Of a stretch of 64,000 nucleotides of DNA, positions 1 through 64,000 are shown in pieces. This stretch comes from Rhizophlyctis rosea (taxonomy: Eukaryota; Chytridiomycota; Chytridiomycetes; Rhizophlyctidales; Rhizophlyctidaceae). Under the pieces are notes generated by a model. The model was not told the DNA's origin. It did not search any database and was given only the letters and a program-made list of their open reading frames with translations. The position numbers and the translations under genes were made by a program. The stretch lies in contig JADGJC010000220.1 of assembly GCA_027596075.1 (NCBI GenBank), positions 1-64,000 of the forward strand, in the 5' to 3' direction. Within the stretch, counting starts at the first letter, position 1. Every line of letters begins with the position of its first letter.

Positions 1-788
1 TCTGATTCTGCCTCATCAGCACCCATCAGGTTGGGCGATTATGTGATGTGGATCGAGACATTTACGACGATTGGAGATAACCCAGAATAACATGTGAGCG
101 TATGTTTGTTCGGCTGTCAAGTTTTCATACCTGCAGGACTTGGTGGGAAAATGCGAACTTTGCGAAGGCATCCATTGCATTCCTTGTGGGAGATACACAG
201 GCATTGTCCGTCTTTTGAAAAACGCAGTGCTGCGCCCGACCGCATCGGAGGCGGGTGAGGGGCGCTGACTCGGAGGCATTCATTGTATTCATTGCACCAG
301 TGCCACGCGACACGAGTGTAATACCAGTGTTACACAAGGTTACACACTGTCACCGCCGCGCCTCATTTGTATCGGAGATTCGGAGGGGCTTGCAATGGTG
401 AACAATGGCCACAGATTTTGCTGCCGGTGGACTGGTGGACCAGTGGACTGGACCAGTGGACTGGACCCTGTCGAGTCTCGACTATGTGACTGGTCACCAG
501 TGAGTAAACAAAAGGCGCCTTGTCGAACCCAACCCTCCCTGTCGTCCCTCTCCCTTCTATTATTATTTTGTGTTCTCTCTCCAACGAAAAAGGGTCTTCA
601 AAGGTAAGAGCAACGCACACACACTCCTCACCTCTTTCCCATCCTGTCTTCAACCCCCTCATATCGCTTTTCATACTCTTCATTCTCACCCAATAGCCCT
701 CAACAATCACTGGCACTCAGTGCCTTCTCAAAACCCCTACCTCTATCCCGCCATTCTTTCCCACGCTCTCGCAGAACAAAACCCAACA
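1..788. other. Intergenic, no gene seen
   Basis: No open frame here has a credible start, splice pattern or recognisable motif. The last 150 bases before the first gene are strongly pyrimidine-rich (CTC/TTC tracts), which is common just upstream of fungal start codons and probably marks the promoter or 5' leader of that gene. Around 425-475 there are short imperfect repeats of GGACCAGTGGACT. Confidence 0.5.
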
Positions 789-2157
789 ATGAGCTACCCA
801 CAAAACCCGCAATATCCCCCCTCCTACGCCACCTCCCCCTACAACAGCAACCAAACTCAGATATCCTACGTGGACCCAAACAAGCCTGTCTCATACGCTC
901 CTCCCATGGGTGCCCCTGGGAATCAACTGCCTACTCCTGAATTCTACGCAATCGAGGATGGGGGTGCTACGCCGGCTGGTGCTGCCGCTTACTCGGGTTC
1001 GGTGTCGAAGAAGGACCGCCGTGGCGGTGGGTGCTGTGGGTTTGCGAAGAGGACTGTGATTGTCGTTGCTGTGCTAATTGCTGTTATTGTCATTGGTGAG
1101 TATTTACTTGTTTTGTGCGCAGTGGTTGTGGTGGTGATGGCGGTGGTAGTGGTAGCTGCTTCAGTGCACGGAGCGTCATTACTAGTGCGCGCAGCGCATC
1201 ATAGAGAGACTGGAGCGAAGCGGGTTTGGTTGGGATGGAGTCAGTGCACGCGACGCACAATGGAGTTTGACCCGAAGCGCCGTGAGTGCGCGCAGCGCAT
1301 AGTATGGTGCAATGCCCCTACCTAAGCGTAAGCGAACAATCCAGGAAGCGAAGTAGTATCCTTTCGTTCCCACGCTATCAGTACTCCATCAACCATCATT
1401 ATTGATTACTAACACAAATCGCAACATTACAGGAGCCATCGCCGGAGTCGCAGGCTACTTCCTCACCAAAAACAAACACAACTCCGCCGGCAACAGCAAC
1501 GGAAACGGCAACACCAACTCTGGAGGCAACAGCTCCGGTGGAAACTCGAACGGAAACTCCAACGGAAACAACGTCAACACCTCCGGCCCAATCTCGACCC
1601 AAAACACCCTCGGCCCCCAAATCTTCCCAATCCTCTCCTCCCTCCCATCCCCCATCCCAATCCCATCCGCCTCAAAACCCTACCGCTCCTGGGGCCCCGA
1701 ACAACTCCTCGGCGCCCCAAACACCCAAACATACGGCGACCAATCCACCGCATACGCTCCCGCCTCCTTCAAATCAACCCCATACTACGAATGGCTCCTC
1801 CTAGACTACACAACCGCAGTCCACCCTTCCAGAATCGACATTTACGAATCCTACAACCCAGGATATGTAACCGAAGTATGGCTCGCCTCAACATCCGGGT
1901 CGTGGTACTTAGTCTACAAAGGCGACCCAACACTCAATCTCCCCCTCTCGATCCGCAACAACAAAATCACACCACCCGACGGAGCGTTGGACAGTAACTT
2001 CCAAACCAGCAGGGTGTTGATCGTGGTGGATAATCGCACCCCGCCGGCGTGGACGGAGTTTGATGCGGTGGGGTTGGTGGATTCGAGTGGGAATACGGCG
2101 TGGGCTGCCAGTGCGGCAGCCAGGAGTTCGTATGCGGGGGGGAATTACTTTACCTAG
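789..2157 (+). CDS. Membrane-anchored protein with C-terminal galactose-binding-like domain
   Basis: Two exons, 789-1095 and 1433-2157, give 343 aa. The 337-bp intron has a GTGAGT donor and a TACTAAC branch point at 1407-1413. Residues 1-80 are Pro/Tyr/Gln-rich and probably cytosolic. Residues 88-114 form one hydrophobic helix (RTVIVVAVLIAVIVIGAIAG) split by the intron. An Asn/Gly/Ser linker follows. The C-terminal 160 residues carry GPEQLLGAPNTQTYGDQST, YYEWLLLDYTTAVHPSRIDI, YESYNPGYVTEVWLAS and WYLVYKG, the pattern of the beta-sandwich found in the pappalysin scarf domain and in FBXL4. No signal peptide precedes the helix, so a type II orientation with the domain outside is inferred. The ATG at 789 is chosen because the Pro-rich tail starts there; upstream in-frame codons run through a pyrimidine tract. 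The ligand is unknown. Confidence 0.72.
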
Positions 2158-2768
2158 TGGGGGACAGTGCATGTCGTTGAGATTGATACGGCTTTTCGTT
2201 ATGGTGTGTTAAGCGAAACTCATAGTTTCTTTCTTCTAAAGTATATCTTAGCATTGGTTACTCTTCTTGTTCTTTTTCCGTATATTTTTATTCATTTTGC
2301 GTAGTCGTGTGTAGAGGACTCATCTTGCAATTAGGCGTGGTCGGGGAACATTCCTCAAATGTATATGTATATCTACTTACTTAATCTGCTTTTCATTGCG
2401 CATTTAGAATAAGAGGCTTTGAGTTGATAGCATTGTATGATATTGGTGAATGCCGATCGATAAAGTTCGGTGAACAAGCATCAAACGGCCCCAAACCAAG
2501 TGCAGTGCAGAAACGCACATCGTTCATCAATCACCCATCATAACAATCCACGGATTAACCAACCCGACCATATCACACGCATACCCCACGATGATGATAC
2601 TATCAACGTGTATTTCCACCCAGAAAATATGCTACAAGCCCCCTTCTCTCCAACGATCTAAAAACAACGCACAAACGGCACCAGCAAAAATAAAATAAGC
2701 CCGCGGGGATAATAAACACAAAAGGAAATAGCGAAGATGTGGAACATGTGGAAAAATACCAATCGTAT
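2158..2768. other. Intergenic between convergent genes
   Basis: 3' flanks of the galactose-binding-like gene (+) and eIF2-beta (-). AT-rich with no coding signature. Confidence 0.5.
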
Positions 2769-4323
2769 TTACTGTCCCGCAGCCGCTCTTTGTGCTAGAA
2801 AAAAGAAGAGAGAACCAATTAGTCACTGTCATGACACAGGAGCTAGACACGCGCACCCGTCCATGCCAATGCACATAAAGCTGCACTGGTCCCCATGCGA
2901 ACGCAAAGTAGGAAAGCACCCTCAAACCTACCGGAACGCTTTTGAGTTTGGGCCATGAAACCAGTCTTGATGGCGGACACGGTCCTTGTAGATCCACAGG
3001 ACTCGCACTGGAGGAAGAAGAGACGGTTTTCCTTTGTGAGGATGGTGTCGGCGGATTTACAGGTTTTGCAGGATACGTATTCGGCTGTGTGGAGAGTGTA
3101 CGATGAGATTTTGACTTTTGCAGGCTCGACCCACAAAAACAAAGCAAATAGTGTTCTTGCGAAACGGGGGCGATCCAAGCAGACGTTTTCCAAATCGAAC
3201 AACCCCCCAAAAAACAGTAAAGCGGGACGAAAAAACCGAAAAAACACTCACAGAAATAATGCTTCAAAACATTCTCAATCTGTTTCTGCTGGAACCGTCC
3301 CCTAATGACCAACCGCTGACTACCGTCAATAGACCCCGTGGTACCCAATTCCGCGAAAAGATACTGGATGACGTGGTCAGGTTGACGGTGCATGCGCTTG
3401 CAGATGTCGACGACGTTAGCGAAGATTGTCTTCTTGGGACCTTCGCGCATGATTTGGGGCGGGGCGATGGTGTAGCGTTTCTTTTCGCCGGCGAGTTCGG
3501 GGTTGTTTTGGCGGAGGATTTTGAAGACGCGGGAGAGGAGCTGGGTGGGTTTAAGTGTGGAGATGATGAGTGTAAGATCTTTAATCAATCCGCTGTGTTC
3601 GAAAGTAGCGTCAGAATGAAACCCTCACCTCATTATAAGTGTAATCCCTGTTACTTCCCAACCATGACTCATCCCCAGCCCCCTTCCCCGCACCCTCCTC
3701 GTCCCGTCCCTCCGCCTCCTCCGCTCCCTCATCACCACCACCCTCCGCGCGCAACTGAGCCTCGAACTCAGCAAGATTTCCTCCCTTCTTCTTCTTCTTT
3801 TTCTTCTCCCCAAACGCCGCCTCGAAGTTCTCCACTTCTGCTGCGGGTACTTCCTCTTTTGGTGCTTCCTCGTCCTGTTTTGCCAGATAAACAAAGATTC
3901 AGTAAGTTATTTCGGTCACCGCATGCAATAGTCAGTCCTCAAGATGTGGGCTTGGGAGACACCCACCTCGAAGGTAGCCTTCTTCTTCTTCTTTTTCTTC
4001 TTCAAGTCCGCAAACATGGCAGCAGCATCCTCATCCTCCTCGGCGGCTGGCTCGTCAGCGGGAGCATCGGCAGCAGGCGCGGGGGCTTCCTCTTCCTCAG
4101 GTGCAGCAGCGGCAGTCTCGTCAAAGTCCGGAACGGCCTTCTTCTTCTTCTTCTTTTTCTTCAGTCCGTCAAAGTTGACCTGCAACGTTAAAAACACCCG
4201 TTCAGTTCAGGCTTTCTGCATGGGGGGCGCGGACTTCCGTTGGGCAATAAACAAAGTGATTTTACGTACGGGGTCTTCTCCCTCGACGGGATCGACAAGG
4301 TTTTCGTCCTCGGCACGCGGCAT
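2769..4323 (-). CDS. SUI3: Translation initiation factor eIF2 subunit beta
   Basis: Six exons on the minus strand: 4323-4270, 4179-3967, 3874-3629, 3540-3252, 3084-2932, 2794-2769. Together 981 nt, 326 aa, close to the 333 aa human protein. eIF2-beta binds GTP-loaded eIF2-gamma and initiator tRNA and contacts eIF5 and eIF2B in start-codon selection. The N-terminal half has the three diagnostic lysine blocks (two [10 protein letters not shown] and one [10 protein letters not shown]), which bind the eIF5/eIF2B-epsilon HEAT domains. The core has [40 protein letters not shown] and [13 protein letters not shown]. The C-terminus has the C2-C2 zinc ribbon (CKTCK and CESCG) and ends [18 protein letters not shown]. 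All phases close. Exon 1 is only 18 codons, starting [12 protein letters not shown]. Confidence 0.97.
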
Positions 4324-5230
4324 TGTGATTGTGTTCTATGCGTGGGAATACCGTAAAGTGGCAAGCGGTTCAAGGAAGAATGCGAACTGTGGTGATCTGT
4401 TTGTTGGGGGTGTGTGAAGATTCTCAATGCGACTTTTCCACCACCCAGCTGCACGGCCCATGCTTCCCAACAGCATCACAGTATGCGTCACACTCAACTC
4501 ATCGCACAAGCCCCATCAGACATTGGGTTGACTGCAGTGGGGCACAGTCACATCCGACTGGCATAAGCCACGGGTTCAAATGGAAGCTGTCTATCGTCAG
4601 TAGTTGATCCCCTCCAGGAAATGCACACCGCCGTGACAGTTTGACGCCGGCTACATCATTCTGGGGAAGTTGAACGGAATAGCCATATCATGTAATGCGG
4701 GACTGAGGTTGGTGATGGGGCGTGAAATCAACAGTACGGGAGAGGTGGGAAGGAGTGGACTGTCCCATCCCACGATGGTGGCACAGCCATACTTGCAAGT
4801 GTGGGGTGTTTCGAATTTCATCAGCGACCCATTCAGCTCACTAGTGCGTCAAAACATGATTGACGTTTTTGGATTGTTGTCGTCCCCATTGTTTATAAAC
4901 ATCATGATTGTTTACCGCTAACACTTGTTTACATGCACTGCAATCCTGTTGGTGCCTGGAAGACGTCAGTCTTGGAATCTTCAAACAAAAGTGTGGTCGG
5001 CTTTCAGGGCTGAGTGGGCTGGTTCCACAACAGTCGCGCGAACAAACGCCTCAGGCCTGCACAGGAAACGGGGTGCACCACTCCAATTCCACCTTTTGAG
5101 GTAACACCCTCTCAACTCATCGGTCTCATCAGTCCAGCGGTTCTCCAACTGGTGGAGCCTACAGGACAAGTGTGCCCATCGTAGAAAACCAACTCTCCAT
5201 CCACCCCAATTTTGACGCGACGCGTTTGAG
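4324..5230. other. Intergenic, degenerate tRNA-like fragments only
   Basis: No coding signature. Two stretches resemble parts of tRNA genes but fold poorly: around 4520-4580 (GGGGCACAGTCAC, later GGGTTCAAATGG) and around 4778-4822 (GGTGGCACAGCC, a CTTGCAAG loop, later TTTCGAATTTC). Acceptor stems cannot be closed, so neither is called a tRNA. Confidence 0.4.
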
Positions 5231-7127
5231 ATGTCAAGGGAACAGCCTTCGACTGGCAGCCTCCTCAGCACGGAAAGTGGTGCAATGTCCATCCTTGGCG
5301 TTCACCTGTCTTACTTTGAGACATTTATTGAGCAGCATGGTGGCCGCAATAAAGTTTCGGGCTTGACGACCAAAGCGGTCTGCAATGATTTCATCGTACC
5401 TGGAACTTCTTTTTCGATGGCCCTTTGCGAACACCTTTCCTCCTCCTCCTCCTACCTGCCTCCTCTCCCGCGTCCTCCTCAGCCCCTACCTACTCAATTG
5501 CCTCACATCTTCTTGCGCCGGCCACCTGGTTCATCAGCCACTGTTGGGCCTACTCCTTCCTTGACGTTGTCGACGCTGTCACCACCTTCTTCGGTGACTG
5601 ACAAACTCCTGATGTTTATGTATGGTTCGATCACTGAATCAGCACAGTCGAGAGGTAATTGCAGTGGATTGGCTACAGACTACCTTTATAAACGCAATCT
5701 CCACTATCGGTAACGTACTAATGGTCTTGCTCCCCTGGAACGACCCAACGACTTTGACACACGCCTGGTGCGTCTTCGAATTGTACGCCTGTGCAGAAAC
5801 TAGATCCGACTTCCACATCGCCCTACCACCTGACCAAATACATTCATTCCACAACACCTTCAAAGAACACCCTGACAAGTCCCTTGAAACCATCTCATCC
5901 CTGAAGTCTGAAAAGAGCAAAGCTAGCAACCCATCCGATTTTTTTGTCACCCAGCAGACCATACAACAGTCAGTCGGTTTTGGCAAACTTGACAGCATGG
6001 TCATTTCGGTCCTGACTTCGTGGATGATAGAGACACTTGAAATGCAACTCCAGCTGAGTATCGCTACCGGAGATGAAGAGGAGCGCTGTGCGACGGAGGA
6101 CGCTTGGGCTGATGTATAGTATTGTGGGGAAGGTTGACGAGGCGGAGCACCTTGTTAGGAATAGCTTGGAAAGGAGACAAACAAGCGTTGGGGGAAGACC
6201 ATAGACGCGTGAGGGACATGGTTGGGACCTTGGCAACAGTGGAAACGGTTCGAGGAAATGGGGACTGGGCCGAACGGATCCTCGTAGAGCGATTAGAATG
6301 GATGCGACGAGAGACTTGGCGAGAATCATTTTCGAGACTGTCAGTGTGATGGGTAGCTTGGGAATGGCGTATTTTGGTCAAAGGAGATATATATCCAGGC
6401 GGAAGGAACTGTTGTTGGAAGCATTGGAAAGTGCGGCGACAAGATGTTGGGGAGGATCATCCAAGGTACCCTGGATTTACTTAACCATGTCAGTCTGTGT
6501 TTGATGTCGCGGGGAGATTATGAAGGTGTTGTGGAGGTGTGGTCGGGATTGTTCGGAGAGGAGGACGGGAAACGTTGGGGGGCGGATCATCCGGAGACGC
6601 TTACCTCGTTTGGCAACTTGGCGGCGGTGTACTTTGATCAGCATGCATTTGAGAAAGCGGAGACGGTTTTTGTGGATTGTTTGGAAAGGCAGGAGAGGGT
6701 GTTGGGTGTGGATCATGTGGATACGTTGCGGACGGCTGGAAATATTGCGTTGGTGCGGCGGAGGGCTGCTGAGGGTGTCCAGGGAGGGGATGAAGCTAAG
6801 GGAGAGGAGAAAGCGACCGAGGTTGAGCGAGTCACGGACGGGGATGAGGGAAGGAGAATGGAGGGAGGTGAAGAGGTCCATAAAACTGGGTTCAAGCAAA
6901 AGCTGGTGCAGTCGTGGAAGCGGGCTTTTTTCAGAAGATCAGGTGGGGAGCTGGCGACATCGATGCATTTGCATTTGGGGAGAGATTCGCTTGTGATTAG
7001 ATTATTCAATATGATTTTGTTACATGTATCTAGCTTTCCACTTCTGATTGTGGTTGAAAGTAACATGTGTCAGTTAAGTCGTGTGTGGTTATATCTTAGG
7101 AAAGGTAACGGGAGGATCCTCACATAG
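5231..7127 (+). pseudogene. Decayed TPR (kinesin-light-chain-like) gene
   Basis: Reads as a member of the TPR family abundant in chytrids, oomycetes and algae, broken into several frames. Frame 2 from 5231 has the N-terminal block (YFETFIEQHGG, LTTKAVCNDFIVPGT, CEHL). Frame 1 from 5521 has TWFISHCWAYSFLDVVDA, then an in-frame TGA, then VYVWFDH and a second stop. Frame 3 from about 5622 resumes with NQHSREVIAVDW, VLLPWNDPTTLTHAWCVFEL and runs to a stop at 6119. TPR-like repeats follow (LGEDHRRVRDM from 6194), then another one-base shift near 6470 before YLDLLNHVSLCLMSRGDYEG, WGADHPETLTSFGNLAAVYF and VLGVDHVDTLRTAGNIALV. At least three shifts plus one stop not caused by an indel make true decay more likely than sequencing error. 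The first shift lies near a TCC repeat at 5438-5452. Confidence 0.8.
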
Positions 7128-7342
7128 TATTTGTCCAGTGGGGGGATACAGAATATAACCAAGTCACAAGAAACATGCAATCAGTCGTGACTTTCTTGCA
7201 GTTATAATCAAAAAATCCGTTTGACAAATGATGTCCATATTTGTACAATAAACTAATTCTTGTATCGATGATACGAGCATGACACGATATGTAAAACTTC
7301 TAAATGAATGTCACCCTCCCCATCGGCATGCTCAATTCACAT

Positions 7343-9328
7343 TCACAGGTCCTCATCCGCCGTCGGCGGAGCGGGACTTGCCATCCTCTTATTGACCGAC
7401 TGCATGTGGAGTCTCTGCATCTGAGCTAGACTGATTGTGTCGGTCTTTTGGGCGACTTGCTGGCTGTACGCGGGAGTGCGAGCCGCGGAACCAAATCCGT
7501 AGCCATTGGTGCTGGTGGATGCACCGAAGAGGGGTCCGGCTGGTGGGGGAGGTGGAGGGCCTGGCATGGGAGGGCCGCCGAAGAGGGATGGAGCGGAAGG
7601 GGCGGAAAGAGGTGGTGCGGGAGGAGCTGGAGGTGCAGTGCTTGAGCCGAAGGAGAATGGCGATGCGGCGGGTGGAGCTCCTGGGGCAGCCGCTGATCCG
7701 AAGGTCCCGGAGGCGGGTGCTCCACCGAATAGAGAGCCGGAACCGGTGGAGGCGGGTGTAGGTGCGCTGCCAAACAAGGAAGAAGCTCCAAAGGTGGAGC
7801 CCGTGCTTGTGATTGGTGGTGCTGATGTGTATGTGGAACTTCCAAACAATGAGGTCCCGGGGGGAGCTGGCGCACCGAAAGGAGAGGGAGCACTGCCGAA
7901 GCCACCAGAACCTGCACGTGGAGCACCAAACACTCCACCCGTCCCACCGAACCCGCCAACCTTGGTCCTATCAATCCGGTCATCAACTGCCTTGGTCTTC
8001 TTGCTTGCCTCCGCCAACGATGCACTCCCAAAGTATTGCTGCACGTTGTATTGCGCCGCAGCTTTGGATGCCGGGTTGTAGATGTCGTCCACCACCATTT
8101 GGGTTGTCTGGACTCCACGCTTAGACCACTCTTTATGAACGTAGGCAGAAACTTCGTCATCGGTCTTCGCACCAAACTTCTTTGCCTCCTTGGCATCACG
8201 TTCATACTGCTCCAACAATTTCTCCATCTCCATTTGCTCTTTTGCGCCGCCGACGATGACGTCGGGGAGGAGGGAGGCGCTGGTGAGGGGCATGAGGGAT
8301 CCTCCTGTGGCTGTGGCGAGGAAATCGAAGAAGTCGACGCCGGCAAAGTAGCTTGAGAGGGAGGGTTCACATGCGACGGAGAAGATGCAAATTCCATGAG
8401 CACGCATCTCGGCAACGATTTTGAGAGGGTCTCTTCCGTCTGGGTCGCCGTTGGGGAAGCCATCGCCGGGGTTTCCGAGACCGTGGGGAGGGGCGTCGGC
8501 GATGATGACGAGGACTTTGGTTGCGTTGGGGCGCCAGGGGAGGTGGAGGACTTCGTGGAGGGCTGCGGTGACGGCTTCGGGACCGTCGCCGCCGCCGGAG
8601 GCTTGTTGTTTGGACAGGTAGCTTTTCATGGTGTCGAGGTTGTCGGTGAATGGGTAGACGTTGGTGATGTAGGTGTGATCTTGGGGAGGGTGGTCGCGGT
8701 AGCCTAACATGACAAGGGGAGGGTTTAGCGCAATGCTACAATGGAAAGGAAATGCCACAGAGAAGTGCGAAAAATATACATACAAACAAGCGAGAAGTTG
8801 ATCTTGGCCTTTTCGCTTTGAATGAGCTTTTGAGCAATGTCTTTGATGCTCTGGGTTGCGCTGTGGATATAGCTAGAAATTGAAAACATTGTCAGTTCAA
8901 TCAGGAGGATAGGTATGCCATTGCGTACCCGGGGGTTTCGATGCATACAGGTCGCAATAACGACCTTCAGTGCAAAATGGTACCTCCTGCAACAGCCAAA
9001 ATCCGACATTGCGCACGTACCTTCCCATACTTCCAGTGCAATCCAAGGCGAACGCAAGGTCCAGCTCGTTTCCTTCAACAAAGTCGGGTCTCTTGAATTT
9101 TGGTTCTTCTTCAGGGCTTTCCTTCTCCTTCTCCTTCTCCATCTCCTGAGTTTCAGCCTTGCTCTCAGTCTCTTTGGTGTTGGTGTCAGAAATGCTGACA
9201 CTAGCCATTTCCTTGGTTGGAGGTAGCGTTTCGGCTGTGGGAGGCTCGGTTGTGCTCGAGGTGGTGGGGGTGGTGCCGTCAACCATAACGAAGTCGTCCG
9301 CGTTGGAGTCTCCTTCTACGACTGTCAT
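7343..9328 (-). CDS. vWA-domain protein with FG-repeat tail
   Basis: Three exons: 9328-9021, 8872-8784, 8703-7343; 585 aa. Residues 1-85 are Thr/Glu-rich. The von Willebrand A domain follows with its MIDAS motif intact: DCTGSMGS at the first splice junction, the Thr-loop equivalent in GGGDGPEAV, and the Asp in IIADAPPHG. CYRDHPPQDHTY and FFDFLATATGGSL resemble the vWA region of Dictyostelium VwkA and its fungal relatives. A helical linker (EKLLEQYERDAKEAKKFG) leads to a C-terminal 200 residues rich in FG dipeptides (GGFGSAPSPFGAP, SLFGSAPTP, PFSFGSS, SLFGGPP), like FG nucleoporins. The start at 9328 gives the first in-frame ATG; upstream is unrelated. The vWA fold normally binds protein partners through a metal ion. 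The FG tail suggests contact with nuclear pores or a condensate, which is inference. Confidence 0.85.
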
Positions 9329-9932
9329 TTTGGCAAAGTGCTTTCAGAGATGGCCCGAGAGATTGTGTGAGAGAAATAATAGCCAGATATGAAGTGGATT
9401 GCTCGTGAAGGGGTCGACAGGTTTCAGGTTTTATACTCCTTCCTTGTGCCCAGGAATGCGCAGTTTGGGACCACGGAATGCATGTGCTGCGCAGCCACGA
9501 GCACAGAGCGGAGGGTCCCGACCAAGCTCGGGCTGTGCCTCTCTGTGCCGCTCATTTCAGGGTCCATGTTTCGAAATTCGAACCTCACAAAGGGTTGGAA
9601 GTTTCGTCGTTCTTGGGAAAATCTCCTCACAGTTCTCTTTACAATTGTCGTCTATCTGTCTGCTCACTGCTGGAAGTCGTCACACTGGGCATTGAGCAGA
9701 GACCAAACTTCACACTCGTGCCAATCAATAACACTTATTATCAAGGAAAATGTTCGATCTGTCCCTGGACCTTGAAGGTGATGGTCTGGTAGGTACTCCT
9801 TGCTACCAACATGAATTCAATAGTGCTGACTACGAATTCTCACTACTCAAGGACCCCTTGCCACTCCCGATCCAAATTTACAGATCACTCAATATACACA
9901 TCCATGAACTTCAACTTCCACCAACTATCCCA
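9329..9932. other. Intergenic
   Basis: Upstream region of the vWA-FG gene and 3' flank of the next minus-strand gene. A short plus-strand start at 9749 (MFDLSLDLEGDGL, then GTAGGT) is not supported further downstream. Confidence 0.4.
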
Positions 9933-11978
9933 TCACTCATCAGCATGCACACCCCTCCCCTCATCCAACCTAACCGACATCTTCCTACTCCCCGTCCCCA
10001 CATCCCCAAGCCACGACACAGACTTGATCACCGATGGCTCCACCGACGTGATGAAATCATACACAGAATCCGTCATGCGCATCCCACGTCTGAGATTCCG
10101 ATCTCGACTTAGGCCGCTGGTGAAGGCTATGTAAAGGATGATTGTGGTGATTGCGCATGTGGAGCCGAGGAAGAGGACTATGGTGCAGGCGTGGGCTATT
10201 TGGCTGAGGGGCGGAATGGGCTGGTGTTAGAGCGGGCATGTGAGAAGTAAAGGGGAAAGACTGGAGACATACACGGCGTTTGCCCTGTTGGGCGAATAGA
10301 TTTTGTAGGTTGTGGTGTCGGTTGAGGGGACCGTCATTGAGGAGAGCATTACTGCGGTGAGGTTTGCCAGGACATCCGCGACTGTGGTCAGGTGGCCGTC
10401 ACCTTCTCCTAGAGTTTCGGGGATTTTTGTGAGGAGGCCAAAGTCGATGTCGAACCATGGGAGGGTGACGGTCGGACAAGGTGTAGCTGCGCAACCGAGA
10501 CGACTGAGGAGGACTGTTGTTTCCCCCAATACGACTTGGTTGAATGAGAACAGTCTCATATCAGTCGGTGTGATATTTGCGATGTTGATGATGCTGTTGA
10601 TGGGTTCGGGATCTGTGAATTGGAAGCCCAGAGTAACATCGGCAGTGCTCTCCCAAGCTTCTAGCGTGCATGTCGCGGCGTTTATAGTGTAGTCGGTTTC
10701 GGATTCGGTCACTGCTGAAAAATTTTGGGACCAACCAGTGGTCAAGTTCTTGGCATACACCGCAACATACATCTGCCCATCGGGTCCAACGTAAGGCGGT
10801 CCTGCAGGGTCATCCGAATCATAGTAAGCGGATATGCCCACCTCGGGCCCACCTTCAGTCCCTGGCATCTCGGAGTTGATGACAACGAAGGGAAGTGTGC
10901 CAATATTTTTGCCATCCGGCAAGTTTTGTGTGAGTTGATAAGTGGTCAAGGTATCGTACGTGTCTTTTGTGAGGGCGACGTTTGTAGCTGGTAGACAGGT
11001 TACGTTCACCATTAGTGCCATGACGTTGGTGCGAACTTGTTCTCTAACGAGAGGTCTCGGCTCGAAGGATAAGGTCTCATGCACATCAAAAATCGTCAAG
11101 GGATGGAATGGGTGGGCTATTGCGACTCGTGAGGCTGTACAGGATGTAGGTGCGGCATCCAAATTGCACGTAACATCTGGTATCGGCTGCAGATTGAGAG
11201 GGGGTAGGACGCATTGCTGATGGAGGGATGAGGCAAAGGATGGGAAGGCGTTCGAGAGCCGAGCAGAAGCGCTTAGGCTGCCGTCCATGTCTGTTGCCGA
11301 TATCAGCCTCATGCGGGGTACGAGTCCATTTGCGCGGAGCTGAGAAACGGGATCGAGGGAATAGAGTGATCCGATAGCTCCCAGTACAACCATCTCCCCC
11401 AAGTACAACGAACATAGCACCACTGTGATTGGACCCAAGCCCATTAGAATATCCTACGTCCCAGCACCAGGGTTGAAAATACAGTCAGCATTGCATTCAA
11501 TCATTAGAAGTGGAGATGAAGCCAGTACCTCAATCCCACGGAAAGACCCACTATACAACGCCGACCAAGCTGCCAACATCTGTCGACTCTTCATTCCCTT
11601 CGTAGTCAACTCCCTTGCAAACCATAGCTGGCACAACAATCGACCTAAATTTACCATTGGCCAAAGACCTGCTTGGACCGCTAGCCCGACACACCACCCG
11701 GCGACTGATTCCCAAATTGAAGCTTTATGGACTACGATGCGTCCGTCGTGGCCGTAGATGATGCCGAGGATGCAGATGATGAGGATTATGGCGTTGGTGG
11801 TGATGACGCCTATTATGTCGTGGCGGTGGGCGGTGGGGTGGGATAGGGGGGTGTTGTCTTCGTCGGCTAGGGCTGTTTTGTGGATTTTGGGGCGGTTTAG
11901 GGAAGATTTTAGTTTGTCTGTTGAGCCGACTGGTGTTGAATCATCTGACGTTCCTCTGAGGTGTTGGAGGCGCGACAT
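9933..11978 (-). CDS. Uncharacterised polytopic membrane protein with large ectodomain
   Basis: Three exons: 11978-11529, 11453-10273, 10203-9933; phases close to 633 aa. I do not recognise the family. The N-terminal 55 residues are hydrophilic. Hydrophobic helices follow (IIGVITTNAIILIICILGII; SVAGWCVGLAVQAGLW; ILMGLGPITVVLCSLYLGEM). A loop of about 380 residues with several N-glycosylation sequons (NVTC, NLTT, NFSA, NLTA) and paired cysteines is probably extracellular. One more helix (CTIVLFLGSTCAITTIILYI) comes before a 65-residue charged tail. The layout suggests a surface receptor or transporter-associated protein. The last splice (GTATGT donor, CTCAG acceptor) is needed to reach the final helix. 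Confidence 0.65.
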
Positions 11979-12699
11979 GGTCGGTTGTGAGGGAGCAACA
12001 GGATTGAACGGGTGCAGAGGTAGCGTCTGTTACGCAACAACGCAAGTCCGTTTGACGGTTGAAGAACGACCACCATGTTGAAGTTGACGTAGGTCATGTT
12101 GATAGAGACGGGAAATGTTTGCTCAAGGGACACTTGACGTAAACTGAGGGCAGAAGCACATGGGCAGGGTTCCAATCAATCAGATGTGTAGACTCCTGTG
12201 CGGAGGATGCAAATGGGATTTGAGTGCTTACACACTCTAATACAGAGGTGCAGATTGTAATTTCGATCAGGAGATAATTCTATGCAGCCCGATCATCAGT
12301 GCAAAAGGGACATTCGATCTCGGCACAATTGGCGGAGGGTTCCCAATAGAGATTTGGATTATGGCGTTGAATGATGAATATGTCAGCTATACATAGTAGA
12401 TTGTGATTTTCATCCCAAGCAATTTTTGTATGTGCATTCGGCTTCATGATGAACAATACCAAACAAATATCGGGAAAGCAGGGACGTGAGGTTGACGCGC
12501 CAGGGTCCTCAGGGTCCTGAGTCCTGCTCCTCAGCATGAAGGATGTCGCGCCACATTGCCTGATCTGCGGGATTTGACTCACCCTTCTCATCCTCCTTGC
12601 AATTGCAATTTGCTTATAATATTCACCTCTTCATCGTTCTCGATTCCTCCAACCTCGATTCGTAGCTTACAGCCAAATATAACAAATCATTCAGAGAAT
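11979..12699. other. Divergent intergenic region
   Basis: Lies between the starts of a minus-strand membrane-protein gene and a plus-strand CoA-transferase gene, so it holds both promoters. No coding signature. Confidence 0.45.
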
Positions 12700-14160
12700 A
12701 TGTCGACCTCCGAGACAGTTGCCAAACTCTTATGGGAGGCAACGGGAGGAGACCCCACTGAACTTGAAGCGCTTCACGTCGAAACTTCTGGGTCCGAAAG
12801 AATCCTCCCTTCCATCTTCCCTGTAGACGAGTTGGCTGCCGGAGCCGTTGGTGCATTGACACTTGCTGCCGGATGGTTTCTGCAAGAACGGAATGCTTCA
12901 GCTCCCGAACAACCACCTTCAGACCAACCCCTCGCTAAAATTGACACTTGTTCCGCAGTAGCATCCTTCTGCAGCGAACGCTTCCTCTCCATAAACGATA
13001 GTCAACTACGTGATGTGTGGGCACCGGTATCTGGAGATTACCCAACACAAGATGGTTATATTCGTATTCACGCCAACTTTCCTCATCATTCAGCTGCTGC
13101 GCTGAAGGCTCTGCACCTCCCTCTAGACACCACTGACAAAAGTGTCATTGCATCCGCCACGTCCAAATTCCCTGCTGCAGTTCTTGAGGCGGAGATTGAA
13201 GCGACTGGAGGGTGTGCAGGCCAACTTCGTTCCCTTGCGGACTGGAAAGCTCATCCGCAGTACCAAGCGCTATCACAATTACCGCCCATAGAACTCACAC
13301 CCCTCACCACCGCAGCATCAAATTCTTCATCCCCTCTACCTCAACTCGCACCTGCCACTCGTCCCCTCTCGAAAATCCGTGTCTTAGACCTAACCCGCGT
13401 CCTAGCAGGTCCAGTCTGCGGCCGCCTCCTCGCAGCCCACGGCGCTGACGTCCTCCACATATCCTCTAAAGCCCTACCATCCCTCCCATCCTTAGATCCC
13501 GACACCCTCATTGGCAAACGTACCGCTAACATCGACCTCACAACCCCCTTTGGTCGTGAAACTCTTACAACACTCATTAAAGACGCCAATATCTTCGTAC
13601 AATCTTACCGTCCTGGTTCGCTTGCTCAGAAGGGGTTTTCTCCTGAAGAGGTGGCGCGCATCAACCCGAATATTGTGTATGTCTCCATATCTGCTTATGG
13701 GAGGACGGGGCCATTTGCGAATAGGAAGGGATTCGATTCCTTGGTACAGATGACGACGGGTATAGCACATGAACAGTCACTCCATACATCTACGCCGGGG
13801 AAACCTAAACCGTTACCGTGTCAAGCGCTAGATCATGGAACGGGGTGGATGGCTGCTCTTGGTGCTGTTCAGGCTTTGAGGAGACAAAGGAGGGAGGGAG
13901 GTAGGGGGTGGCTTGTTGAGGTTTCGTTGGCGAGGACGGGGATGGTGTTAGAGGGGTTGGGGAGGGTTGAGGGGGGTTTGCGGGAGGGCAAGGGGTTGGA
14001 GGAAGGGGATGTGAGGGATTTGGTGGTGGAGGAGGACTGTGTATATGGGAGGATGAGGCATGTGAAAATGGTTGGGGAGGTTCGGGGTGGGGTGGTTGGG
14101 TGGAGGTGGGGGCCGCATGTGTTGGGGAGTGATGAAGCTACTTGGGACGGGTTTGAGTGA
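12700..14160 (+). CDS. Class III CoA-transferase (CaiB/BaiF family)
   Basis: A single uninterrupted frame of 486 aa from the ATG at 12700 (ACAGAGAATATG context). The C-terminal half matches formyl-CoA transferase, CaiB and alpha-methylacyl-CoA racemase: KIRVLDLTRVLAGPVCGRLL, LAAHGADVLHI, KRTANIDLTT, ANIFVQSYRPGSLAQKGF and KGFDSLVQMTTGIA, whose Asp is the expected acyl-anhydride nucleophile. The N-terminal half (W.P..GDYPTQDGYIRIHANF, HHSAAALKALHLP, SLADWKAHPQYQAL) is the divergent first lobe typical of the fungal two-lobed form. These enzymes move CoA between carboxylic acids or racemise 2-methylacyl-CoA in mitochondria or peroxisomes; the substrate cannot be told here. It converges on the monooxygenase gene. 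Confidence 0.9.
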   Translation: MSTSETVAKLLWEATGGDPTELEALHVETSGSERILPSIFPVDELAAGAVGALTLAAGWFLQERNASAPEQPPSDQPLAKIDTCSAVASFCSERFLSINDSQLRDVWAPVSGDYPTQDGYIRIHANFPHHSAAALKALHLPLDTTDKSVIASATSKFPAAVLEAEIEATGGCAGQLRSLADWKAHPQYQALSQLPPIELTPLTTAASNSSSPLPQLAPATRPLSKIRVLDLTRVLAGPVCGRLLAAHGADVLHISSKALPSLPSLDPDTLIGKRTANIDLTTPFGRETLTTLIKDANIFVQSYRPGSLAQKGFSPEEVARINPNIVYVSISAYGRTGPFANRKGFDSLVQMTTGIAHEQSLHTSTPGKPKPLPCQALDHGTGWMAALGAVQALRRQRREGGRGWLVEVSLARTGMVLEGLGRVEGGLREGKGLEEGDVRDLVVEEDCVYGRMRHVKMVGEVRGGVVGWRWGPHVLGSDEATWDGFE

Positions 14161-14540
14161 TGGGTGTGGGAGGGGTTTCAAAGGCTCTGGGAGGGAGATA
14201 AGCAGTCCGTTGGAGGGTTCCATTGGCTTATCGGCTAATGGTTGGAGAATGGGCGGGAGGCGAGCGAAGAAGAGTCGGGATTCCCCACAAAAGAAAGTTG
14301 CGAAATTCATACTTCGTACGATACCTGTAAGACTACATTCAAATCACAATAAATCGATCGAAAATCATCACAGCCACAAAGTTCAGTCCTCGCTTTGGCA
14401 ATGATCCAGTGCTGTCAAATAACTAAATCGGGAGGGCTAAGAAAAAAAACTGTTTTATTTCTACAACATCTACCAGTGAAAATCTATATACATGCACTAT
14501 CTACTGTTCAAAATAACTTTGAGTGGAACTTCGCTATGCC
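14161..14540. other. Intergenic between convergent genes
   Basis: 3' flanks of the CoA-transferase and monooxygenase genes. No coding signature; an A-run near 14442 may belong to a polyadenylation region. Confidence 0.4.
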
Positions 14541-16529
14541 CTATAACTTGGCCTTCAAAATCGGTAACCCCTGACCACCATCCACTACCGCTTTGGTCTC
14601 CGCCCTCACGACCTCAAAATCGCCCCAATTGACCCTTCTTGTAACCCACCAAAACTTACTCACAGTCCACGGCCACAAAACCGTCACCTGTCCCTGACTA
14701 TTCATATACCAGCTGCTACACCCACCCTTTGCCCAAACACTGTCTTTCAACACCTCTTGTATACCCTCGAAGTACTTGCTTTCGGCTTCTTCCGTGACTT
14801 CTACACTCCGGACCCAGGGCACGACTTCTGCACCGGTACGCAAAACCCACTTACTAGTCATCATGTCTAGGATGTTGCAGATGAAGTTGACTTGGCATTC
14901 CATCATTCCGAGGATGCTGGTGTGGCCTACACCAACGTTCGGGCCCAGGACGACATAGTAGTTCGGAAATCCATTCAGACATGTCCCTAAATAACACTTC
15001 CCCCTATCCGTTTCCTTCCCCTCCACCCACTTCTGCTTAACGCTCCGCCCGCCCTTCCCAACAACCTCCACGCTAAGTTGCGCAGTCTGGACTTTATATC
15101 CCGTTGCGAAGATGACGACGTCGGCTGGGTGAATCGTGCCGGATGTGTCTGCGAGACCGGAGTCGGTGAAGTGGGAAATTGGGGTTGTGATGAGAATTAC
15201 GTGGGGGAGGGAGAGGGCGGGTAGGTAGGTGGAGGATGGGAGGGGCCGTTTGCAGCCGTAGGTGTGGGTGGGGATTAGGGCGGAGTGGAGATGGGGTGGG
15301 GAGGTGCGTTTCATGTGGTGGGTTGCGCGGAGGGTGGTTAGGAAGGAGAGGAAGGTTGGGCGGAAGTTTGAGATTAGGAGGTCCGACTGAATAACGTTGA
15401 ATGTGAGGAATAGGTTAGTGTCATGACATATGAAAGATGGCGTGGGACCAAAACACTTGCGGAAAGAAATAAATATATGCGATACAATCGTAACAGCAGT
15501 GGTGCGGTCCGAAATGTGGTTTTCACTATGGGTGGGAACTCGTATTCGGCTTTGGGTGTGATCCAATTTGGTGTGCGTTGGAATACGGTGAGAGATGCAA
15601 CTTTTGGTGCTATCTCTGGCACGATTTGGACGGCACTGTGAAATGCTCGTCATCAGTTGCGAGGAATGTGGAGTCATTTTGCTGATAACTCTACCTTGCC
15701 GCAGTCCCAACAATCACCACCCTCTTCCCGTTAAAATTTGCACCATGATTCCATTCTGCAGAGTGGAACGCCTGGCCTTTGAATGCTGTTCTGTTTGCGA
15801 TTTTCGGGTAGGCGGGTATAGTGAAGGAGCCAATGGCCGATATCAGAACATCGTATTCAGGGCAGATCTCGGTGACGGTAGATGATACAGGGTCAACTGT
15901 TTGTAATCTTAGTTTCCATTTATAGCGCTTCTCTTCCCAATGGCTGGACAGCCACTTTGTATGAAATCTGTAAGGTGATGAATCAGTGCCCATTCAATGT
16001 GGAAAGCAATAATGAATACCTGAGGGGTAATGCTCCTACCTGACATTCGGAATAACGCCATACTTCTCTGCGGTCCGCTCGAAATACTGTTGAATCTCTT
16101 CCTGACGGCAGTAGGTCCTAGACCACTCTGTTTGTTGTCAGTACCCGACATCGCTCGATTTGTATCTTCCAGAGATATATACCTGGGTTCAACTCAAAGC
16201 TAAAGGAATACAAGTGCGACGGTATGTCACAACCACAGCCGGGATATGTATTGTTTACCCTATGTTCACGTATGAGACGACCGTGTGCAGTGGTCGGAAC
16301 GACCTACGGTACACGTACCATGTCCCGCCCACCTTCCCGCTCTTCTCATAGATAGTGTATTGGACCCTATTTCCTAGGCGTTGCTTCAGTTGTATTGCCG
16401 CGCACAGGCCTCCCGGTCTAAGTATGGGACATCGTTTGAGCAAGTTTGCATTTTGCAAGAGGCGGCGAACGGGTGGTGCTGTGTGGGGTTTGCTTACCCT
16501 GCGCCTATTATTGCCACAGTCAACACCAT
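14541..16529 (-). CDS. Baeyer-Villiger / flavin-containing monooxygenase
   Basis: Seven exons on the minus strand: 16529-16498, 16417-16319, 16259-16183, 16127-16040, 15967-15695, from 15635, and 15386-14541; about 530-550 aa. Exon 1 gives [11 protein letters not shown], completed across the intron to the FAD Rossmann motif GAGPGG. Exons 2-3 give KSGKVGGTW and [20 protein letters not shown]. Exon 4 gives [19 protein letters not shown]. Exon 5 contains [12 protein letters not shown], the BVMO fingerprint FxGxxxHxxxW, and then the NADPH motif VVIVGTAAR. Exon 6 has [14 protein letters not shown]. The last exon has [11 protein letters not shown]. The enzyme inserts oxygen next to ketones using FAD and NADPH. 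The donor ending exon 6 is unclear: candidates near 15390-15470 are all weak, so the junction around residues 250-270 is uncertain. Confidence 0.88.
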
Positions 16530-19064
16530 AGCGAGTCGTTATACCGGCTGTCGTGGGGCATTGAAACGGCTTTCACACGGAAGGGGGTGCTTTCTGTGTG
16601 GGCTCAGGTAGATGTACTGCAGATCTACCTTGGACGATGTGCCAATGAGTGGGGAAGATGCGAATTTCTCATTGGGGATGGCGGAAGTATGCGGGCATTC
16701 TTTTACCCGCTCAGCCAAATCGATGGAACTGACTCATTCAAACACGCTGATCCAGATACTGATAAATGACGGGAACTGGAAGCTTGTACATGTCCTTACA
16801 TCAAACTCTTGGTGCAGGCGTGTATGGGACTGATTCCACAAAGTGAGGAGAAAGGGTGGGAAGCTCATATAGCATCTGGGGCTCCTATTGTCTTGCTGCT
16901 TCAGTGCAGGTAGGGCCTTTGGCGATATGGTTCTGAACCGAGGATACAGCCGTCGAAATCGTCGAGCTTCTAAAACATTTGTGGGAGCTTGATGAAAACA
17001 AGCGCATTTTGAGATCAACGACTGTCTCATCATCATTAGGGATTTCTCTATGATCAGTCAGCCATTACAGACTGAGGAGTGTCAAAATCACCACTGCCAA
17101 TCTCATCTCATTCCCTTTTGAACGTTTAAAAAATGCAAAAAAAAGTGTTTAACTCTGTGTTGTTTGCCGTTGGACCGGAGGGGATTGAACCCTCGACCGT
17201 TCAACCCGGATGGGCTTACTGGATCGAGGTCCCACGCACTTACCAAGCCGTATAAACAACAGTCGTTACCATCAAAAATTGGGCAGGATCTGTTGTGCAA
17301 TGCTTACATGGCTGTGCCACTAATCCAATGCGCCACGTCTATTGGTCTCGGCTTTCACCGGACTAACTGTCCAATGACTTTGTCTTTTGTGTGTTTTGCA
17401 TCTGTAACAACCGGTATAATCATTACTGAATAGTGCTTTCACTCGCCGAAATGACATTGATGGCCAAATAATCATAGTACAAGATTGCATTCTTTATTCG
17501 TACCCTCCTCGTAAATATATGCATGGAAACACAAAAGATCTGTTGCCAAGAATGCTAAACTGTCTCGCATCTCTAGATATATAATATTCAAAGGTTCGCA
17601 ACCCAACTCTGGACCGCGGTGAATTACCCTCCCTCTATTATGCACAAACACAAGCGTTGGTGGTGCAACATTGTTTCATGGGAGGTAACTCTACCCTGGG
17701 TAACTCTACCCAACACTGCAGAAGTGGGCATTCCACAGCTGCCAAGCGAGACATGAAACTCTTCATGCCCTTGGACTTTCGATAACCATAAGCTTCCAAG
17801 GCCACCGCACTCGCAGTCAAAGCTCAACTCTGAGCCACCGCACTCGCGGTCGAGACCTAGCTCGGGCCACAAAAAGGGCGGCAGTTATCGGGACAGTTTT
17901 TGTTCAAACGATTATTGAACGATGGATGTCCAACTCCGGACCCCTACTCGTACAGAGAGTGTTATGGGATCCACCAATTGGTGCTGTCCAATGGCTTGGG
18001 AACATTGAGAGACTCCTCCAAGGGATTCCCGGAACCTTTGGGCCAACGACGTACTCTTACCCACAGGGTAACTCTACCCACAAGAGTAACTGGACCCTTA
18101 CCATCGCGAACAGTTGCGATGGTACTTGGGATCGTTTAGGAAAACCAAGCGTTTCCAAGGCGAGTCCCGAAACCTGAGTTGGCCTCGAGCGTTATTCGAC
18201 AATTTGAATAACTTGGCCGGTGCCTTGCACGATGCAAGGTTTGGTGCCACCGCTTCAATTCAACACTGCGTGAACACGAACTCTCGCGGACAGAGGCTGT
18301 GTAAGGTGGGACCGCAGGGGCTCGCCGGGGTGGCAAGGTGCACGATGGACAACTGGTTGTGCAGTTGGTTGTTGTGTGGGGCGAGGAGGTTTTGGTTGGT
18401 GGGGGTGGTGTCTTGTTGTTGATGGCTGAAGTAGTTTGGAAAAGGTTTCAAATTGTGTCAGCGGTTATTGACGGCAAGGGTGAGTTGGAGGGACTTGAAC
18501 ATACCAACATGAATGGTGGCTACAAGCCAAGGACGCCAAAATGAGCTGACAAGTGCCGAAATACAGATTCGACCTCTAATTGGGCAAAATTTGCATTAGT
18601 TCAACAGTTCACATGTATATGTGTTGGTTTCCGGGTGGTCGTGGTGGTTGCTCACAAGGGCAAAATGTTGTTATGGGTTGAGAGATGGCAAGAAAGGCTT
18701 GAGCTTGCAAGTGACAGAGGGAAAAACGGAAAAGGGTTTGTGCCTTGCTCAGCACACCTGATCGCCATCCCGATGTGGCACGATACCTCCACCCCTCACC
18801 CACAGCAATGATAAAATCCGTGACGGTGAGCTTCCAAGCTTTGATGTGTAGCTGGGCACGGAAAGGAACTCCACACCGTTCAGTTTTGCTGATTATGAAA
18901 CTGCTTCCAGAAAGATGTCGTGGAAAATTTGATGAATAAAATCCGGGGCACTCCGCCTTTGACCAAAATGCCCCTCCTTCATCTAACTTCCAACTGGGAT
19001 AAATATGTACAATTATTAAGATAACACAGCACACAGGGGATATACTTGATCGACCTCAAACACC
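16530..19064. other. Gene-poor stretch with short repeats
   Basis: No supported coding region in 2.5 kb. It has three copies of GTAACTCTACCC (about 17685, 17700 and 18067) and a fourth partial copy, plus two copies of GCCACCGCACTCGC(A/G)GTC (about 17801 and 17834). This suggests decayed repetitive DNA. A possible Pol III-type element lies at 17110-17340 and is listed separately. Confidence 0.5.
17110..17340 (-). ncRNA. Possible Pol III-type (tRNA-derived) element
   Basis: Reading the minus strand: an A-box-like TGGCGCATTGG (17335-17325); about 140 bases on, a T-arm with a five-pair stem GAGGG/CCCTC around TTCAATC, containing a B-box-like GGGTTCAATCC (near 17192-17182); then a run of eight T within 50 bases, a typical Pol III terminator. 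The A-B spacing is too long for an ordinary tRNA and no acceptor stem closes, so a SINE-like tRNA derivative or a broken tRNA is more likely. Low confidence. Confidence 0.25.
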
Positions 19065-21180
19065 CTATTCGACATTGGACTGCTTCAAACTCGACCGACC
19101 GGCCTATGGAACACAAAAAAAGAGTGTGATGAATGCTCTGAAGTGACTTCTGGTTGAATACAAAATTGTACATACCCGCATCATCTCATCGACAAGCAAG
19201 AAGTTGCTAGCAATGACAGAGCTGGAAGTCATAGATGAGCTATATGTAAATCATCCCAGCTGATCACTTGTCCTTACCATGAGTGAAGCATCTGTCGGTG
19301 AACACGGTAGTTGTCCCAGATGCCTTCCGTGATAGGATCCAACACCTCGCCCGTCTGCAAATCAACCCCCACAACATGTCCCTCAGCATGCTCCTCCTGC
19401 AACGCAACAATAACATCCTGCACATCGAACCCTCCGTTCTGCGCCAAAACCTTGGGAATGATCAACGCCGCGTCCGCGAAAGCTTGGACGCCCATCTTTG
19501 CCCGGCCCTTGACAGAGTCCTTGAACTTGTACAAGTGTGCTGCCAACGCAACCTGGAACGCGCCGGCACCGGGAACGACGTACTCGTCCTCGATCGCGTT
19601 CTTGACGGCGCGGAGACCGTCGCGGATGGCGTCGTTGATTTGGGTGATGGTGTGCGCGTTGGGGCCTGGTCATTTGGGTGTGCGGATTTAGTTGCCGATT
19701 AAGTGTCATATGATGATAAAATGATGGGTACCTGTGATCAGGATGGTAACGGACTGCGGGTTGGCAACGTCCTCAACGAAAGTGAATTTCTCCTCGCCCA
19801 ACACGTGTTCGTATACAAGACCAGCGTGTCCCAAAATATCAGCCGACAAGTCATCAACAGAATTTTGGGCGGTTCCACCGCAGCACAGTTGTAACCTGTT
19901 CGAAGCATGTCAATGATACCATCCCGTTTCGCACTCAATGTTTCTCAAATGAACTAACCGCTCCATGTTCCTACGCTTAGCTCTGCGCAACGCCAAGATG
20001 TTGTGCTTCGCCAAGACGTCCAAAGAGAGAGGATCGATACCCTTCTGGTTGATGATTACAAAGCCCTTGTTGTTGCCATCGCACACTTGCTTCTTGAACT
20101 CCACAATCTTCGCCAAACGTGCGTCCACAAACTTGCGCTCGGATTCCACAAGCTTCTCGCGCTGTTCTGCGCTGCTGTAGAAGAATCCAGAGTTGATTTC
20201 ACTGGATTCAAGAATAGGTCAGTATGTCGATCCACAATTAATTTCAGACGTTTCCACAATTATTACCTCTTCTCGTATTCCAACCCAACGTTCAAAGTCA
20301 GGACGAAAGCGTCCTCAACGCGCTTTGGCATATCGGGGTGACGGGCTCCGTGATCCAACACCAAACCCCTAACCAAGCGCGAGTCGGTATCGGTTTTGTG
20401 CATCATCTTCATGATCTCAACCATGTGCAAATCGATGGGTTGCCCCTCCTTGTGGATACACAAGACGGCGTCGACCACGGCTTCCGTAAGGGTATCTGCG
20501 AGCTCCTCGCGGACCTTGGTCCGTAGAGAGGTTCGCGCAACGGAAAGAAGGAGCTCACGGTCCATTGTCCGCTTGATGCGGAAGGAATCCAAAAACTGTT
20601 CGAATTGCGCTTAGATACATATGTTTGAAAGCGATATCTGGGCCACAGACTATCGATTACCTCCAAAGCCTCCTTCTTTGCAATATCGAATCCTTCCGTG
20701 ATGACACGCGGATGCAGTCCTTCGGAGACGTACCGCTCCGCTTGCTTTAGTAGCTCTGCAATCATCAAAACATTGGAAGTGGTCCCGTCTCCTGTGATTT
20801 CGTCTTGCGCGGTGGCGGCACGTGCAATCATTGCGGCGGTAGGGTTTTGAATTTGCTATGTTGGCGACATAATCATCAAAATCATTACAAAATCGATCCC
20901 ACGAAATATATCGTTTGCATACCATTTCGCTGAGGAGAACCTTTCCATCCTTTGTCAACTTGATGTCACCAGCGCCACTGACCAACCTGAAGAATTCGGA
21001 TGTCAATTTTTTCACCTTCGACCAATCAAGCCAAATCTTCCACTGTGCCACGTACATCTTTTGCGTCCCCTTGGGTCCCAAATTTGTCTTTAGCACATCC
21101 TGCAAACCCAACGCGGAGTTGATGTTCATCTGAAGTGCTTGACCGCGCCTTGCGACCTCCGCCTTGGGGTTGGCGGCCAT
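19065..21180 (-). CDS. CCT6: T-complex protein 1 subunit zeta (CCT6)
   Basis: Nine exons: 21180-21056, 20986-20923, 20855-20661, 20595-20267, 20201-19959, 19895-19732, 19665-19278, 19221-19176, 19103-19065. Together 1593 nt, 530 aa (human CCT6A is 531). It is one of eight subunits of the cytosolic TRiC chaperonin that folds actin and tubulin. Group II chaperonin motifs are intact: [39 protein letters not shown] and [20 protein letters not shown]. Zeta-specific sequence includes [37 protein letters not shown] and the C-terminal [17 protein letters not shown]. The ATG at 21180 gives MAANPKAEV, matching known N-termini. Every phase closes. Confidence 0.98.
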
Positions 21181-21713
21181 TACTGCTGCAGAAGCCCTGT
21201 GAACGTGCAAGCGCGTAAGAATTATGTCTTTTGATCTGGAGAACGCCATGCAGTTCCCAAGCACACGAAGCTTTTAAATTTCCCTACATGATGAGGAAAT
21301 GTCGGAAGGGACTAGTGGTATGAGAGGTTCAGAAAGTCTTTGTGAGGGTATCTGAGAGTCGGTTGGTGTTGTCGGTTATAGGGATTGGTTGGTTTGTGTG
21401 AGATCAAGTTGAGATCTGGGGTAAAGACTTCGCAGTGTCGAAGGGGTGGGCTGGTGAGCCGCTTGTTTTGTGTCACCAGGGAGAAGATGCTCAGCGAAGC
21501 CATTGGCGCTTTGTTCGGACACAACCCCAATTTGGGCGTGTGGCGTCGATTGATTACGCCGTGGCTGGTGTCCGATCTGCCAGGTTCCTCCCTCAAGTCA
21601 ACCCAACCGTTAATTAATTTGTTTTGTGAATTCTCACAACTTCTTTAAGGTTTCATTAACACTTGGTCAACATGATCCTATACACCCGTCAGACCTGCAG
21701 AGAATCAAGAACC
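21181..21713. promoter_or_regulatory. Divergent promoter region, CCT6 and coiled-coil gene
   Basis: A 533-bp interval between two start codons pointing apart. It contains no open frame of note and must hold both promoters. Confidence 0.45.
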
Positions 21714-22362
21714 ATGGTAGGCCCCTTTGAGGACGAAGTCGAAATTGCCCCCGGAATATACCTCACAAAATATGTACCCAAACCCTCAACTTCCACCACC
21801 TCGCCCCAACCACCCCCAACACAACCCACATCCCTTGCTTCGACTCTCCTCTCTTCTTCACCAGCGGAGACAGCCGCTCACATCCAAGAAGAAATCACTC
21901 GCCTCCGCCGCTCAGTAGAATTGCTCCTGCGCTCTAACCAGGAGATGAAAGAAGCGGACCCGTCGAGTCAAGATCCCATATTTGTCGAGGTAAGGGATCC
22001 GTCCAGTCTTGCCGCAGCCACACCAACTCGCCGAGGACGCTGCTCATACTTCTGTATTCTGTACAACATAGGCAATAACAGAAAACACCGCTGTAATATC
22101 TCGACAGCTATACCAAATTCGCAAATACGAGGAAGAGCTGCAGAAACTCGGTCTAGGAGCAGGCGCTGGGGGAAGTGGTCGTGGATGCGGAACTCAGGCT
22201 GGTACTGGCCGTTCATCATCATCATCATTATCTTCACCATCTTCTCAATCTCAACTGACCTCGCCGCCATCATCCTCGGTTGCGTCGCCGGCTTCTGTGG
22301 AGGCTCAAGATGGGTTAGGGGAGGCGGAGGAGGATGGCGCGGAGGGAGGGGTGTATCTGTAA
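21714..22362 (+). CDS. Small conserved coiled-coil protein
   Basis: Two exons, 21714-21989 and 22072-22362, give 188 aa in phase 0. The 82-bp intron has GTAAGG and ACATAG. The ATG at 21714 sits in ACCATGG, a good start context; an in-frame ATG at 21672 would add 14 residues. The N-terminus (PFEDEVEIAPGIYLTKYVP) is followed by a Pro/Thr/Ser linker, a predicted coiled coil (HIQEEITRLRRSVELLLRSN) and, after the intron, AITENTAVISRQLYQIRKYE. The last 60 residues are Gly/Ser-rich and acidic. I do not recognise a named family. The helical core suggests a scaffold or complex subunit. Confidence 0.65.
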
Positions 22363-22728
22363 ATGGCTATCAGCGGAATCATGTGGAGGGTGTTGCGCTT
22401 TCAGCAATATGTGATCACTTTTGTAAATATCATTGTAAAAACGATGTGCATCTGTTAAACTGAGGTCCGTCCTCGCTTCGTGCGGGAAAATTGAACTTCG
22501 TGTGTGAAAACGATGGAACGGCTCATTCGCCACCAAGACATCCATTTCCTCCATTTTGCGTGATTCTTCGCCAGGGCGCTCTCTCATAACAAGCCGGCAG
22601 ATGGTTTCACAGAACAAGCAACTCTTGGATCAAAATGATTCGAATTTTGGTATATTCATGATGGTATCATATTGCATGGTTTGAAACCCGCCATATCAAA
22701 CAGCAAAACGGGGAATTTCTCGTCCGTC
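22363..22728. other. Intergenic between convergent genes
   Basis: 3' flanks of the coiled-coil gene (+) and SP-RING gene (-); nothing else seen. Confidence 0.4.
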
Positions 22729-24130
22729 CTACTCTTCATGATCCCACCGCTTCCAGATGCCAACCCCATCCACATCTCCCTTCTCAGGCTCATCCACCGA
22801 ATATGTCCCATCCGCATGCACCAACACCGAGTCCGCTTCTGGGTACATCTCCAAAAGCGTTCCAAAGACACGATCTTCAACGACGTTCTGATTGGATGTG
22901 AAATGTGGTCACGATTACGGAAACGAGACATGACCACAGAAAACACAGCAAAATACTGACGTTCCCTTCCGCGTCAAATTCCAAACCACAAACAGGACAC
23001 CTCCAATCAACAGCTTCGAGTTGACCTTGAGCGTAGTTCAGAAGATCGAAGCATTCGAAATGGGTGCAGGCCTCGCCCTTCACTGGCATCCGGATGCGGT
23101 TTCCATGCAGTGGGTCTTTGAACGTGACTCGACGGACACGGGTGTCATCGAAGTCAGAGTTGTCATGGGGCTTTGTGTTTTCGTCGATGATCATCGGCGG
23201 ATTGGTCAATCGCATTGGACGGCTTGTCATGTCTGTATTGTCATCAAAAGCAGATGATGCGCCGTGAGCGCCTGCGGATGCCGTCCAGACGGTGTTGTTG
23301 TGGTATGTCCATTGTCGGTCTGAGTCTTGTTGTTGACCCGGTTGTGTGTTCCACTGCGGATGTAAAAATTGATGATATGGTGAGGAAGTGAGCTGGCGAC
23401 ATTCATTCGATTTTACCCGGAGTACCTCTTCCTCATCCTCACTGACTTGTTCCATGGGAATTTCCTTGTTGACCCGCGTCATTTGAAACTGCGGTGTAGG
23501 GTTGGTGTTTTCATCTGTGAAATCCTCAAATCCAGAGAGCCCCGTTTTCCACGTCGAGGCGGGTACCGCAGGTGATGATACTGCCAGTTCGTGTTTGGTT
23601 TTGCGAGAAAGGGGAGAATTCTTTGCCACCGCCTGCTGGTCTAGGTAATGCGAATGAAGACTGGAGTATCGCCTTTGGAATGATGGCTGATCCCTTTCCG
23701 CCGTTGTTGGTTCGTTGATTGATGTTGGCGGTCGCGTGGCGTGACACTTTTCACACACGATGCTTTCCGCGGAATTGGTGAACCAGCAGTTGGGACAAAT
23801 CCAGCTGCCCGCCAGGCGAGGCGCAGGAAACTGATTGGTAACCCTTGGTTCTCCGCACTGGAAACACCGACTTTTGTTGGGGTAATTGATGCAGCAACAC
23901 TCTTCGTCGGGGCAGGTCCAGATGGTTCTTTGCGACGGCGTCTGGACGCGTCGGTTCTGGGTCTTTTCGGTTGGACTCTTCAACGAACGATCAGACTGTG
24001 GACTCTTGAACGAACGATCAGATTGTGAACTTGGGCTGGGAAGTTCAATGATTCGACCCGGCTGGATGTTGGGGTCGCCCTTCCTGTCGATGAAGAAGAG
24101 GTCGTTGTCGTCAACGTTCATATCGATCAT
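22729..24130 (-). CDS. RanBP2-type zinc finger plus SP-RING protein (SUMO E3-like)
   Basis: Two exons, 24130-22961 and 22887-22729, give 442 aa in phase 0. Starting from MIDMNVDDND, there are two RanBP2/NZF zinc fingers with full spacing W-x-C-x(2,4)-C-x3-N-x6-C-x2-C (WTCPDEECCCINYPNKSRC..C and WICPNCWFTNSAESIVC..C). A disordered Ser/Thr-rich middle follows. Near residue 350 comes an SP-RING (MIZ) finger: TFKDPLHGNRIRMPVKG, ACTHFECFDLLNYAQ, DWRCPVCGLEF. SP-RING proteins (PIAS, Siz, Nse2) recruit Ubc9 to ligate SUMO. No SAP or PINIT domain is visible. RIIELP near the N-terminus could be a SUMO-interacting motif. The open frame extends upstream without an ATG, so a short 5' exon could exist. 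The donor GTCAGT is slightly off consensus. Confidence 0.82.
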
Positions 24131-24974
24131 GTCGATTTGGAAGGTCGTGCCAAAAGGAGCTGCAAGAGATCTGGACAAAATTGTGTTGTGCGGTCTGGGT
24201 TGAGATGATGAGCCTTCGACGTTATGTTCGACCACAAGTGGGTGTTATCGTCTTGAAGGTTACACTGGTTGATTGCGTGCTGATGACTTGGTTGCTGACT
24301 GATTGAATTGCAGACAGGGTTTGAAAATGTCGCAAACATCTGCAAACATCTTGATCTTGTGTGGAATTTTGACCGCATCAGAGCACGTGATTGTTATGTA
24401 ATCGATGTCGCGTGACAAGGTTTGATGGTTGTGGATGTACCAACCTTATTACAAATCATCCGGAATGCGGAACGAACTCCAGAAGTCAAAACGGGCGAAG
24501 GGGATTCCACTTCTCCCGACTTTTCCATCCCTGGCGTCCCTTTTCGGATTTTAGGGAAGAACGTCGGGAGTTCCAGTCACTACAATTTCAAAAAGGAAGG
24601 GCCCCAAAGGCAGGTAATATTATGAGCTTGTTGCGTGACATCCTGGGTATATCGCCCACTCGAACACTTCGAATTAACCGAACTACTGAATTGGCGTCCG
24701 TTTCGCTTGTTCCTACGACACTACCGTTTCATCCTCAAGCAAGATTCTTCTCATTGTTCATACCTTCTGACAGTACGAATCCGAACCAGGATTCTTCTCA
24801 TTGTTCATACCTTCTGACAGTACGAATCCGAACCAGGATTCTTCTCATCGTACATACCATCTAACAGCACGAATCCGAACCATATGAAGAATGCTGAACA
24901 AGGTCGGGTCCAGTTGCGCTCTTAATTGTGTAACACTCTTGCCGACTCACCCATCCTTTCCAACAGGCCGCGTC
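24131..24974. other. Divergent intergenic region
   Basis: Promoter region of the SP-RING gene (-) and the repeat-protein gene (+). It contains the 47-bp tandem repeat listed separately. Confidence 0.45.
24743..24883. repeat. 47-bp tandem repeat, three copies
   Basis: Units start at 24743, 24790 and 24837, each opening GATTCTTCTCAT and closing GAATCCGAACCA. Copies one and two are nearly identical; copy three has a handful of substitutions. The array ends about 90 bp before the start of the next gene. Confidence 0.92.
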
Positions 24975-26186
24975 ATGCCCGTTCCTCTGGAAGTTCTTTA
25001 TCAAATCCTGAGTTACGGAACCTTACTCAAGACCCCAGAACCTGCCTTCCTTGTCGGAGTTCTTCTTGCCGCTCGCTTTGCGTATACCGACCTACGTGAT
25101 CAAGCCATCCCTCTCCTCCCTTCTGCCACCCCGGAACAAGCTGCTAGGAAAGGTCAAGTGGAGCTGCTTGACTGGTGGTTGCAACGACCAGACAAGCGGT
25201 TGCAGCATTGCTCAGTCAAGACACATAAGATCGTTGACTTGGCAAGCGGGAATGGACATGTGGCGGTACTCCGATGGTGGAATAGCCTTGAACTTGACTT
25301 GCCTTGGACTGCGGACAGCCTGGACCATGCTAGTGCAAATGGGCATTTGGACGTGTTGGAGTGGTGGAGGCGTAGCAGCTTACCACTTTCCTGGTCCGTG
25401 AAGGCCATGGATGGCGCAAGTGAGCTTGGGCGGGTTGATGTCCTACAATGGTGGAAGGGAAGCGGGTTGGAGCTGAGGTACAGCGCCAACAGCAGATATT
25501 TGGCATGTGAGAGGGGACATGTTGCTGTACTGGACTGGTGGGAGAATAGCGGGCTTAAGATAGAATGTACAGATGTAGCAATGTGTGCGAGCAGAGCCGG
25601 GCAGATTGGGGTATTGGAGTGGTGGAAAAAGAAATTAGGGCGATCGAATAGCGATTTGGAGTACTCGGAGAGAGTGATGGATTGTGCTAGTGAGTGTGGA
25701 GAAATGGAGGTACTGGAGTGGTGGAGACAGAGTGGACTACCTTTTAAGTATACTGAAGACTCAATGAATCGGGCGTCCAAGTGTGGTCATGTTGCGGTTC
25801 TGGAGTGGTGGAGGCGGAGCGGACTGCCTTTAAAATACTCTTCGGAAGCTATGGACTATGCAAGCAAAGGAGGGCACATGAAAGTGTTGGAGTGGTGGAA
25901 AGGGAGTGGGTTGAGATTGAAGTATTCGGCATTAGCGATGGATTGGGCAAGTACGAATGGCCATGTTGAAGTCCTTGATTGGTGGAGGGATAGTAGGCTG
26001 CCTTTGCGGTGGACGGGAGATCTTTCGGATGCGGCGATGCTGGTGTGGAGGCGGTTCTGGGCGGCAGAAGTTACGAAGTGGTGGGAGGAGCACGAGCGGA
26101 TTTTAGAAGGGCGGCGAAGGCGGAAACGACGTGTTTCGGGATGGGTACGGCGAGTGCATGTGCAGATGGCGAACTTGTTGCGGTGA
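24975..26186 (+). CDS. Ankyrin-like WW-motif repeat protein
   Basis: One exon from the ATG at 24975, 403 aa. The N-terminal 60 residues (PLEVLYQILSYGTLL) resemble an F-box-like helix. About ten tandem repeats of roughly 29 residues follow, with consensus ASxxGHVxVLEWWxxSGLPLKYSxxAMDx. These are the ankyrin-like repeats that chytrid genomes carry in large families. One repeat (NSDLEYSERVMDCAS) carries a four-residue insertion. The C-terminus is basic. The role is probably protein binding, perhaps as a ubiquitin-ligase adaptor if the F-box reading is right. The function is otherwise unknown. Confidence 0.85.
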   Translation: MPVPLEVLYQILSYGTLLKTPEPAFLVGVLLAARFAYTDLRDQAIPLLPSATPEQAARKGQVELLDWWLQRPDKRLQHCSVKTHKIVDLASGNGHVAVLRWWNSLELDLPWTADSLDHASANGHLDVLEWWRRSSLPLSWSVKAMDGASELGRVDVLQWWKGSGLELRYSANSRYLACERGHVAVLDWWENSGLKIECTDVAMCASRAGQIGVLEWWKKKLGRSNSDLEYSERVMDCASECGEMEVLEWWRQSGLPFKYTEDSMNRASKCGHVAVLEWWRRSGLPLKYSSEAMDYASKGGHMKVLEWWKGSGLRLKYSALAMDWASTNGHVEVLDWWRDSRLPLRWTGDLSDAAMLVWRRFWAAEVTKWWEEHERILEGRRRRKRRVSGWVRRVHVQMANLLR

Positions 26187-27136
26187 TTTGGTGTGCGGTG
26201 CACAACGGCGACATGGATCATTTCCCCCTAAAGGGCTGTAGTGATAAGACAATGTCCCTCTCACAAGACACGGACTTCATGACTGGAACGTTCTGATAAG
26301 ACGCGGTAGATAGATTGATTTTTGTATATACATTTGTAGAGCCTCTTAGATAAGGTATGATTTGCAACACGTGCAAATCCATACACACTCACTGTCTCTC
26401 CAATATGAATATTTCATGGCTTTATCACTGTCATCTTTCCCGCGGTGAGGACACGGGCCACATGGCCCGGTTTCCCAAGTCAATGGTGGCACGGACCTGC
26501 TACGGGGGCACTGTCACTGTTTGGGCTGTGTGGCTTGGCTGTGTATATATTCCCATTGCAGACTGGGAGTGTTGATAGTCTTCCTCTCCATCGCCTCACA
26601 CGTCCTCGCATCCATCCAGCGACGGTCCATCGGCACACATCCATCCATCCATCCCCGTAACAGGTCGGTATCATCAAATCCCATTATAACCGTTATCCGC
26701 TCCTTCACCCGCCATCAAAGCGATGGTTCCAACGCCCGAAAGGGTCAATAGGTCGTAACAGGTCTCTCGATTCCCACACCATGGGCCCCATTCCGACATT
26801 CAGCAAAGTTTCCCGGACCAGACTGCCCAGACGACCGAGTGTTCCCCTCTCAACCACCTAAACCAAACTCAGCACCACACTGCCTCTTGAATCGTCTCTG
26901 TTGTCTTCCAGTTGTGGGAGACCAGAGTCGACACTCATGATGGGCAGTCCCAATGTTTCCGGACGGCTTTTCTCAGCGTCAAAAAACGGGGGTTCCTAGG
27001 AATCGCAGAGACCAGCGACACTCCTATTGGAACTATGGGTTTGAGGACGGATTGAGCGGGAGCATTTTCGTCATTGAAATATTGTGTTGATCTTGCTGAC
27101 TTTCGATTTTGGACTTGACTTTCTCAGTAATTCAAA
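26187..27136. other. Intergenic, upstream of uS8
   Basis: No coding signature. It contains a TATATAT at 26544-26550, a CCAT microsatellite at 26641-26655, and pyrimidine-rich stretches expected of a ribosomal-protein promoter and 5' leader. Confidence 0.5.
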
Positions 27137-27931
27137 ATGGTTCGCATCTCCGTCCTCAACGACTGCCTCAAGAGCATCGTCAACGCCGAGAAGAAGGGCA
27201 AGCGCCAAGTCCTCGTCCGCCCCTCTTCCAAGGTCATCGTCAAGTTCCTCTCTGTCATGCAACGTCACGGTGAGTATTGAGTTGGATTCGTATGTTTTGG
27301 TGTTGTGGAATGGGAGAATATGTGGGTTATAGTTAGAAAGCGGGAGCAGGGATATGTGCGCCGGAATGGGGAAAACCTCGAAGTTATAACTGGACGTTGT
27401 CGGACGGTCGTCGTCGCTATTTTTAGCTCGACATTCGTTTTTTAAGACTTCGATATAGCAATCGCATCGTCTTACAACCGCATCCATCTTTACAATGTGG
27501 ATGCGGCTTTAAAGCGTTGGAACACTTTCTGATAGAGATGGGCTGAAACCCGTCTGATTTTTTTGGAATTTTCATATGCTAAATGACATCTTTGATGATG
27601 TCAGGTTACATTGGCGAGTTCGAGATCATTGACGACCACCGCTCCGGCAAGATCGTCATCCAGCTCGTCGGCCGTATCAACAAGTGCGGTGTCATCTCCC
27701 CCCGCTTCAACGTCAAGCAAAAGGACATTGAGAACTGGATCAACAACCTCCTCCCCTCCCGTCAATTCGGTTACATTGTCGTACGTATCTTTGTTCGCAA
27801 TCATTTTGTCTGTTCCATCTCGGTATTTACATGGCATTTTTCTCTAGTTGACCACCTCTGCCGGTATCATGGACCACGAGGAGGCCCGTCGCAAGAAGAC
27901 CGGTGGCAAGATCCTCGGTTTCTTCTACTAA
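27137..27931 (+). CDS. RPS22: 40S ribosomal protein uS8 (S22/S15a)
   Basis: Three exons, 27137-27269, 27605-27780 and 27848-27931; 130 aa, exactly the family length. It binds 18S rRNA helices 20-22 in the small subunit. Hallmarks are [55 protein letters not shown] and the C-terminal [20 protein letters not shown]. The first intron is 335 bp, unusually long for this locus; I looked for box C/D or H/ACA snoRNA signals in it and found none convincing. Confidence 0.98.
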
Positions 27932-28302
27932 GCGCTCAAATGCTTAGCCCCTCCACCATTTTGATCGGAGCTGATAAGGATGTGACGGATATGTCGTTTG
28001 TATATTACACTTATGTTCATTTTGTGTAAGATTTACAATATAAGTCCCACGCCGTCGTCTGACCATATGCTTGTGTTGTGTTGTTTGCTATTGGATGGTT
28101 TGTTATGACTATGTGATGTGTGCTTGGCCAAGGTTTCCAAAAACCTTCCGCAAATGATTTGATCGAATCGAGAATGATCGGACTTCATGAGGGTCGTCTT
28201 GTCGGAGGGTGTTGTCAAACGCTTAATATAAATCCATTTTGATCCTTCATAAAACCTAACCCATCACTTCAACCGAGAGGCACACGTAAACGCGTATTGA
28301 CC

Positions 28303-28983
28303 ATGGCTGACTTCATCCTATCCGGAAAAGCGGACGACCCGCAGTTTGCTCGTGTGCGTAAGGAATAGCGTTGGGTTTCCAGCATGTCCTCGATTTTGGT
28401 TGGTCCTCTCACACACCCCCTTCGAACAGGCAGAAATGCTAGGCCACCACCTTTCCCGCAACCTCCCAAACTTCCGCTTCGAGCCGCGGCCCGTAGCTCC
28501 GGATGAGTGGGATGAAGTTGCGAGGAAGGTGTATGTGCAGGTAGGATGTTGAACTCAGTCGTTCAGCAATATTCATGACCGTGAGCAAGACCAATCCGTC
28601 ATGTACTTTCACCTTCAGTACAATTGGGCGGACCGACCTGCACGGGATCGAAGTATCAAGGTGCCTGGTGACGCTCTGCAGCAAATGGTGTGGAGAGGGA
28701 GTGGGGAGTTGATAGGTTGGCATACTTGTGCACGAAACCTTTTATGTCTGTAATCATCACTGACGCCTATGACTGACTTTCAATCAGGAAATGCAGACGA
28801 TTTCATAAACATGGTTCGTCGCCCTTTCTGTTGTGCTCCCTTGATCTCGTTGTTCTAACGCATGTTGCTGTCCCATTTCCGCAGATGAAAGCAACATACA
28901 ATCAAGAAGTAGACATCCCTCAAGAAACGTTAGAAGCAATTGCTCGAGAGAATCTGGAGACCTTACTAGGAACTAAGAAATGA
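28303..28983 (+). CDS. MDH1B N-terminal-domain protein (stand-alone)
   Basis: Five exons: 28303-28353, 28430-28540, 28619-28715, 28788-28813, 28885-28983; phases close to 127 aa. MADFILSGKADDPQFARAEM, LSRNLPNFRFE, QMVWRGSGELIGNADDF and EAIARENLETLL align with the N-terminal domain of animal MDH1B (FVIAGRADCPYYAKTELV, LPDFRI, IIWRELLDRGGKGLLLGG, IAQENL). In animals that domain precedes a malate-dehydrogenase-like domain in a protein linked to cilia and sperm. Here the protein stops after the N-terminal part, and no dehydrogenase sequence follows. The function is unknown; a flagellar role would fit a zoosporic fungus (inference). Confidence 0.75.
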
Positions 28984-29239
28984 GTTTGGTAGATTCCTTC
29001 CCTGACTGTTATCAGAATTCCATTCAGGTAGACCATGTAGAAAAGGAAGATCACACATAATGCAAATAGAGTGTAGTCGCGTGTTTCATTCATACAGAGT
29101 TTGTGCTTGTACAGAAGAATTGAGACTCTTCCTGCATGTGCAACGAGTGCAAGTTTCTGACGCTATCAAATGGGAATATTAGCAACATGAAGCGAAGATT
29201 TGCCAACCGACATGCAGACGTACTTGTTTCAACGACTCA

Positions 29240-32046
29240 TCATCTCGACACGGAAGACGTCCCGAAGGTCGACCCACCATACACCCCAACTCGACCCGTC
29301 CCACGATGCACCCTATCAGCCTGACCCTTAGCATCAGCCGCAGCCTTGCTCAACTCCCCAACTTTCTGATTCAAATCCGTCGCACTCGCATCAAGCCACT
29401 CCAGCGACATCAAATGCTCGTTCAAGATCTTCACGATGGCATTCACAGGGTTCTCATCTTCCCCTCCGCCTTGTCCACCTTCGCCGCCTTCCTCCCCGCC
29501 GCCGCGTCCACCGCCAATGCCGCCACCACTCTGACTGCCCCGCGACGTGTTGATCTCCTTGATGATGTCGCTCAGCTCTTTGCTCATGTTGTCCAGCTGT
29601 TTGTTGAGTGTTTCCGCAAGGTTGTATGTCTTTTCGCGTTCTTCGTCTGCCGCATTCAGCCTGATCATTATGGAGCATTGCGTTACTTCTTGAGTTTCCA
29701 AAGGGCGTCGCATTCAAACAAACGTACCGGCCCATGCCTTGTAACTGCATCTGTTCGATCTGATTCTGAATCTCGACCTGATACGTATCCAGCGATTTAC
29801 CAAGTTCGTCCTGCTGTGATTCGATGTATTCCAAATTCTGTTCAATCTCCTTCTGCAGGTCGCTGGCTTGCTTGAGCTCGTCGACGAGTACGGTAATCTG
29901 AAATGCAAATGCCAATAAGTGTCTGAGATCATCTGTGCATAGTTTACAAGATGAATTCACCTTATTGCCATTCTCCAAGATGGCACGATCCCAATTCTGA
30001 ACGACAACTGCTTGACGGTGGAACTCATTGGTGTACTGAGCCAACTGAATGTTCCATTTTTTGACAATCTCCTCCAATGTTTTGTTCTTCAAATTCGGAA
30101 GACCTCCAACGGGAGCCGGTGCAGGTGTTGCGGCTGTTGAGGCAGTAGTTGACGCCGAAGTGATTGCGGGGGTAGCAGTGGTGGGTGCCGCTGTGCTGGC
30201 GCCAAATAATGCAGGTGCTGTCGAGAATTAAGCAAATTCAATTTTCGCGATAAGTAAGCGATTCTATGGCCTTCTAGCTACCGAATGTCACATACCTGGA
30301 GCTGGGGCTGAAGTCGTGGCTGCAGTGGCGGTGGTCGCTGCCTTGGTGTTGGAGCCGAACAACCCACTCGAAGGCGCGGGAGGATTAGCTTTGCCACCAA
30401 ACAACCCGCCACTTGGTGCAGCTGCAGGAGCTGGGGCTAAAACAATGTCAGACACTACATATGCTGTAATGAGGGGATGTGCTCCGTCACTTACTTCCTA
30501 GGTCAGCGATTTTCAAAGGACCAGGGGTGCCGGTGGGTGCCGTTGTTTGTTTTGCAGCAGGCACAGTCGTCAGTTTGGGTGCGGGTATGGCAAATGTCGG
30601 TGCGGCCGTGGTTGCTGTTGTTGCGGCTCCGAAACCGAAAGTCGGTTGCGACGCGGCCGTCGTTGCCGCCGCTGTTCGCGGAGCTGTCGTTGAAGCTCCT
30701 AATCCAAAGGTAGGGGGTGCTGTGGGTGCTGTCGAAGCGGCAGAAGATGGCGTGATTGTTGAGGCACCGAAGCCAAATGATGGGAGCGCTGTAGGAGCCT
30801 TGGGAGCAGTGCTGGCAGGTGCGGCAGCGCCAAATCCGAAACCTCCTGGTGCCGGGGCAGCGGTTGACGAGGGCGCAGATGTGGCTGTGGCCCCAAATGC
30901 ACCGAATCCGCTACCGGCGGCTGGAGGCGCGCTCGCAGTGGGTGCGGCCGGTCCTCCAAAGCTGAAGCCGGACGCGGGAGCGAGGGAAGCAGTTGCTGTT
31001 GTTGTCGGTGCGGACGCTGCAGGCGCGGCTGGAGCACCAAATGCCGTTCCGCCGAACGCGGGCGCACCGGAACCGCCCAATCCGAATGACGGAGCACCAA
31101 CAGGGGCGGCGGGAGCGGGAGCTGGCGCGCTTGTGCCACCGAAAAGCCCTCCGCTTGAAGGAGCTGCAGCCCCGAACAGCCCAGGAGCAGCTCCAGCAGC
31201 TGGTGTTGAACCAAAAGCAGGTGCCGCCGATGGAGTGGCGCCGAAGGCGGGTGCTGCTGAATTGGCCCCAAATCCTCCCGCAGCTGCTCCAAAGGTGGAC
31301 CCTGATCCGAATGCAGGTGCCGCTGTCGTCGCTTGGCCGCCGCCGAATGCAAGGGTTGCGCCAAAGGTCGGTGCGGCTGTTGTCGACTGGCCACCACCAA
31401 ATGCGGGTGTCGCCCCAAAAGCCGGTGCAGATGTGGTCGATTGGCTGGCCCCAAACGCAGGAGTTGCTCCAAATGCCGGTGCTGCTGTGGTTGTTTGGCT
31501 GGCCCCAAATGCAGGAGTTGCCCCAAAAGCCGGTGCGGCTGATGCTGTCCCACCGCCGCCGAACGCTGTGGTGGCTCCAAAAGCTGGCGCAGCTGTCGAC
31601 GTTTGGCCACCGCCAAACGCAGGGGTTGCTCCAAACGCTGGGGCACTGGTTTGCGTACTCGCTCCGAATCCTGATTGGCCGAAACCGGGGGCAGCAGAAG
31701 AACCAAAGGCGGGAGCAGCAGCTGCACCAAATGCGGGCGCACCCCCACCGCCAAAGGCGGTTGCACCAAAGCTTGGGGTTGTGGTTTGAGTAGTAGCAGC
31801 GGGCTGTCCGAAGCTGAATCCTGAAGTTGACGCTGCTTTATGTCAAGGATGTGTTAGGGTTTCAGGCGGATGAGTAAAGTGACGTGAAGCACTCACCCGT
31901 CGTTGCAGGAGTTCCCCCAAAAGAGAATCCAGACCCGCCCGTACCACCGGTGTTACCAAACCCACTGAACGCTATTATGTGGTAAAGTCATGGAAAGTGT
32001 TAGTAGGGTGGTGATCAGGTTGCGTGGTCGCCGTGTACTCACCCAT
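29240..32046 (-). CDS. NSP1: Nucleoporin Nup62/Nsp1 (FG nucleoporin)
   Basis: Seven exons: 32046-32043 (4 nt: ATG plus one base), 31971-31897, 31835-30495, 30436-30296, 30217-29961, 29897-29728, 29660-29240; 802 aa. Residues 1-525 are FG repeats (many [11 protein letters not shown] units, GLFG near the end), the disordered mesh of the nuclear pore. From [18 protein letters not shown] the Nsp1_C coiled coil begins, continuing through [50 protein letters not shown] and [20 protein letters not shown]. It pairs with Nup54/Nup58 and Nup82-type partners. Oddities: a 28-residue Gly/Glu-rich insertion interrupts the last coiled coil, and the first coding exon is four bases long. Confidence 0.95.
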
Positions 32047-32586
32047 GACGCAAATTGGATTTTTGGTCAAAGTGGTTCACTCTCGTTATATGTTGGAAAT
32101 CCTTTGTTGGCAGACCAAACTCAGTAGTGTGGTTGCAGTGAAGTCGTCTGATAACAGCTACCAGCAGATCCCCGTCGAGCAAGATGATCAAGATGAAAGT
32201 TCGTTCGCATGGGAAAAATGCAACAAGCAAAGGCGGATGCGGTTTGGAAATGGGCGGTTGCGCAGCGTGACATTCATTGTCACGGAGTTGCACACAAGCC
32301 ACATATGGCACATCACACAAGCCTCAAGTCCGGTCACTGACAGTGACAGTGACAGTGACCATAGCAGCCGATTTTGGCAATGTAATTTCCTCAACCCAAA
32401 TCCCACAATCCATTTCAAAAAAAAAAAAACAAGCAATCTAGCAAATACCCTACATATACCACGTTGGAAAGTGTTACATATCCCCCTCTCCATATCCAGT
32501 GTAATATCCTTGGCTTCGACCAAACTACCTAAATATCTCCAAATTCTCTCTCCGCAGCAAACCCGTTCCGCCTCAATCATTACCCT
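32047..32586. other. Intergenic
   Basis: Promoter of NSP1 and 3' flank of the cyclin gene. It contains a GACAGT microsatellite (about 32338-32360) and a run of about twelve A near 32416. Confidence 0.45.
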
Positions 32587-35264
32587 TTATCCCATACCCT
32601 TATCGCACTGGTCCCAAACCTGCATCTGTAATAAAACAAATCAGCTGCACCGCTCCTCTACCAATAGCATAACTCTGACGCATACCATATCATTGAGCGT
32701 CCGGGAAGCTTTGGGTTGGTGGTCAATGACATCCGGGACTTCAGCTCCACCCACTGGGTCACCCTCAGAAGCAGGCTGTGCATCACTAGACGCGTCGCTG
32801 ACGGCCTCGGCTTCCATAATATCCTGGACCCAAGCGATACAATCCCTCAATTGGGCAATGGAGTAGGACGTGATCAATTCAGTGAATTTCTCTGCCAGAG
32901 CCGTAGAGCTGTGAGTTGTTGCGCTTCATGGTCCAAACGTTTTTCATCATCCGGCACATACCTTCACCTCTCCCATACGTCAAATGAAACACCGAAGCAG
33001 CCAATACACCATTGCGGAACTTCACCGAAGCATAATCAGTCACAGCATCATCCAGTCTTTGTGCCGCTTCCGCAAAGTCTTGACCATGGAACTGACGCCT
33101 CATGATGTGGTGAGCATCTTCGCACTGGGCCGGCGATTTACCAGCTTGCATGTCCAGCACCCTTTGGTACAATGCAGCTTGCTGGAAGTAACGCAAGAGG
33201 TAGTCGTTGGCGTTCGGGATGGCGACGTCCCAGTCCAACCACTGGAATCTTGGTCAATTTGGACTATGTTTGGTGTTTCGTAAAAGACTCAATACCTTCA
33301 AGAGCTTTGCCTCGTACTTAAGCACCAAGTTCTTGGCCTGCTGGATAATATGGTGTCTTGTACAGTTGTCCATGTCATCTTCCGCCACGAATTCTACCAA
33401 GTAATCAAGAACGAGGGGATGTGCTTCCTGCATGCGCAGATGTTCGTCTGTTAGTTGGAAGCCAGCAACAAGTGTAGGGTATGACATACCTCCATCTTTG
33501 CAGCGATGAACAGCATAGCGGCTCCAAGCAACTGGAAAGTATCTTGCTGAATATCCGAACTCTTGCTCATGTATATATCCAAGTAGTTGACAGCAATGTG
33601 GAATGTACGACGTTGGAGACGGTGCTCGTTTGCCACCTGGAAGTTGTGAGTTGAGCCACTGAGTCAACTGCTTCGATTAGAATTATCAAGAGAGGTAAAC
33701 TTACATCATTCATCCAGTTGATAAGGATCCATCGATATTGCTGATTGAGTCGCGGGTGCTTAAGGAGCCAGTCTCCGCGGCGATGCTTCATCATGACAGT
33801 TTCCCTCTCGTCATCGCAGTCCCATTGTTCAAATACAATATCAATGTCGGCCACCTACATAAGATACCACAGCAGCTTGAGCGAATGTATCAGTCATCGT
33901 GTTAGGCGATGAGACCTACCTCCTGCAAAGCACTCAAATGCTCACGCAGAACTGGCCGCATCTCAGTGCCAGGTTTGATATCCAAAGCTCGAAGATGGAA
34001 ATCTACGACCCGCGCTGGCACAGGGGACGAAGTGGCCGAGTCTTCTCCGTATCGCGGCGACGTCGAGCGGGACTCTTGGGCTCTAACTGGCGTGTGGGGA
34101 CGCGAGGACGAACGAAGTTCCAGGAGCTTGGGAGAGGATCCGAACGAGGGGCTTAGACCGAATTTGAATGGTATGTCGTGAAGGCCTGGGGTTGGCGGTA
34201 TGGTTCCCATGGTACTTGCATTGCGGACATTCGGGGACATGCCGGTGATGGGGGTTTGGACCCGGGGTGTGTGGATGGGCTTGACGTTTTCGGTGTCGAA
34301 GAAGTCGTCGTCGTCGTCCGGGGGCGAGAGGCTGTGCGATGTGGGGTCTTCGTCGTAGAGGGAGTCTTCATCGCACCAGAGGGGGTCTTCTTGGGAGGTG
34401 TCACTTGTTGTTTCCTCATCGGAGTTGATGGACGATGAGAAGGATGTGGAGGCTTCGTCGATTTCAGCTGTCTCGGCGGTGAAGTACGAATCTCGGGATT
34501 CATCCCCATCGCTGGAGGGAGTGAAGGGCGTGGGTAGAGGGTCAGGGCCTTGTGCGGCGCACGGTGTGGAGTTCTCGGACAGCCGGAGAGAAGGAAGGGT
34601 GATTTTGGGAGCTTCGTTCTCGCTAGAGTCCGACGAGGATATTGCTGGATTCGGTACAGTCAACATTCATGTGAATGTGGAGATGTCGAAACAGATCTTA
34701 CTCACTGTAATCATCATTGCGAAGTTTCTTCCGTGCTGGCTGTTCTGATTCATCAACTGCTCTGTGTTTCCGCTTCTTTGCGTTGATGTGTTTGTCTTCA
34801 GTTCGAGGACTTGACTTTTTCTCCCATTTCTTCGGGAAGGTGAATGGGATTGGCTCCAGAGGAAGATGGCGTTCACCGAGGACTATCCTCATGTCCTGCG
34901 GTGTTCGTTCTTGCAATGGTGAACTGGAGGCGGGGGTCATTTGTTGTTTCGAGTAGGGCTATAAGGAATGTTGTCAGATTGTTGATCTATCAGGTAACAA
35001 TTCTCACCGCATGCTTACCATGGTGGTATTGGCTCCATATCTTCCTGAACGTCGCTTATTCCTGGCTTTCTTGGCCAGCACGTGTTGGTGATAGTCATCG
35101 TCTGATACCGGTGTGATTCGGGCAAAGGCTTCGCTTCTGGAAAGGTGGAAACGAACGGGAAGAAGTTTGAGACGCGTCATTCAACTTGTGTGACCATCTT
35201 AGGTGATGGGTCATGTCCGAATCTTATGGACATGATGATATTTACTTACTCATCTCCAAGCATT
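32587..35264 (-). CDS. Cyclin (E/A-like G1/S type) with long disordered N-terminus
   Basis: Ten exons from 35264: 35264-35251, 35136-35019, 34958-34706, 34644-33920, 33854-33705, 33636-33490, 33427-33296, 33241-32962, 32891-32686, 32625-32587; 687 aa. The cyclin box lies at about residues 385-520: YRWILINWMNDVANEHRLQR, HIAVNYLDIYM and LGAAMLFIAAKMEEAHPL. The second fold carries FRNGVLAASVFHLTYG, as in cyclins E and A. The first 370 residues are disordered, with a basic patch (AKKRKHRAV, ARKKLRNDD; probable nuclear signal) and several TP/SP sites (TPFTP, HTPRVQTP, RPHTPVR) likely phosphorylated by CDKs. The start is uncertain: the frame continues upstream (GSRNRESFGIACK) to an acceptor-like site near 35301, so a short 5' exon may exist. 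It would activate a CDK at G1/S. Confidence 0.85.
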
Positions 35265-35639
35265 TTACAAGCGATGCCAAAGCTTTCGCGATTGCGGGAG
35301 CCTACGATATAAACGAAAGAGAGGTTATGCACTGATGACGATGGGACACGATACTGATTGCTCAAACTTGCACTGATGGGTCAGGCATCTCGGTGAACCT
35401 ACCTGGACTGAGTGATGGAACGGAAAGGTTTGGGTGAACAAGCCCAGGCATACAAGCGGGAAGCTGCTGGCAGTCAGAGCATCTCGTCAACAAGGGAGCA
35501 CGGTGAAAGTGAAAGTATGCAGTTGCTGCAGGAGAAGACTCACCAAAAAAACAGTGGGAACACGCAAGGAGGCAAAACAAACCAGACTCCAAGTTTAAGA
35601 GTTTCCCAACGCTCAGACCAGCAAAGCGACGTAGCGTAT

Positions 35640-36870
35640 CCGTTATGCGTATGGCGTATCTGTCACACGTTCGTTGTTCATCCGCACGAAGAGGTAGACA
35701 AAGCAAAGGATAACAAAAACTGCGGAAAGCAAATTCTCTTTAGTACCCTTGTACTTTCGCCAGCGACCTCCGCGGCTAGCCCTACAGTAGGACCGTAAAT
35801 GGTAGCAGGACGTAGGACGGAAAACCTCAAAATAACGACGCTACACCTGGCGTTGACGAAAGAAAACCTGCCAACTGCAGATCTAACCATGGCCCCTTAC
35901 GCATACAAACACATACGCAAGTGTGCAGTCAGCACAGCACAGATGTTTCCTGCATCCACATTGTCCCAGCTATTTGGAATAGTGTCCCCAAAGTATATCC
36001 AAAGCCACCACCGCAAGGGTAGCTAACAAGAATGAAACCACTCAAGAAACTCAGCAGCCAGCGCCGCTTGAACTCCGCAAGGAAATCCAGACAATGCTCA
36101 TATAATATCCCCTTGACCCTTGGTATGAAATCTCTAATCTCCCCACGCAGATCCGTCAGGCTTTACTCACCTCCACTTTTGACGCCACTAACCAGTCGAA
36201 GGCCGGTCGCCATGGTGAACATTCCTTGGTGCTTCACATCCGGCCAAACTTGAGCGCAACTCGGCGCAGGAAAGGTTATAGTCGGTGTCGCACCACCCAA
36301 ATCGTTGCCACCACAACTCCTTTCCTGCAAGCATCGCATTGCACAATGCGATAACAAATCATACAGCTCATTAGCAAGGAAACCGGCCATCAACAAGCCC
36401 CCGAAACCCTGGTGACATACTTAGCATAGAATGAAATACCGGTGGTAAAGGGTGCTTGAACCAGCTAACGGGAACCGCAGTTTTCGTGGCAAGAAATCCG
36501 GTAATGATCAATATGCATCTGGTCAATGAATGGATCTTCGGCGGGGTTTCGCTGAGTACGCGCGGGTGTGCGCGGAAGATGCAGGTTAGCGATAGGGGGC
36601 CATGTAGGTCTCCGATGGTGCACATAAAGGGTTGTAGCCCTGTGAGGGGGTGGCGGTTTTGTTCAATGGTTGGTTGATGCATGTCGGTCTACAGTAGGGG
36701 GTCCTCTCTTGATGTAGGGAATCTCTTCCATAGTATGTTTTGTAAATTGGTGATGAATGGGTGGAGTAGGGGTAGACGTAGAAGAAAGATACTTGAAGAT
36801 TGGCGGTGGTGATGAGGGCTTTCAGTAGCAGGAAATGAGTGATACGGTTCGTATGCATCGCAGAAGATTG
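35640..36870 (-). pseudogene. Probable decayed membrane-protein gene
   Basis: Several minus-strand segments look coding but lie in clashing frames. They are a start with a hydrophobic leader (MHTNRITHFLLLKALITTAN, about 36858), HSLTRCILIITGFLATKTAV (about 36530), LMAGFLANELYDLLSHCAMR (about 36390), TMATGLRLVSGVKSGGE followed by TAA (about 36166), and then in that same frame LRGEIRDFIP and RRWLLSFLSGFILVSYPCGG (to about 35960). Splice sites that join them in phase are missing and one in-frame stop separates two good blocks. It reads as a lost polytopic protein. An intact gene with unusual introns cannot be ruled out. Confidence 0.4.
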
Positions 36871-38155
36871 TGCGGTTGGTGTACGATCGGCACTATTGGA
36901 ATGCATATATTGGTGGATGGTGTCCTATGAAGAAGGACCCGTTTGGGTGGTGAGAAGAGTGCGAAGAGTGCCCACGCGATTTCATTTGCTCCTTCAGACG
37001 CGTCAAATTACTTGCCCAAGCCACAGGACCCCGTTTCCCATCATCATCTCATTAGTTGTTGGCGTTCATGGAACTCAAAGACACGGCCAGCCAGTCTACA
37101 AATTCTAAACACATTTGTGTCAATGTCGTGGGCATATTGGGTTGATACCTATTATTGTGGAGATGTCCACTGGTACCTCATCCACTTTCGGTCCAATTTG
37201 CATGTGATAGTCGGCTTATGGGATGGCATGTTGTAGTCTAACAGTGGCATTGCAGGACCGAATTTCTGGTAATTGTCATAGATGGCGGAATCATTCATTC
37301 ATATGTATCGTTCCCTCATTTCATGCACATCTCCTTTTGAATCTTACTGATAACATCGCCTCGATGCCCCGCCAGATGGGGAACAGAGGATTGAGGCGTC
37401 CGGAGGTCCGAACCATGTGTCCGTTCCAGGCAGACATGAAGAATCCGGACCTCCCAAACTCGTTCATGGGGCTGTCAGGCGATGCATCCATGCCAGAGCA
37501 GGCAGACCGAAAACTGATGCAGCATTGATCGTTTTTGATGAAAAGCTCCAGGACGAGATTGGGCAGCACCATGAAGAAGGTTGTGAAGTTCGATATCAAC
37601 ATGGACTCGCAGGTCATGATTGATCGGGCCCTTTTCATCATAAGTAGACTAAGATCACTAGTTCCATTTTACAAAGCTCTACAGAGCGCAACACTCAGAA
37701 ATTGAGTGCACTAGCGCATTGCAAAGACAACATGCCATTCGCTTCTACTTCGCGTGCTGGTACATACCTCTATTCGAATGGAGTTGTTTGAATTTATGGA
37801 GTTTGAATATTCGAGCAGTTTGCATCCGAGTTGTATGTTTTTGTTTCGAACAGTTTGGAAACTCCTATTGCTGACCATAGCACAAAAGTTCACAGTCTCA
37901 CAGATAAGAACAAACACGTGTTTCTGTGATGACGTTTGGGATCTTCCAAGTTCCCATGGATCACAGGATTTGCCGAAACGCGTGATCGGTGGAAGATCTG
38001 GCTCCCGATAAAATAGTTAACTCAATTTCCACCCCACCCATTCCGGCCGCCCTTTCCCACAGTCTCAGTCGTTTCGCTCCTTCACTCTTCACCTCCCTCT
38101 CCTCATAGATACCCGTTGAGTAAATCATAGACCATCATAGCAACTGGAAAAGAAT
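36871..38155. other. Intergenic, no gene supported
   Basis: A minus-strand frame at 37641-37321 (MTCESMLISNFTTFFMVLPN) has a hydrophobic start but no homology I recognise, and it is not called. Confidence 0.4.
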
Positions 38156-39812
38156 ATGCACAATACACTATGCGAGGAGTGGGTCGATTTTCCATATGCC
38201 TACCGCGTTTTCCAAATCCCGCCGGAAACATCCAATCCCATTCAGTTCGATGCCCTTCTATCAATTGGAGACCCACCCGCTGACGCTGCTCTAGAGTCTT
38301 TACAACATTCGCTACCCTCCTGCCCAGTCCGTACGTTTGATGTGATTTTGGACCGATGTGCCGAAGGACGTGCTACGTTGGAGGAACAGGCTTTCATTGA
38401 GGAGGCAAAACATGTTCCTGAATGGGTTGATTGGGGAAAGATTCGGAAGGGACAGGAAGTATTTTGGAGGTATACCGCAAGCATGTGTGTGGTACTGTTG
38501 TATGGAGCACTTGCCGGTGAGTTAAAAGGAGGCTCGCACAATGCACGGTGCTGCTTGCATGCTCATTTGGATACCCTCGCTTGGCCCTTCATCTCAGGAG
38601 GGTTCGCCAACCCACGCGTCAATGATACACTCATATCAACCGGCTATTTTGCTGATCCAGTGAAAGTGAAAAGACGAATCTATGAGACGGCGCAGATGAT
38701 ATTTGACGCCGCAGATGCGGAAGGGGGCTCGCGACCTGGCAGTGAGGGATGGAAGTCCGTTATGAGGGTCAGGATGCTTCATGCATCCGTGAGGTTGCGA
38801 ATGCGCAGGAAGGGGTTGCGTCAAACGAATGAGAGTGGAGCAGTTGATAACAACATTGTTCCCATCAATCAGGCGGACATGGTAAACTTTGATCCAGACG
38901 CAAATATTGACGCGCGTGCTGACAGAATCAACAGATTGGAACAGCATTAGGATTCCAATGCTCTGTCATCATCGGACTCACGCGCATGTGGACTCGTTTG
39001 AGCACGGATGAGCTTGATGTAAGCTTCCATCTTGTCATTGACTTGTTGTTGGGTGACTGATTGCAAGGCTGACAAACACTGTCACCAGAACTACACTCAC
39101 CTCTGGAGATACATCGCATACCTTAGCGGAGTCCAAGATAAACATAACCCCATGGCATACGGATTCGCAGCCACATGTGCATGCCTTCGAGACTACTTGC
39201 GCATGTGTAAGTTTTCTAACCTTGGCCCTGTTATTGTGAGTTTCTCATGCTCATTGTAACTCGTTCAGACTTTAAGCCCGATCACACAAGCGCACGTCTT
39301 AGCGCCACCGTACTTTCACACGTAACCAAAACGGGGCCAAAGGACCCGACGTTGGGCGTGCCATTCGAATTGGGTGTAGCCATGACCAGGCGGATCATTG
39401 GACCTACGTTGGCAGACGCATTGAAGCTGCCACAGGTGGGGTGGAAAGCGCGGGCCAGAACTATCTACGTTTTCTTTTTGCTGTGGCTGTGGGGTGCTCT
39501 GGCATGTGTACCGGTGTTGGGAGAGAAGCTCATCAGAAGGAGGAAGAGAGTTTTGGTAAGGGTTACTTCTGATTGTTGGCGAGTGCATACCGTACTGCCA
39601 CACTGATATACATTCACTTGCATCAGCCTCAAATCCTGGGAAGGTTCACAGGACGAACCAGGTATGAACCTCCAACTGTCAACCCCATCAAAACCGATCA
39701 TGCCAAGGCACCAAGGAGCACGGCGTCGGGAAGTCTTGTTTCGTGGAAGTTGGCTTCAGTTTTGATTGGAGTAGTTGCTGCTTCTGCTGCGGTGCTTAGT
39801 TGCTGGTCTTGA
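38156..39812 (+). CDS. DUF2236 / mpaB-Lcp-like oxygenase family, membrane-bound
   Basis: Five exons: 38156-38881, 38935-39018, 39089-39206, 39269-39555, 39627-39812; phases close to 466 aa. DUF2236 includes latex-clearing protein (Lcp) and the fungal ER-bound oxygenase MpaB, heme-using or cryptic oxygenases. Matching stretches are VDWGKIRKGQEVFWRYTASM, LISTGYFADPVKVKRRIYET, MRVRMLHASVRLRM, IVPINQADM and HLWRYIAYLSGV. Near the C-terminus two hydrophobic helices (VFFLLWLWGALACVPVLG and LASVLIGVVAASAAVLSCW) suggest ER or other membrane anchoring. The substrate is unknown. The first intron is only 53 bp. Confidence 0.82.
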
Positions 39813-40688
39813 ACATGAATGGTCTCATTGTGGTAGTTTCTATGAATCAAAGTAACAAAAGTGCATTGTTAACTTCAAATGTTGCTGGGGCTCTCGAATT
39901 GGGATGTCAGCACTTCTTTTCGAGTGGAAAGCAGGGAAAGCTAGAAGCATTGGTAGGATTGAACCATGTGAGGCTGCGAGCCGTCTTATACTTCAGTCTC
40001 CTTACATTGTTTACATCATAAACAATGGGTAAGTTCCGTTGATTGGGTGAGACAGGACACGGCTGCCACGTCCCTGACACCCCCTGCACCACCGCGATCC
40101 ACTACACCTCCATCCAACTTCTGGGTCTGTTGCCTCTGGGAAAGGTTGGAGCTGCTTTCCAGGCCATATGTCGCGGAATTCTGAACCTGTCCTCTCGCGG
40201 ATAGTTATTGAGCCCGCTATCTTATGAGTTCTGACACCGCGCAAACGTATACAGATGTCACTCTGGAGAACAATTTGGCACGATGATCTTTCAAAATGTC
40301 CGCTTTGTCAACGGAAACATGCTGTCCCTGCAAAAGCCTGTTCAATATGTTGTGACACAAAGCGGCCTCCAATGTCCATCCTCCTCGTTTGAGTCTCTCG
40401 CCACTTCTGCCAGCTTCCACTTCTTGCTGACAAGTCAACGTAACTCCTCCTGGCTGTAAGATACCCTGTAACGTGCTATCGGCGGTGGAGTTTATCATAT
40501 TCCGCGGAAGCAGAACGTCTCGATGTTGTCGACGTCCGCCAGTCCATATTGAGCCTTTGAAGTGGCTAACATTCTGCCTCACTGGTTTGTGACAATTTGC
40601 CTATTTTCTGAGCACATGAGTTGCACAACTCTAAATGGTTCAAAACAGACATGCGCATATATTATCTTCAGACAAAAGTTATCAAACC
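39813..40688. other. Intergenic
   Basis: No coding signature. TAGGATTGAACCATG at about 39954 resembles a tRNA T-arm but the flanks do not pair. Confidence 0.4.
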
Positions 40689-41689
40689 ATGGGCGCAGCA
40701 CAAAGTCTGGAATGTGGTGCCTCCAATGGCAGTCTGGACGCCGATATCGCTGGTGCGGGGATTCGATACGGCATATATCTTGAAACGCTCGCCATTCTCG
40801 TCATGCTCCACCTGAAGTTTGACGGCGTGATCGAAGAATACAAATCCTGCTGTATCCTTTTCGCAACCATGCTCATCGGCCTTACCATCTCCATCATCCG
40901 AGGCGACACCGCCGTCAGTAACTTTGCCTTCTGGACTTCCTTCCTCACTACCGCTACCTTATGCTTCGTTTTGAGCAATCCTGCACTGCATTCTGCTAGG
41001 CATATGGGGGATAGAGCTATCAGATATTTGAAGAACGCGTTGGCGTTTGCCTTTGCGATTTTGTATGCGATTGGGTTCTATCAGTTGGATCTTCCGTTTT
41101 GGTATAGAGTTACGGCGTTGACGGTTATGGCGTGTTGGCTTGTTGGTGGATTGTGGTGTGGTATGTAGCGGCGAGATTGAAACCCAGATTGGATGTTGGG
41201 CAGAGGAGGGAACATTGCACCCATCCCTCACATGGGACACATGCTGGGGGATTCGGCGGAGAGGGAGATTGGGTGGGTTTATCTCGTGCTGCAAAAGTGA
41301 GGAAGCAATTCCGTCGGATATGGCATTATATAGCACCGATTGTACTGATGGTTGGGGCGGAGTTCATGGCCCAGAGGGCAGATCCAGAGGCAGCGTTCTG
41401 TTTGTTCAGGTCCGGGCAGATTATGGCGCTATTGGTAGGACTGTGGCCATGGGGTCGGCTGGCGTATTATTACGGCGTTGTGAGGAAAAGGAGTAGGAGG
41501 GAGGAATATTGCGATGTATGTGAGTTGGAGGCTGCCAACATTGGCAGTGGGAGTGTGGGATCTTTGAACGTTACATCAGGTTCTGTGACGCAATCCAAGG
41601 GCCGAGGAAGGGCACGGTCAGCGTCTTTACCAGGGGGAATCGGATTGTCAGTTAGCGTGGTTGGCACCAAAAGACATAGTGGTTCGTAG
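40689..41689 (+). CDS. Uncharacterised seven-helix membrane protein
   Basis: Modelled as two exons, 40689-41160 (GTATGT donor) and 41262-41689; 299 aa. Helices: IYLETLAILVMLHLKF; CCILFATMLIGLTISII; FWTSFLTTATLCFVL; ALAFAFAILYAIGFY; VTALTVMACWLVGGLW; YIAPIVLMVGAEFM; SGQIMALLVGLWPWG. A charged Ser/Gly tail of about 65 residues follows. MGAAQS at the start looks like an N-myristoylation site; another in-frame ATG lies at 40635. Seven helices with a cytosolic tail recall a receptor, but no GPCR family signature is visible. The intron acceptor (GGCGGAG) is weak. The alternative is a frameshift near 41158, because the frame across the proposed intron stays open. Confidence 0.6.
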
Positions 41690-41937
41690 AAGCAACGTAG
41701 ATATCGATGTACATATTCGCCCTCCGACTTTCTCATAACCCCCTCAGTCCATCACGACATTCCGTTGGTACACAAATCTGAACTTTATCAAGAAGCCTCA
41801 CACTTTGGGTCCACATTTGTCAACATGGACGTCAAAAGGAATATTCATACATTCGTATGTGACATATGTGTCATAAATGGCATATTTAATACAAAAGGTA
41901 TACATGGTTCAAGGAAGTCCAGGCTTTATGTTTTGCC

Positions 41938-42913
41938 TCATTCCTGCTCCTCCTCTAGGGAAACATCACCGTACATAGGCAACAACCCCTCCTTCTCATC
42001 AGTCAGTGTATCCACACTTCTTGTGCGAACAATCACGTCCACGCTTTTCGTCATCCCGGGCTCTCCACCTTTTGGTGAGTCATCGTTTTCGTTACGGAGG
42101 AGTTGATGGCCCCTTACTGAGCGGACTCTCCAGAGTTTGTAAAGCGTCACCAAGAGCACGAGTGTCATGACGACTAACATGCTGCAGGCTATAACGAGGG
42201 TTATACGGATTTGGAGGTCGATGCTGCTGGTGTTCGAAGATGGGGCGTCATTCATTTTGAAGGAGGAGGCGGAGTCTAATGATGTTGAAATCGGTGTCGA
42301 TGTGGTCATCATGGTAACGATGGTGGACGCAGTGGTTGTGGTAGAGGTAACGGGCGGATATACGGCTGCTGTTGTGGTCGTTGTGGCTGCTCTGGTCAAA
42401 GTTGGCAGGGCAGAAGTCGTAGTGATCCGTGGAGCAGTAATCGGTGTCATCACGGTGGGTGTAATGATCCATGACAACCCATTGCACCCCGTGCTGAATA
42501 AATACCAGGCGGGCCTTGCGGCAAACTGGCCTTGTCGAGAGTCCTTCATGGGAAGCTGTATTCCACGGATGGTCCCGCCCGACTGTTGAATGAAGACGCC
42601 GAGTTCGCCGTTTGTGTTTTTGCGAAGGTTAGGTAAAATGACTTCGACGCCCGCAATGTTGAAGGCTGTAACGTCGTTCCGTACACGAATGTCCTGGCAG
42701 GTCGTCCCGTCTGTTGATTTCCAAGTCTGGTATTTTGAAATATGCAAATTGTCCGCTGTCAGTACACGTCAAGAAAACGGAAAGTAATGAAATGTCTTTA
42801 CCAAATCGTATGTCGTATCCGCACAAACTCCACTGAGAGTTGAGATCTGTGTGAACCACGTCTTCTCGCGCTCTGGAGAAACAAGCTGACCCTTGACAGT
42901 TCTCGGATAGCAT
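41938..42913 (-). CDS. Single-pass surface protein with mucin-like stalk
   Basis: Two exons, 42913-42802 and 42755-41938, give 309 aa from MLSENCQGSACF. About 125 residues of Cys-containing ectodomain (CQGSAC, WSLCGYDI, TTCQDIRV, STGCNG) lead to a Thr/Ser-rich stalk (TTTTTAAVYPP, TSTTTTASTIV) expected to be O-glycosylated. One helix follows (ITLVIACSMLVVMTLVLLVT), then a 65-residue cytosolic tail with LLRNENDDSPKGGEPG. The Cys pattern implies secretion, but no signal peptide is present at this ATG. The frame stays open upstream for about 25 codons, so a short 5' exon encoding the signal is likely missing from the model. Family unknown. Confidence 0.62.
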
Positions 42914-43803
42914 TGCAGAGTAGGTGCGTATTGGCGATTTCCGGATTGCATTTTCCGTAGGAGGTTGAGGATGATGACAAGAAATCAGTCGAGAACCTTT
43001 TCCTTCAGACCCTTTCGCGAGTCGTTCGGTTTTATACCGTTCGTGGCAAAGCGTTGGATAGACTTGTCTTCATAGCCAAGAAATACGGAACCTGGTAAAC
43101 ATTCGAAAATGTCATTGCCGGAGGGGGCTGCACATTCTCGCAATGGTGGAAGAACACCCTTGGCTGGTAAAAAGGTGTGTGGCGCAGGAATGCTGATCCA
43201 ACTGCTGATAGAATATCCAAGAGTCCACATGTCGGTCAGCCAGGGCAGGGTCCTACAATTTAACTAATTTAAAGACCCGTTTTAAAAGTTTTGCGTTGCA
43301 TTGGAGGGATGCTCACCTTCCACTGCCTCGGGCCAGCTACCATTGACAGCAGCTACTCAAAAACATCTTTAAGGCAGACTTCGCGATGATGTATGAGACA
43401 GGCAGAGGCTGGCAGATTCGGCATTCAAGAAGGGGTGGTTGAGTACCTGGCTGTTGATTTGGAATGTAGTGTTCATATAATCTCATGCATCGCTTGGAGT
43501 GCACAACAGAGACATGGGGAAGAAAGTAGTTGTCAAGCGATGAACACATTACAGAAGCATTAGCATGAGGCACTTTGGGCGTAAAGACAATGAGTCATTT
43601 ATTCCGGGCCTGTCGACCCGCTGCTCACATTCATTCGGGCCCATCCTGAAGCCGGCACCCTTGACGAGGCGTCAGTATGTTGAAGCATATGCAATAATAC
43701 AAGGATCATTATATTCAATGATGTATGGCCACTTGGACCTAAAAGGGTGCAATATACAATATACATTTAAAATCACACTCCTCACTCAAACACTATTAAT
43801 CAA
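42914..43803. other. Intergenic / undetected 5' exon
   Basis: May hold the first exon of the stalk protein gene. A minus-strand frame at 43230-42985 starting MWTLGYSISSW is not supported as a gene. Confidence 0.35.
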
Positions 43804-46800
43804 CTATGTAGGGGACTTCGTCCGGTCCACCGGAGCCTCGGTGTCACCTTTCAGAGTATCACCCCGATCTATTTCTTTTAGGAACTCGGAACTTCCCTTG
43901 TTGACTGAGGAGTTGAGCATGTTGGTGTTTAACCCGACTTTCCGTTCAATGGATGTGTGGATATCTTCTGCAGCCCACACGTCAAATGCGATGAGAAGTT
44001 TTGGAATGGCAAACACAAGTGTCGATGCCACTGAAGCTACAAAGGTCCCCAGGGCAATGAGTAAAAACAGTGCTTCCGGCGCTTCGACGATCAGCGTTAC
44101 GGGAACGATTACAAGCGACATCAGGATGATAAGCACCGTTGCGGCTATTGTAAACGTATTCTCATTGTAACCTGTATGATGCTGCGTGAGTATCTCGACG
44201 CACTTGGCCACAGTGTCATACACATACTTGAGACAACTCTTCGGGTCCGCCAAGACAGAATGCCCGTCAAGAGGATGATGAGTGCATTGTACGCGTAATA
44301 CAAATATGTTGCAACATTGGACGCTGCGGGGCAATCGACCTGCTCCAAAATGATGCTATGTGCGGGAAAGGGAGTCCTTCGAATTCCTTTGTCGTCTCCA
44401 GCACGGAATTGATATAGCTGGGCGACAGCAAGTGATCAACAATTGAAATGGAGATGGTCCTCCAGGAAGAATGATAAAACGCGGTCTCACCACGTTGTTA
44501 CTTACCAAGGAAATGAATATATTCGGTATTACCAACAAGACGATCAGCGAGATGAGTTTTGCATCGCTGAATGCTTTAGGAATGCCGGGATGGCGGAAGA
44601 TGGTGTCGATGCGGTACGTCTTCATTCCTAGTGATCCCAATGTGGTTGAAAAGCCAACCGAAAACGCCCAATCTATTCGAAAGATGAGAATAATCGTCAA
44701 CGTTGAGCTGCAAATGTGACAACGCACATGTTCCAAAGCATTCCTTCCACGTTATATTATTCACATCGCCAACCCGCAGCACCACTGAAAGTAACGTCAG
44801 GACGGCTCCTGTTGTATGATCAGTCAGTATAATAGCCTTTGATCTTGCGGTTCGTACAAATGTGAATGAAGACGAACCGAACATGATCAGCAGACTGGGA
44901 ATCAGCGAAGCTGCCCGTATGACAGGTGCATCGCGCTTCCAAATAAACAGTGCCATCAAAATGAACTGAAGAACACCACCAATACAACACAAGACCACCA
45001 TAGTTCTTCCCGTCACGGATTTTTTGCTGATTCCCCTCGAGGGGAGATAATCAATGATGGGAGAAGGTAAACTGTCAGCATCGGCAAGTTTGATATCAGT
45101 CCGGCAAACAGTTTCCTGAGTAAAAATAATTTGGTCAACATTGAAATAGAAGCGGGCGCATCGATGGCAACAGTACAAACTTACGATGTCGTTCCGCCAG
45201 CTGAACGAAACAGAAGCCTGATTGGTAAAGGGATTATTCACCGTCGTGACGTTCCATTGCGCCGAAGTGCATGGCGGGCGTGTTGCATAGTTCACAATCT
45301 TGCATACACGATCAATGGCTTGAGTGGCATTGATTTGGTCTTTCTGCACACAAGACAAGCCCACGATTGAATCAAAGATGCTATCGATTGGTTACAAGAA
45401 CTGGAACCAACTCCACAAAATGACATTACCTTCCATATAAGCTCACTCGTCACCGTCGCCTAGATGTGCTGAAAGTCAGGAGGTACCATTTCAGATATTG
45501 CAAAGCCGAGGTGGTAAATACGTACGATAGGATCATACTGGCCCGTGTAGAAGTGGCTAGCATGTTGCGGGGATGGGTACCCAGGGAACACTCCGTGTGC
45601 TGTAAGGCGTAGGTATCCATCAGACCGCCGTATATGATGGGCTTACTCTGGGAACCCACCAAGACTTACAAAAGTATTTCTGCCAGAAAGACTTAGCTCC
45701 CGCCTGATATTCGGAAGTAAACTCGGTAGACGTCCATGCCGATATGCCCCCTTGATTTGAGTAGGAGACGGGCGCATTGACTTGTAGGTCCTCGTTCTGC
45801 ACAATGGCTCCCATCAAAGCGTCCCATGCAATATTGGGATCGCGACTGATGTAAGGTATGCCTATCAAAGCCGCGGAAAGCTTGGCTGGTGTGGGTGAGT
45901 AGATGAATATGCAATCGGTCGCAGAACAATAAGATAGGTCAAATGCTGAAATCAGTCCAACTGTTAGCGACTTCTTCAGCATGCATGTTCCGCCCGGCTC
46001 ACCTGTGGGGTTCCAAGAATTATTTCCCCATCCCGGATGATTCAGAGTGGGGCCCGGCTGATCCCAGGGCGTTTTCCAATTGATGGGCTGTTGTTGCCAT
46101 TCGTGAAAAGCTGTTGCATTGGCAGGGGTGCGGCGATTGAGTAATCCTGGGCGAGAAAGATAATACAATCTAGCATGGTCTCAGCCCATGAACCATTGAT
46201 GGCATATCGAAGTAATCAATCGTCACGCACAAAGTTTTATTCCATGCGTCGATACTATTGTCATCGAACCCGCACCGGCCGGAGGCATCATATAGGGTAT
46301 CTGAGCCTTAATCAGATTGCTGAAAAGCAATTTGACATAGTAAGCGGCGCAGGTGCTTACCTCCATAATGCATCCCAGAAAACGCTTGCAACTCCGTTTC
46401 CGCCTGGAACCCAGCCGGCATTGTGAAGAGCCCTCGCAGCGCTGTACCTATATCTTCAATCCACAGGAAGGACCCACCAATTGCAAGGAACATGGCACCT
46501 ACAGAAATCCGTATACAATATTTCTAAATACTCAGTAAACTTGGCCATATTCCACCCTTTCCACCACGCAGTCCCCCACTCGGTGGCGGGAGGGGGAAGC
46601 TTCAATCCAGCGTTGGTCAGTGTATTGGATTTCAACCGCCTGTCTCATGAATCAGATGCCATTCTTATGCTCGCAATATCGCAGCCACGTACCATGCGAC
46701 GCCCTTGATCCAGGCGGGTAAAGCGTATTGGACTCCCGAATATGTCACTAAAGTAAGAGCACTGCCTAGCATCTACGGAATGCGGATTAATGACAGTGTT

Positions 46801-48962
46801 CCAGATAACCAGGCTCATGGGGAAGTGTCCGTACATCTATTGCGGGATCAAATCTACAAAGAGTTACAAATGTTGGCACATGGATGCGCAGAAGACTTAG
46901 CAGAATATCCATCACTTACCCTGTTTTTTTGAACCCTGAATTCCAGAGGGTGACTGAGTTAGATGGCGGTGCTAACTTGCAAAGTGGAAAGAACTTCACC
47001 ACAACTCTCACATGCAAGGGAAAGATTGGCTGATGCGGGGAATGAACGAAGATCAGCAACCCCAATGAAGTCAACTCCAGAACATCTACGCTCTTACTTA
47101 AAGGTCGAAACCAATCAAATGATTCTTTCAGAACGCCTAAGTGGCTATCCCCATGCCAGAACTGTAATCATATATGATGTTCTTGGTTATGTAGGAAGCT
47201 TCCATACTGAAAAGACCTGAAAATCAACTCACATGATCAACACACTGCCAGTCGTGGGCCGCCGAAGAACAATTCAACTGCATAGTCAGCACCGAGCCCC
47301 AACTCCCTTAACGCAATGTTGTGTCAGGAGTGTACAAGATGAAACAGCGGATCTTCCTTACCCGCACAACCCCCTTGGTGATTAGGCAAACGTGTCCTGA
47401 CTCTCACTGCATAAACGTCCCTCCCATCGACTCTTTGTGACTTAACCCACCGGGCATATCCGGCGATTACGTGGGGCAGATCTGCAGTAAATTCATTGTA
47501 CCAAACTTGCAAAACGTATGATGCCGTGTCCACGATCCCGATGTCGAAATAGTCGGCATTGTGCAATGCTAAATGAGAGAGTAAGCTGGATGGAACATCT
47601 TGATGGTTGTTGCAGAAAACCTTACCGCATCCAAACACTGGATTGGGAATATCTGACAATGTGAAAGTGTACGGACTCTAAATCGCAAGGGAAATCAATG
47701 TCGGCAGTGTGCAATTGGCAGAGTGTCAAACTTACGCCATACATCCCTCTAAAAAATATGATGTTGCCTGCTATATCAAACATCACATTGTATGTGACGT
47801 TCATTGGTACCGGCTTTGACAAAGTTGTGCTGCATCAGTCTGACGTGAGTCAAGGGTCAAAAAGCCAACATCATGCAGTCCAACATTACTCTCGAAAAGC
47901 CCGAACATAGACATCCTTCAGGTCAGAATCTGAGAGTGGCAAGAGGGGAAGATAGGATCGAGTAATTGGAATCAGCCTATGCCAGTTAGCGCAAGCGCTG
48001 CTGCCTAACTTCCCAACCAAACTGATCAGCAGCAACCCTTACATCCACGCGGCACAGCTGCTCCGCACGACCACTCTGCATTGATGCCCTTATCTCCGCC
48101 CCATTGCGCATTATCCGACTGACCAAGTGTGAGGAGAGAGTAGCGTCCGGTGCTGATGGACCATGTGACGCCCTCGTAAGTAGTTTCTCCAAGTGGTCCA
48201 ACAAAGGGCGGGTCAACATATGCAGTAACAATGTTAGGTGGAATGTAGTCAGTCAACTAAAAAGGAAGGTTGAGAGATCTGAGTCGCAATGCGAGCCAGA
48301 ACTGTACTCACATTGCCCAACCACATAGCGATGTAGTACTCTCCCATGTCCGCATTTTGTATGACCATGCGATTGACGTCAGTTGTTGTGGGTGTCATCA
48401 TCCGCCGGAAAGTCTCGAGCGTGATTGTCATTTTTGTCCATGAATTCACTCCAAACATGGTTCCGTTATATATCAGGTTTGGATCAGCTATAAGATCTGA
48501 GAACATCATCCCACCCGATGGGATATCATTGAATCGGGTATCTTGAAAACTTATTCGATAGTATTGAATCTGTCCGCTTACGGGCTGCGGCCCGTTGGAA
48601 ATTTGTTAGACAGCTGAAGATATGGCAAATCATTTGGATCAACTTACATAGACGTAAAAATTGAATGTGCCCCACGGATTTTTATCCGGATAGAAGTATC
48701 TGACGGTAAGATCACTCGATGCGGCCGAGAAACCTCCCCACATCTGATTGGGGACGACATGATAAACTTTCAGCCAGGACGCTTCTGCCGGAGGCGGCAT
48801 CGTTGCCGTCACATCGGTAACTGTCGTCCCATACGACCACCCGCCAGTACAGGTGAACCTTCCAGGCAAGAAACACCCAATGCTGAGGAAGCTCGCCGTG
48901 GCATATTGGCAGAATAACAACGCTGCCACCGCCGAAAGCAGTCGCAGCTTCAAGATATCCAT
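43804..48962 (-). CDS. Class C GPCR with long multi-exon ectodomain
   Basis: About 25 exons. It starts MDILKLRLLSAVAALLFCQY (signal peptide). N-terminal exons 48962-48648, 48584-48312, 48256-48043, 47929-47890, 47829-47736, 47677-47626, 47568-47362, 47306-47233, 46975-46920 join in phase. Later ones include 46747-46693, 46146-46003, 45945-45670, 45599-45526, 45459-45430, 45343-45185. The 7TM exons are 45115-44878, 44808-44728, 44672-44506, 44417-44228, 44171-43804. Helix 1 is TMVVLCCIGGVLQFILMALF, then RDAPVIRAASLIPSLLIMF. Helix 3 is WAFSVGFSTTLGSLGMKTYR, the family hallmark of GABA-B/mGluR receptors. Then SLIVLLVIPNIFIS, ATYLYYAYNALIILLTGI, TRRVVSSYNENTF and the last two helices. The tail is 75 residues. 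The ectodomain has sequons and many Trp/Cys (GVQYALPAWIKGVAW, YTGQYDPI). Two junctions (46150-46300, 46500-46560) are unresolved. Confidence 0.8.
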
Positions 48963-49950
48963 GTATGATGTTGAGTGAGGAGGAAGGCCATGCCCCTTGC
49001 CATCATCCAGCTGATTTGAGGAATTTTTGTGTGTGAAGATGGTTTAAGACTCCTGAATTCCCGGATGATAATCAATGGCCAAGCTGATCGATGACCCCCA
49101 AACCCTCCACCGGATCCCGGCTCAACTCCCGGAGAGTCGTCATCGATGATTGATATCCAAGAATGTGGATGGTTTATGACACAATTGCCCAGGTTTTACG
49201 ATAGAAATGAATCAAACTTGACCACACTCTCGTCAATATGCGCGCATCGTGCACACTTCAAAGGATATTTGAACCTCTACAACAGTTCAAAAGATCTTCT
49301 CTTCTGCTCCTTTCACGACTGATGAGCCATCCGAAGCCATCCGATACTTCCTTAGTAAGTGCAAATAGCATAACTTAGCGTGCCTTCGGTCACGCATAGT
49401 ATGAGGGACGGTCCGGTTGTGGGAAGCCAGTACAGCTTTTCTCTTTCAAAATGCAGGAGCTTCGCAGGCCTAAAGTTTGCAGCTGGTGATTTGAAATCAA
49501 GAATTCTCAGCCCGCTTCCAGAGGACCCATCTGACCCAGATGCTCCAGCAGGTTGCCACCAGATGGCGGACACTCCGTCAGCTCCGGTCAGGGAAGTTTA
49601 GGCACAACCGGCTCGTCCTCTCGTCGCACGCTTCTCACTGACTCTCACAACCTCATAAGCCAACACCTGCTGTGCCTCACTCTGTCTCCCGTTACCGCCC
49701 AGTTGTGCAGTAGTATGTATCCATGTGAGGCATGGATGTAACTCATCATATGATGTTCGTCTTGTGGAATCATGACAACAGTATGTTTGGAACAAGTACG
49801 GCCCTTATGGCATCACGATCGTGGGGAACTTGGGGACAAAATGTTTTGAAGCCTCCGAGATGTATTCTGCTTGCTGATCTATCAATGTTTCTCCTGATGC
49901 CAAACGTTTGGTGACATCCAGTGCGATTATAGCCAATCATAAGCTACATG
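48963..49950. other. Intergenic
   Basis: Promoter region of the GPCR gene and 3' flank of the next gene. No coding signature. Confidence 0.45.
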
Positions 49951-52900
49951 TCACCGCTTCCGGCCGCTGGAAACATCCTGACTTCCCACCACTGCACTCT
50001 TCACAATTCCAGGTTGCCCTTCCTCCAGATTGAAGTCCTTTCGACTCAACGTCATACTTCCCATCCCCTTGATTGCCTTTTCCAGTGGTGTCTCAGGCGG
50101 CGCCGCAGTTCGTACATTCGCACGCTCAGGTCTTGCCAACCCGCGGTCCGCCAGCAATTGATCTACCCGAACCTACAAGTTGTACATAATATGGTCAATC
50201 AACACAACTTCGGTGGGAAGTTTTACATCCATCTCCTACCTTCACTAAGTTGTAGCGATTGCGCAGCGTTGGCCAATGAATTGCATCCTAGTGTTTGGTG
50301 GCGGTCAATCAAATGAGCCTTATTACGTTGGCATTGGTGCGCAAACCTTCGCATGATTTGTAAAGAGTAACACATTGAAGCCGAAGGCAGCATACAGGGC
50401 AGCATCTGTAGCAGTAATATTCAGAATTGGCTTGGAAGAAAAAGAATGCAACAGGCATCCAATACACATACCCAAATTCTGCTGAGTGCCCACAAGAACG
50501 TTCACAACCATCATTGGGACGGCCTTCACTAGCCCAGGGATGGCCACACACAGGGTGATGATCATCTCCTGTCGCGCCGTATTGAGCTCCAAAATTGCTT
50601 TCTGTAGTTCTTTATCGGAGGCGGCATGTGCGATTCTATCCACCGCCTCCTGCGACGACACATTAGATCCCGCCGCAATCAATGTAATCCCTTTAGTGCG
50701 GAAGGAGTTCAGCGTGTACGCGTTATACAGTCGAATGAGGATAGAGAGAAAAGTCACGCTGTAATTGTGATGCAAGTATTATATGACTCATCAGGTTTAC
50801 CGCTGTTGATGATCACTCACCAGCTCCCAAATATGCAACCAGCAACGTAAGCGAGTCGGAAACGAGAGCCACCATGCACGTGAACAAACGCGAGCCTGAA
50901 AACAACCTTTAGCATTGGGAAACGTAGCAATATTCGCTATCAACTTACCAGTCCAAACCACAATCGGCTCCTTCCAAGGCAATGAAAATGAAGGATGCAA
51001 TGATGCCGTTGATCAAGTGCGTCATGACCAAGTCTGTTTTGAGTCTGAGAGCCGGTGAGTGTTTCGTTTTGGACCACGATATGAACGAAATCTTACTCTT
51101 TGTGCTTGTGAATTCCCATTTGCCGACGTTTAATCAGAGCCATTCTACGTCTGAAAATTGATTGGTTTAAAGCCGAAGCCATGGCGGTTGGAGAGGGGAA
51201 GACCTGACTGACCTGTAAGTGTAAAAGCCCGCCGCACCAACAACCACCGCTAGGGTGATCGATATCGCCGCTACTTGCCCAGCTTCCGACTTAGACTTAT
51301 CCAGCGCTGCCTTACACGGTTAACTCACGTGTCCAGATTCTCGGAGTTCAGGCTTTCATATTGTACTCACGCATGCAGACAAACCCATTCCACCACGAAT
51401 CCCCAGGACAGTCACAACGCTTCGGACTGGTCCATATCCTTCCTGAATCACATGGCAAGCAAGACTGCATCCCTGGTCCATCCGTATATGTGCCGTTCTT
51501 GCACTCAACGCACATCTCGGAAGCGAAGCCGATGCCACTCGTCCCCGCTGGACACGCCGTACACTTGACATCGCCAGGTAATGATGTCATTCCGACGTTG
51601 CAAGGCACACAAGCGCTTTCGGCAACCGATAAACTGTAACCGGGCGGACAGTTGCTATTCGTGGTGTAAGCGATGCTTAATCCTGTTCCTGTGATGGCGC
51701 GGCGCGAGGTAAGGTGGACTTGCAGATTGGGGTAGTTGGCGACCTGAATCATTAAAGGCATTGTGGTGTAATTTGCAGGTACCCAGGTAAGGTTTGTATC
51801 CGATTTGACGAGGATTGGGCCAGCCGTAGACGTCAGCGTTAGCAGATCGGTTGTTGGGTCCAAAACTAAATCGGAGTTGGCAAAGGACAAATATATGGCG
51901 CGAGCGGGCGTTGATGGCGCGATATTGAACGTGATGTTCGTAGCGTATCGGGTGCCTAGAACAACGCTATTACTATGCCTGTATCTTATTACTTGAGATC
52001 CGATGTTACCTCCTCCGCATGTATCATTCAAGATTCCTGACGCATTGCTGTTGGATAAGAGGTAATTGCAGTTCCCGATGAAAAATCCCTGATCCCCACT
52101 CGTGGTCGATGCATCTGCCAGTATAATCCGCCCGCCCACTGGAGCCGGCAGCGGGGAGAATTTCTGTAGGCAAGTGATGAGTATCTGAACACAAAGTGCT
52201 CATTATCTCAAACACGTTCCCACCTCCAGGTATTGCTTGAACATCACATCCAGTTGTGGTCCTTTATCAAAGGCGTTCAGCGCATTGGTGGCCAGCATAG
52301 TGTAGTCGTCGCCGCCGGCGCGCATGTAATCGTTTGTGCAGAGCTGGTAGACCTTGTCTGCCTGAATCGGCTCATAGAGACCGGTAGCACGATTTTTCCA
52401 TTCCACGGAAAACACGCGATGCGGTATGGTGACGTTTTTGTTGTACCGAATGCGAAGGGCGGCAATCTGTGGAAAGCGACCAGTTCCTTTCGAGTTGTCT
52501 GTGTGTATGGGTTAGTTTTCCGCCACATATCTTACATATGGAAACATATTTCAACGGTACCTGTCAGCGGATTCGATCTTGAAAGACCATTGATGAACAT
52601 GTCAATGATGTCTGCGCCTCTGTAGATAAGATGAGCATGATGGTGATACAGCGGCCGCCGGCACGCCCTTTCAAGGAAACTCAAGAGGCCTACCTCATTC
52701 CCGCAATAGCAACATAGTTTTTGAACGGCATGAATAAATCCACCGCACCAACAGTGATATTGCCCGGTCCCATCGGATTCGTAGCAGATCCACCATTCAA
52801 GAAAACCGCATCGCAGGTATCACCCATACCCCACATGATTGCATCAGCAACGGCCATCATGCCCGTGCATTCTCCTGTTCTGCAAGTGCTGGTCAACTGC

Positions 52901-54407
52901 ACGTTGGAACTGCCCACGACGTCCGATGCTGCCGCCTGTACGGGAATTAGGGCAGCTGTGATATCGGCTTGCATTGCGGAATCAGCTGGCACACATGCAG
53001 GGTCAGGTGTTGGTGAACTGGTGTTGCATGCTAGGAGGGGGTCGATGGTGCCCGTCCATGTGATGGGCGTGTCGTTTAGGAATGTAAGATCGAGACGACC
53101 AAGACCGTAGAAGTTGGTTGTTGTTGGGACGTTGCTGACTATTAGCACTTGAGTGCCTGTGATCTCATATCAGAATATATATCTCTGGATTGAGAATTCA
53201 CCAAATCTCCACACTCGGTCTTACCGTCATCCCTCTGAACCACCATGGGCAGCGGTCCCATCCGTGCGCTCACTCTGACATTGTTACTCAGCACCGCCGT
53301 CCCATCTGTGCTGAAAATTACATCTATCCCCGGCACCTTCATTGCAACTTGCATGTCATCTGTTAACATTGACGTGCTGGATGTCATCAAAATCACGACA
53401 TCAGGATGCTCAGTGAACATCAAGTCGTCCATGAAATTTTGCAGGTAGCTTAAACCTGGTAGCACTCGGATGGCTGCAGGACCGTTTACGACGTCCCCGC
53501 AACGGGTCCGAGTACAGAACGCATCTGCCATGTAGGAGATTAAGGCCACTCGCGTTACGTCACCGGTTGTGGCATTTGTGAATGGTATGAGGTCGTAAGG
53601 GAGGACGTATTGAGCTAAGGGGTTGCTACGGTCAATCAGGACATTGGTCGCGATGCAGCGTAGTGTGGAGTTTGAAAGGAAGTCTGGTTTGTGCAAGTTC
53701 TCCACATGAGCATGCTAAGTTGCATCATGACGAAATCACACTTGACCAACTCACTGGTTGCGAAGCTGGTGGGCCCGAGATTGAGATCCTGTGGGAAGAG
53801 TATGAAGAGTTGAGATCAATGACGGGGATATATGATCTTGGGATCCGAACCCACATGAGTCCCTATCCTAACCAGGAACGGTATTAGTGCAGCCCCTCAT
53901 TGGTTGGAACTCAACCATTCACTTACGAGACGTATTGGAATCCGACTCTCTCGAGATAGGTATGTTCCACGGAGCCTGATTGGTCGTTTAAGCAAAAGTC
54001 TGCGTCGGCGAACCTGACAGACATCCGTCCAGACTACCAACCCCTATAGTGATTGGAAAACGCCGTGAATCCAATCGCATCCGTTGCATGAACAGTGATG
54101 TTTGGAATGCCATTGGCTTGCAAATCCGTCTATCCTTCCGTGGTGAGACAATTGTTCAATCAACCTGGACTCTTTTCCAGGGACTCACACGAATGGAATC
54201 TATCTTCGTCTTCATTCGGGCATATCCCCCAATCACTTGTTTGTCAGGACCTGGCACTCCATTCTGGTTGCCGTCGGTTTCTGCCGTGTACAAGAAGGAG
54301 AGCTGGAACCATTTGTCATCTGCAGTGACGGGCTGGGTGCATATAGCAAGGAAGATGACCGCGAAAACCGAGAGGAGCCAGCGATGCCATGACGCAGGGA
54401 AGTACAT
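49951..54407 (-). CDS. Pseudo-5'-nucleotidase ectodomain, Cys-rich stalk and multi-pass membrane region
   Basis: Seventeen exons: 54407-54189, 54129-54042, 53999-53927, 53788-53755, 53714-53225, 53156-52694, 52619-52561, 52498-52224, 52163-51371, 51306-51213, 51150-51097, 51044-50949, 50895-50821, 50758-50472, 50405-50347, 50287-50240, 50172-49951; all phases close, 1142 aa. Signal peptide (WLLSVFAVIFLAICTQPVTA). Residues 30-540 follow secreted 5'-nucleotidases: GGYARMKTKID, SNPLAQYVLPYDLIPF, VPGIDVIF, MVVQRDDG, FLNGG, ITVGAVDLFMPFKNYVAIAG, GRFPQIAALRIRY, DKVYQLCTNDYMRAGGDDY. Metal sites are lost (see findings). A beta-rich segment and GCC2/GCC3-like cysteines follow (CPPGYSLS, CVPCNVGMTS, CTACPAGTSG, CLPCDSGRI). 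About five helices come next (ISITLAVVVGAAGFYTY; LINGIIASFIFIAL; AYVAGCIFGSCVTFLSILI; IITLCVAIPGLVKAVPMMVV; ALYAAFGFNVLLF), then a tail. The 42-bp third intron is the weakest call. Confidence 0.8.
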
Positions 54408-55113
54408 AACTGCGACCTAGTGTGGGTGGGTTAACACATAACAACGTGGTGGAGACAAAATCCGTGACAATGCACCTCATTAAATATGCGAATCCCGATT
54501 CATGGTTGTCCCACCCATCTCTACCGCGCAATTGACGCAAGTGAAGTGGTGTGTTGTTTTTGAATCCGCAAAACTTACTGGTCGATTCAGTTGTCATTGA
54601 CTGCAACTGTATCGGTGCCTGATCTGGCCATTGACTGCGAGTGTATCGTTCCCTGATCCGTGGGTCCTGTATACCACATGAAGCGCTGTGAATGAAACCC
54701 TCATAGGCACAAACCCTGCCATCAATCATGCGGAGCACGATGCACCGCCCCTTGGGTGTTTGTTGAACATTGACTGACGCCTCGTGATCCATTCAGCCGC
54801 AATGTTGCGTGTGGCAGACACATAGTAGGGACCTCCGAAAGGCGGGTGTCCGAATGTCCCAAAGGTCTGTTCGTAGAAAGCCACGCAGATGTAAATAAAC
54901 AGGGTTAAACAATCCATACCGAGAAGCTGGGATGGTTTTTCAATCTTTTCCGGGTTGACCTCTCCTCCTCAGTGAGAAGAGTCTCTTCGAGGACGAGAAG
55001 ACAGAGTATGATTCGGATCATAAACAGATATGATTACACTTATTTACAAAAAATCATACCTTAGGCATCGTTGCAACGGTATACACAGGATCAGATACAT
55101 CCCAACAACCAAT
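54408..55113. other. Intergenic
   Basis: Promoter of the nucleotidase-like receptor and 3' flank of the tetraspanin-like gene. A minus-strand frame at 54792-54316 overlaps the receptor's first exon in another frame and has no supporting motif. Confidence 0.4.
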
Positions 55114-56000
55114 TCACCGACAACTCCCACAAATCAACCCCATACACCAAAACACCGGCCCCCCAATCAACATGACAACATACAACGTCAACTGGTTCGC
55201 AATGATATGCATGAACGCAGCGTGCTGCACAACATGATAACAGTTACATGGCTCGATCTGCGTTCCGTTCGATGGCGCTGACACGTTCGTACCGTTGCTC
55301 AAGGGGGGGAATGGGTCAGCAGGCCATGGCGTTGCGCAGGTGTTGGTTTGGAAGGGGCAGGATGGGTCGGTGGGGAGACCGGTGGTGAAGTCGTAGAAGC
55401 AGCAGGAGTGGGTTTGGGAGATTTGTTGGATTATTGGGTTTGTGGGTGGGAAGGGTGAGGGGGATGTGGAGGAGGTTAGTTTTTGGAAGGCGGGGACCAT
55501 GTTGGAGGGAAATCCGGGGTATTGGGTGTGGTAGAGGGAGGAGAAGGCGATTGCTATGGCGATTGTTGTGAGAATCTGGGGGATGTGGTGAGTTTTGTAA
55601 GCGTGTGCGGGGAGATGACAATGTAGCACGACTTACGCACTTTGATAGCAACCCAATTCCTCTCCCTCATAAACCTCCACTTGCGTTTCCTCGGCACCTC
55701 CACATCCAAGTCCGCCTCTTCATCACCCTTCATGTCGTCTCCCTTCCCTTCCAACCCCTCCAAATTATCATAAACATACGCCTTCCCCTTCCGAGCCTTC
55801 TTATGTCTCTTCCATCCCCATTCGCCCAACCCGCAAAGCAGTACCAGCAGGAACGGGAAAGCTAAGGCGAAGTATGTGCCGTATGTTAGGGGTGCGAAGG
55901 CGGGATGAGACGGTAGCTTGTATTCGAGTATGACGATGAGGCAGCCTATTAGGGCGAATGTGCATTCTCCGGCGAGGGAGAGGAGGATTAACTTGAACAT
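55114..56000 (-). CDS. Tetraspanin-like four-helix membrane protein
   Basis: Two exons, 56000-55641 and 55575-55114, give 273 aa in phase 0 (GTGCGT donor, CCCAG acceptor). Helix 1 is FKLILLSLAGECTFALIGCL; helix 2 YGTYFALAFPFLLVLLCGLG, followed by a 45-residue charged loop (KRHKKARKGK, GDDMKGDEEADLDVEV); helix 3 ILTTIAIAIAFSSLY. A 90-residue loop then carries a CC pair (HSCCFYDF) and further cysteines (CPFQTNTC, EPCNCYHV) before helix 4 (LYVVMLIGGPVFWCMGLICG). The layout and CC motif resemble tetraspanins, though the inner loop is long and the large loop short. Tetraspanins organise membrane microdomains; the assignment is tentative. Confidence 0.65.
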
Positions 56001-56655
56001 TTCTGAAGGCTTTCGAGTTGGGGATGAAAATTTGTTGTGGGTGCGTGGAAACGGTGAGGCTGAAAACTGGGTGGTGGAATTTAACTTAAGCGTTCTGGAC
56101 GTCGGGGATATGTACTATGTGGTGTTGGGTATGGCGTGAAGTTGACAGATGTGAATTTGGACGGCTGTCGGATGGGGGGAGCTCCCAGATTATATTTTTC
56201 ATAAGCAGCGTCAAAGCCAATAATTTTGGCTTCGTAAGTTTTTGAAGCGAGCACTGCCATGCCATCCCGACGGTGCTCCGAGGTGCGGCAAATGTAGCAC
56301 CAACAATAAGAAATGCGCAGCAACCCGTCACTCAAAAACCCATTTCCCAATATCAAAAGCACAAGCCCGTGTAACGTTGTGTTACGGACCAAATTCACCA
56401 TCAACTTCGCCTCTCGGAGGTGGCGGAGGCAGATGTCCGATGCTTCGGACCATACCCAACCATTCCACTCGCCAACCCATGACATGGTGGGAACATAATC
56501 GAATAGCATGATGTCAATGTTACATATACATGTTTGTCAGCCTACGGCTATTGCTATCAACCACGCAACCTCATCTGCCTATATACAGCCCTTGACGCTT
56601 GTCTGCAAGGCTTGCCCAGTAGCTGTGGCGTCCTCATCAGCCAAGCTGAGCAAAC
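56001..56655. other. Intergenic
   Basis: Promoter of the tetraspanin-like gene and 3' flank of the FUSC gene. No coding signature. Confidence 0.4.
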
Positions 56656-59542
56656 TTACCGATCCCGATTATAAGCCCTCACCAACCTCTCAACATCATA
56701 CACCGCCCCAACGACACTCTCACTCATTTCCCAAACCCTGATCAACAACGCATACCGCAAAGCAACCACACTACCCTTCAAACCATCCTCAACACTCTTT
56801 TCCCGCCCTCCAATCTCAACCGCCATCCCACCACTTCCACCACTCCCAAACGCCCTCACATCCCCCAAGCCCTTCACTCCACCCACACCATTACCACTCC
56901 CTATCCCCATCCCACTCAAAACCCCACCAACAACCGTCGATCCCCTCCGACTACTAATCGGACTCATTATCCCCGTTCCCAACCCATCAAACCTGGCATT
57001 AATCAACCCCCTCACCCTAACCAACTCCCCTTCCAACCCCTCCCTAGCCCTCCCAACCTCCCTCGCAACAACCTCCAACCGCGCACAAAGCTCCGCCGCA
57101 CCAACCGGAACTGCACGCGCCCGACTCGTTGTGGCAAGCGTTACGTCTCCCAGATCCATTAATGTGACGCATATCGAACTGATGTATTTCGCTAAATCGA
57201 AAATTTCGTCGTCGGTGATGGTTGTGGCGGTTGATGGTGAGAATGGTGATTGGTAGGGCTGTTGGTATGGATGAGATGTGGGGTGAGTGACGGCAGTGGT
57301 GGATGGGAAGGAATGGCTGAGTGAGGTGGTGTCGTCGACCCAGGCGGTGTGCCAAAAGGGGTTGGAGGTTGTTTCCATGGTTTGGCGGGACTCGGCGCGT
57401 ACGCCGCGCAGTTCGACTAAACGTTCGGAGTAGAGAGATACAACTTGGTAGAATAGAAGTCTGAATGAATGATAGTGGGTGAGCATGAAATAAGTTATCA
57501 CAGGTGCGGTGCATACTCTCACAAGCAAGAAACTGCAAACGAGGCACGCAATTTGGGCACATACCTCAATCGCCTGATAACCTTATCCAATGGCGCGGTC
57601 GGCACAAAATGAGGACTCTGATTCATCCTCAATTCAACCTTATACGAAGCCTCCAACCGCGCCCTCTCCTTCTCTAACGTCCTCAAAATCTTCACAGCAG
57701 CCGGATGAATCTTCGCCCTGAACCTCGTAGCAGTGATAACCCCATCATCCTCCTCTTCATCCGACTCCTGAGCCGACCCCGGCAAATTCCTAAACCAAAC
57801 CTTCTTATTCTTCTTCGCCTTTTTGAAGATATTCGGATGCCATCGTTTCTTTTTGCGGGGTCGGCGGACTGTTTCGGCGGTTACCGCTTCTTGTGAGTCA
57901 AGGACGTCCATTCCACCTCCAACTGCCACTGTCACGTCCGTGTTGTCAAATTGATTCTCGAGCGAATGAGGTTCGAAGCTACTCCGTGCAGTTTGAGGGG
58001 TTGCCGTGTCACTATCGTCATCTGACGAATCCGACGGATCAACATCCTCAATCTGGATTGCAACCGACTCTGGTTTTCGTTTGACGGGGGTGAGATATCC
58101 TTCATGCAGGACGTCGTATATAAATCCAGCAAAATCCTTGAATAGATCTCCCGTTATCCGACGATGCACCACGTTCACCCGGACTGGCCAAAACAGGAAT
58201 GCCCCAATCATGGTCAACATGATGCCCAATGCAACACTACCCAGACGTGTCAATGCCGGAGTATAGTTGTCCCAAGGTATGCCGTTTCGTTGGTCGTCGT
58301 ATGCGGATAGGAATGTAATGAGGAATGTTAGGTCGACCATTTTGGAGGTGTATGCTTGTGCGGGAACGGTTTCACGGACGGTGACGATGACGTAGAAGAA
58401 GATGAATGTGATGAGGGCTGAGACGTACGGTTTCCAGGAGCAGTGGAGGCAGCCTTGTGGTGGCAGGATGCTGTCGAGGTAGAGGACGAAGATGGAGAAT
58501 GCACCGGAGAGGAGGATGCCTAGGAACCGTTGTGCAAAGAGGCGGACGGATGCAGTTTGTTTTGCTATGATAGAACGGTCAGAGATATGGAATAATGATA
58601 CCTTGCCAAATCATATAAAAAACTCACGTTCAGCCACCACTATGGCGGACATAGCCACATACACGGGATTACTCGCCCAAATCTCACCGATAGGTTTGAT
58701 GAGAATGAAGGATGCAGCCATGAGAATCACCAGCGCGACCTGAGCACCAGCTGTGTTGAATTTCAGCCGGTGCTTGATTCGCAAATCCGACCATGATGGT
58801 ATCTGTCCTTTTGGAAGGGTCGGCATGCTAGGAGATGCCGCAGCGGCAAGGGAGGGACGGTGAAATGGGTTATGAGGATTGTAGTCGGATGGCGGAGGCG
58901 GTGCTTCGGTATCCAACGATAATCGAACGCGGGCGGTTCCTAAATTGAAGACACGATCTCATGAGTAATTGCCTATTCTTCTGAAAACCCTTCGCCATTG
59001 AAAGCGCATCTCATCATCTCCTTCCGTCCGTGCTCCAAATTGTCCATCAATTTTTTGACCATCACCATCGACTTATTATTCCGGCCTCCACCCGTCCCAT
59101 TGTCGCCTTTCACTGATACTCCAACCATCATTATTCACCTTTCTTCTGATTCTCACATCCACCCTGATATCCCAGGCCGATTGAATCGCAAAATGACCAA
59201 CCATAAGCGAAACCCACCTGCAGACGCAACACTACTCATTGGCGCGTTTTCCCAATCGTCGGCTAGTTGCTTTACCTTCTTCTTTGTGGATTTTGAAGTG
59301 GTGGCGCGTGGAGATGAGGAAGGTAGTAGGTTGGCGGAGGATGAAAAGGGAGACGTCTTTCCATACGAACTGTGATCGTTGTCATTATCATGGTCGCTGT
59401 CATCGTCCTCTCCGATGAACTTTATCTTCCTCGACGCACCCGCACTCGTACTCGCACTGCCACTCGCATTAAGCGTATCGGGCGCTATGCTAGCCGCGTC
59501 TGACGGGGAAGGCAAGACAGGGTTCTCTGGTTTCATGGCCAT
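56656..59542 (-). CDS. FUSC / Bre4-like membrane transporter
   Basis: Four exons: 59542-59218, 58939-58628, 58564-57565, 57460-56656; phases close to 813 aa. The N-terminal 150 residues are disordered with an acidic run (DDDSDHDNDNDHSS) and KSTKKKVKQLADDWENAP. Helices follow: QVALVILMAASFILIKPIG; ASNPVYVAMSAIVVA; FLGILLSGAFSIFVLYL; YVSALITFIFFYVIVTV; VDLTFLITFLSAY; LGIMLTMIGAFLFWPVRVN. This six-helix block ending FWP matches the FUSC (fusaric-acid-resistance/ALMT/Bre4) superfamily. The long C-terminal cytosolic half has SRRGS and a helical bundle. Family members export aromatic or organic acids or affect brefeldin sensitivity; the substrate is unknown. Alternative ATGs are 59542 and 59536. 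Confidence 0.85.
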
Positions 59543-61137
59543 CTCGGAAGGGATATCTTTTATGGTGCTGACGCGTCAACACGACCTGCGAGGGAAGACG
59601 ATGTCGTGTGTGGGAAGTGGCAGCAGCAATGAGCGACCAAGCTTGGGTATTTGGCGGGTGCACCCCGCAGCAAGCAGCCGAGTATGTTGTTCGGGGTAAG
59701 ACACTTATAGTGCCGAGATAGTGCCTCCTCTACGGGGGAATGTCGCACATAGGTCTGCGGATGGAGTGAGAGAGCCAGAGAGAGAGAGAGAGGGTCACGA
59801 TTCGTGTCTGACTGCATGCACACGCACAGCCTGATGAGCAGCCTGTTCTGTGTGTGAGGAATTTGCTGTGCCACATGACGCAAAGGCAAGCGACCCCCGA
59901 CTGGACCCCCGACTGGACCCCCGATTGGACCCCCGATTGGACTCCCGACTGGACTCCCGAGAGAGTAAGTTATAGGTTACTTTGCATAACCCAGAGACTC
60001 CCGAGAGACTCCCGAGAGGCTCCCGAGAGACTCCCGAGAGGCTCCCGAGAGGCCCCCTAGAGGGCAGCACGCGCAACTCACCCCGCGGTCCGCAACTAGT
60101 CCTCTTTGACTTGTCCCTTCCTGCTGAAACTCGTTTGTAATATGGGGTCTGTCGGTCCAGTTTGGTTCAACCCTCTTGCATACCTGCGTATACAGTAGAC
60201 TGTTTGACGCTACTCCGCACGTTACTGCACTGGCCGTGACTGAGGCTCCATACGACTGTAGTGCTGTGTGCTAGTGCGCAATAACACCCGGCGGCAACTT
60301 GCAACCCAATAAGTAGCCTGAGGAACTTCGGAACTGCTGCACCATCGTGACCGAAGAGGCCGCCGAGGTTCCAACTCCTGATGCACCACCTCATAAGACC
60401 ATAGAGCACACTGTCGCGGCTCCCAACTACCCAGCCGCACCTTCTTGAACTACTCTTCACTCGCCGCACTCTGCCACAAAAAGGATGTTGAATGATGTCC
60501 GCTCCCGATCTAGAAAACCAGCCTCTGATAAACTCGGCAGCTACAAGGCAACAGCACCACTTTTGTAATGCGTCGTTCCAAATAGTTTGTTGTGGGGAAG
60601 AGGTGCCAAGCGTGAGAGCAACACTTCCCATATGCAAAATCTAATACTGTCTCCATAACTACCTACCTACATCTCCCCTCAGTTGCAAAATGGTCACGTT
60701 TCTGGTCTCGCGGCAGATTCTGCATCATACCTTTCATCATATCCGTAACTTGGTTGTCCATCGTCACAATATACGTCTCCGTCGCAGATAACAAACGTCC
60801 AGGTCCGTGCGGTGTGAAGACTCTTTGTCTGCGGTGAAATGATTGCAGCTTTGGGCGGTATGAAAGTGACAGTGGGCGGTAGCATCAGGATTACGGATGT
60901 TGGAAGTCTACGGCGTACATGACAGTGTGAGCGGAGCTCTCGCAACTATCGAGGAGTGCGACGTGGGACACAGTGGAAAATGTGACATAAAGGGTAGTGA
61001 CAAAGAGCGATGAAATATCCGCACCGGAAACGATGGCAGACGTCCCGGCGGAAGGGGAGTCAGGGATGATGACAGACGTCCCGGCGCTCAAGGACGCAAA
61101 CCTCCAGTCCTGACACTTGCTGTATCCTTCATCGCAG
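59543..61137. other. Intergenic with minisatellites; 5' end of M28 gene unresolved
   Basis: Holds the promoter of the FUSC gene and, near its right end, probably the first exon(s) of the aminopeptidase. A GA microsatellite lies at about 59770-59793. No other gene is supported. Confidence 0.4.
59891..60056. repeat. Two adjacent minisatellites (12-bp and 11-bp units)
   Basis: At 59891-59962 about five copies of a 12-bp unit (CGACTGGACCCC and variants). At 59994-60056 about five copies of an 11-bp unit (ACTCCCGAGAG / GCTCCCGAGAG). On the plus strand the 12-bp array would encode repeated Pro-Asp-Trp-Thr, but no gene context supports translation. Confidence 0.88.
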
Positions 61138-62875
61138 AAAAACCAAAATCCCTTGTTGACTACATCCGCACCGACGCCATCCTCGAACACCTCAGACACT
61201 TTGAATCCATCGCAAAAGCAAACGGCGGCAACCGGGCCGTGGGTCCTGGACATGCAGCAACAGCAGAATACGTCATATCCAAACTCAAGAAGCATACCAC
61301 GTGTGAACCCTACATCCGAAAATTCAAGGCTCCAATCTGGTCGGAGCTATCTCCTCTTGCTGTTAACGTTACGCATCCTTGGACAGATACTCTCATACCG
61401 GGCATTGACGGTTCGTTCCATGTTTAGTGTTTACGATTCAGGCTATCGGATCATTTACAGGGCCTAATCATCTCGTTTTTATTACAGTCCGCGTCATGCG
61501 TTACGGGGGCCGCTCAGCGAATATCCCTTCCACACCTCTTCAGCACATATATCAGGACGTCTGCAACCCGGATACATATCAAGGTTTCCCTACTGGAAAA
61601 ATCGCACTCATTCTTCGTAATGCTACATGTGAGCCATACATTATTGCTCAGCAAGCGCAAGACGCCGGAGCGAGTGCGGTGGTACTGTACAATCCCCCCG
61701 ACGTACGGTACCTATCTAATGCGCGAGTGCGGATTGTTGAGTGGAAGGAAGGGGTGAGTTTGAGCATGCTTGATTGATATCGGTCTGTATGGCTACATAT
61801 GGTCTGGTCTCCGCATGCATCCATTCATTGATTCTGTTGTACTTGGCGTGACAGGACCCGCTGATTGATATACCGGTCCTGTCCATGACGCATTCCGTCG
61901 GCGTTGCACTAGCTTCTGCGAAGGAGTCGTCGCTTTCGATTGCGACAAATACGAGTTTGGAGGTTTTGGAGACTTTCAATGTTATTTGTGATACGAAGAA
62001 GGGGGATCATGATAATGTTATTGTTGTTGGTGCGCATCTGGGTAGGTGTCGAGTCAGACGTTGGATCGCTATCTTAAATGAAAACTCTAACACGGACAAT
62101 TCCCACAGACGGCGTCCCCGCCGGTCCCGGCATAGTAGACAACGGCTCAGGCTCGGCGACACTTCTCGAGATCGCCTTGCAACTTTACAAATCTCGTCTG
62201 ACGCGTAAAATCAAAAATAGGATACGATTTGCTTGGTGGGGCGCGGAGGAAGTTGGACTGCTTGGATCGAGGCATTATGTGAGGGAGTTGCAGTCAAGCA
62301 AGAAGGGACGGAAGGAGTTGGGGAAGATTGTGGCGAACTTGAATTATGATATGGTTGCGAGTCCTAATGGGAGGGTTGGGGTGAGTTTCGTGGTTCGGGT
62401 GGTGGAGGGTTGTAAGGCAATGCAGTGATGTCCAGACGACACTAATGTACGCTGTTGTACACCCCATTAGATCCACGATGGCGCCACAGCCCCTCCACCC
62501 ATCCGCAACGCCTCACTCCACCTAACCCACCTCCTCTCCCAATACCACAACGCAACGTTCCCGAAACAACACCACGCCTTGTCGCCCATGTACGCCGGCT
62601 CCGACTTTCTCCCTTTCCTCCTTGCTGGCATCCCTTCCGGCGGGTTGGACTCTGGTGCGGGAGGTATCAAGACCGCGGAAGAGAGGCATTTGTTTGGTGG
62701 TGTGGCGGGTGTGCCTTTTGACGGGTGTTATCATCAGGCGTGCGATACGGTTGAGAATGTTAGTGTGGAGTTGCTGAGAGTGATGAGTAAGGTTGCGGCG
62801 TTTGGTGTTGAGAGGGTTGCGGGGATGGAAGGGGTTCGGGAGTGGTTGGGGAGGGGCGGTGGGGAGGGAGTTTGA
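61138..62875 (+). CDS. M28 family aminopeptidase with PA domain (5' end incomplete)
   Basis: Exons 61138-61410, 61488-61753, 61855-62041, 62109-62380 and 62471-62875 join in phase; the first coding exon with start and signal peptide was not found. The protein resembles aminopeptidase Y and secreted Leu aminopeptidases. The N-terminal part has HLRHFESIAKANGGNRAVG and AEYVISKL. The PA domain (about residues 85-210) has GKIALILRNATCEPYII and AGASAVVLYNPP. The peptidase domain keeps all zinc ligands and the catalytic Glu: VVGAHLDGVPAGPGIVDNGSG (His, Asp across an intron), WWGAEEVGLLGS (Glu-Glu), LNYDMVASPN (Asp) and FDGCYHQACDTV (His). It likely acts in the vacuole or outside the cell, removing N-terminal residues. 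Confidence 0.9.
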
Positions 62876-62919
62876 TGAGCAGCGTGTAATACGAACTGGT
62901 CATTGGAAAATGAAGATGG

Positions 62920-63146
62920 TTTGAGTGACTGTAAAATGGTCGTTCCAGCCCAGTTGGGAGTGCACACTACGTTCAAAAGTCCTGAGGTTAGGTATAAAAT
63001 GGGAAATCAGAACACTGCCTGCGCTCCTATACCCCTTGCGGGGAGTGGATTTGGAAATTTTGACTTGTGGATGTGCGACTGGGGTGGTATGGAAGTAGTG
63101 ACTCTAAGGTGGCCATTCCAGCACAGTTAGGAGGGCACACCACGTT
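62920..63146. repeat. Pair of imperfect direct repeats, 173 bp apart
   Basis: TGGTCGTTCCAGCCCAGTTG (62937) and TGGCCATTCCAGCACAGTTA (63110) begin 37-bp blocks with six mismatches. Similarity continues about 17 bp upstream (GAGTGACTGTAAAA / TAGTGACTCTAAGG). They may be relics of a tandem duplication or of a mobile element edge. Confidence 0.75.
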
Positions 63147-63344
63147 TTAAGCACAGACAAGCCGGGAAAATTAAGGTCGCCTCGCCCGTTTCCTCAAAGG
63201 ACCATTCCAAGTAAACAAACAGGAAAATAGTGACGTAATACTGAAGTCATTGCTGAACTTGACAAAATAAAATTACAGGTCCCCAATACCACCTCTATAG
63301 AGTCCCCCACTAGCTTTTACGATGTCTATAACATGTCTGTGTGT

Positions 63345-63581
63345 CTAATAACCCCTGTACCAACCAGGACGTTTGTGAATGAGGTTGGCCCTGCGTGGAA
63401 TACTCTCCACCACCTTCCTACATAATTCTGGCGAGAAATTCTCCCATTCCCTCCTGTCAGCTGGTTTCAGTTTGGTGAGGTTGCGGGGAAGCGGGTGATA
63501 AGGACGGATGCAGCGTTTGAAAATGGACCAGAGGTGCTCAATGGGGTACATATCGGGCCTATTTCCTGGATGAGGCTGCAT
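63345..63581 (-). mobile_element. Tc1/mariner transposase, C-terminal fragment
   Basis: A 78-residue frame with the end of a DDE transposase: HPGNRPDMYPIEHLWSIFKR (the third catalytic acidic residue lies in PIEHLW), then a basic loop, EWENFSPELCRKVVESIPRR and ANLIHKRPGWYRGY before the stop. The order matches the C-terminus of Tc1/mariner transposases (NPIExxWxxxK ... MPRRxxxVIxxxG). The first two catalytic Asp residues and the DNA-binding domain are absent upstream (63582-64000), so it is a truncated, inactive relic. Confidence 0.88.
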
Positions 63582-63623
63582 TGAAATGCGGTGGGTGTCT
63601 TCTCACCAGTCATAGTACCGTTC

Positions 63624-63741
63624 CTCCCTGCCAGCGGAGTAACACGAAACTATGCAGCTGCAATAGCACACTAGGAAGACACCAGGCGTATATATGAGCT
63701 AACGTAGATAGAGCCACTTGTGCTACTCCGCTGACAGGGAG
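63624..63741. repeat. Inverted repeat, 21-bp arms
   Basis: CTCCCTGCCAGCGGAGTAACA at 63624-63644 (first 20 shown pair) is complementary to TGCTACTCCGCTGACAGGGA(G) at 63721-63741 at 19 of 21 positions, with a 76-bp loop. It could be a small MITE or a transcribed hairpin, just beyond the Tc1 fragment. Confidence 0.8.
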
Positions 63742-63972
63742 AAGACGGAATGTGTGACGGATTCTTCACTTTGCTACATCGAAAACTTCTGCCAGGAGCA
63801 AATGTCACCCATGGGAGACATACCGTCACGTAGCCACCCTCAAGCGCGATGATTCATAATTGTTCTGGCCGAGCTATGAGCTCTGGCGCAACGCCACTTA
63901 ACAAAGAAGTAGCCAGACGGAAACGGGCGCCCTCCAAACAATTAGGAATCGTTAGGGTGCGACCCCCTTCAG

Positions 63973-64000
63973 TGTAACCCTAAGTCTAACCCTATGGTGT
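63973..64000. repeat. Degenerate telomere-like hexamers
   Basis: The window ends with TAACCC-TAAGTC-TAACCC-TATGGTGT, i.e. two exact and one degenerate copy of the CCCTAA-type repeat used by most fungi. It is too short to call a telomere. Confidence 0.35.

What the first reader, a model, noticed from the sequence alone, without database searches (positions are those of the whole stretch)
49951..54407. A catalytically dead 5'-nucleotidase fold turned into a multi-pass receptor
The ectodomain follows secreted 5'-nucleotidases from end to end, but each metallophosphatase motif is replaced. HTNDxH becomes YTAETDG. LDAGD becomes TDAIG. The GNHE block is absent (a Pro/Ser-rich stretch and HAHVEN stand there). 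The His of ALxHLG is lost in ILMTSSTSM. GGHxH becomes STDGTA. The C-terminal nucleoside-binding part (PFKNYV, AGGDDY) is better kept, although the Arg of NGGGIR is gone. After the fold come GCC2/GCC3-like cysteines, about five membrane helices and a cytosolic tail. All 17 exons stay in phase, so the gene looks intact. A nucleotidase pseudoenzyme joined to a membrane-spanning module suggests a sensor of extracellular nucleotides, an architecture I do not know as described.
Basis: partly seen in the sequence, partly recalled or inferred. Interest (0 to 1): 0.85.

Follow-up and report, generated by a model that had tools for sequence, protein, structure and literature searches.

The report
Dead nucleotidase on a five-helix membrane module
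A chytrid fungus carries an intact gene for a cell-surface protein whose outer part is a nucleotide-cutting enzyme that has lost its catalytic residues and is joined to five membrane helices; relatives in two chytrid orders keep the same design, so it is probably a receptor-like protein with an unknown ligand.

Summary
The corrected gene has 18 exons, 1128 residues, introns of 52-74 bases. The GNHE block is not absent: it reads GTHDLN, keeping the His. The LDAGD register was also off; that Asp survives in Rhizophlyctis rosea. Still, five of six metal ligands are replaced, and across nine family members only 4 of 68 metal/catalytic cells are kept. A model of the Spizellomyces orthologue matches CD73-type 5'-nucleotidases end to end. 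The same order (dead nucleotidase, beta-rich region, Ephrin_rec_like cysteines, five helices, tail) is seen in six further orthologues whose models reach the tail. So it is a conserved pseudoenzyme, not a decaying gene. Receptor function is the best reading but unproven; nucleotide binding is only suggested. Closest print precedent: class C GPCRs of choanoflagellates and relatives with 5_nucleotid_C and Ephrin_rec_like ectodomains (PMC12716839). The ectodomain idea is thus partly known; in my searches I met no record of the loss of catalysis, the five-helix module (no Pfam or PDB-sequence relative) or the chytrid family.

The parts
49951..54407 (-). whole gene, 18 exons, 1128 aa
   Evidence: exon chain, all GT-AG, in phase; scores against orthologues; NCBI protein HDV00_004510 (P0001) is identical to residues 249-1128 and lacks the first 248
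54321..54407 (-). hydrophobic N-terminus, likely signal peptide (residues 1-29)
   Evidence: hydropathy; coordinates
53119..54311 (-). N-terminal metallophosphatase-like domain (residues about 33-300), catalytic residues replaced
   Evidence: fold of the orthologue
53855..53867 (-). 13-nt microexon giving IGTH of SIGTHDLN (the GNHEFD equivalent)
   Evidence: the same residues are read through in P0002 (IGTHDF) and, as FGTRDF, in P0008 and P0009
52143..52941 (-). 5'-nucleotidase C-terminal domain (residues about 360-560), with CRTGEC, LNGGSAT, MPFKNY, NDYMRAGGDDY
   Evidence: (Pfam 5.9e-23, residues 367-531)
51657..52100 (-). beta-rich region (residues about 575-722), no credible Pfam match
   Evidence: strands in the P0009 model; coordinates
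51387..51650 (-). Ephrin_rec_like / GCC2-GCC3 cysteine-rich region (residues 725-812)
   Evidence: PF07699 26.1 bits, cut-off 23.1
51218..51274 (-). membrane helix 1 (residues 829-847), followed by the basic stretch RRRMALIKRR (inside)
50975..51031 (-). membrane helix 2 (residues 872-890)
50725..50861 (-). membrane helix 3 (residues about 911-935, spans an intron)
50563..50724 (-). conserved loop between helices 3 and 4, cytosolic by the predicted topology (residues 936-989)
   Evidence: alignment A3; largely helical in the P0009 model
50506..50562 (-). membrane helix 4 (residues 990-1008)
50356..50484 (-). membrane helix 5 (residues about 1016-1036, spans an intron)
49954..50355 (-). cytosolic tail (residues 1037-1128), poorly conserved
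   Evidence: 19-28% identity to six orthologues over residues 1046-1128

Best explanation
A conserved receptor-like pseudoenzyme. Shown by computation: one gene with an intact frame encodes a two-domain 5'-nucleotidase fold that has lost its metal-binding and catalytic residues (most simply before the split of Rhizophlyctidales and Spizellomycetales, since the same sites are lost in both), followed by a beta-rich region, a cysteine-rich stalk, five membrane helices and a short tail. Inferred: the two-lobed ectodomain binds a ligand in the cleft between its domains (perhaps a nucleoside or nucleotide, using the kept Arg354, Asn390, aromatic-500 and Asp506 equivalents), closes about its hinge as CD73 and UshA do (recalled; the PDB titles name open and closed forms), and the closure passes through the cysteine-rich stalk to the five-helix module, whose conserved inner loops contact the signalling partner.
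Against: No ligand, no expression and no signalling partner is shown. The seven pocket sites as first defined are not kept better than the C-domain background (0.603 against 0.645; leaving out N245 and counting Tyr at F500 as kept gives 45 of 54, too few sites to judge). The stacking Phe417 is Asn in 7 of 9. The tail is short, poorly conserved and matches no signalling domain. The family was found in only two chytrid orders. In R. rosea some acidic residues at the old metal site remain (E, D, D, and D at H243), so residual metal binding is not excluded.
Confidence: 0.5

Rival explanations
1. Membrane-anchored regulatory or scaffold subunit: the dead ectodomain pairs with the active secreted 5'-nucleotidase of the same cell (CD73 forms dimers, recalled) and holds or regulates it at the surface, without sensing.
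For: R. rosea has a canonical copy at C263 (L012) with HTNDIH, DAGD, GNHE, SHNGY, GGHSH, GGIR and AAGGD seen exon by exon, ending with a stop and no helices in that frame. Many C-domain invariants are kept (0.645 on average).
Against: No evidence of pairing. The canonical copy does not group with the family in the tree, though it is a long branch of unsure place. A five-helix module is more than an anchor needs.
Confidence: 0.15
2. Surface adhesin or cell-surface structural protein: the nucleotidase fold is only a stable spacer or binds a protein or glycan ligand; cysteine-rich stalk and helices hold it at the surface.
For: 14 N-glycosylation sequons, 13 before helix 1; cysteine-rich stalk; pocket not kept above background.
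Against: Strong conservation of the predicted inner loops between helices suggests more than anchoring.
Confidence: 0.2
3. A still active hydrolase with a changed metal site (R. rosea keeps E/D at the first motif, D at the second, H of GTHD and D for H243).
For: Residues listed for NTX18; Asp at H243 in 9 of 9; His at the first Asp of DAGD in 9 of 9; Asp for the Glu of GNHE in 9 of 9.
Against: The first-motif residues are G, L, A or S and N, S or A in the six other members that have that region, and D85 and H118 are lost in 7 of 9, so no common metal site is kept.
Confidence: 0.08
4. A decaying pseudogene or a fusion made by the gene model.
For: NCBI's own model lacks the first 248 residues; no transcript data here; the orthologue models are database predictions too.
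Against: 18 in-phase exons; same order in single protein models of six other orthologues from other genomes; 33-47% identity by domain, tail apart.
Confidence: 0.03

Closest known systems
CD73 / UshA / NadN 5'-nucleotidases
   Same: Whole two-domain fold, C-domain motifs CR..EC, NGG, GGD-Y
   Different: Metal ligands and catalytic dyad replaced; joined to cysteine-rich stalk and five helices; known members are secreted, periplasmic or GPI-anchored (recalled)
Glutamate-family (class C) GPCRs of choanoflagellates and other close relatives of animals with 5_nucleotid_C and Ephrin_rec_like ectodomains (PMC12716839; section 9 and passages read)
   Same: The same two named ectodomain families ahead of a multi-pass membrane module
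   Different: There the module is a class C 7TM; here five helices with no 7tm_3 match. The parts I read do not say whether those nucleotidase domains are dead
Class C GPCR blueprint in general (two-lobed ligand domain, cysteine-rich domain, membrane bundle)
   Same: Two-lobed ectodomain, cysteine-rich stalk (NCD3G matched at E up to 1 in 8 of 9 rows of A1, best 9.7e-5; below its cut-off of 38.9 bits wherever bits were shown: 18.1 window, 14.3 P0009, 16.8 P0010), membrane bundle, tail
   Different: Ectodomain is a nucleotidase fold, not a periplasmic-binding fold; five helices, not seven
P2X receptors, reported in basal fungi including Spizellomyces punctatus (PMC3853471, passages read)
   Same: Extracellular nucleotide sensing in the same group of fungi is plausible
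   Different: Unrelated fold and topology (recalled)

Membership tests
5'-nucleotidase superfamily (CD73/UshA fold) | Two-domain fold with 5_nucleotid_C | tested here: met
5'-nucleotidase superfamily (active enzyme) | Six metal ligands D36, H38, D85, N117, H220, H243 (CD73 numbers, recalled) | tested here: not met
   Window: E, D, D, T, S, D; nine members keep 2 of 50 ligand cells, both at D85
5'-nucleotidase superfamily (active enzyme) | Catalytic dyad H118 and D121 | tested here: not met
   H118 kept in 2 of 9, D121 in 0 of 9
5'-nucleotidase superfamily | Nucleoside pocket R354, N390, R395, F417, F500, D506 | tested here: inconclusive
   9, 9, 7, 2, 9 (as Phe or Tyr) and 9 of 9; by exact residue and with N245 the mean is 0.603, not above the C-domain background of 0.645
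Class C GPCR | Seven-helix 7tm_3 bundle | tested here: not met
   At prediction level: five hydrophobic segments; long helices at 801-832, 839-877, 886-920, 947-991, 995-1038 in the P0009 model, plus short ones at 934-944 and 1044-1054; no 7tm_3 in 5 of 5 module sequences at E up to 10. A very remote common origin is not excluded
Class C GPCR | Cysteine-rich domain NCD3G | tested here: inconclusive
   18.1 bits against a cut-off of 38.9 in the window protein
Class C GPCR | G-protein coupling | not testable with these tools
   needs experiment
Receptor (any) | Ligand binding and signal output | not testable with these tools
   needs experiment

The most novel reading that the evidence does not exclude
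A new class of fungal surface receptors: a nucleotidase fold stripped of catalysis works as a ligand-closing clamshell for extracellular nucleosides or nucleotides and drives a five-helix transducer unrelated to GPCRs or P2X channels, conserved in chytrids of two orders.
Probability: 0.22. Interest if true: 0.8.

Novelty: new variant of a known kind. Interest (0 to 1): 0.55.

Why it matters
[quoted passage not shown] A conserved catalytically dead 5'-nucleotidase on a membrane module is a concrete, testable candidate in fungi with motile zoospores. It also gives the nucleotidase ectodomains reported on choanoflagellate GPCRs a counterpart in fungi with a different membrane module, so a pseudo-nucleotidase ectodomain may be an old opisthokont receptor part. 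Finally it shows how a missed 13-base exon can fake the loss of a motif.

Tried and rejected
Metallophos (PF00149): no match at E up to 1 in the corrected protein, and none of the 16 listed own-genome matches lies on the window's contig. Paralogues elsewhere in the genome: apart from the gene itself, only the canonical copy at C263, and nothing for the membrane module at E up to 0.1; the tool calls its counts lower bounds. Relatives of the membrane module: Pfam gave only seven families each matching one of five members (E 0.039-2.4); PDB sequences gave two matches, E 0.11 and 2.5, over a single helix; viral and prokaryotic contigs gave none confirmed by tblastn. XK-related (PF09815) and P2X (PF00864) in the own genome: no match, but no control rang either, so these say nothing about absence. 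CUB: I suspected a CUB-like domain at residues 575-722 by eye; Pfam at E up to 10 gave no CUB match in 5 of 5 members (one member hit an adenovirus fibre head, E 0.0092) and PDB sequences gave one match at E 1.6; not claimed. Foldseek against viral models gave giant-virus proteins, some named transmembrane (best A0A481Z815, E 1.4e-3, prob 1.00, 20% identity, TMt 0.36, rmsd 11.0), perhaps over the helix module; only a lead (the top two hits there are Pandoravirus 5'-nucleotidases). The PDB structure lists are filled by nucleotidases and their kin, so the helix module and the beta-rich region were barely tested there. The three protein searches need shared exact words, scored capped candidate lists in two of three and listed 120 of 406, so absence outside two orders is not shown. 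dN/dS was not done: no DNA of relatives was at hand. The ten paper searches cover only open-licence papers, and I saw their listings alone, often the top 10-20 of many; none listed was about this family. PMC6572847 (passages read) concerns another nucleotidase.
Full report
Gene. Three of its introns stood out in length (40, 42 and 138 bases; the others 52-74). Orthologues then showed that the stretch around GNHE was misread. The corrected chain has 18 exons and 1128 residues; all introns are GT-AG and 52-74 bases long; exon 4 is a 13-base microexon at 53867-53855. It changes 'SISISGPPASQPHAHVENLHKPDF' into 'SIGTHDLNLGPTSFATNF', which aligns without gaps to 'SIGTHDFTAGPASFGNNF' of the second R. 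rosea protein, P0002. On an HMM of six orthologues (P0003, P0006-P0010; window protein not in it) the corrected chain scores 1062.7 bits and the old one 1021.4. No transcript was available.

Organism and family. The protein database identifies the contig with Rhizophlyctis rosea: NCBI protein HDV00_004510 (P0001, 880 aa) equals residues 249-1128 of the corrected protein. Three protein searches gave eight relatives with this architecture: R. rosea isolate HK097 (P0002, 53% identical, model truncated at both ends), Thoreauomyces humboldtii (P0003), three Geranomyces (P0005-P0007; P0005 lacks its N-terminal start), Powellomyces hirtus (P0008), Spizellomyces punctatus SPPG_01727 (P0009) and Fimicolochytrium jonesii (P0010, model ends after helix 2). 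NCBI taxonomy places R. rosea in Rhizophlyctidales and the other genera in Spizellomycetales. In the R. rosea genome no second copy was found by tblastn of either half; the only other 5_nucleotid_C match is a canonical copy on contig C263, read exon by exon, with intact motifs and no helices before its stop. In a 26-row tree the nine members form one side of a branch with support 100/100 and length 0.96.

Loss of catalysis. I aligned nine members with seven enzymes with intact motifs, chosen by me from the hits (CD73 residue numbers are recalled). D36, H38, N117, D121, H220 and H243 are kept in no member (0 of 7 for the first two, whose region two models lack; 0 of 9 for the rest); D85 and H118 in 2 of 9 each, both Rhizophlyctis. 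That is 4 of 68 cells (mean 0.056 per site), against 0.446 at 67 other N-domain positions invariant in the seven enzymes and 0.645 at 51 C-domain ones. In a wider alignment of 47 non-family rows, which includes the dead bacterial protein P0030, these sites are: D36 47, H38 39, D85 44, N117 47, H118 46, D121 43, H243 44 of 47 and H220 46 of 47 (the H220 column printed is one off). Some replacements are themselves fixed in the family: H243 to Asp, the Glu of GNHE to Asp and the first Asp of DAGD to His, each in 9 of 9. So the loss looks old and the site constrained for something else.

The pocket. R354, N390 and D506 equivalents are kept in 9 of 9, the F500 position is Tyr or Phe in 9 of 9, R395 in 7 of 9 (lost in both Rhizophlyctis), F417 in 2 of 9 (only Rhizophlyctis). 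The seven pocket sites as first defined (with N245, exact residues) average 0.603, no better than the C-domain background; without N245 and with Tyr counted at F500 it is 45 of 54. This allows nucleoside binding but does not show it.

The membrane module. It is 43-47% identical between the window protein and six orthologues, with invariant residues in the first inner loop, in the D-W-x-A-F turn, in the long inner loop and in helix 4 among the five sequences aligned. It has no credible Pfam family, no PDB sequence relative beyond single-helix matches at E 0.11 and 2.5 and no tblastn relative in viral or prokaryotic contigs. A Foldseek lead to giant-virus membrane proteins is weak.

What is known. 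In my paper searches I saw none on this family (listed under Tried and rejected). The nearest print record is an eLife 2025 study (PMC12716839; section 9 and passages read): Glutamate-family GPCRs of choanoflagellates and other close relatives of animals carry 5_nucleotid_C and Ephrin_rec_like domains. In the chytrid family Pfam too sees 5_nucleotid_C and, in the window protein and P0010 above cut-off, Ephrin_rec_like, but no Metallophos; in the scan of A1 Metallophos rang in one of nine rows, and P0004, the canonical row, is the one listed with it. That makes me suspect, without test, that the choanoflagellate domains are dead too. The chytrid module is not a 7TM by prediction. In PMC4240048 (passages read) Trichoderma responds to extracellular ATP with no known receptor; PMC8305905 (passages read) argues for such receptors in Shiraia; PMC3853471 (passages read) cites P2X homologues in S. 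punctatus. These make a nucleotide sensor plausible in fungi, no more.

Verdict. Real, frame intact, conserved, with the catalytic residues lost, and receptor-like; ligand and signalling unproven; architecture partly foreshadowed by choanoflagellate receptors; membrane module without relatives that I could find.

Noticed in passing
44579-45391 (minus): The neighbouring gene downstream on the same strand looks like a class C GPCR (7tm_3 E 2.1e-4, 21.5 bits, below the curated cut-off of 33.5); its extent was not determined. Two receptor-like genes may lie side by side.
   Followed up: partly
P0030 (Anaerolineae MAG protein): A bacterial 5'-nucleotidase homologue with other replaced metal and catalytic residues (H38 to R, D85 to G, H118 to P, H220 to Y, H243 to N), outside the chytrid clade: dead 5'-nucleotidases exist elsewhere too.
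   Followed up: partly
P0002 against the window gene: Two isolates named Rhizophlyctis rosea have copies only 53% identical although one copy was found in the window genome: the isolates may be different species.
   Followed up: no
49951-54407: NCBI's model of this gene starts 248 residues too late and so drops most of the N-terminal domain.
   Followed up: yes
model m620e4acfafa6 of P0009, perhaps the helix module: Foldseek matches giant-virus proteins of 198-246 residues (Pithovirus LCPAC304 E 1.4e-3, Marseillevirus LCMAC202 E 9.8e-3), a possible remote relative of the module; the matched range was not printed.
   Followed up: partly
57522-58610 (minus): Weak match to aluminium-activated malate transporters (E 9.8e-4, below cut-off).
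   Followed up: no
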